From NCBI GenBank assembly GCA_009667805.1, contig CM019066.1, forward strand, positions 115,248,190 to 115,312,189: 64,000 nucleotides of DNA, in the 5' to 3' direction. Positions 1 through 64,000 of this stretch are shown one piece after another; position 1 is the first letter of the stretch, and the number at the start of each line of letters is the position of its first letter. The notes beneath the pieces were generated by a model. It made no database searches. It saw only the letters and a list, made by a program, of their open reading frames with translations, and was not told the DNA's origin. The translations under genes and the position numbers were made by a program. Origin of the DNA: Leptobrachium leishanense (taxonomy: Eukaryota > Chordata > Amphibia > Anura > Megophryidae).

Positions 1-914
1 ATCTCTCTGACGTGACGAGGTATCGTTTATACCCCTTGTATCTCATTGAATCAATCGGTACTATTCCTATTTTTCACCAATGTGATGATTAGTGAGTGTT
101 AATTTATAGAGTATGAACGTTACAAACAATACCGATATAAATATCAACGCTTAGTAGTAAATTTTTCATTCATTCACATAGCATTACCCTCGTTCATTCA
201 TTGGCTGAATAAGGACATGTGATAGTGCACTACGATTAGACCCAGCTAATTATCTCTAGTCCATTGCTGAGGACACCGGCTGCAGGCACTTCATGACACG
301 TAGGATACACCTATCTTTTCTTTGGTTAATCCAAGTAGACCTAACATTTTTTAAGGAGAGAAGTGAACACTCATGACAAGCTATTAAATTTTCGCTCCAG
401 ATGAAGCCGGTTGTTACCGGCAAAACATATGTCGAGCTGAGTGCTTAAATCTTTTGGTTTTAATGCTGTATGTCTTGTGAATGCATAAGTGAGGGTAAGA
501 GTAGAATCTGATGAGCATTAAGACTAGTAGCAAGTGTGAGAGACGGTAATTTGGGAATATATACCTTTTAGCAGCTTTGTACCTTGGCTGTGTACCAATT
601 TTTTGAAATTTTGATCCCAGGCAATATAGCTCATTTTTTGAGGCTGTTCGTTACCCATATTTACCTGTCTTTTGGTTGAACCACACTCTTGCAATAATAG
701 CCGCTGTGTCAATTATTATATATCTCTAATCTCTTCTCACAATGCTGTTGTTTGAACGTTGTTTTTAAGTTGGTATTTGGGAGTGTCTCTTTGTGACTAA
801 TTAAAGGCATTTGTGCCATTGTTCTTTGCCGCTCCTGGATCAAACCGTGACGGACCTGGTTGGGTCAGTTCACTGGTGAATATATATTTTTTAAGCCTAG
901 CATAAGCTTGCAAA
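1..914. other. unannotated AT-rich stretch
   Basis: I see no gene, RNA gene or recognisable repeat here. The short open frames on both strands have no family resemblance and look like chance. The sequence is moderately AT-rich and mostly non-repetitive. Confidence 0.4.
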
Positions 915-979
915 ACAATAAAATTAAAAAAGTGAAGGGGTTTGAATACTTTCCGAAACCACTGTGTGTGTATAGACAC
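915..979. mobile_element. Tc1-like terminal relic
   Basis: The stretch ending in TTTGAATACTTTCCGAAACC followed by ACTGTG resembles the terminal inverted repeat that many vertebrate Tc1 elements carry. No transposase or matching second end is visible, so this is only a worn end. A short CA/TG-rich run (about 961-1000) follows it. The call rests on remembered family resemblance. Confidence 0.4.
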
Positions 980-1346
980 ACACATAAACACACATAAAGC
1001 TCAAAGAGTACATAAATATACACACATGATTCTGCATACACTCATTTTGTTGCTTTTCTTTTTTCCCTCGGCAGTGACTGTTACATTTAATAGAGAAGAA
1101 CAAGATTAGAAATTGCTGTAAGTTCTTGCTACAGCTCTCCTACTATTCAATCTGCCGAACACAATTCTTACAATGATGTTGGAATTCTCATTCCACTTAC
1201 ACCTTTCGTGAAATATATCTAATTTTGTAGTCTTATATTGGTAATTTTTAAAAGATAGCAATAGTTATATCCATTTTTAAAGCATAGTTTACTGTTTTAT
1301 GCTCCATAAAAGATTCTATAAGAAATATCCTGAGCATTTTTACCTA

Positions 1347-1880
1347 CCGTAGATACTCGAGTATAACGCGACCCGACTATAACGCGATGGATAGAGATTT
1401 ATTATGGAAATAAGAGAATACTCAAGACTCGAATATAATGGAAGGGGCAAAATTATAACAGTATACTGTACTGGGAAATCATTAAATTCCTTCCAGGTTT
1501 TCTTAACACAGTCAGGCTCCCCCTCAGGCCAGGATGCTCTGCTCTAGAATGATTGTAGTGGTTACTAAATATGAAGCCGTTGGCCACCCGTCTTCTTACT
1601 TGCAATAAGATGTCCGGCGGAGCGAGATGACCAACACAGTGAATCATTCACCAATAGCCAGCACAGAGGGAGGTGTTGTTTTCTGACCTCCTACTCCCGC
1701 AAGCAGGCTCATCCACCACATCATCCGTCGGTAGTCAGGGAGACTTGGGATCCACGAGCAAGTCAAGTTTTTTTTCTTTTTCTTACATGCCATGCAGATG
1801 TCTCGAATATAACGCGACCCCTCCAATTTTAAGGTAAATTTTTGTCACCAAAATATAGCGGTATACTTGAGTATCTACAG
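1347..1880. mobile_element. MITE with GTAGATACTC termini and TA target duplication
   Basis: The left end (CCGTAGATACTCGAGTATA) and the right end (TATACTTGAGTATCTACAG) are inverted repeats, and TA lies directly outside both. The motif TATAACGCGACC recurs just inside both ends, which gives subterminal repeats. The 534-bp body has no coding potential. TA duplication suggests a Tc1/mariner-like or similar superfamily, but the autonomous relative is not identified. The interior (1453-1826) has chance open frames only. Confidence 0.75.
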
Positions 1881-2157
1881 TAATACAAATTCAGAAAGCA
1901 ATTGTGCCCCCCTCCCGATACGCACACACAAACTTTATTTTAGTTTTAAGTAAAATGTTTTCATTGTGCCTTTTTTTGTTCTTCTTTTAATAAAAAAACT
2001 TGAATTTAACAATCAGACCTTTGGCTTGATTTAATTCCTTCGGCTGTTTTAGGAAAAAGATTATTGACTGCTCACCTTTTTTTTTTTTTTGCCATATTGG
2101 CTGATTCAGTTGAATAATTTTGGCTGCAGCCGATATTCAAGAAAAGTTGGCCGGTAA

Positions 2158-2568
2158 GGCTAGGGTCAGACGAACGCAGTGCGACCGCGTGTGCAGCCGC
2201 ACTTTATCACGGCTGTAGTAGCTTCAAATGACGGCCAATGACGGGCAATGTACGAAGTGTGGCCGCGCAACGCAAGTGGCAAACAAACGCATTTTTTTCG
2301 AGAATGTGATACCGCTAGTACTGACGTACAGAGTGCCCTGCGTCTGCTAGTGGCGTGTGTGCGTGATTAGGAGACGTCAGACGCTGCTAATGTCCGGCCT
2401 ACATAATGTCCAGACGCAAAAAGGGTTTTATTGATGATCCATACAAAATCACGGACGAAAATGCGCATCATATGACCGCTATCGCGTATTCGGTGAAAAA
2501 ATACGTCCATTCGTTTGAACGCACATTTTCACGGACAACGCGAAAAATGCGTTAGTCTGACCCTAGCC
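2158..2568. mobile_element. GGCTAGGGTCAGAC MITE, copy 1 (Harbinger-like)
   Basis: The termini GGCTAGGGTCAGAC and GTCTGACCCTAGCC are inverted repeats, flanked on both sides by TAA. A TWA-type 3-bp duplication is typical of PIF/Harbinger, so that superfamily is inferred. The interior is CpG-rich and has no transposase. Its core (about 2400-2560) matches, in opposite orientation, the copy at 60620-61045, so these two form one subfamily. Confidence 0.8.
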
Positions 2569-3585
2569 TAAAACGACTGAAAAAACTTATTTTCAGCCAG
2601 CATCCTACAGATTCGTGCCTTTTTAAGAATCAGAAATATCTGATGATTAATAAAAGATTTCTCACTATTTCCCGGCCTGAAAATCCATTTATCAACACCA
2701 TTTTAGCAATTGAAATTTTTTTTGGAAATCGAGCTAACCAATGACTTTGGATTGAATCTTAGCAATTCAATTGGCTGATATTTTCATTCAAAAGGTATAG
2801 CTGTGAGAGCCGATACTCTATCTGAATTTTTTTCGTGAATCAGTGTTGGAAAACCTCCATTTGCATGTCCCGAACCTGAAAAATTGCCGATAAAGGTCGC
2901 GATTTTGGCTATCTAGCCATATTAAATTGAGCTCCTTGTAAAGACCTGCTAATACATAGAGATTCCATTGCTGTTACATAAATATATTTTTTATTATATA
3001 AAGGTTCAGTAGGTTGTGCTTAATAAAAAGAAGGTTGAAATCCTCTCATTTCCCGAGTCCCCTGCAGGTAAGTACATGTTCCCAGCATGCCAGAAATGAA
3101 AGGCTCGAAAAGATTACAGTTTCAGATTTATATGCAGATGAGAACTATAAACAGATTATTTTGCTCCACCGGGCAGAATGTATCTCATTTCAAATTATAT
3201 GTGCTAACCCCCGAATAATCCTTATGGTAATTTCATTTGTACCATTGTGCACTGCATTATTCATACTAATAATTATGAATTAAATTATAAATGAAATGAT
3301 AGAATAGTAAAACGGGAGAATTATTATTAAATTCGCGCAATAACATCTTGTACTGTTTGTCTAAATCTTCTAGAAATAATGCTGAAAATTTAAACGGGTA
3401 AATTAAATCAGATTTTTTTATCAGAAGCGTTCACAAATGTGCATTTTTACTTTTATTTGAATTCAAGACTAGATTGCGAAAGTTTATAATTGTTTTAAAT
3501 CTTAGTCAAAAGCAGTAAAAAATAAAATGAAAGCAACACAATCAATGGTGCCGACCCATTAAGCGGTTACAGTTGGGTGAAGATT
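2569..3585. other. no recognisable feature
   Basis: AT-rich sequence with short homopolymer runs. One 89-codon open frame (3014-3283) has no recognised motif and low-complexity codon content, so I do not call it a gene. No terminal repeats or target duplications were found. Confidence 0.4.
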
Positions 3586-3721
3586 AGAGGTGTGCATGGC
3601 TAAAATGTCTGTTTCGTTTCAGACTAATTTTTTTTGCCCGAAACAAAATCTGTTCAACTATCGATTCGATTCGTAATTTCGAATCGATTCGGACGTTAAA
3701 GAAATCATTAAATGCTGCTCA

Positions 3722-5040
3722 GTTAGTGTTAGATTAGGGTTAGAAATGAGGGTTAAAGGCTAGGGTTAGAAATTAGTGTAGATTATAGGGGTTTTTCAAA
3801 GAGCACCAAATTGGCCAGGGAATAACACTGAATGGAAGCAATTTGGAATGGCAGCAACGGTGCAATTTTGTGGCCATTCAGCTATTCAAAAAGCTGGAGA
3901 TTCACCAAATATTGGCGAATTGCCAGCGAAATACGGTGCCCTTTAGCGGCAGTGAAATCTCCATAGAGAAGTAATGGTTAATCTATTCAGAGAACACCGA
4001 ACAGCACTGTCAGTGAAATGCCCTGATTTTCGGTTGTTTCATTCGGCAGGTTTAAGCAGGCAAATCTCATGGGTTTCAATGTAGAAAAAAATCCCCATTA
4101 TTCCTAAATATTTATTCAACCATTTTTTCCTTTTCATTTGGAGCAAAAAGTCTATTTATTTTTTAGAATTTTTAAAGACATTTTTCGGGATTTTTTTCTG
4201 TGAAATTTTTGATTCCAATTTTCTTTTTTAACGTCGTGGTTTTTTTTTTTATTCTGTAAAATACTTTTTTTTATTGTTATTCATTGGACCTTATATATTA
4301 TTTCCAGATATTTTCATGCACTAGTTTCCTTAACGCATTATAAAAGTTTATTTATTTTTTTGTGTGTTTTTTTTTTTCTACCTCTGTGCGGCTGGTCGGC
4401 TTTTCCGGAGTCTGTTCAGCGGGTCATCGGTGGTTTGAGGATCGATTCGGCGGTCTGTTTGGCGGGTCATTTGTATTTTTCCCCAGGTTTGCTCCTACGT
4501 TCAGCGGTTTTTGCAATCGATTCTGACCTTTTGTGATGGTTTGAGGATGCGTTCAGTGTGTAGATTCATTGCATTTCGCGGACCCTGAGGCGAATGCTGA
4601 ATTCACCACAGGGTCGTGAATTTAACTCGAAGTGCGACGAGCAAGAGAGTACCGAAATGTCGTGGCATTTTGGTGCTCTCTTAATAACCTCTTATGGTTA
4701 CAAGCTAGTGTTAGATAATTAGGGTAAAAACTAGGGTTAAACTTTAGGTTTGGGAATTAGGGTTAAGAATTAGGCTTAAGAATTGGGGTTAGAAATTAGG
4801 GTTAGATTCTGTTTAGAAATTAGGATTAGAAGATAGGATTAGGTTAGGGTTAGGAATTAGGGTTAGCAGTTAAGGTTCGATTTAAGGTTAGGAATTTAGT
4901 GTTAGAAGCTAGTGTTAGATTAGGATTTGAAATTAGGGTTAGAATAGAAGCTAGGCTTGAATTAGGGTTTGATTTGGGTTAGAAGCTAGGAGTAGCAATT
5001 AGAGTTAGAAATCAGGGTAAGATTATGATTAGGAATTTAG
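3722..5040. repeat. degenerate telomere-like minisatellite (AGGGTTAGAAATT), split in two
   Basis: Blocks at 3722-3786 and about 4693-5040 consist of irregular repeats of ATTAGGGTTAGAA and close variants. The period is about 13-20 bp and contains the vertebrate telomere word TTAGGG, but the array is not a pure telomere run. The two blocks were one array before the 0.9-kb MITE at 3787-4692 inserted. Confidence 0.7.
3787..4692. mobile_element. 0.9-kb MITE of the GGTTATTCA family
   Basis: The ends AGGGGTTTTTCAAAGAGCACC and GGTGCTCTCTTAATAACCTCT are imperfect inverted repeats, flanked by TAT on both sides. Internal stretches (such as AAAAAGTCTATTTATTTTT near 4146) recur in the elements at 6989, 26767, 31991 and 49521, so all are copies or relatives of one non-autonomous family. 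No transposase is encoded. The superfamily is unresolved; the 3-bp duplication is compatible with PIF/Harbinger. Confidence 0.75.
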
Positions 5041-5229
5041 GAATACACTTGCGAAAGCCGAAAACATTCTTTATGGTTCTTTTTGTTTTAGACAAAATCG
5101 TTTTCGTCAAAATGGAAATTTATAAACATCCCATGTAAGTGTACACAAAGTACACACACATCAGAGTGACATATTTTTATTATACAACTTATTATTAAAT
5201 TATATTAATATAGTCTACTATTATTAATA

Positions 5230-5678
5230 CAGGGCTCAAAATTTCCACTTGCATTTGGCGAGTGGAAATGCACACGCAGACAGCACAATAAATTATTTTG
5301 TGCTGTGTTTTCCGGCAGTGCCACTGTGCAGCCCCCCTTCCCCAGGCTGCACGGTGGCAGGGATCAGCTGCCTAACCTGACACAGCTTGTCTGTCACTGA
5401 CAGGGGGGTTGAGAGAAGCTTCCCTGCCTCCTCGCTCTGCTCACACTGGGGTCTGATGCCTGGGTATACGTGTATCTGGGGTCTGATGTCTGGGTATTAA
5501 TGTTGTTTTTGTAACTTAATTCTAAATAAAACCTTTAACAGTGTAATTTCATAAGATAATTTAAGGGTGTGTGTTTAGGGGCAGAGTTAAGGGCTGGGTA
5601 GGGGTTAGGTGGAGCAACTGGGGGCGGGTAACTCTTATGGTCTGGTTAGTAGCTTGGGACTTGAAATTTTGAGCCCTG
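5230..5678. mobile_element. hAT-like MITE (CAGGGCTCAAAATTTC ends)
   Basis: CAGGGCTCAAAATTTC at the left end pairs with GAAATTTTGAGCCCTG at the right end, a perfect 16-bp inverted repeat. The 8-bp flanks (TATTAATA and ATTTCATA) are similar but not identical, which would fit a decayed hAT duplication. The interior has no coding potential. Confidence 0.75.
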
Positions 5679-6049
5679 ATTTCATATATTTAATATATAC
5701 TTACCATCCTTCTGGATTCCCGCAGATGGTGATTGATGATGTATTGTGAATTATATTTGTTCTATACTATTAATTAAAAAAAAAAAAAAATTATATATAC
5801 ATCTATCTCCTTTTTATGGCTAATGTTGATACATGACGATATGTAGTTGTGTGACTTTTGTGATGTTTTAGTACTAAATAAATAAAATATTTATTAAAAT
5901 AAAAATGTTGTCATACCTGCTGGTGGTGCTGGACCTGCTTGTGCCGCAGTTAGGCCTCCTGGGCAGAGAGGGTGCAGTACTGGATACCTATCCTTTGGGC
6001 CTTCTGCATCAGATCATAGACCTAGGAGGCCTTTAAAAAGCAGTAACTG
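5679..6049. other. AT-rich gap with poly(A) run
   Basis: The stretch holds an A-run at about 5776-5790 and TA-rich microsatellite-like sequence up to about 5890. From about 5930 the composition shifts toward the L1 remnant that follows. No gene is seen. Confidence 0.4.
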
Positions 6050-8062
6050 CATGCATTCCCTTTTTTGACCCCCAGGCTTTGGGTTAGTCAGGGGATAACC
6101 CACCTGTTTCAGATTATTCACGCATTCTCCATACTCCCCTTCCTACGACTGCAAGAACGTTATAGAATCCCTCCCTCTACCTTTTTATCTTATTTGCAAC
6201 TGTGCTCTTATGTACGCAGCACAGGGTTGGCTGGAACGATTGCGACTGACGCCCCCAAATTGACAGACTTCGAGAACTATTGTTTACGCCGCTAAGAACC
6301 TACTCACTGCTAGGAGTTCTCCTCTGGGACAATTCCAAGTGGCGTGGGGAAAGGAACTTCACCTCCAATTTGACGCACTGACCTGGCAGCAAATTTTCCA
6401 ACTGGATAGGGGTGAGACCTGCTGTGTCTCCCTTTATGAAGTGAGACACCAGGTACTATGCAGATGGTACTTATTCCCAGTGCCGGACCGCCACTTAAAC
6501 CCTGCGGCCACCAATGTCTGCTGGAGATGTCTGTTGCCCCAGAGGACAATGTTACATATTTGGTGGTCCTGCGCAGTGCTCCAGTTCTTTTGGCTCCAAG
6601 TGCTGCCCTTCGTAGACGAGGTCCTGGGTGTTCCCGTTCCCTTCTCTCCTGAAAGTTACCTGCTGGGGTTGCTCCCAGAGCATGTCTGTAAGCTTACCCG
6701 CCAAAGGAAACTCTTCTTTATCATTACCTGTTGCTGTTTCCTTCTCGTAACAAGGCTCTGGAAGAAATCATCCCCCTCTACTCTCCCCAACTTGAAATTG
6801 ACGATTTCTGACTTGGCCAACTATGAGATTATGGCAGTTCAAACTTTGGTCTGATTACACCCAAGAAAGATCCATGGTCCCTCTGAAAGGACCACAAGGT
6901 TTGCTCTAACGCTAAAATTAGGGGCCCCCACCCGGCTAATGGCTTTCCATGAGGCTCCCAAACCCATTGGTTTTCCAGCTTTTACTCTCAGGGTTATTCA
7001 AAGAGATCCGAATTGCTTGAGAAAGGTAACCGAATGCTGAAAATCAGGGTTCGGTTACCTTTCTTGGCCATTCCGCTATCCAGAGAGCAGGCAATTTGCC
7101 AAATCCTGACGAATTGCCTGAACATACGGTGCCTGTTCGGTGCCTGTTCGAGGGCAGTGAATCCCCATAGAGAAGCAATGCTTTGGCTATACTGAGAACA
7201 CAAACCAGCAGTGAAAGGTTCCCCTAATGCCCTGCCATTCGGTGGTTTAATTCGGCAAATTTATTCAGGAGAATCCCATAGACTTCAATGTTAAAAATAT
7301 TCCCGTTTTAATTGAATATCTAATAAACCGTTCATTATAAAATTCTGCAGTAAAGAGTCTATTTACAGATTTTTTTTAGGATACTTTAAGCATTTTTCTG
7401 AATTTTTTTTTCTTAAAAGTCCATTTTTTTTAAGTTTACTTATTTTTTCTGTAACAGCCCTTTTTATTATCATTCCCTGGACCTCATATGTAAATTTCAG
7501 ACATTTTTGCTCAGTAGTTTCTTTGCAAACAGTGTTTCACTTTGCAATCATTCATGCAAACTGTTTTCCTAATTTATTCACTTCACTCTGTCTGCGGTCT
7601 TGGCTTTCTCGGCTTTTTCCGACGGCTTCACTGCGGGTGATCGGCTCCTGCTCGGGTTTTTCCGTGGTTTTCGGCCGGTTAATCCAGATGCTTTTGCGGG
7701 TTTTCGGCGTGCATTCGCTGGGTTTTGCGGTTCGTTTTCGTCGGGTTTGCGGCAGCTTTTCCCTGCAATTCGGGGACCCTGTGGTGCTTGCTGAATACAC
7801 CGCAGGCTCACCGAAATGGGATCGGCAAAAGGAACCGAATTGAAGAGAACGAAAAGTCACCGAACGTGCGGTGACTTTTCGAATCTCTTTGAATAACCCT
7901 GTTTATCTTCTCTTTGAATGTATTTTATATACCATGTGGATGTTTCTGTACTGCTAACGTGTGCACTTTTCCTGATATTTTATGTTGGTCCCCCATCTTC
8001 TTTTTTGTACCCCCCATATTATGAAAATACTCAATAAAACTTTATTTAAAATTAAAAAAAAA
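6050..8062 (+). pseudogene. L1-type LINE, 5'-truncated, interrupted by a MITE
   Basis: Open segments at 6065-6295 and 6339-6854, in different frames, resemble the C-terminal part of L1 ORF2 downstream of the RT. The second contains a tryptophan-rich zinc-knuckle-like stretch with C-W-R-C and H-I-W-W-S-C. Frameshifts and stops separate the pieces, so no protein is made. After the MITE insertion (6989-7901) the sequence resumes as a C/T-rich 3' UTR with an AATAAA signal (8033-8038) and an A-rich tail (about 8050-8062), as expected for an L1 3' end. The RT core itself is absent, so the copy is severely 5'-truncated. L1 versus the related Tx1 clade cannot be separated from this portion. Confidence 0.7.
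6989..7901. mobile_element. 0.9-kb CAGGGTTATTCA MITE, copy A1, inside the L1
   Basis: The termini CAGGGTTATTCAAAGAGA and TCTCTTTGAATAACCCTG are inverted repeats. The body is nearly the same as 49521-50287, with the same internal landmarks (AAAGAGTCT run, TTTGCTCAGTAGTTTCTTTG, and a GGGACCCTG segment). The 3-bp flanks are TCT and TTT, a possible decayed duplication. It sits within the 3' region of the L1 and is therefore younger. The long overlapping open frames on both strands (7523-7860) are by-products of a GC-richer interior and do not resemble a transposase. Confidence 0.85.
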
Positions 8063-8289
8063 TGTCCCTCTTTAGATTATACTGATTCTATGTTCTGACC
8101 CTGGCTTTAGTATCTGAACTTTGGTTTTGCTCTATATTCCCTGTATGGTTATACATTATACTGATTCTGTAAACCGACCTCTGGCAATGTATTTGTACTG
8201 CAAGCTTTCTCTTATCCTTGTGGTTTCAGTACTTCTACGTATTGTCATTGTTCTCATTCTTTATTCAGAATAGTACTGGTCATTCAAAA

Positions 8290-8701
8290 GACCAGTATGT
8301 CAGATTTGGGCTTTCATCGCTTAACTGGATTTTGTCTGAGTGCAGGGTTTTGGTGAGTCCAATTTGCTGACCCTGCGGTGAATATAGCATTCACCGTAGG
8401 GTCCCCGAAGTGCAGCGAATCGGCCGCAGCAAACCCCCCAGACAGCCGACGAGCCATTGAACACAGTGCCGACAAGCTGCAGGATGGGGAAAAAAAAAAG
8501 ATTAAAAGTGCCAAATTTGAAACGCTGTTTGCAAAAAAAAACCTACTGGATGAAAATGTCTGGTATTAACATATAAGGTCCTGTGAATAATGATAAAATG
8601 ATCTGTTACAGAAAAAAGAAACGCTTTTTAAAATAAATCGTGAATTTTTTTCTGAAAAAATGCTTTAAAAATCCTAAAAATAAATAAATAAAGAGACTTG
8701 C
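8290..8701. mobile_element. truncated GGTTATTCA-family MITE, inverted orientation
   Basis: The stretch contains in reverse the family landmarks seen at 7470-7800: a GGGACCCTG/GCGGTGAAT segment, then TTTGCAAA, the ATTATCATT-type stretch and AAAGAGACT near 8690. Its right part is cut off where the LINE fragment begins at about 8702, and the left terminus is not clear. Confidence 0.6.
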
Positions 8702-9578
8702 AACAGGGTTGACGTTCCTGGAGGGATCAGCCAAATGACAAATGATTTAGGTAAACTAAAAAAATGGTCGGAGTTGTGGCAATTGAGTTTTAATGTGGAT
8801 AAGTGCAAGATAATGCACCTGGGACGTAAAAACCCAAGGGCTGAATTTAGAATATTTGATACAGTCCTAACCTCAACATCTGAGGAAAGGGATTTAGGGG
8901 TTATTATTTCAGAGGATCTAAGGGTAAGTAGTCAATGTAATAGAGCAGCAGGAAATGCTAGCAGAATGCTTGGTTGTGTAGGGAGAGGTATTAGCAGTAG
9001 GAAAAGGGAAGTGCTCATGCCACTGTACAGAGCACTGGTGAGACCTCACTTGGATTACTGTGTGCAGTACTGGAGACCGTATCTCCAGAAGGATATAGAC
9101 ATCTTAGAGAGAGTTCAGAGAAGGGCTACTAAAATGGTGTACAGCTTGAAGGAGAAAAGTTACCAGGAAAGGCTTAATGATCTTAACATGTACAGCTTGG
9201 AAAAAAGACGAGACAGAGGAGATATGATAGAAACATTTAAATACGAAAAGGGAATCCACAAGGTAGAGGAAGGGAGTATATTTAAAAGGAAACAAAATAG
9301 CAAAACAAGAGGACATAGTCTTAGATTAGAGGGGCAAAGGTTAAAAAGTAACATCAGGAAGCATTATTTTTACTGAGGGTGGTGGATACATGGAACAGTC
9401 TTCCAGTAGAAGTGGTAGAGGCCAAAACAGTAATTGAATTTAAGCAAGCATGGGATAGGCATAAGGCTATCCTAAACAAAGATAAATCCAGGTAAAGTAT
9501 CCATGTAATTGGGCAGACTAGATGGGCTGAAAGGTTCTTATCTGCCGACATTTTTCTATGTTTCTATGTTTCTATGAC
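8702..9578 (+). pseudogene. CR1/L2-superfamily LINE, 3' end of the RT gene
   Basis: An open frame from 8735 to 9376 gives 213 residues resembling the region just downstream of the RT catalytic palm in CR1/L2/Rex-type LINEs. Landmarks include KWSELWQLSFNVDKC, the DLGV motif, PLYRALVRPHLDYC and ERVQRRATK. The YxDD catalytic box is upstream and missing, so this is a 5'-truncated copy. The homologous protein continues in another frame past 9372, beginning RVVDTWNSLP and running to about 9495, so a small deletion near 9370 breaks it. The 3' end carries three tandem CTATGTTT-type units (9556-9576), a short repeat tail common in these LINEs. It lies against the truncated MITE at 8290-8701. Confidence 0.85.
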
Positions 9579-9608
9579 TTTTTGATTCAGATTCTAAAAA
9601 TAAACTGT

Positions 9609-10745
9609 TTAACCCTTTCGCTGCTGAGGCTTTTCCCGCCCCTGTGCTGAGGTCATTTTTACCGGTTTTGCTCATCATGTTTAAACGTGTTTTGAAGGCT
9701 TATTTTAGTATATGACCCAGACATATTATATATCGTTCTTTCCGTCAGACTCGATAGATTCATAATATGTCATTATTATAATGTATACGTTATGTCATGT
9801 CTGTATATTATAACAAAAAATGCAATAAATATGTATTTTCAATAATTTACAATGTGTAAAGTGGTTTTTTTTCACATTTTAACATGCGACCAATTGCGGT
9901 TATATTTTTGTATGGGGTGCGCTTGTTAAAAAAATTAGAGATGGGGTCTCGTTACATTTTTTTTTTGGGAAAAATTACACTATTTTTAACAACGCACCGC
10001 ATACAAAAATCTTTAGTGCAGCATCATTGTTCACATTATAATTGAAATGGGAACAATATTGCTGCATTAACAAACCAAAAAAAGAAAAAAAAGTGTTTTT
10101 ATTTTTTTTTTTTATAATTTATTTTTTAATTTTTTTTTATTTTTATTTTCATTTTTTTTTTTTGACAAACTTTTTCACTTTCATGTTTGGTATCGTTGGA
10201 ACGGCCATGCTCTGGCCGATCCAACCATACCAACATTAACCCCTAACTGCCACGGATCGGGAGATAGGGAGTTCATTGGAACTCCCTATCTCCACAGTTG
10301 GTGGCAGTTAGGGGTTAAGTCCAGGACTGGCGTCATCGTGCTACGCACGATGACGCCAGTCCTCAGGGGGAGTTCCCGGAGGCTTGGCCGACATCCAAGA
10401 TGTCGGCCAGCTCCGGGAAAGGATCGCGAACCGGCGCTTTTCAGCGCCGATTTGCGATCCAGCTCCCCAGGGGTTAATGCCAGGCACCATTTGGAAGGGC
10501 AGGCTGTGCCCTTCCAAATGATGCCTGGGTTAACCCTCGCAGAGCCGCCGATCGGGAGGGAGAGAGGTCCGAAGGACCTCCCCCCTCCCTTTCAGGCGCC
10601 TCCACCGCACATGCGGGGGGGGGGCGCCTGAATTAGGTGTCATCGCGCTGCCGCGATGACACCTAATTCCGGCGGCTGCGGTCCCGGATGCCGGGCTGAC
10701 ATCGAGGATGTCATCCCGCACCGGGGGGGCCAGCGATCGGCCGGA
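9609..10745. mobile_element. TTAA-associated non-autonomous element made of serial hairpins
   Basis: The left edge is TTAACCCTTTCGCTGC, a start that recurs as TTAACCCTTTC at about 28517 and 30337. The rest is a succession of inverted repeats: about 9911-10011, 10016-10070, and the GC-rich chain at 10186-10727. No right terminus with TTAA is identified, so the element may be truncated by the MITE fragment at about 10776. A TTAA target suggests a piggyBac- or Kolobok-like origin; this is inference. Poly(T) runs lie at 10085-10165. Open frames in 10338-10903 are palindrome artefacts. Confidence 0.5.
10186..10727. repeat. chain of about ten consecutive hairpins
   Basis: Back-to-back inverted repeats fill this interval: 10186-10232, 10236-10318, 10323-10363 (perfect 19-bp arms, 3-nt loop), 10373-10419, 10421-10460, 10471-10536, 10554-10589, 10591-10632, 10633-10666 and 10684-10727. 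Spacers between them are only a few to about 20 bases. GC content is far above the surroundings. Confidence 0.85.
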
Positions 10746-10775
10746 ACCCGGCCGAACGCTGACCCCAATGGGAGG

Positions 10776-10905
10776 ACGCGCTCAAAATATGGTGAACTGC
10801 CTGCTTTTTGAATAGCCAAATGGCCACAAAATTGCACCATACGGCAAAATTCTCTGTTCGGTGAAGTTTCAGGGCCAGATCGGCTCTCTGAACAACTCCT
10901 CATGA
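10776..10905. mobile_element. fragment of a GGTTATTCA-family MITE
   Basis: Contains GCCTGCTTTTTGAATAGCC, a GCACCATACGG-like segment and CAGATCGGCTCTCTGAA. The same words lie near the right end of the element at 26767-27741 (27640-27735). Only this end is present. Confidence 0.6.
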
Positions 10906-11547
10906 ATCAATGGCTTCCAAATATGATCCAATGCTAAGGCAATCAAAAATGTTCGACTGATCCCTAAATGAATGGATTGCTGCTAGAAACAAGGTGTTGT
11001 TACTGGATGCATCAGAATTGGGGCGTCTTTTTTTTTTTTTCTAATTTCAATATCATTTATAAGGTTTTAATTTTTGCAGTGATCAGAAGGTGGCCTCATT
11101 TGCGTAGGATACCGTACAAAAGTAGTCATATGGCTTTGAATATCAAGCGATTCCAAGTCTCTTATGTTATATGTGATTTACAGAAATACACATTACCCAT
11201 AAGCCTAACATTTCACTGAAATCATTGCAATGACTGGAAAATACATTTAAACAGTCCCTCAATGCTTTTCCTATTACAATTCAGCACTACAACCGGCAAG
11301 TCACCATTTGATGGATTTTCAATTTTATTATGCAACTAGTTGTTAAGCCTGCCCAGAGGGCAGTCTATTGTTGTTGTTGCCAGCTCAGAATTCGTGTCCA
11401 CATATTTGATTTTCAATGTCCTATCCAAGAGTATCTCCATATATAAATGCGTTTAACGTGTCCGTCGCTGTCCCGTGATGGGTGTGGGTGCAGCTGACAG
11501 CGCATTACAAAAGGCATTTATATATTAGAGCAGGTTCCTCTTCCCTC
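10906..11547. other. no recognisable feature
   Basis: Mostly unique-looking AT-rich sequence. The open frame at 10968-11219 shows no motif and I do not call it. Confidence 0.4.
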
Positions 11548-11930
11548 TTAGATTGTAAGCTCACAGGAACAGGCCACTCTTTTCCCTCTTAGGTTGTAAG
11601 CTCATGGGAACAGGACCCCTATGATTGTAAGCTCACGGGAGCAGGACCACCTTAGATTGTAAACTCACGGGGACAGGACCCCTTAGATTGTAAACTCATG
11701 GGACCCCTTAGACTGTAAGCTCATGGGGACAGGACCCCTTTGATTGTAAGCTCATGGGGACAGGACCCTTTCGATTGTAAGCTTGTGGGACCCCTTGGAT
11801 TGTAAACTCATGGGACCCCTTAGATTGTAAGCTCATGGGACCCCTTAGATTGTAAAATCATGGGGACAGGACCCCATGGATTGTAAACTCAAGGGACCCC
11901 TTAGATTGTAAGCTCCTGGGAACAGGCTCA
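11548..11930. repeat. minisatellite of GATTGTAAGCTCATGGG units (13 copies)
   Basis: Thirteen units begin with GATTGTAAGCTCA or a close variant and are spaced about 23-37 bp, many followed by GGGACAGGACCCCTTA. The core word is also in the 3' UTR of the L2 LINE in this window (GACTGTAAGCT near 25630, followed by GAGCAGGGCCC). The array therefore looks like a tandem expansion of an L2 tail motif. That origin is an inference. Confidence 0.8.
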
Positions 11931-12260
11931 AGGTGGTGGTGCTGGTGGGGTGCCCAGTTGCAGGGAGGCCAATACTTACCTTTTTCCAGCACCGTGATCA
12001 AGTCCCCAGGTCTTCGCCACGCTGGTTCCGGCATGCGGCGCCCCAGAGCTTCCCCTGCACCACACGCCGGAGGAGACTCAGGGCAGGGGTGATCCGCGAG
12101 GGACAAAAAAAAGCCGATCCGTTGGAGAGGTGCTGTGTGCGTGCCTCTCCAACGGATTTTTTTGTCCCTCGCGCAAGCCGGCTGGTAATCATCACGCACA
12201 TGCGCAATGTGCAAGTAGCCTTGCGCCTCGCATTGCGTTCGCCGCCTGTGGCGACGGACC
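11931..12260. repeat. GC-richer repeat with a long hairpin
   Basis: The core at 12098-12172 is an inverted repeat: GGGACAAAAAAAAGCCGATCC and the following CGTTGGAGAGG are mirrored by CCTCTCCAACGGATTTTTTT and GTCCCTC. The flanking sequence (CAATACTTACCTTTTTCCAG and onward) looks like part of a dispersed frog repeat, but I cannot name it. Overlapping open frames on both strands are a consequence of the palindrome. Confidence 0.55.
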
Positions 12261-13083
12261 CAGTTTTATATATAGAGAAAATCTGAATTTAGATCAACAT
12301 AACTCCTGCCTAATCCTTGTTCTGTGAGATTGGCTGGTTTTAAAACCATTTTATGGTGACACACAGGTTTTTCATCCAGTTCTAAACGGCTTCCTCCTTC
12401 ACTTGCCTGAGGACATGTTCCTACAAGGAGGAGAATTATTTATTAATTTATAAAGTATTTCCATGTTGTAAGCTTCTTAACATTCCATTCAATAATTCAT
12501 CTCCGAGTCTTGGTGCCATTGCTCTTTTACACCCACATGTTTCCACTGTTCTGTTACCCACACACCTCATTTTGCCATTTCACAGGAAATTCCTATGGCT
12601 CAACTGTGATCCATATGCCATACACAAGTATTTGGTTGAAAATCACTGTATTAGACTCAAGACTCAAGACAGGACTATAGCAGGTAACTGACATGCCTTC
12701 CCAAACATGCCATGCCAGGAGCCCATACATTCAGAGCTCTTGACTATGAACGCCTACTGTTTGGTGGACCTCCCTCCACCATTGTCAAAGATGGAAGAGG
12801 GAGTTTTATTCATTGTAGATCAAGGAAGCTTTCCATTAAGTGGGATTGTAGCGTATGTTGGATATTTATGGCTAACTTTAGTGGAATCCTAGGATTAAAT
12901 TGGACTTCAAGATAGAAATTACTTACAGTTTGCGTATCCCTTTAGTCAAAAAGACCCAGACATATTCTGAATTTCAGATAGTTTTGGATTTTGGAATATT
13001 TGCATATAATAATGAGATCTTGCGAATGGGACACAAGTCTAAACAAGAAATTCCTTTAGGTTTCATATACACCCTATACACAT
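12261..13083. other. no recognisable feature
   Basis: Unique-looking AT-rich sequence. Two overlapping short frames (12707-12915) show no family motif. Nothing supports an exon. Confidence 0.4.
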
Positions 13084-13218
13084 AGCACCAACTTTGGACT
13101 AAAGCCCTAACCTAACCAGAGCTGTTATAAACTTAACAGAGCCATTACAGTCTATGGAGTTTTTAAGTTTACAACAGCTCTGGTTAAGTTAGCACCTACT
13201 TTGGAATATTGCCCATAG
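13084..13218. mobile_element. palindromic MITE, GTTGGTGCTAAC family, copy 1
   Basis: The left arm (GCACCAACTTTGG, then CTAACCAGAGCTGTTATAAAC) is mirrored by the right arm (GTTTACAACAGCTCTGGTTA, then GCACCTACTTTGGAATATTGCCC). The whole element is one about 130-bp hairpin. Related copies are at 59428-59557 and, as a single arm, 50406-50479. Confidence 0.75.
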
Positions 13219-14238
13219 CCTGGAGGTCATTTTATACAATATGTTTTAATCTTTTTGTTCCTGTCACATGAGGTCAGGTGTGGAATTTTCCATTTTTGGT
13301 ATCCGGTTGGCGCTCAAAAAATTTTGTATTGTGGAATTTCTAATAAAGGATACTCAATGTGTATTAAATACATATTACTATCCAGAATGTACCCTTTATT
13401 GAAAGCAATTATAGAACATAAGCGTTAAAGGTGTGTACCCATTTTCCCTGTGTGGCAATAAAAAAATCTCATACTTAAATGCATAATGATCAGCCGTAGA
13501 CTTCTCCAAGTCATATCTCTAGCTACTAAAATAAAACTGTGCCGTTATGCCGATATAAAACAATGTAAGATAACAGCTTGCATAGCTGTTTCATAATTTA
13601 TCTAGTACTCATCATAAGTGGTATTTAAGCAGCTATATTTTCTTTGTCATAGTTTCTTTATTTTCATAGAGACAGCAATGTGTGAAATATTTTCTGTCCA
13701 TTTTTGATGGGTTTTTCCAGGCTTTTGACTTTGTTAAAATGAATATTCATCAAAATAATCTCTTGCAATTTAAAACAACATACATCTGAGCCGTGAAATA
13801 TGGCCACTTAACTTCCTTGCAGCTTGTATTTTGATAGAAATTACTCCTTACATTGTAGCTGGAGAGTTCTAATTTCCTAGCTAGTGTTACAGTACTAATT
13901 AGCTCCCAAGAGTAAAGGGATTGAGTATTGGCTTTAGTTTTCGGCGCCGATAGCCAGCTTTGCTCTTCCATTTGAATTCTGAAAGTGTATTGTTTAAAAC
14001 AAATTATATATGCGGTTAAAAAGGGAACCATCTTTATTTAACAAGCAATTATACATTCTTGTGTTTTATTCCTATATTCCCACTTGTTTTTTATCCACAG
14101 TCTTCTGAGATGTCTGTTTTCCTATTGTGTTCAATATTTTATGGAAAATCTATTTAAATTCATTATGGTACCATGTTGCATGCAGTGATAATGAATATAT
14201 TGCATTTACTGCATTATATAAGGAATAAGCACTCCTTG
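13219..14238. other. no recognisable feature
   Basis: AT-rich, unique-looking sequence without inverted termini or coding motifs. Confidence 0.4.
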
Positions 14239-14394
14239 GTAGGAAGTAGGGATGAGCTGTTCGGTTCGATGTGTTCGGAGTTCGATTCGAACATCGCCAG
14301 TTCGGATGTTCGCGAACTACGAACATTTCCGCGTGTTCGCCGCATGTTCGCCCACAATGCACCACAATGGACCACAATGCACTTTTTCCACTGG

Positions 14395-14570
14395 CCTGAA
14401 GCTTGTAATTGGCTACAGCCTGCACCTGACCACAGTTTAGGTGCAAGACAGGTGCAAGACTATGCCAATCACGGCTCAGAGTCCTGATTGGGCAAATTTT
14501 GCCCAATCATGGGCTCACATAGCTAAGTCCCGCAGCACACTATATAAGGCTTGAACCCAGCCCAGCCAGC
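14395..14570 (+). promoter_or_regulatory. promoter-like segment inside the hAT-like element
   Basis: CCAAT-type words occur in both orientations (AATTGG near 14407, CCAATCA near 14465, GATTGG near 14487 and CCAATCA near 14503), all upstream of CTATATAAGG (14540-14549), a good TATA box. The spacing resembles a Pol II core promoter that would start transcription about 25-30 bp downstream, just before the tandem arrays. This is motif evidence only. Confidence 0.4.
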
Positions 14571-14640
14571 ACGTCTTTTTCTGCAGGAGTGAGAGGAGAT
14601 TGTTCTGTCAGTGTGTCTTCTCACTGCCAGTGACAGCTAT

Positions 14641-14990
14641 TGGGGGGGGTCTCACTTGTTGCAGATATCTGGGTATTGGTGGAAAGTGTGTCTTCTCAGT
14701 CAGTGACAGCAGCAATTTGGGGGCTCACTTGTTGCAGATATCTGGGAATTGGTGGAAAGTGTGTCTTCTCAGTCAGTGACAGCAGCAATTTGGGGGCTCA
14801 CTTGTTGCAGATATCTGGGAATTGGTGGTGGAAAGTGTGTCTTCTCAGTCAGTGACAGCAGCAATTTGGGGGCTCACTTGTTGCAGATATCTGGGAATTG
14901 GTGGTGGAAAGTGTGTCTTCTCAGTCAGTGACAGCAGCAATTTGGGGGGCTCACTTGTTGCAGATATCTGGGAATTGGTGGAAACGTAAC
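14641..14990 (+). repeat. tandem repeat, about 73-bp unit, five copies
   Basis: Each unit contains GCTCACTTGTTGCAGATATC, then TGGGAATTGGTGG, AAAGTGTGTCTTCTCAGTCA and GTGACAGCAGCAATTTGGGG. Copies start about 70-76 bp apart and are nearly identical, so amplification is recent. Repetitive open frames (14640-14931) read through the units but show no known protein motif. Confidence 0.9.
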
Positions 14991-15029
14991 TGAATAGATC
15001 GGGGATCTCTTCTGCATTCCCAAAACCTC

Positions 15030-15500
15030 CACCACTGCACTCTTCCACAATACCACAGAGGGGTTACTTATGGTGTGAAGGCACTTGCTACCACCAAAGG
15101 CAAAATATTTGGGTGCACTGACGCCTGTACCAGATTCATATCATTTTAATATTTGGCCGCAGGGTCCAACCCTGCACTCTTCCACAATACCACAGAGGGG
15201 TTACTTACGGTGTGAAGGCACTTGCTGCCACCAAAGGCAAAATATTTGGGTACACTGACACTGACGCCTATATTACCAGATTCATATCATTTTAATATTG
15301 GACCGCAGGGTCCAACCCGGCACTCTTCCACAATACCACAAAGGGGTTACGGTGTGAAGGCACTTGCTGCCACCAAAGGCACAATATTTGGGTGCACTGC
15401 CACTGATGCCTATATTACCAGATTCATATAATTTTAATATTGGACCACAGGGTCCAACCCTGCACTCTTCCACAATACCACAGAGGGGTTACGGTGTGAC
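15030..15500 (+). repeat. tandem repeat, about 140-bp unit, four copies
   Basis: The phrase CTCTTCCACAATACCACAG occurs near 15039, 15177, 15319 and 15463. Each is followed by GGGGTTAC, GTGTGAAGGCACTTGC, ACCAAAGGCA and a TTCATAT(C/A)ATTTTAATA segment. The copies differ by a few percent and small indels. Confidence 0.9.
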
Positions 15501-16271
15501 GGCACTGTTGCCAACACTGAAGGCCCAATTTTGAAGCAACTTTTGTTACTTTCATCCAAAGCCTGCATAAGTTTCACCATAATTTAGCCCAAAAAAATCA
15601 CTTAACTTGTTCTGCGTGTCCTAAAATGTCTCCTCTTTTCATACAGACTGCCGCCCCAAGCAGTTGTTTATGAATAGATTAAAGGAAAACCGTTTACCGT
15701 CATTTGAAATGTCATTTTTTTGTTTTTAAATGTTTCTATACATCCTACAAATCCACCACTTCACGGGTAACGGGCAGGTTATGGGGACCTCCTATGCACG
15801 ATATTTGAATGAATTTTTGTTTTTATTTTTAACCCTTATTTCATGGAAAACTCACTGTTCCTTTAAAAACGTTTTTTTTTTTTTACTTTTTGTCCTTAAT
15901 TCCTGTCCCCCAGGGCACTACCCGGACCCCCATGCACCTTTTATGGCAAATATCTTGCATATATGCCCTCTTGGAGGGCACTCTAAAATTCGAACTTTCG
16001 AGTCCCATTGACTTGCATTGAGTTCGGTTCGTGTTCGCGTTCGAACTCGAACTTTTGAAATTGTTCGAGTTCGAATGCGAACCGAACACGGGGGTATTCG
16101 ACTCATCCCTAGTAGGAAGTGAAGGATCTTTATGAATGTTTCCATTACATCTTACCGAGGCTTAGGTGTAGGATTGTGCAAAAGATAATAAACTGAAGCC
16201 CCTGTATTTTTTTCTCCCACTCTCTGTTTCTTTGTTCTTCGTCCTGGCTAGATTAACCCTTTAGACCCATA

Positions 16272-16453
16272 CAAGGTTATTCAGAGAGCGGTGAAAAGCA
16301 GGAGAATGACTGGAGAATGGAAAATTCTAGGTCAAAATAGCCAAACCAGAAAAAGTCTCCCATTTATCTCACTTTCCAAATCAGCTATTGTGACCTAGAA
16401 TTTTCCATTCTCCAGTCATTCTCCTGCTTTTCACCTCTCTCTGAATAACCCTG
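16272..16453. mobile_element. short palindromic GGTTATTCAGAGA MITE, copy B1
   Basis: About 180 bp forming one hairpin: CAAGGTTATTCAGAGAG on the left and CTCTCTGAATAACCCTG on the right, with ATA directly outside both ends. The interior carries CCAAACCAGAAAAAGTCTCC, CATTTATCTCACTTTCC and TGACCTAGAATTTTCCA. The termini match those of the 0.9-kb MITEs at 6989 and 49521, so it is probably a deletion derivative of the same system. Confidence 0.85.
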
Positions 16454-17090
16454 ATAGTTGCTCCCTCTATTTTTCTGGTGGGGTTGTACATATCCCACTG
16501 CTTTTTGGAGAGCGTTCTTAAAGAGCACTATTCATGCCTACCAGTTGTTGGGCTGATCTGACATGGAATTGCTCCAAATATATGTGTTAGCATTTTTTGG
16601 CTATCACATATTATTTGATAAAATAGCGTAATTCTGTACTTATTTAATTTTGTCTTTGTAGCATGCTGTTGGGGTGAGTGACAGCTCTAAACAGAGAGCT
16701 GGCCCACAGGATGGATGACCACTCTCCTGGTTCACCTGATTACCTGTTGGCCCACTGATAACTCTGTCAACACTGATCGCCAGTCCCTCAGTGCTGCGTG
16801 TTGGCCTTTGGGCTCCACGCACAGTGGGTGAAACATGGTGGTGCCTTAAGCTGGAACCTGGTAAGTAGCACCAGCAATATCTCATCAAGAGAAGAGATAT
16901 CACATTGATCTTTAAGACCAATCTCCACACCGTGATAGGATCTGGGATCTCACAGCCATAGTGCACCTGAGTGGTACAGGCGCATTCTTTTTATGGCATT
17001 TACATGAACTACATGTAAATTACAGGTAATGAATGGAGAGTTGGGGTGGCAGTATGATGACCTATTTGCAAGATACTTTCCACTTGCGTC
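16454..17090. other. mostly unique stretch with one exon-like segment
   Basis: A T-rich tract ending GTCTTTGTAG (16653-16662) followed by sequence ending at a strong donor GTAAGTAG (16862 on) brackets 16663-16861. That segment has stops in all three forward frames, so it could only be a non-coding exon, and chance is quite possible. Nothing else is recognised. Confidence 0.3.
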
Positions 17091-17092
17091 AA

Positions 17093-17215
17093 AAGAAGGG
17101 GCAGTATCTGTTACCTTAAATTGGAGCAGAAAGTTAGGATTAGGGTTAAAAGTAACCTTAAAAGTAACCCAAACAGAAGCTCAAATGGTAACTTAGTCCT
17201 AATTTCTAACCCATC
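17093..17215. repeat. diverged dispersed repeat with AGGGTTA words, copy 1
   Basis: Shares the sequence order AAAAGAAG, CAG(T/A)ATCTGTTACCT, AAATTGGAGCAGAA, GGGTTA and TAACTTAGTCCTAATTT with 53255-53400. It appears to be one dispersed family whose ends contain telomere-like words. Boundaries are approximate. Confidence 0.5.
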
Positions 17216-18890
17216 AGAACTGGTGCAACGTTTTTTTAATGAATCAACAAAACAACACATCTTTTCCACAGGATACGGCTTCCTGTGGTCGCTGTTAGTA
17301 GTGTTTATGTTCTTATCTCTCTTGCAAGGGTATTAAGGCTTGGTGCTGCCCTAGGCACTCCAACCCCCCCTACCTCAGATGTTATAGAAATATGGACATG
17401 TACTTAGACAGAAAATGAAGACAAACTGTCACAACCTATCCAGGCCATTTGGCAATAAAAATGTAATTTAGAGCAAAGTAAACTATCTTATTTACACCAA
17501 GTGATTTCTTTATGATTTATTATTATGATACTCCTCCTGCTCTCTTCTAACCCATTTTTCAAGCTTGTAGGATCTTACATGTAGCTGCTAGGACTAGTAG
17601 AGGGTACACCACCAGCTGACATGCAGATCCTTCTAGTCCGACAATGAAATAGGTTTAACTCGGTATTGTGTCCAGTAAGGATAGTCTGTTATCATGTCGA
17701 TAAATAGATATTTCACTACATTAATATTTACAAGCCTCTTGAGTTCACTCACATCGAAACCTGTCAGTGTGTTTCAACCTGCGGTTCTTGGTCCAGTGAT
17801 TCCTTTTGGCTTCAATGAAATTGTATTCTGTGCTTGTTACTTTCACAGCTCGTTCTGTGATCTCTGCTGAATCAGTTCATTAAGCTGATTAAAAAGCCAT
17901 CCTTTGTTATGCTTATAATGACTTATTTATAATGAACAAGTCAAGTCATGTAGAGATCGCGCTGTAGTCAGAACTTAATATTGTAGAAGCACAAATTAGG
18001 GTGTACAAGGGCATCATGGTAACCTTTAGCTCTAATTTGAAAACGCTCTCCAACATTGTTCCATGCAATATATACTTTACAAGTACATTCGGCAGCTTCA
18101 TTTAGTTAATTTGTGCGTATGACAATGCATGTTTTTTAGCGTTGTGCATAGCTGAACATTTTCTAATACTCTACAATCATCTGTTATGCTTGATTTCTCT
18201 ATTTTAATGAATATATGTAGATGCCTTCAAACCCTATGTAAATAATTTAAAAAGATACATTTCCTATAGCTGCAGCACGACACAGGTCTGGACGCAAAAG
18301 ATGCTTGTAGATCATTCTAGATTCAGAATGTTGGTATTTATCGAATACAAATCTTACACCAGTAGTGGCATTTGTCGGAGAAGCGAGGAATCCTGCTCCA
18401 GAAGAGGATAATCTTAAAATAGCATTTTTTTTTAATACAACATTTATTAAACAGATATGTTGTGCACAGATATGGGGATAACATTTGTTCATTTGTAAAT
18501 ATTTTATGTCCTTCTGAGAAGGTTTTTATGTATTTTCAGAGGGTGCTAACAATAAAGAGCACCGCTAGCTGCAACGTGCATGCAAATAATGATCCAGGAC
18601 TCCATGTTTCATACAGAGATTATTTTAACTGGTGTCTAACAGCCAACATAGGTTTCGTGAAAAATTACAGAGTTTAATGGAGCAAAGCTGTATATTTTCT
18701 TTATTTTTAGATTTATGAGGTAGATGTTTGGTCTCATACATCCATTATTTCGGTTATAGACTTGTAATGCTCAGGGGAAATAGTCACAAGGTATTGCGAA
18801 AGTCTCTTAGAACCAAGATTTGTGTATTTATACACACACACACCTAGTAGAGGCACTCAAACCGTAACATGTATTTTATACAGTGTTTTT
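17216..18890. other. no recognisable feature
   Basis: Long AT-rich stretch without inverted termini or known coding motifs. The small open frames at 18247-18677 lie on both strands and have no support. It may be genuine single-copy intergenic or intronic DNA. Confidence 0.4.
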
Positions 18891-18957
18891 TTTCTGGAAA
18901 CATAGGTGGGGGTACTCTCACGCCCAGGGAAAAATTGTGACTATTTTCGCGTCCTAA

Positions 18958-19053
18958 TAAACAATAGTTGTAGCTCACTTAAAGGAAGAAACTTTGAAAG
19001 GGAACTATATTTTTTAATACTGTGTTCCTTTAAATGAACTACAGCTATTGTTG
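18958..19053. repeat. imperfect hairpin, about 95 bp
   Basis: AACAATAGTTGTAGCTCA followed by TTAAAGGAA is mirrored by TTCCTTTAAATGAACTACAG and CTATTGTTGT. The middle is A/T-rich. It is a small palindromic repeat that abuts the next MITE. Confidence 0.6.
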
Positions 19054-19062
19054 TAACCCTAT

Positions 19063-19174
19063 GGGGGTTATCCACTAAGTGCCTCTGTTGCAAGAAAAGT
19101 CTGTATTGCAGGGCAGTTAGCTGTTTTCTTTCTTTTTCTTTTTTGCAACGCTGGCACTGAGTGGATAATCCCTA
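19063..19174. mobile_element. small MITE (GGGTTATCCACTAAGTGCC ends)
   Basis: The left end GGGGTTATCCACTAAGTGCC is mirrored by GGCACTGAGTGGATAATCCC at the right end. The 110-bp body contains TTGCAAG and CTTTTTTGCAAC, which also pair. The target duplication is not clear. Confidence 0.7.
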
Positions 19175-20340
19175 GCATTTGTGAGCACCACAGCAATGAA
19201 ACTCAGTTTTGCTGCTGAGTATGCATGAGCTCCACAGCAATGAAACGCACAGTAATGCGCAGTGTGTATGAGCTCCACAGCAACAAAACTCCACTATCCA
19301 CCAAGTACTGTTTGATTAATATTGGGGGACTCCAATGAGAGGGTGTTTGACCATGAGAACACTCCCACATGGTGGTAACAGCAGGACCACATGTGAACAT
19401 ACCTGTGTTGTCAGAGCTGATATTGTTAAATGCTGTTTTGAAGTGTATTTGGAAGCAGCAGCAGTTTTTTTCTTTGTTCTGAGGCCTGCCTGTCACTGAG
19501 TCCCTGCAGAGCAGTGCTGCCAGGACTTAACTGTAAATCTCCACCTGCTCACCTTCCAGAGTGCACCACACACTGTCTGGAACTGCTGGGGAGGCTGGGG
19601 GTAGGGCAGCAGTGTAGACTTTTTTGACATGCCTTCCTCTTGACATCATCAGAGGGGGCCATGCACCAACAAGGAGGAAGGGACCAGGAGGAGAGAGAGC
19701 ACAGGCTTCCATATCCAGCACCGCGGGTGAGTCTACGCTCTGGCCTGGCACACACAATGCAGCTCGCTGGGCCCCAGCTGCATCTTAGAGGAGGAGCAGC
19801 AGCAACAAAGCGCCAGGCAGATAGTTAAAAAATTTGGATCCCTGTCAAGGCAAGTTTTTGCACCCACTCCTGGTCTTGCCCTCTTAGGTGGCCACATGTA
19901 CCGCCTTACAGTGACAGCTCCTCTGATCACACTGTTTGGTTCAAAGTTTCAGCGGCTGCAGAGCAAGGGGGGGTGTAGCATGTTTACACACATCTGCCAG
20001 AGCTGGGGCACTGAAGAAACAGAGGGGAGATTTTATTTAACCAGCCCCCCCTTGCAGTTACTGGGAGAAGAGAGGGTTTATCGGTTCCTACATACAATCC
20101 GACAATCGGAAGCGTTCAGGAGCAACATGAGCTGCTGAGCGCTTCCGATTCTCTGCCTGCCACTGCAGGAGGAGGGAGGAGCATCATGCTCTCTCTTGTT
20201 AGTTCGGGCTGGTGGTGAGGTGCCTGTACTAAATGGTGAGGTGCCGGTACTGAGTACCGGCGAGTACCCACTGAAAAAAAGCTCAGATTTTATATAAGGC
20301 TGCTGCCTACTGGGACCAATGGAGACAACATACAGTGCAT
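19175..20340. repeat. unclassified dispersed repeat with GAGCTCCACAGCAA units
   Basis: Two to three units of about 50 bp (about 19180-19285) carry GAGCTCCACAGCAA and CAGTAATGCGCAGTGTGTAT. The same words recur at 26268-26440. Downstream sequence, including the GAGGTGCCGGTACTGAGTACC segment near 20230, looks like part of an older retroelement, but I see no RT, LTR pair or target duplication. Open frames at 19527-20344 on both strands have no family resemblance. Confidence 0.4.
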
Positions 20341-21062
20341 CCACTTAAATGTACCATAAGAGGTTTTTAAAAAATATCCTGAGGATATATTTATAACCCA
20401 CTGCGAATCTAATATATATGTCTGTATGTAGGTTTTTTCTTATTTTTAAGTTGCTTGCATAGGGATAAGCTCTAACATAGGGGCAGTGTTGAGTCCTACA
20501 TAACTAAAAGGTATGGTGAACATAATGTATATTGTTAAGGTTTTTAATTCGCAGATACAAATATTAAAATGATTTTTTTCACTGATTTACCAAGTACTAC
20601 CTTGGTTATTTGGGTTCCTTATGTGCATCGTTCACCCTATAATGTTCATACCTTCCTGATTATTTGTGGATCCTGTAGGTCCTGAAAAATCAAATTTTCT
20701 GCATTTGTGGACAAGTAAGAAGGGGAATTTATGAACATAATGCAAACTTTCTAATGGAAATTAATTTACATTTGAAGATGCACCATACGTTACCTAATCA
20801 GAAAGCTGAATATTCGTACCTGCAGTCATTTTCTCTTGACTGCTACAAATCCGCAGGTTTTACATAACCTCCATGGTTTTGTATTTATATGTATTTATCT
20901 GTAATTGGACAAGGAATTTAATAAGGATTCACAAGGACGAAAGGCACCATAGAAATAGCAGTAATCACGGGGACCTGAAAATTGCAATTGGTGTCGATTC
21001 ACTGGTCAGATCGGATCCAGTGGAGGTCAGATTACCCAACTACTTTCCCTTTCCAGAAGACT
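20341..21062. other. no recognisable feature
   Basis: Unique-looking AT-rich sequence with no supported gene. Confidence 0.4.
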
Positions 21063-21122
21063 GTAATTATTATTATTATTATTATTCTTTATTTATAAAG
21101 CGCCAGCATATTCCGCTGTAAT
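21063..21122 (-). repeat. L2-like LINE/SINE 3' tail fragment with (ATT)n
   Basis: An ATT microsatellite is followed by CTTTATTTATAAAGCGCCAG and CATATTCCGC. The same combination begins the repeat at 61767. Read on the minus strand it is a LINE-type 3' tail ending in (AAT)n. Only about 60 bp are present. Confidence 0.6.
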
Positions 21123-21960
21123 GAAAGGAGCCATAAGCTCTATAGAGAATTTATTGTACTTTTGATCCACAAACCAGCTCTACTTTCCTGTTTCTGCACA
21201 CGTTATCCAATTTGTCATAATTCCATATCTATGTTTAATATATTTTATTGTACATAAAGGCAGAACATTTAAAAATTTTCATAAATCAAATCATTCTAAA
21301 TAAATAATACTGTTAATTCATAGATTGCTGTCTAATGCAGTGCTTGGTTGGTACCAGCGCAACACTGTCATTTCAAAATTGGACAAAGTTATTTTAAACT
21401 CTGTAAATGTGCTTACTAGCAACAAGGACACTCTATTGAGGAACTATGGGTCAGAACCACAAATAGGTTCCAATTATTTGGAAAATTGGATTGTCCGCTG
21501 TATTACAAAGTACACCCAATCTTTTAAATTTTAGAATGACACCTTACATATTCTCAGCTTTTTTATACATTTTAAAACCTCAAATTTATAGTATCTGTCG
21601 CTGCTAGTGGTAGGATTGCATGTCAGCTTATCAGTTTATTCAAGGCTCCATGACCATGCTGTTTCGTGTAATAGGATTTTTTCCATTAACCCCTCTCAGA
21701 AATTGATGTAAAAATACAGGATTTAATCAATGTGGGTAGAATGAGAATAAACTGACCCAGTGGTTCAGGTCAGTGAGATATTGCTCGCTGAAATACTGTT
21801 GATAAATTAAATCCTGTTGTATTAAACATGGCTTGAAAACACCCAATGCTGAAAAAGAGCATAGTAGGTATCTACACGAGTGGTTTTTTTCTCCCCCTAC
21901 TGGTAACATCACACAATTTAAAGATGCAGACTCTATAAATCCTATCTGATATATACTGTG
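21123..21960. other. no recognisable feature
   Basis: AT-rich sequence without motifs, inverted ends or credible open frames. Confidence 0.4.
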
Positions 21961-22082
21961 TTAACGAAAGACAACAGACAATCAATTCTACTCACTGGTT
22001 TTCTTGTTCCTAACTCTCTGCTTGATCCGCACAAGTCCAGCATTCCACTGAGACTGCTCTGACCAAGGTGAGTTACTGTAAT

Positions 22083-22890
22083 TAGACTTGTGCACCAATT
22101 TTTTTTTCGGTTCGATTCGGTTCGGTTCGTTCGTATTTTGTAAATTTTTGTTTCGGCTGATTTCCGTTTCGGTTCGTCTCGTTTTCGTTTCGTTTTTTGT
22201 ATCAACTTTTTCGTAATTTCGGAAATTTTCGTGTTTTTCAAAACGTCTGTTCTCCTCGTTTCAAAGTGTCTATTCGTTTTGACGTAAACTAATGGTTTTT
22301 CGGATCCGATATTTCTGTCGATACGATAATTCTGTCGATACGATAATTCTGCCATTGAGATTTCTCATGCTTTACAAGAAGGATACATTGAGATTTCTCT
22401 GGTTTCCCGGGAAGGATACATTGCGATTTCTCTGGTTTCCCGGGAAGGATACATTGAAATTTCTCTGGTTTTCCAGGAAGGATACATTGAGATTTCTCTG
22501 GTTTTACAAGAAGGATACATTGAGATTTCTCTGGTTTCCAGGAAGGATACATTGAGATTTCTCTGGTTTTACAAGAAGGATACATTGAGATTTCTCATGT
22601 TTTACAAGAAGGATACATTGAGATGGGAATGATACAAAATTACAGAATCAGCGATATAACCAAAACATACGTTGTCTGAAATTACTGAAATGGAACCAAA
22701 ATCAGGAATGGAGCCGAAATTACGAATGGAACGAAAATGATTTTCGATTTTACACATTTCTAGTCCATTCGAAAAATCCGAACAAATTTTCGGATCTGAA
22801 AATTTTCGGAAAATAGGCCGAATCCGAATGCACGAATCGGGAAATTTCGTGAAAATTCCGAAATTCCGAAACCCGAAACGCACATCCCTA
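22083..22890. mobile_element. TAG(GGATG)TGCA-type non-autonomous element nested in L2
   Basis: The element begins TAGACTTGTGCACC and ends GCACATCCCTA, which are imperfect inverted ends. Subterminal zones are rich in TTCGGTTCG (left) and CCGAA (right) words. The interior is a minisatellite (22350-22625). It interrupts an L2 reading frame. An 8-bp duplication is not clean (GTGAGTTA to the left, GTGAGTAG to the right). No coding sequence. Confidence 0.7.
22350..22625. repeat. minisatellite, about 33-bp unit, eight copies
   Basis: The unit reads GATTTCTCTGGTTT, a variable CCCGGG, ACAAG or CCAGG, then AAGGATACATTGA. Reverse-complemented it matches the 3' region of the SINE at 53887-54090 (GAGAAATCTCAATGTATCC then TTCCTGGTAAAA). 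Long repetitive open frames on both strands (22289-22585) come from the repeat and are not genes. Confidence 0.85.
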
Positions 22891-23390
22891 GTGAGTAGTG
22901 AGTTAATGGCTGCTAAAACCAATGGTCACTTCTCCCTGCTTATAATTCTTGACCTTTCCGCTGCATTTGACACTGTTGAGTACCCTCTCCTGCTCCTCAC
23001 GCTGGGTCAACTTGGCCTCTGTGTCACCGCTCTCTCCTGGTTCTCTTCCTATCTCTCTCTTCGCTCCTTCAGTGTCTCCTTTGCTGGTGCCTCTTCACCC
23101 CCCAAATCTTCTCTCAGCACCTCAATGCTCTGTTCTGGGTCCCCTACTCTTCTTGATCTATACCACCTCTCTTGGCAACCTCATCTCTTCCTATGGTTTC
23201 CAATATTATCTCTACACTGACGACACCAAAATCTATCTTTCCTCTCACAATTTCTCTCATACTGTGTTGGTCCGTGTTTCAGCCTTACAGCTGTCTCCAA
23301 CTGGATGACTTCCCATTTCCTAAAGCTTAACCTCTGTAAAACTGAACTTCTCGTCTTCCCTTCTCTACTCTTACCTCCACCCTTGATAAG

Positions 23391-25753
<2,363 letters not shown>

Positions 25754-25913
25754 GATGATAATAATAATAATAATAATAAACTTACTACATTGCATAACTC
25801 ATTCTGCCACTTTGTGTTACAATGTAACTACATGACCCACCATTATGACATGTTAAAAGAGCTAAACTGTCTGTCGCTGGAATCTAGACGCACCCTTCGC
25901 CTTTCCAACCTGG

Positions 25914-26035
25914 GGCACCATTACAGTCATCGCGCTAAAACGGGGACGCTAGGGAGACAAACCTGCGCCTGCAGGTTTCTCTTTTGCATCCCAATTTTAG
26001 CGCGATATTACGATGCAGGTGCTAAAAAAGCTGCC
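25914..26035. mobile_element. palindromic repeat (GCGCTAAAA arms)
   Basis: CATCGCGCTAAAACGGGGA on the left is mirrored by ATCCCAATTTTAGCGCGATA on the right, with CCTGCGCCTGCAGG at the centre. It looks like a small MITE. The flanks show no convincing duplication. Confidence 0.55.
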
Positions 26036-26267
26036 TGTATCGTTATTGGACGCTAAGCCCTGTGATGTGTGCAGCAGCGCTAGGTGCCGCCGCACGCATC
26101 TCCTCCATGGAGTTCATAGGACTGACATATTTTGTCCCCCCTCTAGTCAACATGCATTGGTCCCCTCCAGGTCCATTATGTTGACTCCAGACAATCAGTG
26201 TCCCATTTTTTTTCCAGGTCCACTATGACCTCATCAGTCCATTCCATTTTTAATGTAATGTGCACCA

Positions 26268-26440
26268 TGTATATCTCAGAGCTCCACAGAAATGTGTGGT
26301 GTGTATGAGCGTATCACAGAGCTTCACAGCAATAAAACTCACTGTAATATGCAGTGTGTATCAGAGTCCCACAGCAACAAAACTCACAGTAATATGTGGT
26401 GTCTATGAGTGTATCAGAGCTCCGAAGTAAAACTCACACA
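26268..26440. repeat. tandem repeat with CACAGCAA units, related to 19180
   Basis: Four units of about 45-50 bp carry (C/A)TCCACAGCAA, AAACTCAC and GTAATATG(C/T)(A/G)GTGT. The same unit occurs at 19180-19285, so it is a dispersed tandem family. Confidence 0.7.
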
Positions 26441-26569
26441 AGTATAAAATAAATTTAAAAAACATAAACAAAATAGGCAGGCGAGTGTGGGCCCACCCCC
26501 TCTCCGGACTCAAGGGCCACAGTGTGGTGGCACCCTCTGCACCCCTGGTAGTTACGCCCCTGCGCCAAA

Positions 26570-26745
26570 CTTAATTGCGACGATCTGAGGCGAATTGCAC
26601 CATATTTCTCGTGGGCAATTAGCCAATATTTGGCGAATTGCCAGCTTTTCGGATAACCAAATTGCCATAAAATTGCATCGTACGGTGAAATTCACTGTTT
26701 GGTGCGATTCAGTGACAAGTTCAGCACTCTATGAATAACCCCTTT
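26570..26745. mobile_element. GGTTATTCA-family MITE fragment
   Basis: Contains GGCGAATTGCCAGCTTTTCG, AATTGCATCGTACGG and ends CTCTATGAATAACCCCTTT. These match the terminal region of the element at 3787-4692 in inverse orientation. It lies directly before the next copy. Confidence 0.65.
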
Positions 26746-26766
26746 AGTCAAAACAGCATGGGCTTA

Positions 26767-27741
26767 AAGTGGTAATTCACAGAGCACCGAAATATCGCGG
26801 ACATGTCAGTGCTCTGTGGTTCTCCGTACTTTGATGAATAAAATTTCCTCTCCCTGCAGTGAATTCTGCATTCACCACAGGGTTTACGGAGTGCAGGGAA
26901 AGCCACCGCAAAGCTGCTGAATGAAAAAAAAAAGAACGCTGCAAAAATGCCAAAATTATCAGATCCGATAATTTTGGCGGTTTTGCTGCTTTTTTTTTTT
27001 TTAGTTTAAAAACCATACAGAAAAAATCTGATCCAATCAGATAATCCCCCACAAACCCACCGAACCGTCTGGAAAAAACCGACGAACCACCAAACACAGC
27101 GACGACCAGTGGCCGGAAAAAGCCAACAAACTGAATGAGGTAAGAAAAAAACCAGCAGTGTCGAAATTTGAAAGTGTCGAATTTGAAACGCAGTTTGCAA
27201 AAAATCTACTGAGCGAAAATGCCTGGACTTTACATATTGGTCCTATGAATGATAATAAAAGGGTCTGTTACAGAACAGGAGAAAAAACGCTATTAAAATA
27301 AAAAAAAAAATGGAAAAAAAATTGCCAAAATAATTCCAAAAAATGCTTAAAAGATCCTAAAAAAATCTATAAATAAAGAGACTTTTACTGCAGATTAAAA
27401 GAATAAACGGTTTATTAGATATTGTATTAAAAATGGGAATATTTTTCACATTGAAGCCTATGGGATTCGTCTGAATAAACCTGACGAATGAAAACACCGA
27501 ACAGCAGGGCACTTCAGCAACTTTTCTCTGCTGTTCGGTGTTCTCTGAATAGATTAACCATTGCTTCTCTATGGGGGATTTCACTGCCTTCGAACAGGCA
27601 TTGTATTTGCAGGCAGTTCGCCAGAATTTGGCAAACTGCCTGCTTTCTGAATAGCCGAATGGCCCCGAAATGGCACCGTACGGGGAAATTCACTGTTCAG
27701 TGCCATTTCGGGGCCAGATCGGCTCTTTGTGAATAACCCTG
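26767..27741. mobile_element. 0.97-kb GGTTATTCA-family MITE
   Basis: The right end GCTCTTTGTGAATAACCCTG is typical of the family. The left end GTGGTAATTCACAGAGCACC is a diverged match. The interior carries the family landmarks in the order opposite to copy A1: AAAGAGACTTTTACTGCAGA near 27376, and TTTGCAAAAAATCTACTGAG near 27194. No coding sequence; the open frames on both strands are not transposase-like. Confidence 0.75.
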
Positions 27742-28235
27742 TATATGAAATATATATCCCCCCCACTTATGCCTTTAAATCTTTAAATGATTGGGCAGAT
27801 GCTGATGACAGCATCTACTCATATACACACTGCTCATCCCAGCTCAAGGCTTCTGAAATGCCAACGTCCCTGCAGTTTTTTTTTTACCTACTTTCCGTAC
27901 ACACGTAGCTTGCAGTGCGTACGCTGTACATATTATGGATCACTTGTATCTTGCAGTCTGTAGTACCTGTGCAGAATGATGGATTGGTGCTGCAAGTGAA
28001 GAGAGACGTCTATCACAATGCTCACTGCCGCATACGCTCAGAGAGAAGCAGAGTTTGCTGACATCATCAACCCAGCGGGCGGGATATTTAAATTCTGGCT
28101 GCCTGGTGACTTGTGTGGGTGGAGGAAACTCCCCTGTTTCACACAAGAATATTGGGCAAACGAGGCTGCAGGGCAAGGAGGAAAGGGTTCTCTAGCAGCC
28201 TGACCCCTTTAAAAAGCTGTGGTGTGTACTGTATA
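27742..28235. other. no recognisable feature
   Basis: Mixed-composition unique-looking DNA. The open frames at 27940-28203 overlap on opposite strands and have no family resemblance. Confidence 0.4.
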
Positions 28236-28418
28236 CAGGGTTATTCAGAGAGAGGTGAAAACCAGGAGAATGACTGGAGAAGTGAAAATTCAAGGTCAAA
28301 ATGGCCAAACCAGAAAAATTCTCCCATTTATCTCACTTTCCAAATCGGCTATTTTTGACCTAGAATTTTCACTTCGCCAGTCATTCTCCTGCTTTTCACC
28401 TCTTTCTGAGTAAACCTG
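28236..28418. mobile_element. short palindromic GGTTATTCAGAGA MITE, copy B2
   Basis: The ends CAGGGTTATTCAGAGAGAGG and CCTCTTTCTGAGTAAACCTG are inverted repeats, flanked by ATA on both sides. The interior is in the same orientation as copy B1 (CCAAACCAGAAAAATTCTCC). Confidence 0.9.
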
Positions 28419-28994
28419 ATAGTGTCCCTTTAAGCAGCTTAAAGCACATGTTAATTAAAAATGTCCCATCCATTAACAATTTCATTTAAAGGGTGAAAAG
28501 GAGATAGGTATTTTTCCATTAACCCTTTCACTACCAAGCAATTTGTGTTGATTTTATTTATAAAAAATATATCATTTATTTGAAACACAGGATGCAAAGC
28601 TAACCGTTAAAAATAGGGTAAAATAGAACATTTGTACAGAGATTGTTGTTCTGAGGTGGTTAAAAAATGAAAATGATGTAAATTTGCTAATTTTTCACGT
28701 ATTTGTTTATCCATTACAGAAATATTGATGGAATGAAAGATTGTGAACTCAAAATGGTGTCCCTTATCTTACACAATTTAACCCAGAGTCTGCATTATCA
28801 ACATACAGGCGTAAATGGCTTTTGTGTCAAATGCTGTAACTGTGATAGAGATACATAATAAAATGGTCACATCTCCTATTTAGGATTTTCAGTCATTATA
28901 ACCTTCTGAATTGTATCCCTGTAGTCTATCCCTGTAGACCCCGGGGCTCTCCCTGTATTCTGCCCTCTCCCTGGCTGTTGTAATGCAACAGTAA
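28419..28994. other. possible TTAACCCTTTC relic, otherwise nothing
   Basis: TTAACCCTTTCACTACCAAG near 28517 resembles the start of the hairpin element at 9609. The rest is AT-rich with no visible second terminus. Confidence 0.35.
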
Positions 28995-29436
28995 GGCTGC
29001 TGTCAGACGAGCATAGTGTTCACGTCCGTGATGGCGCCTAAAAGTACGTCCGTGATTGCATGAAAGAAAGCCCATCGGAGCCCGACACACGAAGTACGTC
29101 CGCACTGAACTGCGGACGCACAATGGCCGCGGCCCACGGACGCAAGGCAGGCAAGAACGTACAACCGCTAGAACGGCCGCACAAAGTGCGCTGCGTCCGC
29201 AACGTCCGCATAGCTTTGTGTGTGAGTGATGGAACGTGGTCAGACGGACTGCATTTATACGTCCAGCATTTTTCACAGACAAAATGGTTTTGCTTTTTAA
29301 TTTATTTTCCCTGCTACATCCGTCAAAATATACGTCAGTGAAAAAACAGACTGTGTGGCCACTACTGCGTCTTCCGTACTAACGTCGTCCGTACTGCACG
29401 GACGTACAGTCCGTAGAAATCACGTTCGTCTGAGCC
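28995..29436. mobile_element. GGCTAGGGTCAGAC MITE, copy 2
   Basis: The left end GGCTGCTGTCAGACGAGC and right end TTCGTCTGAGCC are worn inverted repeats, with TAA outside the left end and TTA outside the right. The interior word GACTGCATTTATACGTCCAG is shared with copy 3, in the same orientation. CpG-rich; no transposase. Confidence 0.8.
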
Positions 29437-29501
29437 TTATGTGTTTGAATTTTTTTGTTACGACCCCTGACCCAAGCCCATGAGCTGTACTTAACTGCTA
29501 A

Positions 29502-29929
29502 GGCTCGGGTCAGACGAGCGCAGTGATCATGTCCGTGTTGCCGCACATTTTAATGTCCGTGGTAGCATAAAATTATGATCAATTGAGACCACACACGAAG
29601 TACGTCCACACAGAAGTACGGATACACAACGGACGAGGCAAACGGACGCAGGTTAGGCAAGAATGTAAAACCGCTAGAATGGATGTGTGGAGTGCGTCGC
29701 TTTGTGTGTGAGTGATGGAACGAGGTCAGATGGACTGCATTTATACGTCCAGCATTTTTGACGGACAGAATGTTTTCTCATTTTAATTTATTTTCCCTGC
29801 TACTTCAGTCAAAAAATACATCAGTGAATAAAATGGACTGTGTGGCCACTACCTTGTTGTCAGTCAGAAAGTACGTCCGTACTGCACGGACACACAGTCC
29901 GTACAAAGTGCGCTTGTCTGACCCTAGCC
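29502..29929. mobile_element. GGCTAGGGTCAGAC MITE, copy 3
   Basis: The ends GGCTCGGGTCAGACGAGC and GTCTGACCCTAGCC are inverted repeats, flanked by TAA on both sides. It is a direct repeat of copy 2, 65 bp away, and belongs to the same subfamily, which differs from copies 1 and 4. Confidence 0.85.
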
Positions 29930-30780
29930 TAAGATGAGTTACGGGAAATTTAGACACATCAGAGCTGTAAGAATTAGATAAATGTGAGACTATACTCTGT
30001 GAAGGGGTTAAAATCAATGTCTGCAAAATTTAAGTATTTGCTTAGTTTCCAAGATTTGTGAATAATGCATGTAATTCATAATGCATGTATATTCACGGTG
30101 TTATATGTTCACCGGTAATGTTTTACATTCTCATCAGCATCACAAACCCATCTTCCCAACCTGAGCATTGCAATGCATTCCAAAATATGAGTGTATGAAG
30201 CCCACACTAAATTAACATTCACCATGTGTTTTACTGCACCTACTAGACAAGCTATTCCTATAGAACACAATGAAGCACATATTACCCCCTGCTAACCTAC
30301 CTAACACACACATTCCACTGCACCCTTTAGGCGTGTAACCCTTTCAGTCCCACCAGTCTCTTGCAAAAACATGAATTTATGGTGGTTTTGTTCATAAGGT
30401 TGAAAAATGAAGCTATATGACACAAGAAAAGAAGCTCTTGTGTTATACTGTATGGATATTTGGGGATCCCCTTGGCAGGGAGGTGATACTTTGTAATTTG
30501 TGCTGTTATATTGGTATATGATGTGTTATGACGTCATATTTCTGCACAATTAATCTGTCATTTTTTTTATTATTCATGTTTTCAGTAACAAAGGAGCTAG
30601 CAATTTACTGTTTTTAGGTATCCTCTTTCAGTGAGCAGGAGAATAGTTAATTTACATTTTAGCTGCTAATCCACATCCTCCTGGTTTATTTTTATTTTTC
30701 ATCATTGAATCTAATGGAACGTTTAAAACCTTTATGGAATTTCAGCCCCATCTGCTCTATTGTCATGTACACACTGTATT
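29930..30780. other. AT-rich stretch, possible TTAACCCTTTC relic
   Basis: GTGTAACCCTTTCAGTCCC near 30336 recalls the start of other TTAA-type repeats. No second end or coding region is seen. Confidence 0.35.
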
Positions 30781-30841
30781 CAGTTTGCTAGATCCAGATG
30801 AGTACAGAAGTTGGGCTGACCCTGTGCATTTCTCAGCGCCC

Positions 30842-31166
30842 CGGCAGTGAAGAGGTTAAGAAGAAGCCTGCGCTGCAGAGATGCTAGATCTCTCAGCCTC
30901 AGCACCAGCAATACCCAGGTTTCCTTCCATCACTGCCCTCCTCTCACAGCACTCTCACACTCCTCAGCTGGGGAAGTGCCAGGAGTGTCTGTTTATTTGG
31001 CTCTCTCCCCTCCTGGCTGCTCTGATGTCTTGAATGAGCTTCAGTGAAACATCAGCCTCACATCTCCTAGGACTGCATTCACTCCATCTCCACTGGACCA
31101 GAGGAATAGCATCTCCAGCTCTCCTTGCAGCCCTCCAGGTGATCCAGGAAAATCATCATGCGCCTG
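30842..31166 (+). other. candidate 5' exon (UTR plus ATG), unproven
   Basis: This GC-richer, repeat-free stretch stands out from its AT-rich, transposon-filled surroundings. It ends ATGCGCCTG at 31158-31166, followed directly by GTAATG, which could be a splice donor leaving a three-codon start. The preceding sequence has two out-of-frame ATGs (near 30881 and 31025). There is no clear TATA box. It may be a first exon, conserved non-coding DNA, or neither; no protein family can be inferred from three codons. Confidence 0.25.
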
Positions 31167-31990
31167 GTAATGGGTTATCTTTCCTATGTAACACTTTGGA
31201 CATTTTTATTCTTGCAATGCCCTTGTTTTCCCAGCTTATCTTTTTTAATACAACCATATCTATGCATGTATATATAAATGATAATGGTTTACAGAGACTT
31301 GCATGCTGAGTTTGTTACCTGCCAGCAGAGGATCCATAGGTGTATCTCCTCTATGAGGTCTTATGGATTGTATTATCTGAGAGCTTTTAAGGGTGAACTG
31401 TCCTTGTGTATCCTGGTCATTCAGAAAGAAACTGGCAATAATAAAGAGATGTCACTGATTGCAATGGCAGTATGTCTTATATATGTGACAGTATAGGAGC
31501 TTTAAAGGTATCCTGCTGGCAATGTGTTACAAAGCATCATGTAGCTGTAGCTGGCTGGAATTCGATCTCTGTGAGTCTCAGGTAAACCATGAATCACACC
31601 ATGAGTGAAGCAGTTTGTCTTATGCCTAGTTGCTTTCAACAGCAGGAAAGTGTGACAATATATTAAATATGCATGGTGGATGGCATCGGTTTCCAAGCTA
31701 CTTAAGCATGTGGTTTTGGTGAAACCGTTTGATTCAAATACATTTTGATTCATTTTGATAGCAGGTATATATTTAATTCTATTTAATATATATTTAACTT
31801 TTCCACTGCTGTTACAGTTTGGATTGTATGACCCTATATAGGACCATATATGACATCCTCAATAAAAATGTCCTTATTTAAAACTATATATCGCAAGACA
31901 AAAGATGATAATTGATTTATCTCTTTAACCTTCAGTAAACACTGAGAACCTTAAAATATGAGCTCTCCTTAATGTTAAGTGAGCACTTAA
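31167..31990. other. no recognisable feature
   Basis: Unique-looking sequence after the candidate exon. Short open frames on both strands lack motifs. Confidence 0.4.
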
Positions 31991-32822
31991 AGGGTTATTC
32001 AAAGAGCGCTGAACTTGCCACCGATTTGCACCAAATGGTGAATTTCACTAGACGGTGGCAGTTTGTCCATTGAGACAGCTGTCAATTTGACAAATACTGC
32101 CGAATTGACAGCAAAATATGGTGCAGCTCGCCGCAGATCGTGGCAATTTGATGATCTTTGGCGGCAGTGAAAATGTCCCACAGAGAAGTAATGGTTTGTC
32201 TATTCAGAGATGCTGAACTGCACCGAAATGTCAGTGAAATGCCCTGATGTTTGGTGGTTCGTTCAACAGGTTCAAACAAGCGAATTCCATAGGTTTCAAT
32301 GTAAAAAAAATAGTATTGTTTTTATTAATCTTTTATTCAACCATTTATTCGTTTCAGTTTCAGCAAAAAGCTTTTTTATTTATATATTTTTTTATTTTTC
32401 TGGATTTTTTTAGGCACAATTTTTAACCCAATTGTTGTTTAATGACATTTTTTTATTTAGTAACAGACCTTTTTATTATTTTTTTTAGAGGACCTTTTTA
32501 TGATTTCCACACACACTGGTTTAAACACCCTTTAATAATAGCAGAGGGTTTTTTTCTGCAGTTCAGCAGTCAGTTCAGCGGTCTGTGGCAGCATTTGGCG
32601 GACTGATCAGAGGTCGGCGGCAGCGTGAGGTGGTGTTCGGGTGATCTGTTTGCCTGCGTTCGATGGTCTTCAGCAGCTCCACGTTTGGCGGACTTCAGGG
32701 ACCCTGCAGTGAATAGTGAATTCCCTGCAGGGTTGACGAACTGGAATGGCCAAAGCTCACAGAAGTACGCCCAACGTAAAATCGCCAAACTTTCCCTTAA
32801 ATTAGAATTTTGAATAATCCCC
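31991..32822. mobile_element. 0.83-kb GGTTATTCA-family MITE
   Basis: It begins AGGGTTATTCAAAGAGCGCT and ends TTTTGAATAATCCCC. Internal order follows the element at 3787-4692: a CAATTTG(C/A) block, then a poly(T)-rich middle with AGCAAAAAG, then a GGGACCCTGCAGTGAAT block near 32698. The ends are worn and no clean duplication remains. Non-coding. Confidence 0.7.
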
Positions 32823-33527
32823 AAAATTCTAAAAGCTATAACATTTTGTGACATAATACTAAGCAATAACCTAACAAGTTATTACACCATGATACAAGTG
32901 GAACAAAGTCACATACATCCTTGCTTGATGGTGTGTATCTTTGAAGATTGTGTTAAGTCGTGTTATATCAGCCTATACTATGGAAGGAAACCCATGATTG
33001 ATTCGGTAGGTATTAGAGGTGAATAAAAACTACCTTTTTCATGTTTAAAATGATAAAAGACACATTTTTAAAGCATAAAAGCTCATTTTATTTTCAGGAC
33101 ATTTCATAGTATGCCCCACACAAACTACTTCCATTCCTATTCCACAGTGACGTAACTTTGTCTTTTAAATTACAGTGTGGAAGGATAAGAGGGAGATCAT
33201 CAGAATGACAAAGTGGTAACATGTAATTCCAATCACCTGATAGAAGTATTAAAAAGAATCTCTAAATGAAAGAGTGTCAGAAAGCCTTCTGTCTTCAGGG
33301 AGATATTAATATTTAATGAAGAGGCTCGCAACTAGCATTGCTGAGCAGAGGTGCAGATATGTCATAGGCTGTGACACTTCCTAATGGTGTAACAAGAGAC
33401 ACTTCATCGATGTAATATAGAGAATAGAATACACAATGATTGATCGGCGCTGATCTCTTCTAGCCCGTCATCATTTTTGAAAGCTTTGTATTTATATCTC
33501 TACTACAAAAGATTAAATAAAGACTAT
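32823..33527. other. no recognisable feature
   Basis: AT-rich unique-looking DNA, no supported gene or repeat. Confidence 0.4.
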
Positions 33528-34263
33528 GGGCTCTATTAACTTCTTCGTGCAAACGTTAACGCGTGCGCAAAAAAGCATTAACGCGAGGGGGAAAACCCTT
33601 TGCGCAGAACGTCGTATTACAATGTCCACGCAAAAAATGCGCGTTAACGTCTACCGCAGATGAACCTGCGTAAACGCTTTGCGAGCGTAATGTACGTTGC
33701 GCCTCCTATACTTAACATTGCGAGCGCAAATGCGTTTGTGCGCTGGTATGCGGATGGTATTAGAATCTATGCGCAAATTTTAACGGACAGCGTTTGCGCG
33801 CATAATTTTAACGTCTTTTAAAAGCTGGTGGTAACGGCAAATCTGAATGTCCTGGCCGAAACCAAATACACCAGTCCAAAAAAAAATACAGCACAGTATA
33901 GTTACACATTCTACACATACCCAAACAATAAAATTGAGAGGTTGTGTGTGTTTTTATTATTGCTGCAGCATATATACTCAGATTGATTTTGACAGGCGCA
34001 AAAACTTAATGGGAGACCATTGTGGTTCTTAATTCTGATTGGCTGAATCGCGTGAAAAAACAATCTGCCCACCGATTTCTGTGCGCAGCGTTAATGCGCG
34101 TGCGTTTTTGCGCGTCTTTTTTATGCGCATTATTTTTTGACGGATGAAAAAATGCACTCAGATTGTAATACCAGCGTTAATTTACGCGCGTTAACATTTA
34201 ACGCTGCGCGCAAAAAAAATAGCACTGCGCGTGCGCTTTTGTGTGAAGAAGTTAATAGAGCCC
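33528..34263. mobile_element. MITE with GGGCTCTATTAACTTCTTC ends
   Basis: GGGCTCTATTAACTTCTTC and GAAGAAGTTAATAGAGCCC are perfect 19-bp inverted repeats, flanked by TAT on both sides. Both subterminal zones are rich in GCG/CGC and AACG words (ACGTTAACGCGTGCGCAAAA on the left, CGCTGCGCGCAAAAAAAATA on the right). The middle (about 33850-34060) is ordinary AT-rich sequence. No transposase. Confidence 0.9.
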
Positions 34264-34444
34264 TATTTTGGTGCAACAATTTCTTTTGTCTGATACAATG
34301 GAAATGTCATTTTTGTGATTCTAGCATGGATGATTATTCTGAAATCCAAAATATATCCTTGGGAAAAGACAAAATATAGGTAATTATTAAGAATCGACAC
34401 GCATTACATGGGTTTGTTCTACAAAAGAGATTGATGACCTGGAC

Positions 34445-34660
34445 CTGGGATCTCAAACTCTGGTATACTCAGAGAGAGATAGCAGCTATGCTAGTTAGAG
34501 ATTTTGTGGACCGAAGCTTTAATTCGGGGTTATCAAACCCCAGTCCCCCAGATTTTGATTGCCTATCAATCCCAGAATTCTTTGAATGCAGTAGATGGCC
34601 AGAGAGTCATGGGAGTTGTAGTTCAGAAACCTGTGGGGGTGCCAGAGTTTGAGATCCCTG
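34445..34660. mobile_element. hAT-like MITE (CTGGGATCTCAAACTCTGG ends)
   Basis: CTGGGATCTCAAACTCTGG at the left end is mirrored by CCAGAGTTTGAGATCCCTG at the right. The interior holds a small hairpin (GGGGTTATCAAACCCC). An 8-bp duplication is not recognisable. Confidence 0.7.
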
Positions 34661-35175
34661 CTTTAAACTCACGATTGATTCAGCTTAAAGTCAGTGTGGT
34701 TTGTTGTCTGGTGTTCTTGTAATAGTGTTACATTATAGCTGTTAAATATTGTAAAAGCTTTTTAACAAAAATGCAAAGTAGTACACTTTATGATTCTTTT
34801 GACAGTTTTTAAGTGCATGTGAGTGCACGCCATGAAAATCCTCCTTTTTTTTAGACGCTCATCCATAGCATTATGTGAAAAGGCAGAAACATCAGTGCTG
34901 TAATATGGGCTTTATGGACTTGGGGATGAAGAGTTTGATGGGACTCTGCCTCATTCCTCTCCATTCTTTTGTGCTTCTACCCCGTTATTCTCATCTCCCC
35001 ATTATTTATCTATCGATTCTCAGATCTGCCAGCTGTGGTAAATGTGAGTCCGTCTGGCAAGTGGGAGTGACGGCGACGTAATTTGTGTTACTGGTGATGC
35101 CCACACCCCCAATTATTGCCCACACCCCAGCATTATTCTTTATGTATGGACTTACAAAGCTCGGATTTTAAGTAT
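34661..35175. other. no recognisable feature
   Basis: AT-rich sequence between two repeats; the small open frames are not supported. Confidence 0.4.
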
Positions 35176-35927
35176 TTAACCTCCCTGGCGGTCTGATTCA
35201 GACATATTTTATATGTTAGAATCGGTACCATTTATTCAGCCTCCTAGCGGTATCCTGAGTGTGGTGCGGTGTTAACTTCCATTGCTGAAAGTGGTAACCC
35301 CGAGCCACACTCGGGCTGGATACATACCTGTCCCTGCGCCAGAGCCGTAGCTAGCTCCTTTTGCCCCCGAGGCAAAAACAGAAAATTGCGCCCCCCCCCA
35401 CATAATTTTAAAAATCAGAGTCCCCGACCAGTGGCGCAGTGCTAAGCTCCTGGATGCTCCCCGCGACCAGAAGCAGTGGATCGGACCACCCTTTGCGCTG
35501 TGGGATGAGAGGCAAGTATGTGATTTTTGGGGGTTTCCAGCTGGTGCTGACTGATTCTGCAGAAGCGGCATCACTTAGCACCAGCATCTAGCTGTGGGTA
35601 ACTTTTGTAGCTATGGCGGGATGGTAATTAGCGTTAGGACTTTGTAATCCTAACGCTATTTACTCTGCGCTCCCCATGTTAAGTATAAGGAGCGCAAAGT
35701 ACAGTAACCTCGTGCTGAAAAGCACAATCTCCTGGATTTTTTAACCTGTTACCGTTGGGAATGTAATATGAGGGTCCTGTGCTAGGATGTGATATGGGCA
35801 GCATGCAGTAACCTCATTTAACCTAGCACCAACGCTCACATGTGTGAGTGCTAGCGTTAAGGAGGTGATGGGGCCCTACATATATAGAGCACACACAGTA
35901 CATATACAAATACACACAGAATACATG

Positions 35928-36965
35928 TGTAGCGCTGGTTTTAAATCCCCTGCCGTTGTAGTACTTGTTTTTGGCCACCGGAGGGAGACAAGTGCGATGT
36001 GAGACACTGAACATTGGGACTACATTTCCCAGCATGCTTTGGGAGCGGACACAGGAAGTGGATGGGACACAGATGCTGACATCCTGAGCCTCGTGGAGAG
36101 AGCTGGCAGAACGCGCCAGGGAGTGAGAGAAGCAAGACACAGTGCTGCAGAGCGTGACAGTGACCAGGCCGGAGCACAGCTGGGGCCTGACAGAGATAAA
36201 GACCGGGTTATTCAGCCTTACAAGAGAAAGACCCAGTGATTCACCAGAATACCCACACTGATATCGAGTGAGCTGGAGGACCCCGAGTTAGGAGCACCGC
36301 AGATCGATCTGACAGGGAGTGCAGGCGGTGAGCTGGACATCTTGCGGCAGCTAAAGGAAAGCAAGACAGCGGATCCGGTAACCCATAGAATCCCAGTCAA
36401 AATCGAGCAGAGAGACGTCCTGGGTCGAGCGGAGCACCAAGTATCTGGCGGATGGGTGAGAGGCCTTCCAGGCCGTTGTGAAAATAGAAAGCACGCTGCT
36501 GTTTGTTTAAAAAACCCACAGGGCCCCAACTTGACTAGTCGAAGATACCTCATAAATAATTCACTGGCCAGTTGAATATTGTACCCGGGTACCATCGCAC
36601 ACACACACCTATATTTTTGGGACATAACCTGTACGGGACTCACTCCCCAACCACAAAGGGGGTTAAAGATATATTTTTCTCTTTTCCGCTGCGCGTGTCT
36701 CGAATTACGAAGCATTGTATTTCTTTTCCGCTGCGCGTTTTGTCGAATTATGAAGCATTGTATTTCTTTTCCGCTGCGCGTTTCCCGCATTGCGAAGTAC
36801 TGTAAATATATATACGTATACCGTGTTATTCATTATATGCCATTTATTCTAGTAAACTATAGAATTTATAAAATCCACGACGGTGCTGGAGTATATTTAT
36901 TCCCTAGTGCAGGGAGACTGACCTGAGGTTCAATTTCAGCGGCTCCTCCGGGAGTGAGCGCTACA
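35928..36965 (+). repeat. 5' LTR of the gypsy element
   Basis: A 1038-bp LTR with TGTAGCGC...GCGCTACA ends. A block of three tandem modules (about 36683-36800) shares TTTCCGCTGCGCG, CGAATTACGAAGCATTGTAT and T-rich spacing. At 36507-36515, where the 3' LTR has TTATAAAAC, this copy reads TTAAAAAAC, so its TATA-like box is lost. Confidence 0.95.
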
Positions 36966-36967
36966 CG

Positions 36968-36987
36968 TGGGGGCTCGTTTCCGGGAT
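36968..36987 (+). promoter_or_regulatory. primer binding site, tRNA-Pro-like
   Basis: TGGGGGCTCGTTTCCGGGAT begins two bases after the LTR. It matches the known tRNA-Pro primer site used by some vertebrate retroviruses, except for two extra T residues in the middle. Either the primer is a variant tRNA or the site has changed. Confidence 0.7.
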
Positions 36988-37023
36988 CCAGTCTCTGGAA
37001 AAAACGCATTTAAAGGGTTAAAT

Positions 37024-38515
37024 ATGGATCCAGACACTGCTGCTGAGTGGTGTGAGGAGCACAGTAGTCAGTTAGAATTGTGTATAGTCATGGATATTCC
37101 TGCAGACACTTGGGCCGAAGATCAGATTCGCCAGGCCGTAGCCGCGCTGACGCCAGATCATCAGGGGTTAATCCTGGACATTAAAGAGAACCCAGATACC
37201 TCTCACATGTATGTTCTTTTTGAGTGGAGAAAGGGTGTTTCAGTGTGTTTTTCAGGGCGCGAGCGTGAAGCTGACCGATGAGGTGGAAGTCCAACTGACT
37301 CAGCCAAGTGCGCCACGTGGCGAATCTGCGAGTGTTCCCGCGCCCAGTCCGTTGGCCATGATCGGGCCTGAATTTATAGTGGCTATTGGAGATTTGCTGG
37401 CTAAGTGTCAGAGAACAAGCCCTCCGCACACTAACTTCGGTTATCGACGGTTGAGAAATTTTACAGGAAACGTACCAACTCCGGCGGGAGAAGAAACCTT
37501 CGAAGAATGGGTGGAACAGGCGATGCAGGCTCTGGATGAGTGGGACGTCCCTGAAGCACAGAAAAAGCAAAGGATCACCGAAAGCTTAAAGGGACCTGCG
37601 TCAGAGGCTGTAAGAAACCTAAAATTGAGTAAGAAAGACTGCACTGCTTTAGATTATTTAAATGTTCTGGAGGAAATTTTTGGGCGAACGGAAAAGGCTG
37701 CAGAGCTCGTATATCAGTATGAACACACCTACCAGCGGAAAGGTGAGAGAATGACCGAATATATGAGGCGCCTAGATAAGATTCTGCACCAGATACTCCT
37801 CAAGAAAGGGGCCGAACTGGCTGAAGTGGATAAGATCCGAATAAAACAGATCCTGAGGGGCGCTCAACCTCTAGATCCAGTGATGCTGCAGCTGAGAAGC
37901 AGAGAAGGTAATCAAGAACTGAAGTACCTGGAACTGATCCGAGCTGTCAGAGAGGAGGAGGCTTTACTGGAAGAGAAATCCTTCAGGAGAGGAGAAAGAG
38001 CTTACGTGCAACCTGTGCGGCATAACGAATGTTTGCAGCCTGAAAGTGACTCGTTGGATACATATGGATCCGACGTGGACGAACAAGAGCATCTGATCGC
38101 TTTTAAATCCACAGAGAGGGCTGTCAAAGAATTAAACCTCTCTGCACATGGTGAGTTGCACAAAACTGTTAAGAAAGTACAAGAGGCTCAAGCTGAATTG
38201 CAACAGGCGCACGCGGAACTGTGCCGAGTATTGTTGAAGGTGACAGAGATGCAGACAGAGATGCAGAAGTTCCTTACAGGCATGCAGACAACCGGAGTTG
38301 CTGTGGCGTTTAGCCAGGGTCTTTCACCTGAATCACAGCAGGCGACTGCGTCTCCGCTTCCTAAGAAGAGATGTTTCAGTTGTGGAGAAATGGGCCACTT
38401 CCGCGCACAATGCAAAGGCCAAAAGCCTGAAGGAAATAGAGTTGAGGAGCTTTTGAAAGCCTTGGAAGGACTGTTATCCACCTCACTGGCGGGAAACGCC
38501 AGAGGGCACAAGTGA
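37024..38515 (+). pseudogene. gag: gag, PNMA-like capsid with CCHC zinc knuckle; one frameshift
   Basis: The first part (ATG at 37024, frame ends 37281) holds MDPDTAAEWCEEHSSQLEL, which resembles the N-terminus of the PNMA (paraneoplastic Ma) family. The rest lies one frame over (37211-38515, 434 codons) and includes NFTGNVPTPAGEETFEEW, QALDEWDVPEAQKKQRI, ESLKGPASEAVRNLK and QILRGAQPLDPVM, again the PNMA capsid pattern. A frameshift at about 37220-37280 separates the two parts. A knuckle C-X2-C-X4-H-X4-C sits at 38372-38413. A coiled-coil-like stretch (about 38150-38280) precedes it. The protein would assemble the particle and bind element RNA. The stop is TGA at 38513; pol continues in another frame. 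Confidence 0.85.
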
Positions 38516-40608
38516 AGGAGCAACCTAGGTGCCCGGAGGTCGAAACCCGCTCCAAAAATCAAGCCAGGGCTAAGAGGGCGAGAGGGCCCAAAGTCTGGCC
38601 AACTGCTGAACCTGCCAGGACTGAAAGAGTCACTCCCTTAGCATCCGGACCTACGTCATGGGGAAGCAATGCACACCCAAAACCTACACGGGCCAAAAAG
38701 TAGGCCAGGGTACAACAAACTGGGTCTAAGTGTCCTGGTGCCACCACCAAGTTTCCTGACCAGCTGATAGGTCCTTCTCCTATTGTGCCAATCCAAGTGG
38801 AGGGAGTCTACACTAAAGCCCTGTTGGATTCAGGGGCTCAAGTGACATTGATCTATCGAGACTTCTACGAGAAACACTTGAAGCACATTCCTCTACAGAA
38901 ATTGAAGGATCTGGAAATCTGGGGTATCGGGACGGAGAAACTCCCTTATGACGGGTATCTACAGGTGAAGTTGGAGATCGGATCCGAAGTCATCGGACAG
39001 TCCGGAGGTTGTGATGCGTTGGCCAATGTGTGTCCTCGGCCTTCAGGGGCAAACAGGAGTTCCATGATAGTGGGGACGAATACTGATTTGGTGCGACGTC
39101 TCCTGACACCTATTGTATTGGAAGAAGGTTCTACTAAAGGAGTACACCCAATGTTACGTCAAGTCTACCAGAGAATGGTCGAAGAACAGAAGACACCTGC
39201 TGAAGTGGGGCGCCTGTGGAGATTGGAAGGAACAGAGAAGGTTCTGCAAGCGGGAGAAGTAGCGAGTTTCCGGGCTTCAGTCAAGTTGAACGGATCGCAT
39301 CCAGGTCCCTATGTGGTACTGGAAACCGATTTTAATCATGGGAGTGAAGCCGGAGTAGAAGTAATCCCTGAAATAATCTCCACTAAAGCTTTGAAAAGAA
39401 CACGAGGAAGAGTCTCAGTCAGCGTGGGCAATGTGTCTGATTCTCCAGTAGTCCTTAAAGCACGAATGCCTATCGGGCAAGTAGCGTCCGCTACGCCCCT
39501 CTCTCCTACCGATTTAGGAGGGGGAGTGGATAAAGAGATTCCAGATGAAAGATTCTACCCCAAGGACGCTCCCATTTCACCTGAATGGAAGAAACGTCTT
39601 CAGTCTCAAGTTCTAAAGTGGAGAGAATTGTTCTCGAAAGATGAGTTCGACGTAGGCCTAGCTAAGAGTACTGAGCACCGCATTCGATTACAAGAAAACA
39701 AGCCGTTTTGTGAAAGGTCAAGACGAGTTTCGCTGGGAGACTTGGATGATCTACGAGAACAGCTGAATGAACTGCAAAGAACCAAGGTGATCCAAGAGTC
39801 CAGGAGCCCATATGCATCTCCAATAGTAATGGTCCGGAAGAAGAATGGTTCTGTCCGCCTATGCATAGACTATCGCACGCTGAATCGGAGAACCATCCCA
39901 GATCAATATGCTACTCCTCGGATAAAAGATGCCTTACAGTGTTTGTCTGGAGCAAAATGGTTTAGTGTACTAGACCTGCGAAGTGGGTATCACCAGATAC
40001 CAATGCATCCTGAAGACAAAGAGAAGACTGCGTTCATCTGCCCATTGGGGTTCTTCGAATTCAACAGAATGCCTTAAGGCCTTACGGGGGCTCCAGCCAC
40101 GTTCCAACGGTTAATGGAGAAGACAGTCGGGGACATGAAGCTGATTGAAGTATTAGTGTACCTGAATGACATAATTGTGTTTGGGAAGACTCTGGAAGAA
40201 CATGAGCAACGTTTGGAGAAGGTCTTGAAGAGGCTCCATGAAGAGGGATTGAAACTGTCTCTGGAGAAATGTCAATTCTGTTTACCGTCTGTTACGTATC
40301 TGGGACATGTGGTCTCGGCAGAAGGCGTTTCGACAGATCCTCGGAAGTTGGAGGCCGTAGCTTCTTGGCCTACACCCCGCAATGTCACTGAACTTAGATC
40401 TTTCTTGGGGTTCTGTTCCTATTATCGAATATTTGTAGGAGGATTCGCAAAAATAGCTCAACCACTGAACAAGCTCCTACAGAAGGAAAGTACAGAAGAA
40501 GGTCACAAGGTCTCCGACCGAAATCCGTTAGCTCCAGGCCAAGGACAGCTTGAGAGTCCATCCAGGGAGAGTGGACCAGTCAGTGTGAAGGTGCTTTTAC
40601 GAAGCTGA
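38512..40608 (+). pseudogene. pol: pol part 1: protease and reverse transcriptase, with two internal stops
   Basis: The frame opens at the end of gag, in the -1 frame relative to it. It is stopped by TAG at 38701, resumes with an aspartic protease carrying LLDSGAQVT (Asp about 15 codons after 38785), then a linker, then RT. RT landmarks are RLCIDYRTLNRRTIPD, SVLDLRSGYHQIPM (first catalytic Asp), then a TAA stop at 40075 in the MP-x-GLTGAP motif, then VYLNDIIVFG at about 40156-40185. The box normally reads YxDD; its first Asp is Asn here (AAT at 40165). YLGHVVSAEGVSTDP and LRSFLGFCSYYR follow. The frame is lost between about 40498 and 40570, before RNase H. Confidence 0.9.
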
Positions 40609-41081
40609 AAGAGAGTTTAACTCGAGCTCCTGTCTTGGCCTATGCGGACCCTCACAAGCCGTACAAGTTACATGTGGATGCCAGCAGAGAAGGTCTAGGA
40701 GGAGTCCTGTATCAAGAGTATGGTGGATTGCTGAGGCCTGTAGCGTATGTGAGCCGGAGCCTTACGCCTTCCGAAAAGAACTATCCTACCCACAAGTTGG
40801 AGTTCCTAGCCTTAATGTGGGCAGTGGTAGACAAGCTAAAGGACTATCTGTATGGGGCCGAGTTTGTGATAAAGACGGATAACAATCCTCTTACCTACAT
40901 CCTTACTACTGCAAAACTGGACGCAACGGGACATCGGTGGTTGGCCGCTCTGTCAGGGTTTCGGTTCAGCCTGAAGTATCGCCCTGGGGTGAATAATCGA
41001 GATGCTGATGCTTTTTCGAGAAGACCCTACACTACAGAATGGACTCAGTTAACTCCAGACGGGGTCCAAGCTTTGTGTTAA
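40572..41081 (+). pseudogene. pol: pol part 2: RNase H domain
   Basis: In a different frame from the RT. Four acidic catalytic positions are present: LHVDASREGLGG (D), HKLEFLALMWAV (E), VIKTDNNPLTYI (D) and NNRDADAFSR (D). The open part runs from 40635 (first usable start) but homologous sequence begins upstream at about 40572. A TAA at 41079 ends it, 51 bases before the integrase frame, which continues in the same frame. The domain would remove the RNA strand during reverse transcription. Confidence 0.9.
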
Positions 41082-41132
41082 GGAGCAGAGCGCCGGGTCA
41101 AGGGAGGGATTGAAGAGGAGGCCATAGGAGTC

Positions 41133-43082
41133 ATGGCTGCGGCTGTTCCGGAGTTCTACTGTAACCCTACGCAATTGAGGGATGAAAGTCTACCTACCTT
41201 TTCAAAACAGGATCTGAAAGCTGATCAGGCCAGAGACCCTTTAATTGCGTTAACCATAAAGGCCCTAACTGCGAACCAGCGGGAAATTCTGCTGACCAAT
41301 TCCCCAGATGGAGCCAGATTGGTCTACAAAGAGTGGGAACGGTTGAAGATGTTGGATGGGGTGGTCTACCGAAGGGGCCCCTCAACCAATGCTGAAGAGA
41401 CCCAACAGTTATTCCTTCCCACTAAACATAGGGAGAGTGTGCTGCGATCGCTACATGATGAGCATGGACATTTGGGCGCTGAAAGGACTTTTAAGCTGGT
41501 GCGAGACAGGTTCTATTGGCCTTGCATGAGAGCTGAAGTGGAAAGTTACTGCCATTCATGTCTAAGGTGTATTCAAAGGAAGACCCTACCGACCCGAACC
41601 GCTCCAATGAGCCATCTGCAAAGTCAAGGACCCATGGATTTGGTGTGCATTGACTTCCTGTGCTTAGAGCCGAATGCTAGTGGGCAGGGAAATATTCTTA
41701 TAGTGACTGATCACTTCACACGTTACGCCCAAGCCTTTTCCACGAAAGATCAGCGCGCTCCGACAGTGGCGAAGGTCCTGATGGAAAAGTTCTTTGTTCA
41801 CTACGGTCTACCAAGGAGAATACACTCTGATCAGGGTAGAGACTTTGAAAGCCGGCTTGTCGGGCAACTACTGGAACTGTTGGGAATCCAAAAGACCCGA
41901 ACTACACCATATCACCCTCAAGGTGATGCTCAGCCTGAAAGGTTCAATCGCACGTTGCTAAATATGCTGGGGACACTGTCAAACACAGAAAAGCAGAGCT
42001 GGAGTCGTCACATAGCTACGCTAGTACATGCATATAACAGTACGGAAAGTGATGCCACTGGATACTCACCGTACCGTCTTATGTTTGGAAGGGAAGGCCG
42101 ACTGCCGGTTGATTTGGCGTTTGGGCTATCTCTGGACCAGACGTCGGTAGCTTCCCATAGAAATTATGTGGATAGACTTCGAAAGAATCTGGCCTCTGCG
42201 TTTGACCAGGCCCGTTTGACCTCAGGAAACAGGGAACAGAGGAATAAACGGAACTATGACTTGAAAGTTCGGATACAGGATTTACAACCCGGTGATAGGG
42301 TTTTGTTGAAGAACTTGGGTGCTGCTGTGAGGCACAAGTTAGCGGATAGATGGAGTTCTCAAGTCTACATTGTCTGCAAGCAACTGCCGGGTCTGCCGGT
42401 GTATCAAATCCGGCCGGATGGAAAGGCTGGGCCTCTTAAGAACTGGCACCGGAATCATTTACTACCTTTGAGAGAGGCTGTGAGGATACCAGTTGGGGAC
42501 GAACTTTCTCTGCCAAATCCGCCTGCTCCACGTTTGCCTCCCGTTACTCGGTCTCAGCAGACCCGGGCTGTCGAAGAGAGCGAAAGGGACAGTGAGGAAG
42601 AGAGTTTTTGTCTGGACTGGATGCGCTCACCGGAACCTGAAGAGGCTATCTCGGTTCCTCAACGGTGGGAAAGTAATTTGAGGCCTGAAGCCCCTGAATT
42701 TCAGTTAGAAGTCTCCGAGACTATTGAAATCCCTGTAGTTCCTGAAGCTGAATCTTATGACTACAGTTCTATGCCTTCACTGGAAGGATCATACTCCGAA
42801 GAGATGTCTGCTCCAGTGGTAGAAAGAAGAACTGAACCCGCGCCTGTAATACTTCCACCTGAAGAGGAACTGATTGAGCCAGAACCAAAACGCTCTGTTC
42901 GACCGCCCCAGAGACTCACCTACGACTCACCAGGAAATAGCACTGAAGAGGCCGTCACCACAGTGCGAAGGTTGCCTGAAGTGTCTGCTATGTTAGCTGA
43001 GGTAGTCCAAAGCATGAGTCAACTTGAGGAAGTGTATATAACCCATTGTATGCTTGCTGCTGAGCCTGTATATGTTGCCTAA
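41133..43082 (+). CDS. pol: pol part 3: integrase, open and with all catalytic residues
   Basis: An uninterrupted 649-codon frame. The zinc-binding region has H108-x4-H113 and C143-x2-C146 (RSLHDEHGHLG, CHSCLRCIQRK). The catalytic core has D174 (VCIDFL), D233 (HSDQGRDF) and E269 (QPERFNR), with the standard 35 residues between D233 and E269. A chromo-like or GPY/F-type tail (about 385-450) contains PGDRVLLKN and RNHLLPL. The last 200 residues are proline/glutamate-rich and acidic, with no known domain. This is the only intact portion of pol, in frame with RNase H but cut off by the TAA at 41079. No env follows. Confidence 0.9.
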   Translation: MAAAVPEFYCNPTQLRDESLPTFSKQDLKADQARDPLIALTIKALTANQREILLTNSPDGARLVYKEWERLKMLDGVVYRRGPSTNAEETQQLFLPTKHRESVLRSLHDEHGHLGAERTFKLVRDRFYWPCMRAEVESYCHSCLRCIQRKTLPTRTAPMSHLQSQGPMDLVCIDFLCLEPNASGQGNILIVTDHFTRYAQAFSTKDQRAPTVAKVLMEKFFVHYGLPRRIHSDQGRDFESRLVGQLLELLGIQKTRTTPYHPQGDAQPERFNRTLLNMLGTLSNTEKQSWSRHIATLVHAYNSTESDATGYSPYRLMFGREGRLPVDLAFGLSLDQTSVASHRNYVDRLRKNLASAFDQARLTSGNREQRNKRNYDLKVRIQDLQPGDRVLLKNLGAAVRHKLADRWSSQVYIVCKQLPGLPVYQIRPDGKAGPLKNWHRNHLLPLREAVRIPVGDELSLPNPPAPRLPPVTRSQQTRAVEESERDSEEESFCLDWMRSPEPEEAISVPQRWESNLRPEAPEFQLEVSETIEIPVVPEAESYDYSSMPSLEGSYSEEMSAPVVERRTEPAPVILPPEEELIEPEPKRSVRPPQRLTYDSPGNSTEEAVTTVRRLPEVSAMLAEVVQSMSQLEEVYITHCMLAAEPVYVA

Positions 43083-43138
43083 AATGTGTTGAAATGTAAT
43101 GCAACTGTTGTACCTCCTTGGAGAGACCCAAGAGTTCT

Positions 43139-43151
43139 AGGAGGGGGAGAG
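43139..43151 (+). promoter_or_regulatory. polypurine tract
   Basis: AGGAGGGGGAGAG lies immediately before the 3' LTR. Position and purine content are what plus-strand priming requires. Confidence 0.9.
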
Positions 43152-44187
43152 TGTAGCGCTGGTTTTAAATCCCCTGCCGTTGTCGTACTTGTTTTTGGCC
43201 ACCGGAGGGAGACAAGTGCGATGTGAGACACTGAACATTGGGACTACATTTCCCGGCATGCTTTGGGAGCAGACACAGGAAGTGGGTGGGACACAGACAC
43301 TGACATCCTGAGCCTCGTGGAGAGAGCTGGCAGAGCGCGCCAGGGAGTGAGAGAAGCAAGACACAGTGCTGCAGAGCATGACAGTGACCAGGCCGGAGTG
43401 CAGCTGGGGCCTGACAGAGATAAAGACCAGGTTATTCAGCCTTACAAGAGAAAGACCCAGTGATTCACCAGAATACCCACGCTGATATCGAGTGAGCTGG
43501 AGGACCCCGAGTTAGGAGCACCGCAGATCGATCTGACAGGGAGTGCAGGCGGTGAGCTGGACATCTTGCAGCAGCTAAAGGAAAGCAAGACAGCGGGTCC
43601 GGTAACCCATAGAATCCCAGTCAAAATCGAGCGGAGAGACGTCCTGGGTCGAGCGGAGCACCAAGTATCTGGCGGATGGGTGAGAGGCCTTCCAGGCCGT
43701 TGTGAAAATAGAAAGCACGCTGCTGTTTGTTTATAAAACCCACAGGGCCCCAACTTGACTAGTCGAAGATACCTCATAAATAATTCACTGGCCAGTTGGA
43801 TATTGTACCCGGGTACCATCACACACACACACCTATATTTTTGGGACATAACCTGTACGGGACTCACTCCCCAACCACAAAGGGGTTAAAGATATATTTT
43901 TCTCTTTTCCGCTGCGCGTTTCTCGAATTACGAAGCATTGTATTTCTTTTCCGCTGCGCGTTTCTCGAATTACGAAGCATTGTATTTCTTTTCCGCTGCG
44001 CGTTTCCCGCATTGCGATGTGCTGTAAATATATATACGTATACCGTGTTATTCATTATATGCCATTTATTCTAGTAAACTATATAATTTATAAAATCCAC
44101 GACGGTGCTCGAGTATATTTATTCCCTAGTGCGGGGAGACTGACCCGAGGTTCAATTTCAGCGGCTCCTCCGGGAGTGAGCGCTACA
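43152..44187 (+). repeat. 3' LTR of the gypsy element
   Basis: 1036 bp, about 97% identical to the 5' LTR by eye. It keeps TATAAAA at 43732-43738, lost in the 5' copy. The triple module (43907-44020) is present and more uniform than in the 5' LTR. It could still drive outward transcription toward the minisatellite beyond it. Confidence 0.95.
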
Positions 44188-44221
44188 CATGCATGTATAG
44201 CAAAAGAATATTTAGCATAAT

Positions 44222-44850
44222 ATACACCCCCCCAGAATAATATACACAGCACTGAGCCCCCAGACTATTTTCCCCAGTTCACATGTATATAATTGCCCCC
44301 AGTTCCCATGGATATTATTGACCCCAGCTCACATGGATATTATTGACCCCAGCTCATATGGATATTATTGACCCCAGCTCACATGGATATTATTGACCCC
44401 AGCTCAAATGGATATTATTGACCCCAGCTCATATGGGTATATATTGCCCCAGTTCACATGGATATGCCCCCCCAGCTCTCATGGATATTGCCCCAGCTCT
44501 CATGGATAATGCCCCAGGTCTCATGGATAATGCCCCAGCTCTCATGGATATGCCCCCAGCTCTCATGGATATGCCCCCAGCTCTCATGGATAATGCCCCA
44601 GGTCTCATGGATAGTGCCCCCAGGTCTCATGGATATTACCCCCAGGTCTCATGGATAGTGTCCCCAGGTCTCATGGATATTACCCCCAGGTCTCATGGAT
44701 ATTGCCCCCAGGTCTCATGGATAGTGCCCCCAGGTCTCGTGGATATTACCCCCAGGTCTCATAGATATTGCCCCCAGGTCTCATGGATATTACCCCCAGG
44801 TCTCATGGATATTGCCCCCAGGTCTCATGGGTATTGCCCCAGCTCACCTC
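44222..44850. repeat. minisatellite of CTCATGGATATTGCCCCCAGG units
   Basis: About 25 units, each ending in C(A/T)(C/T)ATGGATA(T/A)T. The first units (44300-44440) are about 28 bp (GACCCCAGCTCACATGGATA), the later ones about 21-23 bp. The open frame at 44418-45029 reads through the units as a monotonous M-D-x-A/P repeat and is not a gene. Confidence 0.85.
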
Positions 44851-44860
44851 TCTGCTGTGG

Positions 44861-45064
44861 GCCCGAAACGATTGCCGGCGGCCGCGTGCTTCCTGCTAGA
44901 ACGGCCGCTGACAGGAAGTGCAGCCGCTCGCCTGGGATCGATGAAACAGCCAGCCGCGATCTCGCAGGATCACGGCTGGCTGTTAGATCCCAGCCGAGTG
45001 TCGGCACTTCCTGTCAGCGGCTGTTCTAGCAGGAAGCACGCGGCCACCGGCAATCGTTTCGGGC
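44861..45064. repeat. GC-rich long palindrome with nested inner palindrome
   Basis: GCCCGAAACGATTGCCGGCG through CTAGAACGGCCGCTGACAGG on the left is mirrored by CCTGTCAGCGGCTGTTCTAG through CAATCGTTTCGGGC on the right. The spacer contains its own inverted pair (AACAGCCAGCCG and CGGCTGGCTGTT, 44943-44983). Confidence 0.85.
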
Positions 45065-45078
45065 TCGGGCCACAGCTT

Positions 45079-45209
45079 CACAGCTGTGAAGGGGCACAGC
45101 CATGGCTCGAGTCCTGCGGGAACGCTGCGGGAATGCAGGTTCCCGCAACATGCGTTCCCGCAGCGTTCCCGCAGGACTCGAGCCATGGCTGCGCCCCTTC
45201 ACAGCTGTG
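45079..45209. repeat. GC-rich palindrome, about 60-bp arms
   Basis: CACAGCTGTGAAGGGGCACA and GCCATGGCTCGAGTCCTGCG on the left pair with CGCAGGACTCGAGCCATGGC and TGCGCCCCTTCACAGCTGTG on the right. The centre holds further GGGAACGCTGCGGGAA/TTCCCGCAGCGTTCCC pairing. It abuts the previous palindrome and sits inside the TTAA-type element. Confidence 0.85.
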
Positions 45210-45494
45210 CCCGAGGCACGTGCCTCAGTCGCCTCGCCCTTCCTCCGACCCTGCCCTGCGCTCCCTCGCTGTTCCCCGCAGTCATCTCCAGCTGATCACG
45301 GCTTCCTTCTTCACTTCTTGCGAGAAGGGGACCAGGAAGCAGGACGCTGCAATCGGCCGGAGGAGAATGCAATTGCGGAGGTTAGCGAGGGAGCGCAGGT
45401 AAAGGTATGTATCCAGCCCGAGTGTGGCTCAGAGTCACCGCTTTCAGCAGTGAAATTTAACCCCGAGTCACACTCGGGAAAGCCGCCATGGAGG

Positions 45495-45820
45495 TTTAAG
45501 CACCATTAACCCCTTCACTACCTAGATCGACTATGCTCGATCTGCTAGGCACCTGCTGATGCCCCGATATCCAGTATACTTAATGTGGGTTAATTCTGGA
45601 GCAATGCAAATAAATTGTTTTGCAAAAAAAAAAAAATTTCAGTTGGGCTTTAGAATGTGGAACCAAATGTTTTAGGACATCAGCCATGATCAAGGTCCCA
45701 AAACAGATTAAAACCCTGGATGCAAAAAAGTGAGAAATTGGGAGACCTCATTTGCATGTCTTACCCAGAGTTCCTTGCTGCATACGGGGAATGTCTTCTA
45801 CAATTATGTATGTATATATA
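45495..45820. other. no recognisable feature
   Basis: AT-rich sequence, with CTAGATCGACTATGCTCGAT near 45522 forming a small dyad. It leads into the Tc1 element. Confidence 0.4.
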
Positions 45821-46042
45821 CAGTCAGGTCCAGAAATATTGGGACATCGACACAATTCTAACATATTTGGCTCTATTCACCACCACAATGGAGTTGGAAT
45901 GAAACAAACACAATGTGCTTTAACTGCAGACTGTCAGCTTTAATTTGAGGGTACGTACATCCAACTCAGGTGAACGGTGTAGGACTTACAGCAGTTTGCA
46001 GATGTGCCTCCCACTTGTTAAGGGACCAAAAGTAATGGGACA
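45821..46042 (+). repeat. left inverted terminal repeat of the Tc1 element
   Basis: Begins CAGTCAGGTCC and ends TTTTGGTCCC/TAATGGGACA-type sequence (GGACCAAAAGTAATGGGACA). The mirror is at 47251-47472. Tc1 IR/DR repeats carry two transposase-binding sites each; the inner zone (GTGTAGGACTTACAGCAGTT) is the likely second site. Confidence 0.9.
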
Positions 46043-46177
46043 ATTGGCTTCTCAGCTGTTCCATGGCCAGGTGTGTGATATTCCCTCATTACCCCAATTA
46101 CAATGTGCAGATAAAAGGTCCAGAGTTCATTTCAAGTGTGCTATTTGCATTTGGAATCTGTTGCTGTCAACTCCAAG

Positions 46178-47219
46178 ATGAGATCCAAAGAGCTATCACT
46201 ATCAGTGAAGCAAGCCATCATTAGGCTGAAGAAACAAAACAAACCCATCAGAGATTTAGCAAGAACATTAGGCGTGGCCAAAACATCTGTTTGGAACATT
46301 CTCAAAAAGAAGGAACGCACCGGTGAGCTCAGCAACACCAAAAGACCCGGGAGACCACGGAAAACAACTGTGGTGGATGACCGAAGAATTCTTTCCCTGG
46401 TGAAGAAAACACCCTTCACAACAGTTGGCCAGATCAAGAACACTCTCCAGGAGGTAGGTGTATGTGTGTCGAAGTCAACAATCAAGAGAAGACTTCACCA
46501 GAGTGAATACAGAGGGTTCAACACAAGATGTAAACCATTGGTAAAACTCAAAAACAGGAAGGCCAGATTAGAGTTTGCCAAACAACACCTAACAAAGCCT
46601 TCACAGTTCTGGAACAAGATCCTATGGACTGATGAGACCAAGATCGACTTGTACCAGAGTGATGGGAAGAGAAGAGTATGGAGAAGGAAAGGAACTGCTC
46701 ATGATCCTTCCTAAGCATACCACCTCATCAGTGAAGCATGGTGGTGGTAGTGTCATGGCGTGGGCATGTATGGCTGCCAATGGAACTGGTTCTCTTGTAT
46801 TTATTGATGATGTGACTGCTGACAAATGCAGCAGGATGAATTCTGAAGTGTTTCGGGCTATATTACCTGCTCACATTCAGCCAAATACTGCAGAACTCAT
46901 TGGACGGCGCTTCACAGTGCAGATGGACAATGACTCAAAGCATACTGCAAATGCAACAAAAGAGTTTTTGAAGGGACAGAAGTGGAATGTTATGCAATGG
47001 CCAAGTCAATCACCTGACCTGAATCCCATTGAGCATGCATTTCACTTGCTGAAGACAAAACTGAAGGGAAAATGCCCCAAGAACAAGCAGGAACTGAAGA
47101 CAGTTGCAGTAGAGGCCTGGTAGAGCATCACCAGGGATGAAACCCAGCGTCTGGTGATGTCTACGCGTTCAAGACTTCAGGCTGTGATTGACTGCAAAGG
47201 ATTTGCAAACAAGTATTAA
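46178..47219 (+). pseudogene. Tc1 transposase, one frameshift and one nonsense codon
   Basis: It starts at the ATG at 46178. Residues 1-55 form the paired-like helix-turn-helix region, and GRPR at 58-61 is the AT-hook-like minor-groove motif that links the two DNA-binding halves. The catalytic triad is D152 (WTDE), then in the other frame D (QMDND, 46926) and E (NPIEH, 47031), giving a DD34E spacing. The first frame ends at 46714 in a TAA that lies just before the TTSSVKHGGGSVM block, so a small deletion near 46705-46714 breaks it. A TAG at 47121 interrupts the last third. The C-terminus resumes and ends at TAA 47217. Confidence 0.95.
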
Positions 47220-47250
47220 AAAGGGAAAGTTTGATTTATGATTATTATTC

Positions 47251-47472
47251 TGTCCCATTACTTTTGGTCCCTTAACAAGTGGGAGGCAGATCTGCAAACT
47301 GCAGTAAGTCCTACACCGTTCACCTGAGTTGGATGTACATACCCTCAAATTAAAGCTGACAGTCTGCAGTTAAAGCACATTGTGTTTGTTTCATTTCACC
47401 TCCATTGTGGTGGTGTATAGAGCCAAAGATGTTAGAATTGTCTCGATGTCCCAATATTTCTGGACCTGACTA
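47251..47472 (-). repeat. right inverted terminal repeat of the Tc1 element
   Basis: Mirror image of 45821-46042, with a few substitutions. The final bases read TGACTATA instead of the expected TGACTG plus TA, so the outermost two bases may have changed. Confidence 0.9.
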
Positions 47473-49387
47473 TATATATATATATATATATCAGTCCGAA
47501 GTAACTGAACCACAGTCTTGTCTCTTCACAAAAGATTTGCACAACCGTTATTTAATTAATTAGTTGATTACTCTGAAGGAAAATATTTAATTCACTAGGA
47601 GCAAACTAATGACAGAGTTGACATGATTGGCAACATTAAAATGTAACTGTCAAGTGTTATTAAAGTTCATCATCCATGTAAATTAAGATTAAATGTGATG
47701 TGTGCATGTTCTTCATGCTAAAATCATATTATGCAGCCATTAGCCGTAGAAATAAACGCTCTGCCCATCATTTTGAAACTAGATCTGAGAGGTGTAATTG
47801 AGGGCAAAATCTGAATTAATTTTACATACCTTTAATTAAGTTCTAATTTACGTTAATTTATAATATGAAATATAAATAACTTGATTTAGTAGGAGGGTCA
47901 TGTTGATGTATTGCTCAAGGTGTAGCGCTTTCTTGGGGAGCAGATTGATTTTACACAATTAAAATCTAGCCTGGATGATCAAGATATTAAGCTAAATTGC
48001 TTTCAACTGAGAAAGAATGTATCAATATCGACATGCATATAAAATGGAACTCTTTCTAAACATTGTTGTGTTAAGAATTTAACATTGGCTCGACAAAGGC
48101 TAAAATTCGACATGAGTCATTATGACATCATAGGTACCTTTCTACTGACTCATATACGAATCAGCTGCTCTAAGTCATAGGTGTATGCAGGGCGTGTGCC
48201 CAGGCCCTATTGTTGGGTGGTGCTCTTTCACCTCCTTCTCCTTGACATTTCCTCCTCTTCCTTGACTGTTGGAGTGTGCTCGCTGTAAACCTTATCGAGT
48301 GATCACTCTGTACCCTGCCATATATATGGACTTAAACCTCAACTGCGTATCACTGTCTCAACCAGTTTCGTAATATCACAGGAATAGAACTCAATTAACT
48401 CCCAACAATGAGATGCGAATTAAGAATGCTATTGAAGGGCTACAATCGGAGACAAAGAATTTATAGCAAGGAGATTACATGTCACACTGCATCACTTTTC
48501 AGCGAATCATAGACAAGCAGCTCATAGGAGACAGCGATCATATACAGCAGAAATCACATACAAGGCAATCATGAATATATAATAAAGATTGCATCACAGG
48601 ATTCCCAGAACTGAGGTAACAACAGTACACAAAACTTAAGTAGCCACTAGAGTTTAAAGAACATATCTCTAGGGTGGGCTCATCTTTGTATAGAGGTGTG
48701 ATAATCAAGTTAGCTACGCCTACTTTAAATTCCTGCCATGTTATCTGTACACATCCTACACAGATAAGAGACGAAGGCAAGATAACCACTTTCATTGACA
48801 TTTTAGATGTCCCTTATCTGGTTCATAATGATTAGCATAAAAACTGACTTTATCTCTTATTACAGGTTTGTTATTTTTAAAGAAAAATTAGCATTTTTTG
48901 CAAAATCTTCTAAACATAGGTTTTCAAGTAAAAAATGTTCCATGGGTGTACACCCCAACGTAACAGGCTGCGCACGCCAGTGCTCCAAGTTGCTAATGAA
49001 TACTGGCAGCTCCACTATGCACCGCCAATAGTATTTCTCCAGGAGTTGCACAAGTTCAGGTGTATGATCTTGGGGGATTTGCAGATGCAAGTTTTTGCAG
49101 GTGCAAAATCAGTTAATACCAGTTCTTGTAAGCCAGTAAAAAGAATTTTTCAGTAATGAGTGACTGGGCATCGCTCACTATTCAGGTATCGTTTGCATAT
49201 ATTTGACATGATCCAAAAAAAATACCCATTGAGCTGTGAAACATTTCATGCAGATGAACAAGAATAATTTAATTGTTGGCATGTCTTTATTGTTCATTCA
49301 GTGATGATTTTAAACTAAACATAAACAGCAGAATATAACAATATAGAAAATGACTGAACTTAAAACAACTGAAATAACAAAGATTAA
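47473..49387. other. no recognisable feature
   Basis: Long AT-rich stretch with a (TA)n run at 47470-47490. A 50-bp piece near 48178-48230 (GTGTATGCAGGGCGTGTGCC) may be a fragment of a dispersed repeat. I see no gene. Confidence 0.4.
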
Positions 49388-49470
49388 AGGGGTTATTCAA
49401 AGAACACAGAATTGGCCTCGAAATGGCACCAAACAGTGAATTTCCCCGCACGGTGCAATCTCGTGGCCAT
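49388..49470. mobile_element. GGTTATTCA-family MITE end fragment
   Basis: It starts GGGGTTATTCAAAGAACACA and runs GAATTGGCCTCGAAATGGCA, then AAACAGTGAATTTCC. The order matches the terminal region of the family. It is cut off and followed by an unrelated junction before copy A2. Confidence 0.65.
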
Positions 49471-49520
49471 TCGGCCAGTGGTATCACTAGGGTTGGTGTC
49501 ACCCGGTGCGGTAACTCATA

Positions 49521-50287
49521 CAGGGTTATTCAAAGAGCTCCGAATTGCTTGAGAAAGGTAACTGAACGCTGAAAATCAGTGTTCGTTACCTTTCCTGGCT
49601 ATTCAGAGAACACAAACCAGCAGTGAAAGGTCCCCTAATGCCCTGCCATTCGGTGGTTTAATTCGGCAAGTTTATTCAGGAGAATCCCATAGGCTTCAAT
49701 GTTAAAAATATTCCCGTTTTAATTCAATATCTAATAAACCATTCATTATAAAATTCTGCAGTAAAGAGTCTCTTTATTTATAGATTCTTTAGGATATTTT
49801 AAGCATTTTTCTTAATTTGTTTTTTTTTTAAAAAGTCCGATTTTTTTTTTAAGTTTACTTATTTTTTCTGTAACAGCCTTTTTATTATCATTCCCTGGAC
49901 CTCATATCTAAATTTCAGACATTTTTGCTCAGTAGTTTCTTTGCAAACAGCGTTTCATTTTCAAACATTCGCACAAACTGTTTTGCTAATTTATTCACTG
50001 CCTCATCTGCGGTCTCAGCTGCTTCGCTGCGTGTGATCGGCTCCTGCTCGGGTTTTTTGACGGGTTAATCCAGATGTTTTTGGGGGTTTTCGGCGTGCAT
50101 TCGGTGGGTTTTGCGGTTAGTTTTCGTCGGGTTTGCGGCAGCTTTTCCCTGCAATTCGGGGACCCTGTGGTGCTTGCAGAATACACCGCAGGGTCACCGA
50201 AATGGGATCGGCAAAAGGAACCAAATTGAAGAGAATGAAAAGTCACCGAATGTGCGGTGACTTTTCAAATCTCTTTGAATTACCCTG
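49521..50287. mobile_element. 0.77-kb CAGGGTTATTCA MITE, copy A2
   Basis: The ends CAGGGTTATTCAAAGAG and CTCTTTGAATTACCCTG are inverted repeats with ATA on both sides (49518-49520, 50288-50290). The body matches 6989-7901 closely but lacks an internal block after GTTCGTTACCTTTCCTGGC (near 49580-49605). It also carries the GGGACCCTGTGGTGCTTGC segment. The clean duplication suggests a recent insertion. Confidence 0.9.
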
Positions 50288-50405
50288 ATAGTGTCACCCC
50301 CCTGTATTACTATATGAACGTATAGTATGTATGTATACAGGATCCAAAGCAATCAGATGCAGTTTTTTCTCCGTAGCACCCCCATTTTAGCGGGAGGATT
50401 GTAAT

Positions 50406-50479
50406 GGAGCCCTATAATGGCTCTGGCTAGTTTACAACTGGTCTGGTTAAGTTAACACCAACTTTGTAATACAGCCCAT
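50406..50479. mobile_element. GTTGGTGCTAAC-family palindromic MITE, partial
   Basis: The right-arm sequence TTTACAACTGGTCTGGTTAA then GTTAACACCAACTTTGTAAT and ACAGCCC matches 13150-13216 and 59512-59557. The left arm is reduced to GAGCCCTATAATGG. Confidence 0.6.
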
Positions 50480-50517
50480 GGACTTAAAACCTTGAGGTAC
50501 CAGATAATGCTTTAAAG

Positions 50518-50695
50518 CAGTGTTTCCCAACTTTGGTCCTTGTATGCCCCCAAGTCAGATTTTATGAATTACCTTGGGTATATGGCTGAATACTGCAATC
50601 ACTGAGCAGCAAATCATATCACCTGGTCTGAGCTTCAGGGATTTGGTGAATCTGGCCATTTAGGGGAACTTGAGGACCAGGGTTGGGAAACACCA
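50518..50695. mobile_element. hAT MITE (CAGTGTTTCCCAAC ends)
   Basis: CAGTGTTTCCCAACTTTGGTCC on the left pairs with GGACCAGGGTTGGGAAACAC on the right. The ends are of the same type as the element at 25502. The 8-bp flanks are not identical. Confidence 0.75.
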
Positions 50696-51295
50696 CATTG
50701 AAGATATGATCTTTTTATTGCAAAAACATAAAAAACTAAAAACAACAAAAGAGAATCCTTGTATTGCTTGAGTTCTTCCTAAACAACATGTGCGACCATG
50801 TCACATGATTTCCTTGTATGACACACTGTTTTCCCTTAGACCTTCCAATCAAACTATAGCCATAGACTATAGAGTTACCAAACTTTCTCGGGTGGTGGGT
50901 GACTGCTAACGTGCTGACTGATGAGTTGGCATGCTGGCATCACCACTGAGAACCTATCTCTCAGTGTTGCATGATGATCCTCAAATGTACTGACCACGAT
51001 GCAAGAGGATGGCAGTGTCTGCTACAGGTTCTCTTTAATATTTGCATAAAATTACTATTCTTTAAGTGTCAATTACACATTCAATGTTTCAAATAAATTG
51101 TTTGCTATTATTATCTTAAAATATAAATAATATAATACATATTAATATATGTAGAGCATTCAGAATATATTAAATTTCTTTCTTTATTTCACATTTCTAG
51201 CCAAATGCCAAAATTGTTAAAATAATTTTTAACAAAGCAAAACCCATATATTTTTATAACACTGGAAATTTATTAAAAAGAATATCCAGAAATAT
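50696..51295. other. no recognisable feature
   Basis: AT-rich DNA without repeats or motifs that I can name. Confidence 0.4.
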
Positions 51296-52116
51296 CATAT
51301 TGACATAAGCATTCAGACGCTTCATTTTGACACTTCTAATCTTTGATTCAAATCCAACTGTGGCAAATTCAATTGATTCAACATGATTTTGAAAGGCGCA
51401 CACCTGCACCTGTCTATATAACGGTCACATCTGTATATATAAGGTAACAGAGTAAATTCCAAACTATGAGGTCAAAAGAAGAGACTAAAACTGCCTGCAG
51501 AGCTTAGAGAGAGGGTGGTGTTGAGACACACACAGGTCTGGGGTCTGTTTGATCAGTGATGGCAGAAGATCTTTACGATAGACTAGCTAGATGATAGTTA
51601 TGCCTCACTGCAAGACACGTGGAAACTAGCATGGAATTTCCAATCAACCACCTAAAGGAGTTTCAGACTGTGTGTGACAAGATTCTCTGGTCTGATGTAA
51701 TGAAGTTTGAACTGTTCAGTCTCCAATCAAGAGGTCTTGAGGAAACCGGGCACCACTCATAACCTACACAGTACCATCCCAACGGTGAAGCACAGTGGTT
51801 GCAGGGGTGTTCAGCAACAGGTGTACCAATCTTGTTGTATCATTCTCCCTCCCCCCAAAAAAGGAATGGCTGCCAAAAGTGCTCTAACCAAATATTATCT
51901 TAAGGGCTTGAATACTTATTACAATTTTATACTTCAGTTTTTCCATTTTAATTAATTTGCAACGGTGTTGAAAACCTGTGTTTTGGTTTGCATTATAAAG
52001 CAGAGTAGAAATCGTTTTAAGCAATTTTTTCCCAAAACAATTTCACCATTTAGGTTGCATAACAAGTTTTAAGAAACTAAAAAGCGTCTGAATACTTTCA
52101 GAATGCGCTGCGTATA
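51296..52116 (+). pseudogene. degenerate Tc1-like transposon remnant
   Basis: The ends show GCATTCAGACGC and AAAGCGTCTGAATACTTTCAG (52080-52105), the AAGTATTCAGAC-type ITR known in Tc1 elements. Between them are shortened traces of a transposase: CTGCCTGCAGAGCTTAGAGA (about 51490), TCTCTGGTCTGATG (51682) and GGTGAAGCACAGTGG (51783). The first trace corresponds to the helix-turn-helix start and the last two to the WxDE and KHGGG blocks. Large deletions and stops leave no open frame. Confidence 0.75.
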
Positions 52117-53179
52117 CTTCTGCATGTATGTTGAAAGACATTTGCAGGAAGAATTGCATGCTAAAACCTCCAATAATTTGGATATAGCATTGTTCTTTTC
52201 CTTCCAACATTAATATAACTGTTATCTTCCGATAAGTCTTGTTCATAGTCTTGAAAATGGCAATATAAACTTCTATTTTTCCAATCTCCTTTATCCTCCC
52301 ACAAGCTCGGTAAAGTCTAACCGCAGACTGTGCTTTTGTCATCAACTTCCAAACAGCTTTTTTTAATCTTTTCTGGGGCAGCTCTCTTAATCACAGCAAG
52401 CCTGAGAGATCGCTTTTATAATGCCTGCTTGCTATCCATTTTGTAGATTGTTCTGAAAAATAATGATCCGACAAGACAATCATAAAAGTTGTAAACACAA
52501 TATTTTATGCTGTTTTCCTTGCAGTGGTTTCATTACTATTTATTCATAAAGCATCAATATATTTTGCTACGCAATAAAGCAGAAGCTCTGAGATGTGAGA
52601 CCCAGACAAAGATTCATATCGGCGACGGCGGCCTGCAATAGATAAATGGTGATTAGAGTTGGATGCAGTAGGTCCTCATTGCATTCGCGATCCAGGGAAA
52701 AAAATGCTTCAGGCACAGAATGTAGAAAGGAAAATGTTCCAGCTCTCACAGAGAGATTCAAAAAGGTTTTTTCTTATTTTAATACAGTTCAAACCTGTGC
52801 AACTGATTCTGATATAAAATGTCTCTAAAATGAGTACTTTTCTTGACCTATGACTTTTTTTTATTTCTGTACAATTTTTTTGCACTAATTTGCTTAACCG
52901 TGCTTTAGTATCAGAAAAAATGCAGAAAATACTGAAAAATAACACATTTTCCATTGATATCTAAAACCAGTTTAGGAGAAGGAGGGGCAATTCCTGAGCC
53001 ACAAGCACACCAGAATTGATCTTGCCAGTCTGCCACTTATCAGTTTCTTTCCCAGATTTAAAATGGTAAAAAAGTCATATCTATAAAAGATGCTGCATTT
53101 TCGATGCCTCATTAAAAATTTTGCATCATACATAAATAGAAATTTGGGTAGGTTAATATCTTTTCATGTTTTATCATTA
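52117..53179. other. no recognisable feature
   Basis: AT-rich unique-looking sequence. Open frames at 52043-52954 have no motif. Confidence 0.4.
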
Positions 53180-53400
53180 GGGTTAACCCTAACCCTAGTA
53201 TTGTGCTCCATTTTTCTTGTTTCATTTTTATTTAACAGATTCTGTGCCTTTTGACGTGAGTAAAAGAAGAGGCAGAATCTGTTACCTAAAATGGAGCAGA
53301 AGTTTAGGGTTATAGTTAACCCTAACACTAACATAGGCACAAATAGTAACCTAACTCTAATTTGTAACCATCTCCCCAATTTCAAACCCTAAGTCTAACT
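53180..53400. repeat. dispersed repeat with CCCTAACCCTA words, copy 2
   Basis: GGGTTAACCCTAACCCTAG on the left and AACCCTAAGTCTAACTGC on the right frame a stretch that shares AAAAGAAG, CAGAATCTGTTACCT, AAAATGGAGCAGAAG and AACCTAACTCTAATTT with 17093-17215. It includes inverted parts of the same words (CTCCATTTTTC near 53206 and AAAATGGAG near 53287), so the element may be palindromic. Confidence 0.55.
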
Positions 53401-53572
53401 GCTAGTAAAAAAATGACACTCCCTTTCGGTTGAGATGTCCAAATCGTACGCGTCTGACATTGGCGCGTACATTTTTGGACACAGCCTTTATTGAGGCATT
53501 AAAATTCGACAGTGGTGATTTTGACAGGTGTCCAATTCGGTCATGTCTGAATTGGATTTCTTTTTTAAAGAA

Positions 53573-53711
53573 GGCCTGTTCAGTTCCTCAGCAGCTGCTG
53601 AATTGCTACATTGCAGCAGTTCAGTTTGCTGCAGCAATCTCACTGAACTCTTTGGCTGTGAATAAGAAGTTGCTAATTTAGCACTTGCAACAGCTGAGGA
53701 ACTGAACAGAC
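53573..53711. mobile_element. inverted-repeat element around CTGTTCAGTTCCTCAGC
   Basis: GCCTGTTCAGTTCCTCAGCA on the left pairs with CAGCTGAGGAACTGAACAGA on the right, and the interior is rich in TGCAGCA words. It probably belongs to a larger palindromic MITE covering about 53470-53730. Confidence 0.55.
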
Positions 53712-53886
53712 TCAGAACTTTTCCCAAGCAATTTTTTTATGCAGCTGAAAAGCTCTGCATTTATCATAGGATACCATTTGCCAACAGCCAGTGCTGCTGT
53801 GAGGGGTAAACCTAATCCCTTTTTTTCCTTAGTCATTTGCTCTGTTCTGAGTTCTTAGCAAATTGAGCAGGAACCACTAGAACCAG

Positions 53887-54090
53887 CTGGGTGGAGTAGA
53901 GGTAACATCACTGCTCTATAACCGTGGAGACACAGGATGGAATTGCGGCAAGAGCACCTCTCCAGTAAGTGTCCTTGGGCAAGACACCTAACGTTACATA
54001 CTCGCCTCCCAGGACATACTTGAAAACGAGAGAAATCTCAATGTATCCTTCCTGGTAAAATCCTTTCTCAAAAAAAATAAAAAACTCCAA
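53887..54090 (+). mobile_element. tRNA-like SINE with A-rich tail and 8-bp duplication
   Basis: The 5' part has a box A-like TGGAGTAGAGG and a degraded box B-like GGATGGAATTG, as in tRNA-derived SINEs. The 3' part reads CAAGACACCTAACGTTACAT, GAGAGAAATCTCAATGTATC then CTTCCTGGTAAAAT, and it ends A8-T-A6. AGAACCAG flanks it at 53879-53886 and 54091-54098. It is non-coding and depends on a LINE for movement. Its 3' segment matches the minisatellite unit at 22350-22625. Confidence 0.8.
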
Positions 54091-54098
54091 AGAACCAG

Positions 54099-56650
54099 AC
54101 ATGGATAACCAATTCCTCCTTTATCTTCAATGATGTGGTGAGAGATCAACTGTTCATGTACAAGGAGACTTGTCAAAGTTCCTATTGCTCTCAAACCCTC
54201 TTGAACTTCAATATTAAGATGTCAGTTGCTGTGATTTTTTTTCTATACCCTAATTAATGGCGTCAAAGGATGTCTAATGCTTCTAGGCCAACTGTGCTGC
54301 TTTAGTGAAATGAGGACACAGCTTTAATGAATGATTAAGCGCTCCCTGTTCTGGTGGTATCTTCTTTGTATAGCTCTCAAGATTATGTAGTAAAATACTG
54401 AAAGCCACAATGTTGTCAGACGTCACTCCGCCGAGTGGGTCTGCAATGTGTACGTGAGCCTCCGGCCACCTGTGTCTTTTATACAACCAGCAGCCTGTCG
54501 CTCGTGTGACGTCTTTGCGGATGCACCGATGCGCACACGCACGTTCTGGTGCTCACTGATGAGGTCAACCATCAGGGTAAAGGGCGCACTATTTGAACTG
54601 CAATCTTGAACTCATAGGTGTCCTTTCCTGGTTTTCAATATATTCTGACCCTTAAGCGCATACATTACTTATATTATCTGACTACTCCTGGTTTGACCCG
54701 GCTTTGGCTAACAGATTCATGTACCTCTAACGGACCCGATTATCTCTGCTCCTCCTGTTGCTTGGCTCTTCGCCTCTTACTGTGCATATCATATATTGCT
54801 CTATTTTTTTCCCTCTGTTCAGTCGTTTCTTGCCAACTAAGTAAAGACTGGTGTTTCTCTTCCGTATTGCTGTCCCTGCCTTCTACGTCACTTCTTTGTT
54901 TCATCATTGCTATTTACAGCCACATCAAGGACTGGTATTGAACCTGGCTGAAGGGCTTCCTAGCTCTGCATATCGGCTTGTCCCGGAATGCACCCCAGAT
55001 TCCCCTAACCCAAACCTCACAAATGTAAGGTTGCATATAAATATGGCTACTACTACGTGTGTTATGGGTCAGCTATGGCACAGTTCTTTGAGGGAGGATG
55101 AGCAGGAGGGTACACAAGTCCTAGTTATACCATGCTATCTGGTATATGGAATTAGACGTGAACAATGTGTTGTTTGCACACCTTAGGGAGGGCTTGATTG
55201 AATTGTTTCTGGTATGATGCCTCTCATTGGGGTGTGAGACGAAGGTTCGAGGTGTCCGCTATGGCTACCCATTTTTTTCACCAAATTAACCTGTCACTTC
55301 TAAAATATCCCTTGAGCCACGTCATGTGTAATCATTTTTTTCCATTTAGAATTTTGGTTACAAAGTATGTCCCAAGGTGAAATGGATAAACTCAATGACT
55401 AAACTAAGAAACAGAATTAAATGTAAGTATATCTTCCATATTAAATATGTCTCAAATGTGGTCTGAAAAGGTGGCACAGCTACACACTGAACCGGTGAAG
55501 ATGAGCTGCCATACCTCAGAGCTTATTCAGAGGCACATCAGGCCGTGTTCAATCTGGAAAGAATCTCCGAGATGAAAGCAATTGCTGTGACCGAAAATGC
55601 AAGAATAGTTGGAGTAAAAAGAAAACACACTCATGTATGGGGAAAAAGCAAATAGAGTGCATTTTATATGATAATTTTTTTGTCATATTTTGTTTGATGG
55701 ATTTCTCGCTACCAGAGGGTATTTTATTGTATGTATTTATTTATTTATTTAGTCATTTTATGAGATATTTAAGTTATTCCTGTGTTCTTTCTAAAATTGT
55801 ATTTTCTTTTTCATTTAGCTTAACGTAAATCAGAAAACATGGTGGACACGTTTTGAAATAATTATGTACATAATGAAAGTCATCCTGGCTTTGTTATCAC
55901 ACCATCTGACAAATACATGGAAATAGAAAGACGGGGCTCTTCTGTATTATTGTGCGAATATTAAAAGCATTTCTTTGAAATAATGCTAGCCTCTTTATAT
56001 CAAAAGGTTGATATGTTACCCTCTCAAACGGCAATAAAAGAAGCTCTGTTTGGAATGACGAATACGATGTTGCTTCTCTCTTAAGAACGGTCTCCTAGGG
56101 TTGAGAAAAAAAAGATTCTTCAGAGTATTGATATTTGTCAAAGTTTAATTAATTTTTCACAACTTTCAAGTCATGGGATTGTGACAGATATCCTTTCGTC
56201 TGCAGTCAAGAATTGACACGAAGTTTTAAAATGTAAATATATATTGAGTTTAGTGTTAGGCAGTGGTAATTAATCAATGCCATTCTGCATCGGAAAAGTG
56301 CAAATGATTCATCGACTTTCCTTGCTTTACCTGCATCCACATTTTTTATTTATTTTTCTGTTTTAGTAGCTTCTATTTTCTTAAAACAGATGAATTATAT
56401 GCAGCCTTGGCATTGTATTTGTGAATGATTGGCTTACAAATGGTGGAAGGGATGAAAAACTGGTTCGGCATATATATATAGTGTAGTAAACACTTTTTTA
56501 TTCTGTGCTTTTGAGATTTTTCACGCAGACAGGTTTTCATTGCCTTCAATATACCTACATGTATAATTGTAAATGGCCTGTGCTTTTATTCTGGTTATAA
56601 ATGTTGATTGTCACCCATATTATTTACTATTAACTAAACTCCATTCATAA
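54099..56650. other. no recognisable gene; possible worn retroelement part
   Basis: From 54640 to 54990 the plus strand is C/T-rich, with words like TTTGACCCGGCTTTGGC and CCGATTATCTCTGCTCC that recall LTR-retrotransposon flanks. No LTR pair, RT motif or target duplication supports that. The remainder is AT-rich. Confidence 0.35.
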
Positions 56651-57066
56651 TCTTTTTCTCCAAGTTCTCTTCTTGTGATGTCCCTCAGAGAAAACACAGA
56701 AAATAGATCATAGTGCGACCTGTATATAATGTCATATATATATGAATAAGGTGGTAGCACTCACATGAATTAGAACCCTCCTGGTTCTAGGTATGTTCAC
56801 TTTAGGGATATTGTTGGCTTCCCAAAAACCTTTTCAAAGACGAATCACTGGATCCCCATCAGGTTTCCAAGGATGGAGGTTGAATTCACTTCAGCAATAC
56901 ACAATGGGAATCAGATGAAGTTCCGTGTAAGTAACTGATGGTAGGTGGTTGGAATCAGGTAAAGCTCGGTATAGGTAGCTAATAATATGGAGATTCTCAA
57001 ATAAAAAGAAACTCCAAAACAGGGTAAAAAATTTAATAAAATAATAAAAACAAATAAGGCAAATAA

Positions 57067-57120
57067 ACCAGAACGCGTTTCACCAATACATTAAAGTATC
57101 AAAAGGCTTCCTCAGCTGGC
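57067..57120 (-). ncRNA. hammerhead ribozyme motif, left arm
   Basis: Read on the minus strand it has GCCAG (helix I), CTGAGGA (core, CUGANGA), a helix II able to pair GATAC with GTATT, then GAAA, CGCG (very short helix III), TT, and CTGG (helix I). All core positions fit, including A15.1-U16.1. The tiny helix III is the minimal form known from Penelope elements, which works as a dimer. Confidence 0.7.
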
Positions 57121-57508
57121 TAATTTGAAATGACCATATTATGGCTTATATACTTATTCCCATTGACTGCCATCCAATCACAGCCGTCTAATTTGGCAAG
57201 AGCCTGGAGCTACCAATGGGAACTTAACTTTCGGTATACAGGGCCAATCTTAGTCATAAATTTTGGCGGGAAATAAATACACCCAGGGGTTCAGCACACT
57301 CCATCTCTATAATTATCCCTCTAATATATTGTTGAGCTATTTATATAGGAGTTGATCCTGACTGATTGAGATTAGAAATAGTTAGTTATTCGTCATGTAA
57401 ATTATTTGGAGATATGATGTCTTTATGGGTGAGGGTGGATTATAGGATGTTCCGTGGTCAAAATGTTTTTGGTTTCCTATATGGGACCTTCTGTTTATAT
57501 ATTTGGAT

Positions 57509-58140
57509 TGTAGAGTTCTGACACTAGCGCACACGCGCGGGTTTTTCGTTTCGTTTTTCAGCCGAATACGATCCGTTTGGTCGGATGTGACTGCACTTCG
57601 TACGTAATACTCCCCCCTTTTTTTGCACGCATGTGTGGGGCTCTATTATTCTGTTGTGGAGCCTCCGAGCGATGGTGCGTATGTACGAGATTTCGTTTTT
57701 CCATCGATCGGATTGGTCACACATAATGAAAGTTAAAATCCAATTGGGTGTACCCATTTCCCGCCAAAACGTATGATTAAGATTAGCCCTATATACTGAA
57801 AGTTATGTTCTCATCGATTGTAACTCTGTTTGGACCATAGAGTTTCCGATACTAGCGCATATGCGCGGGTTTTCGTTCCATCTTTCCAGCGATCCGTTTT
57901 TTTCGTTGGATGCGATTGTACTTAGTACGTAATATTTTCGTCTTTTGCGCACATATGTGGGGCCTTATTATTTTTTCGTGGAGCCTCCGAACGTCGGCGC
58001 GCACGCGCGAGGTTTCGTTTTTCCATCGATCGGATTGGTTATACAAAACGAAAGTCAAAATCTAATTGGGTGTATTTATTTCCCGCCAAAATTTATGACT
58101 AAGATTGGCCCTGTATACCGAAAGTTAAGTTCCCATTGGT
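57509..58140 (+). repeat. two direct repeats of about 320 bp in the Penelope spacer
   Basis: Copy 1 begins TAGAGTTCTGACACTAGCGC (57509) and copy 2 TAGAGTTTCCGATACTAGCGC (57838). Both then run through GCGCGGGTTTT, TACGTAATA, GTGTGGGGC, GAGCCTCCGA, CATCGATCGGATTGG, AATTGGGTGTA and CCCGCCAAAA. They differ by scattered substitutions. Copy 2 merges into the right arm. Confidence 0.85.
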
Positions 58141-58231
58141 TGCTCCAGTCTCTTGCCAAATTAGACGGCTGTGATTGGATGGCAGTCAATGGGAATAAGT
58201 ATATAAGCCATAATATGGTCATTTCAAATTA

Positions 58232-58285
58232 GCCAGCTGAGGAAGCCTTTTGATACTTTAATGTATTGGTGAAACGCGCTCTGGT
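58232..58285 (+). ncRNA. hammerhead ribozyme motif, right arm (one core-adjacent change)
   Basis: The same parts as the left-arm motif: GCCAG, CTGAGGA (58237-58243), the GATAC/GTATT helix II, GAAA (58271-58274), CGCG, then CT instead of TT, and CTGG. The T-to-C change removes the U16.1 that pairs with A15.1, so this copy is likely weak or dead. Confidence 0.65.
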
Positions 58286-58955
58286 TTATTTGCCTTATTT
58301 GTTTTTATTATTTTATTAAATTTTTTACCCTGTTTTGGAGTTTCTTTTTATTTGAGAATCTCCATATTATTAGCTACCTATACCGAGCTTTACCTGATTC
58401 CAACCACCTACCATCAGTTACTTACACGGAACTTCATCTGATTCCCATTGTGTATTGCTGAAGTGAATTCAACCTCCATCCTTGGAACCTGATGGGGATC
58501 AGTGATTCGTCTTTGAAAAGGTTTTTGGGAAGCCAACAATATCCCTAAAGTGAACATACCAAGAACCAGGAGGGTTCTAATTCATGTGAGTGCTACCACC
58601 TTATTCATATATATATGACATTATATACAGGTCGCACTATGATCTATTTTCTGTGTTTTCTCTGAGGGACATCACAAGAAGAGAACTTGGAGACAAAGAT
58701 TACAAACGGGACACTGTATTCTGTGAAGGACATTGATATCGCTACACCATTTTTTATTTTTGTTTATTCCTGTGATGGTTGAGTAACAAGGACCATTAGG
58801 TGTATAAGCGATTTTCCTATATCGATCCATTTATCAGCGCTACATTATCCTCTTTGTTCATTTAAACTCCATTCATATTGGGCCAATTTTAAATGGCCTA
58901 GTGTTCACTAAACGTCTGGTCTTGGATTTCATCTTCATTTCACATGTAACACTGT

Positions 58956-59137
58956 CAGGGTTATTCAGAGAAAGGTGAAACTCTGGAGAACGTTTGAAGA
59001 AGTGAAAATTCAAGGTCAAAATAGCTGATTTGGAAAGTGAGATAAATGGGAGAATTTTTCTGGTTTGGCTATTTTGACCTAGAATTTTCATGTCTCCAAA
59101 AGTTATCCAGAGTTTCACCTTTCTCTGAATAACCCTG
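58956..59137. mobile_element. short palindromic GGTTATTCAGAGA MITE, copy B3
   Basis: The ends CAGGGTTATTCAGAGAAAGG and CCTTTCTCTGAATAACCCTG are perfect inverted repeats, flanked by TGT on both sides. The interior is inverted relative to copies B1 and B2 (GATTTGGAAAGTGAGATAAA), as a palindromic element can insert either way. Confidence 0.95.
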
Positions 59138-59427
59138 TGTATTTCTAAATACAGTTTTTCTTTTTTTTAAATACAGAAGATAAATAAAATAACACACCCC
59201 AACTAACACATAGGATATGGCAGAAGGGGTAAAAACAATTTACAGACATAACATATAATTAATACTTGATTTTTAGATCGGGGAAAGCATGCTGGGTAAC
59301 AAAAGAGAAATTGCATTGAAAGCTCCTCTTTTGTCAAAAACATGGAGAAGTGACAGAGAAGGTTATATTCTACTTGTGGATCATCATACATGATGGAGAT
59401 AAATCCAAAGGAAAATACAAAGATTTG
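59138..59427. other. no recognisable feature
   Basis: AT-rich spacer between two MITEs. Confidence 0.4.
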
Positions 59428-59557
59428 GGTCCATATTACATAGTTGGTACTAACTTAACCAGAGCTGTTGTAAACTTCCCAGACCCATTATAACCTATGG
59501 AGGTTTTAAGTTTACAACAGCTCTGGTTAAGTTAGCACCAACTTTGTAATATGGCCC
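59428..59557. mobile_element. palindromic MITE, GTTGGTGCTAAC family, copy 2
   Basis: GGGTCCATATTACATAGTTG on the left and CAACTTTGTAATATGGCCC on the right are the ends, with TAACTTAACCAGAGCTGTTG and CAACAGCTCTGGTTAAGTTA forming the inner arms. The best preserved copy of the three. Confidence 0.85.
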
Positions 59558-60177
59558 TTGTTGTATTAGCAAATGACAATTTTATTTTTTGCAAAGAAAT
59601 CCTTGACTAATATATTCTAGTTTTAGAGATTACATAAGAAGGTCTCTGTGCACATTCAAAATATATATTTTCAAAGATAAAAAAATCCATAAATATAGAG
59701 CAATACAGGGGGATTTGGTTATATTAAGCACTACATCCTATAACCCTATGTTTGTGGGTCTTACTGTACTCTAACTATGGGAGCTGATCTTGCATTACTG
59801 TAACTTCCGCTTTGCTCTACCCTTTATTAATGGGATACCATGAGTGTGGAGGGTGGTGTGCTTAATCCAGAAAAACCTGACCAACATCTGCATTTCTGAG
59901 AGGTGGTGCTGCTTAAATGACCTACTGGTGCAAAAAATATACAAACAGGGCCCATTAAGTCATTTATTTTTAATTATAAAAAATCTAAACTCTGAGCCAA
60001 ATGGGGTACTTTGAAGTACCTTAATATTATGACTGTATAGTGTGGTAAAAGCTTCATATTTTGCTCTGCAGTTAGGTGTTTTTAGCATTAAAATGTTTTC
60101 TTTGTGTCAGCACTGAGCCCTTCTTGTGTATTTTCTACAAATTTGTTATTTCAACAGACTCACTATTCCACCTGCCC
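59558..60177. other. no recognisable feature
   Basis: AT-rich unique-looking DNA before the perfect palindrome. Confidence 0.4.
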
Positions 60178-60372
60178 ATAGCAGGGGTCCTTGGAACAAC
60201 AGCAGGGGTCTTAGGCGTGGTATCCAGAGGGGTAATATGTAAACAAGGCCAAGGGGCAAATCAGAAGGTCATGGGCCATGACCTTCTGATTTGCCCCTTG
60301 GCCTTGTTTACATATTACCCCTCTGGATACCACGCCTAAGACCCCTGCTGTTGTTCCAAGGACCCCTGCTAT
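60178..60372. repeat. perfect 195-bp palindrome, 97-bp arms, 1-nt centre
   Basis: I checked every pair outward from the centre at 60275: all 97 positions from 60178-60274 pair with 60276-60372 with no mismatch. No other inverted repeat in the window is this perfect. The sequence is not AT-rich. GTTCCAAGGACC-like words also occur just beyond the right arm (GTTCCAAGACCC near 60386). Identical open frames on both strands come from the palindrome. Confidence 0.95.
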
Positions 60373-61190
60373 TCTCCAGACTCCGTTGTTCCAAGACCCT
60401 CCTGTTCGTTCCACGTTCCAGTTATCAGAGACTTCTACTTTACTGTGGACTGACTCCAAATACTGTCCTGTCCATCTCCCACAGTTCAGACCCAGTCCCG
60501 TCCAGCCTAGTTCTTGCCTTGTCCATCTGGTGTCTCCTGTAAATTCCCTCTATGTCCAGCTTTCTTCCTGCCTTGCACCTGTGATTCTATCTTGAGTTTT
60601 TGTCCTGCGTATTTCCTAAGGCTAGGGTCAGACTAACGCATTTTGGCGTTGTCCGTGAAAAAGTGCGTTCGAACGAATGGACGTATTTTTTCACGGAATA
60701 CGTAATAGCAGTCATACGATGCGCATTTTCGTCCGTGATTTTGTACGGATCATCAATAAAACCCTTTTTGCGTCTGGACGTTATGTTGGCCGGACGTGTG
60801 CAGCGTCTGACGTCTCCCAATCACGCAAACACGCCACTATGCAGCCGCAGCGCACTCTGTACGTCAGTACTAGCGGTTTGACGTTCTCGAAAAAATGCGT
60901 TCGTTTGCCACTTGCGTTGCGCGGCCGCACTTTTGTGCGTCCGTTCTTCATATGCAGCCCGGCATTGGACGTCATTTGATGCTAGCACGGCCGTGATTTA
61001 GTGCGGTTAAACGCACGTTAAAACTGCTTTCATCTGACCTTAGCCTTAGTCAGCCGAATTCCTGCCTCACCCCCACTAGTATACTGCTGTGATATACCTT
61101 ATAAACCCCTGTTTGTTAACCACACCTGTGTCTCCTATGAGTGTCACTGCAGTCTGGGCTCGTACCTTTGCCCCTCATACACCGAGCGTG
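60373..61190. repeat. C/T-rich unclassified repeat containing MITE copy 4
   Basis: The 250 bp after the palindrome are C/T-rich with CTGACTCC/TCCTGTCC words. After the MITE the sequence continues CAGCCGAATTCCTGCCTCAC and ends GCGTGACA near 61192. Similar blocks in frog genomes lie at LTR or DNA-element ends, but I cannot assign it. The MITE at 60620-61045 interrupts it. Confidence 0.4.
60620..61045. mobile_element. GGCTAGGGTCAGAC MITE, copy 4
   Basis: The left end GGCTAGGGTCAGACTAACGC pairs with GACCTTAGCC on the right, with TAA outside the left end and TTA outside the right. The interior is the reverse complement of copy 1 (2158-2568) with good similarity, including a CGTCCGTGATTTTGTACGG stretch. 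Open frames on both strands do not resemble a transposase. Confidence 0.85.
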
Positions 61191-61192
61191 AC

Positions 61193-61765
61193 ACCTATAG
61201 TCCAGTACCATTTTAAAATCAATACCAATAATCAAACAAAATGTGGACAATATAAAGGTGCAGTTTGACATACATACAAGTCTAAAATAGACAAACCGTG
61301 GCAAAATGCTTGGATGTTTGGAAGACAAAAACATTTTGACTTTGAAACATTGTCACTGGACAGAAACATTTGTCTGTATCAAAGTTGAATAATTGAAAAC
61401 TCTGTAATACATGTTCAAGTAGGAGCTCTTAAGATGTTGCATATAACCTGCTTAAGGTACCCTTTTCACATCTGTAGTCTCTTAATACACATACAATCAG
61501 TGTTACTGAAAGTTACAATTTATAAGATGTTTTGTACAAGGAATATAATGCATGTCACTGTGTTCTGTATGTCTTACAGGTGTAGTTGAAATGTTTAAAT
61601 TCACGTTGCATACGTGTAATTATGCATGTATTGTGTGTGCAGTTGAGTCTGTCTTTCCTAGTTGTGGCTGTGCTTTGCCTCAGTAATTTTGAACATCTGC
61701 TGATGCGAAATATTCTGCATCTACTCAGCATTTTGTATTAAAAAATTATTTACCGTACCATTTAA
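61193..61765. other. no recognisable feature
   Basis: AT-rich unique-looking stretch. Confidence 0.4.
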
Positions 61766-61766
61766 G

Positions 61767-62110
61767 TATTATTATTATTATTCTTCATTTATAAAGCGCC
61801 AGCATATTCCGCAGCGCTGTACAATGGGCACAATATAGACAAGGTTACAATACATTGAACAACATTTGACAAACCAGTAGAGGAGGAAATGAGGGTCCTA
61901 TTCCCGTGGGAACTCACAATCTAGAAGGGTTGAGGGTGGAAACAGGAGGAGAGGACTGCAAAGTGGGAGTGATGATGGACTGCAAGGTGAGAGTGATGGA
62001 CTGTAAGGTGAGAGTGATGGTTGCATCAGTGAGTCGGATGGTAGGCTTCCCTAAATAGGAAAGTCTTAAGGGAGCGTTTGAAGGAAGAGAAACTAGGGGA
62101 AAGTATATAT
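61767..62110 (-). mobile_element. L2-tail-containing dispersed repeat with (ATT)n
   Basis: It starts with an (ATT)n run, then TTCATTTATAAAGCGCCAGC, ATATTCCGCAGCGCTGTACA and ATGGGCACAATATAGACAAGG. On the minus strand this is a LINE-type 3' tail ending in (AAT)n. Short tandem words (GTGAGAGTGATG, three times, near 61985-62025) lie in the body. No RT is seen; it may be a SINE using an L2 tail. Confidence 0.6.
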
Positions 62111-62213
62111 AATTTGTTAAATTGTTTGAATCCTGTTTGGGAAGAAACTAAGGCAATCTCTTCTTTGCAAACATGTTAATGACCCTTTGAGTTATTTTAT
62201 ATTTGTTAACTTA

Positions 62214-62395
62214 CAGGGTTATTCAGAGAAAGGTGAAAACCAGGAGAACTGTCAGGAGAAGAGAACAATCTAGACCAAATAGGCGATTTGGAAAGTGAGA
62301 TAAATGGGAGAATTTTTCTGGTTTGGCTATTTTGACCTAGAATTTTCACTCCTCCAGTCATTCTCATGTGTTTCACATTTCTTTGAATAGACTTG
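62214..62395. mobile_element. short palindromic GGTTATTCAGAGA MITE, copy B4
   Basis: The left end CAGGGTTATTCAGAGAAAGG is intact, the right end CATTTCTTTGAATAGACTTG is worn. TTA flanks both sides. The interior has the same orientation as B3. Confidence 0.85.
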
Positions 62396-63769
62396 TTAGA
62401 AGGGCCTTTGATGTGTTACAGTTGTAAACTTATAACCATGATTGAATGACAGTTTGTTGCCACAATTACCTTCATAATATATGCTTGTCTCTAAACATTC
62501 TTTATTGCTTAGCCACATATTAACTATATAAATGTTCTGATTATACTGGTTTATTCTAATCGCCATATTAATTACACAAGAAAAGTTACTTGAAATTTAT
62601 GAGGGCAGAATATGGCGTATTTCTTGCTTGTGTTTCTAAATTCTAAAGGATGCCATCCACCTCAAATGTGCCACCCAAGCCTTTAAATAAGCTTGCATAT
62701 AAAGTAACTCAATACCCAATGTACGATGTTTTAAAGTAGTTACAAATAAGCAATGAAATTCCTTTCCTTTTGCTCCTGTTAGAAACCAAGCCCTATGGCA
62801 TGGAGGAAAGGCAGGGGGTCCTGTGTTGCAGCTGTTTCTGGAGACTTGAAGCCCTGTTCTCTACTTTCCTTTAATGTGTTCTCCAATCTGCATAACGTTT
62901 CAAACCCTTCTAACCACTCCATGCCTGACCATTATTCCCATAGCCTCTACAGGAGACTACAGGTGCCATCTTCTGATTTGGGCATGACTCACATCCTGTA
63001 GCTGAAATTTCTATTTCAGGGCGTCATCCCGATTTTCAAGTGCTCTTGCGTACTTGTTCATAGGATGTAGACAGCCCTACCATTAGGCCATACGGTGTCA
63101 GAGAACCCACTCCTTTCAGTGTACCTGGAGAACCAGCACTCCTGGGTGTACCTGGAGAACCAGCCCTCCTTGGTGTGTACCTGGAGAAGCTACTCCTAGC
63201 CATGTTACAGTGAGTGCTCGTTGCCCTCCTGTAATTCTGCCTTTACCAAATTGACATGTGTGCAGCCTGATTCCTTCCTACGCCACTCTGCCATGAATTT
63301 AGCCTGATTCCTTTGACGCCCAACCATCCCACCTTGGTCCTGTACAGCCCAACCTCTGTGTGTCTAGCTTGTTCCTGTGTTGCCTATCTTTCGTGTTCAG
63401 CGTCTTACTGTGTTTTCCCTCTGCTTACCTAACTTCATACTTGATAAAAATGATACCGCTCCCCTGTTATAAAATAAAGAACTTGACTTTTTACTTTGAA
63501 ACCCTTAGATCAATTTAGTGCAAATCATAATGGCTCCTCTAGCCTGGTTATCTCAAGTGCTTCCATGACATTTCCATTTTCTAAACTTCTATGTTATTGT
63601 TGATGTATGCCATCATCAGTGATGTCATTAATTTCACAAATCTCCTTCAACATTAAATATCTCCAATGCTTTGATATTTTATTTTTATAGAAAGTTATGG
63701 ATTTTGTTCCAATAAATCCCTGCCAAAGTTTAAGAGAATTAGATTTTTTTCATTTCTGAGTTATACATA
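62396..63769. other. mostly unremarkable; short tandem repeat at 63118-63195
   Basis: A roughly 30-bp unit (GTGTACCTGGAGAACCAGC) occurs three times at 63118-63195. The following C/T-rich part with GCCTGATTCCTT twice (63267-63325) may be a worn retroelement. No gene is supported. Confidence 0.4.
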
Positions 63770-64000
63770 CACTATATTGCCAAAAGTATTCGCTCACCTG
63801 CCTTGACTCGCATATGAATTTAAATGACATCCCATTCCTAATCCATAGGGTTCAATATATAACGTCGGTCCACCCTTTGCAGCTATAACAGCTTCAACTC
63901 TTCTGGGAAGGCTGTCCACAAGGTTTAGGAGTGTGTTTATGGGAATTTTTGACCATTCTTCCAGAAGCGCATTTGTGAGGTCACACACTGATGTTGGACA
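63770..64000 (-). pseudogene. Tc1-like element entering from the window edge, transposase C-terminus
   Basis: TA then CACTATATTGCCAAAAGTATT (63770 on) is a Tc1-type terminal repeat. On the minus strand, 63988 to 63794 encodes a segment with TNALLEEWSKIPINTLLNLV and SLPRRVEAVIAAKGGPT, the C-terminal part of a Tc1 transposase after its DDE core. The coding region is incomplete at the window end, so integrity is unknown. Confidence 0.85.

What the first reader, a model, noticed from the sequence alone, without database searches (positions are those of the whole stretch)
56651..58862. Penelope-derived 2.2-kb fold-back carrying two opposed hammerhead motifs
Two arms of about 640 bp are near-perfect inverted copies, each with a CTGAGGA...GAAACGCG core, and a 15-bp repeat flanks the whole unit. 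Hammerheads of this minimal kind are established in Penelope-like elements. An element made only of two opposed ribozyme-bearing units, without RT or endonuclease, would be a non-coding passenger of Penelope machinery, comparable to plant retrozymes but inverted. That interpretation is inference.
Basis: partly seen in the sequence, partly recalled or inferred. Interest (0 to 1): 0.75.

Follow-up and report, generated by a model that had tools for sequence, protein, structure and literature searches.

The report
Two-armed Penelope-type insertion with hammerhead motif
A 2.2-kb non-coding insertion in a frog genome has two mirror-image arms, each with a hammerhead-ribozyme-like motif; it looks like a fairly ordinary Penelope-type retrotransposon insertion, whose copies often carry an inverted terminal repeat, rather than a new kind of two-ribozyme element.

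Summary
Arms 56650-57285 (-) and 58067-58702 (+) are 98.9% identical, each carries CTGAGGA...GAAACGCG, and an exact 15-bp duplication flanks the unit. The unit is asymmetric: the right copy runs 160 bp past the left arm's outer end and begins at 57286. Inverted shortened arm, one-sided tail and target duplication match published Penelope-like (PLE) insertions (PMC3846280), and a PLE enzyme extends both target strands from two internal start sites in vitro (PMC11167929). So the fold-back is best read as one PLE-driven insertion, not a dedicated two-ribozyme element. Only the left-arm motif meets a post-hoc minimal type I descriptor (0.05 expected per 64 kb); the right arm lacks U16.1; Rfam finds no hammerhead at E<=10. 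The motifs lie on opposite strands; a transcript across both arms folds arm to arm (629 of 636 bases). No PLE coding remnant was found with 186 proteins. The host looks like Leptobrachium leishanense or a relative. The window's own genome could not be searched, so PLE identity rests on anatomy and motif, and a recurrent family is untested. New member of a known kind; low interest.

The parts
56635..56649 (.). left copy of the 15-bp target-site duplication
58863..58877 (.). right copy of the 15-bp target-site duplication
56650..57285 (-). left arm: inverted, shorter copy; outer end corresponds to about 58700-58702, inner end to 58067
57286..58862 (+). right, longer copy of the element (1577 nt)
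58067..58702 (+). right arm, the part duplicated in the left arm
58703..58862 (+). one-sided 160-bp 3' extension (tail), absent from the left arm
57502..57820 (+). subrepeat A, 77% identical to subrepeat B; no CTGANGA core
57829..58142 (+). subrepeat B, whose end lies in the right arm; no CTGANGA core
57060..57127 (-). left-arm hammerhead-like motif: helix I 6+5 bp, helix II, A15.1-CGCG-U16.1; predicted cleavage after 57072; meets the minimal descriptor with one extra nt after A9
58225..58292 (+). right-arm hammerhead-like motif: same helices I and II but C instead of U at 16.1 (58279); fails the descriptor
58034..58178 (+). five ATTGG (inverted CCAAT) boxes, the densest such cluster in the window; three of them also in the left arm
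58200..58207 (+). TATATAAG, about 25-30 nt upstream of the hammerhead 5' strand (right arm); promoter role inferred
57145..57152 (-). the same TATATAAG in the left arm, facing outward; promoter role inferred

Best explanation
The unit is one retrotransposition product of a Penelope-like element (PLE) machinery: a non-coding piece of PLE-type terminal-repeat sequence (promoter-like module, minimal hammerhead, downstream leader) inserted in both orientations at one staggered break. Inferred steps: an RNA that includes the promoter region, hence read through from an upstream unit or promoter, served as template; a PLE RT-EN made a staggered cut; the 3' end on each side primed cDNA on an element RNA, starting at two internal sites (equivalents of about 58701 and 58862), giving a left copy that reads antisense and a right copy that reads sense; the two cDNA ends were joined head to head at 57285/57286; the 15-nt overhang became the target duplication. 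Shown: the anatomy (inverted shortened arm, one-sided tail, 15-bp duplication, hammerhead-like motif, no coding remnant found). Inferred: PLE origin, two-strand priming, promoter role, any self-cleavage.
For: An exact 15-bp duplication surrounds the whole and is not repeated at the inner junction (4 of 15 matches), so one insertion. Shortened inverted arm and one-sided tail match PLE copies in passages of PMC3846280 (inverted pLTR 37 bp shorter, 31-bp tail optional on one inverted pLTR, duplications of 8-10 bp where present, head-to-head most frequent, putative TATA box in the pLTR). PMC11167929 (parts 1-2 of 4) reports a PLE enzyme that cuts and extends both strands, starting at two internal sites. 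The left-arm motif gives 1 descriptor hit in the window against a mean of 0.05 (maximum 1) in 60 first-order Markov windows; 0 of 33 matches to the bare core pattern in prokaryote genomes complete the motif. A one-pair helix III with palindromic tetraloop is described for an axolotl retrozyme hammerhead in PMC7229834. Ten of the 186 PLE-like RT proteins collected are from L. leishanense.
Against: No PLE coding sequence in the unit: best tblastn E = 0.18 with 186 proteins, no Pfam match above cut-off in 10 ORFs. The tail is 160 bp against 30-40 bp published, and the duplication is 15 bp against 8-10. Rotifer PLE inverted junctions contain palindromes; none of 6 bp or more (loop up to 12) lies within 60 bp of this one. 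Rfam gives no hammerhead at E<=10. The motif has an extra A after A9 and a G-U in helix II; fold energies are ordinary (z -0.85 and -1.11), the lowest-energy fold adds pairs inside the core, and windows that cut helix I fold otherwise. The descriptor was written after seeing the motif. In the anole PLE the ORF begins at stem II; here no ORF of 120 codons or more (stop to stop) overlaps the unit (longest 99). No other copy or PLE DNA of this genome was compared.
Confidence: 0.72

Rival explanations
1. A self-standing non-coding fold-back family, mobilised in trans by PLE proteins, that propagates with both opposed arms.
For: No coding sequence found; both arms keep a TATA box, three or more ATTGG boxes and the hammerhead core; PMC3846280 reports non-coding sequences captured between pLTRs and surrounded by target duplications.
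Against: RNA spanning both arms folds almost wholly arm to arm (629 of 636 bases, -1407 kcal/mol), a poor template; the promoter-like modules face outward, so they would not make a spanning RNA (inference); the outer ends are unequal; only one copy is known, and only the window could be searched for others.
Confidence: 0.08
2. Same PLE insertion, but the inverted arm arose by self-priming or template switching on one (perhaps antisense) template, as proposed for rotifer PLEs, or by twin priming on a tandem-dimer RNA, not by priming of both target strands.
For: Head-to-head arrangement; PMC3846280 argues for self-priming on antisense RNA.
Against: The palindrome that signals self-priming in rotifers is absent at 57285/57286; the two outer ends sit at different element positions, which fits two separate starts.
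Confidence: 0.3
3. A Foldback-type or other TIR DNA transposon.
For: Long inverted arms and a target duplication.
Against: The arms are not terminal on the right: 160 bp lie between arm and duplication, and the outer ends do not match (8 of the first 30 bases); no transposase among 10 ORFs tested.
Confidence: 0.04
4. The hammerhead resemblance is not a working ribozyme: a relic or chance core in this repeat.
For: Rfam negative; extra A after A9; right arm without U16.1; ordinary fold energy.
Against: Full core plus 6+5-bp helix I in the left arm, 0.05 expected per window for a laxer descriptor; the core sits just downstream of a TATA box. The anole PLE hammerhead itself cleaved only with protein present, so weak folding is not decisive.
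Confidence: 0.25

Closest known systems
Penelope-like element insertions with inverted pLTR (Pen2a_Av and kin; PMC3846280, passages seen)
   Same: Inverted shortened terminal repeat beside a direct one, head to head, one-sided tail, short target duplication; non-coding sequences between pLTRs are reported
   Different: No RT-EN ORF here; tail 160 bp instead of 31; arms about 640 bp instead of about 200; duplication 15 instead of 8-10 bp; no palindrome at the inner junction
Poseidon of Anolis, PAc (PMC11167929, parts 1-2 of 4 read)
   Same: Hammerhead near the start of the unit; enzyme cuts and extends both strands from two internal start sites, which explains the tail
   Different: PAc ORF begins at stem II of the hammerhead; here no ORF follows it. 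In PAc hammerhead mutants still inserted, so the motif may not matter for insertion
Animal non-LTR retrozymes (PMC7229834, PMC7761336, passages seen)
   Same: Non-coding, type I hammerhead with a weak helix III in amphibians, PLE suggested as the mover
   Different: Those are direct tandem repeats of about 170-400 nt giving circles; here the motifs are inverted and the ~320-bp subrepeats carry no hammerhead core
Foldback / TIR DNA transposons (recalled)
   Same: Long inverted arms with target duplication
   Different: Arms not terminal on one side; outer ends do not match

Membership tests
Penelope-like element | minimal type I hammerhead in the terminal repeat | tested here: inconclusive
   left arm meets a post-hoc descriptor, right arm does not; Rfam finds none
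Penelope-like element | inverted and direct terminal repeat with one-sided tail and target duplication | tested here: met
   against passages of PMC3846280; lengths and the missing junction palindrome differ
Penelope-like element | RT plus GIY-YIG EN ORF | tested here: not met
   10 ORFs without Pfam match above cut-off; 186 proteins, best E 0.18. Hence not filed as an autonomous PLE
Penelope-like element | nucleotide match to a PLE terminal repeat of the same genome | not tested
   The genome search gave no answer in 11 tries
Hammerhead ribozyme (Rfam) | score above the Rfam gathering cut-off | tested here: not met
   0 matches in the window; no hammerhead among 4 matches at E<=10 in 56600-58900; no positive control for PLE-type motifs was run
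Hammerhead ribozyme | self-cleavage | not testable with these tools
   needs a transcription assay
Animal retrozyme | tandem direct repeats each with a hammerhead | tested here: not met
   only two CTGANGA cores in the unit, on opposite strands; subrepeats A and B lack it
Foldback/TIR DNA transposon | inverted arms at both outer ends | tested here: not met
   160-bp right extension, outer ends do not match

The most novel reading that the evidence does not exclude
A non-coding family that moves as the fold-back itself: two outward-facing promoter-hammerhead modules, mobilised in trans by PLE enzymes, each arm releasing a short ribozyme-headed RNA while read-through RNA is a long double-stranded hairpin that may feed small-RNA silencing.
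Probability: 0.07. Interest if true: 0.6.

Novelty: new member of a known kind. Interest (0 to 1): 0.22.

Why it matters
If the reading is right, this apparently young insertion is a natural record of what a PLE enzyme does in vitro: extend both target strands from two start sites. A genome-wide set of such fold-backs would let the start sites, overhang length and end-joining of PLE insertion be measured in a vertebrate. As a single copy it adds little beyond the published PLE structures.

Tried and rejected
Rfam at gathering and at E<=10 gave no hammerhead. Pattern scans for the motif gave 0 in viral contigs and 33 loci in prokaryote genomes; blastn of the element against those loci gave nothing at E<=0.01 and 0 of 33 complete the motif, so I take them as chance. 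RNA hairpins ending at the two presumed start sites looked suggestive but are ordinary (z -0.59 and -0.86; they also shift with the stretch folded). Weak Pfam matches, all below cut-off (Tertiapin 0.036, DUF7023 0.068, MADF 0.016), were dismissed. Two separate neighbouring insertions were rejected: the bases after the inner junction do not repeat the duplication (4 of 15). A later inverted duplication was judged unlikely because the duplication flanks the outer ends of the whole. Hits of PLE gene models at 46259-47204 (best E 5.7e-09) come from two models, P0124 and P0168, whose listed Pfam domains include transposase domains, and lie at the Tc1 copy; weaker scattered hits elsewhere in the window (E 0.004 and up) were not followed.

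Age estimate: 5 substitutions in 636 bp between arms, with the anuran rate of 1-3e-9 quoted in a passage of PMC12822217, gives roughly 1.3-4 million years; gene conversion between the arms could make it look too young.

Literature searches; only the held open-licence library. Searches (0 papers) gave nothing on such fold-backs in their listings. Cervera and de la Pena 2014, the key paper on PLE hammerheads, is not held; what I say of PLE hammerheads comes from passages of later papers. That CTGANGAAG...GAAACG is a common animal PLE motif is recalled, from no call, as are the hammerhead numbering and the NUH rule.

Full report
What was checked. The sequence and repeat searches confirm two arms, 56650-57285 on the minus strand and 58067-58702 on the plus strand, 98.9% identical over 638 columns (the last 2 columns run into the duplication). 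Within the arm there are 5 substitutions and 2 one-base indels. An exact 15-bp repeat, TAAACTCCATTCATA, stands at 56635-56649 and 58863-58877; it is the only exact 15-mer repeated at 2.0-2.5 kb spacing in the window. No further copy of the element lies in the window.

Anatomy. The unit is not a symmetric palindrome. The left arm corresponds to 58067-58702 only. The right copy is longer at both ends: it begins at 57286 and continues to 58862, 160 bp beyond the place where the left copy stops; the two outer ends of the unit do not match (8 of 30 bases). Between the arms lie 781 nt, most of it two 77%-identical subrepeats, 57502-57820 and 57829-58142, the second ending inside the right arm. Upstream of the right-arm hammerhead are five ATTGG boxes at 58034-58178, the densest cluster in the window (5 in 146 bp; best outside the unit 3; mean 0.17), TTTCCCGCC at 57757 and 58079, and TATATAAG at 58200. 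The left arm keeps three of the boxes (57174, 57213, 57244) and a TATATAAG at 57152 (-), facing the other way. Read as promoters (inference), the two modules fire outward, with starts expected at about the 5' strand of each hammerhead.

The hammerhead. In RNA form the left arm reads CAAAU-U-AGCCAG-CUGAGGA-A-GCC...GGU-GAAA-CGCG-U-U-CUGGUU-U-AUUUG: a helix I of 6+5 bp across a U-U mismatch, the invariant core, a short helix II that needs one extra A after A9, and a helix III of one pair with a palindromic CGCG loop. The lowest-energy folds contain helices I and II in both arms but also a few pairs inside the core; energies are not unusual (z -1.11 left, -0.85 right), and two stretches that cut helix I fold otherwise. 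A descriptor of this layout, written after seeing the motif and allowing 0-1 extra nt, finds one site in the window, the left arm, against a mean of 0.05 (maximum 1) in 60 first-order Markov windows. Of 33 matches to the bare core pattern in prokaryote genomes, 0 complete it. The right arm fails because position 16.1 is C (58279). Rfam reports no hammerhead; I ran no positive control for PLE-type motifs, so this is weak evidence against. Passages of PMC7761336 and PMC7229834 say PLE hammerheads are minimal variants lacking helix III or tertiary contacts, and that an axolotl retrozyme motif has a one-pair helix III with a palindromic tetraloop and cleaves better as a dimer.

Why not a two-ribozyme machine. 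The motifs lie on opposite strands, so any transcript has at most one in sense, and the tandem dimer that helps weak type I motifs cannot form within this unit. A transcript across the unit folds arm to arm (629 of 636 left-arm bases; -1407 kcal/mol) and buries the motif, while the right copy alone (57286-58862) folds with the hammerhead helices present.

What made it. Passages of PMC3846280 describe the typical Penelope insertion: direct pLTRs plus an adjacent inverted, shortened pLTR, an optional tail at the end of one inverted pLTR, most often head to head, with short target duplications in several but not all copies; non-coding sequences captured between pLTRs also occur. PMC11167929 (parts 1 and 2 of 4 read) shows a purified PLE enzyme that cuts and extends both strands of its target and starts at two internal positions on the RNA, which explains the tail; hammerhead mutants still inserted, and that hammerhead cleaved only with protein. 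The present unit has this anatomy on a larger scale (arms 640 against about 200 bp, tail 160 against 30-40, duplication 15 against 8-10). I therefore infer a single PLE-driven insertion in which both sides of a staggered break received element cDNA. Rotifer PLE junctions carry palindromes, taken as signs of self-priming; none of 6 bp or more lies within 60 bp of this junction, which favours two separate starts, but self-priming or twin priming on a tandem RNA remains possible.

Coding content. None of 10 ORFs of the unit has a Pfam match above cut-off. tblastn with 120 PLE-like proteins against the window gives nothing in the unit below E 0.34, and with 186 proteins against 56500-59000 nothing below 0.18. 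Ten of those 186 are from L. leishanense (6, 4 more; both lists capped at 120), so a source of enzyme plausibly exists in the host. P0131, P0140 and P0142 were read; calling them PLE rests on recalled motifs and on GIY-YIG names or domains of related entries.

Host. The Gypsy integrase ORF at 41082-43082 is 94% identical over 97% to an L. leishanense protein, and the 13 best hits are from that frog.

Limits. No other copy of the unit could be sought in its own genome: the genome search gave no answer in 11 tries. So PLE identity rests on anatomy and motif, and a recurrent fold-back family is unlikely but untested.

Noticed in passing
35927-44191: Ty3/Gypsy-type element with LTR-like repeats 35927-36969 and 43151-44191, 97.1% identical, a gag-like ORF with PNMA and zinc-knuckle matches, and RT and integrase ORFs; the integrase ORF is up to 96% identical to L. 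leishanense proteins.
   Followed up: partly
44272-44840: Tandem array of 22- and 25-bp units right of the right LTR, overlapping a stop-to-stop frame of 210 codons.
   Followed up: no
46115-47123: Tc1-type transposase remnant in two overlapping frames; only the first frame was scanned and has Tc3-type matches.
   Followed up: no
58956-59137: Short palindromic repeat with 70-nt arms (91%) close to the right of the insertion, MITE-like.
   Followed up: no
59428-59557: Second short palindrome with 50-nt arms (94%), MITE-like.
   Followed up: no
58034-58178: Five ATTGG boxes at 31/39-bp spacing upstream of a TATA box, an NF-Y-like promoter array inside the element; two more in subrepeat A at 57712 and 57743.
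   Followed up: partly
58703-58862: Tail of 160 bp, several times longer than the 30-40 bp tails of published PLEs; not explained.
   Followed up: partly
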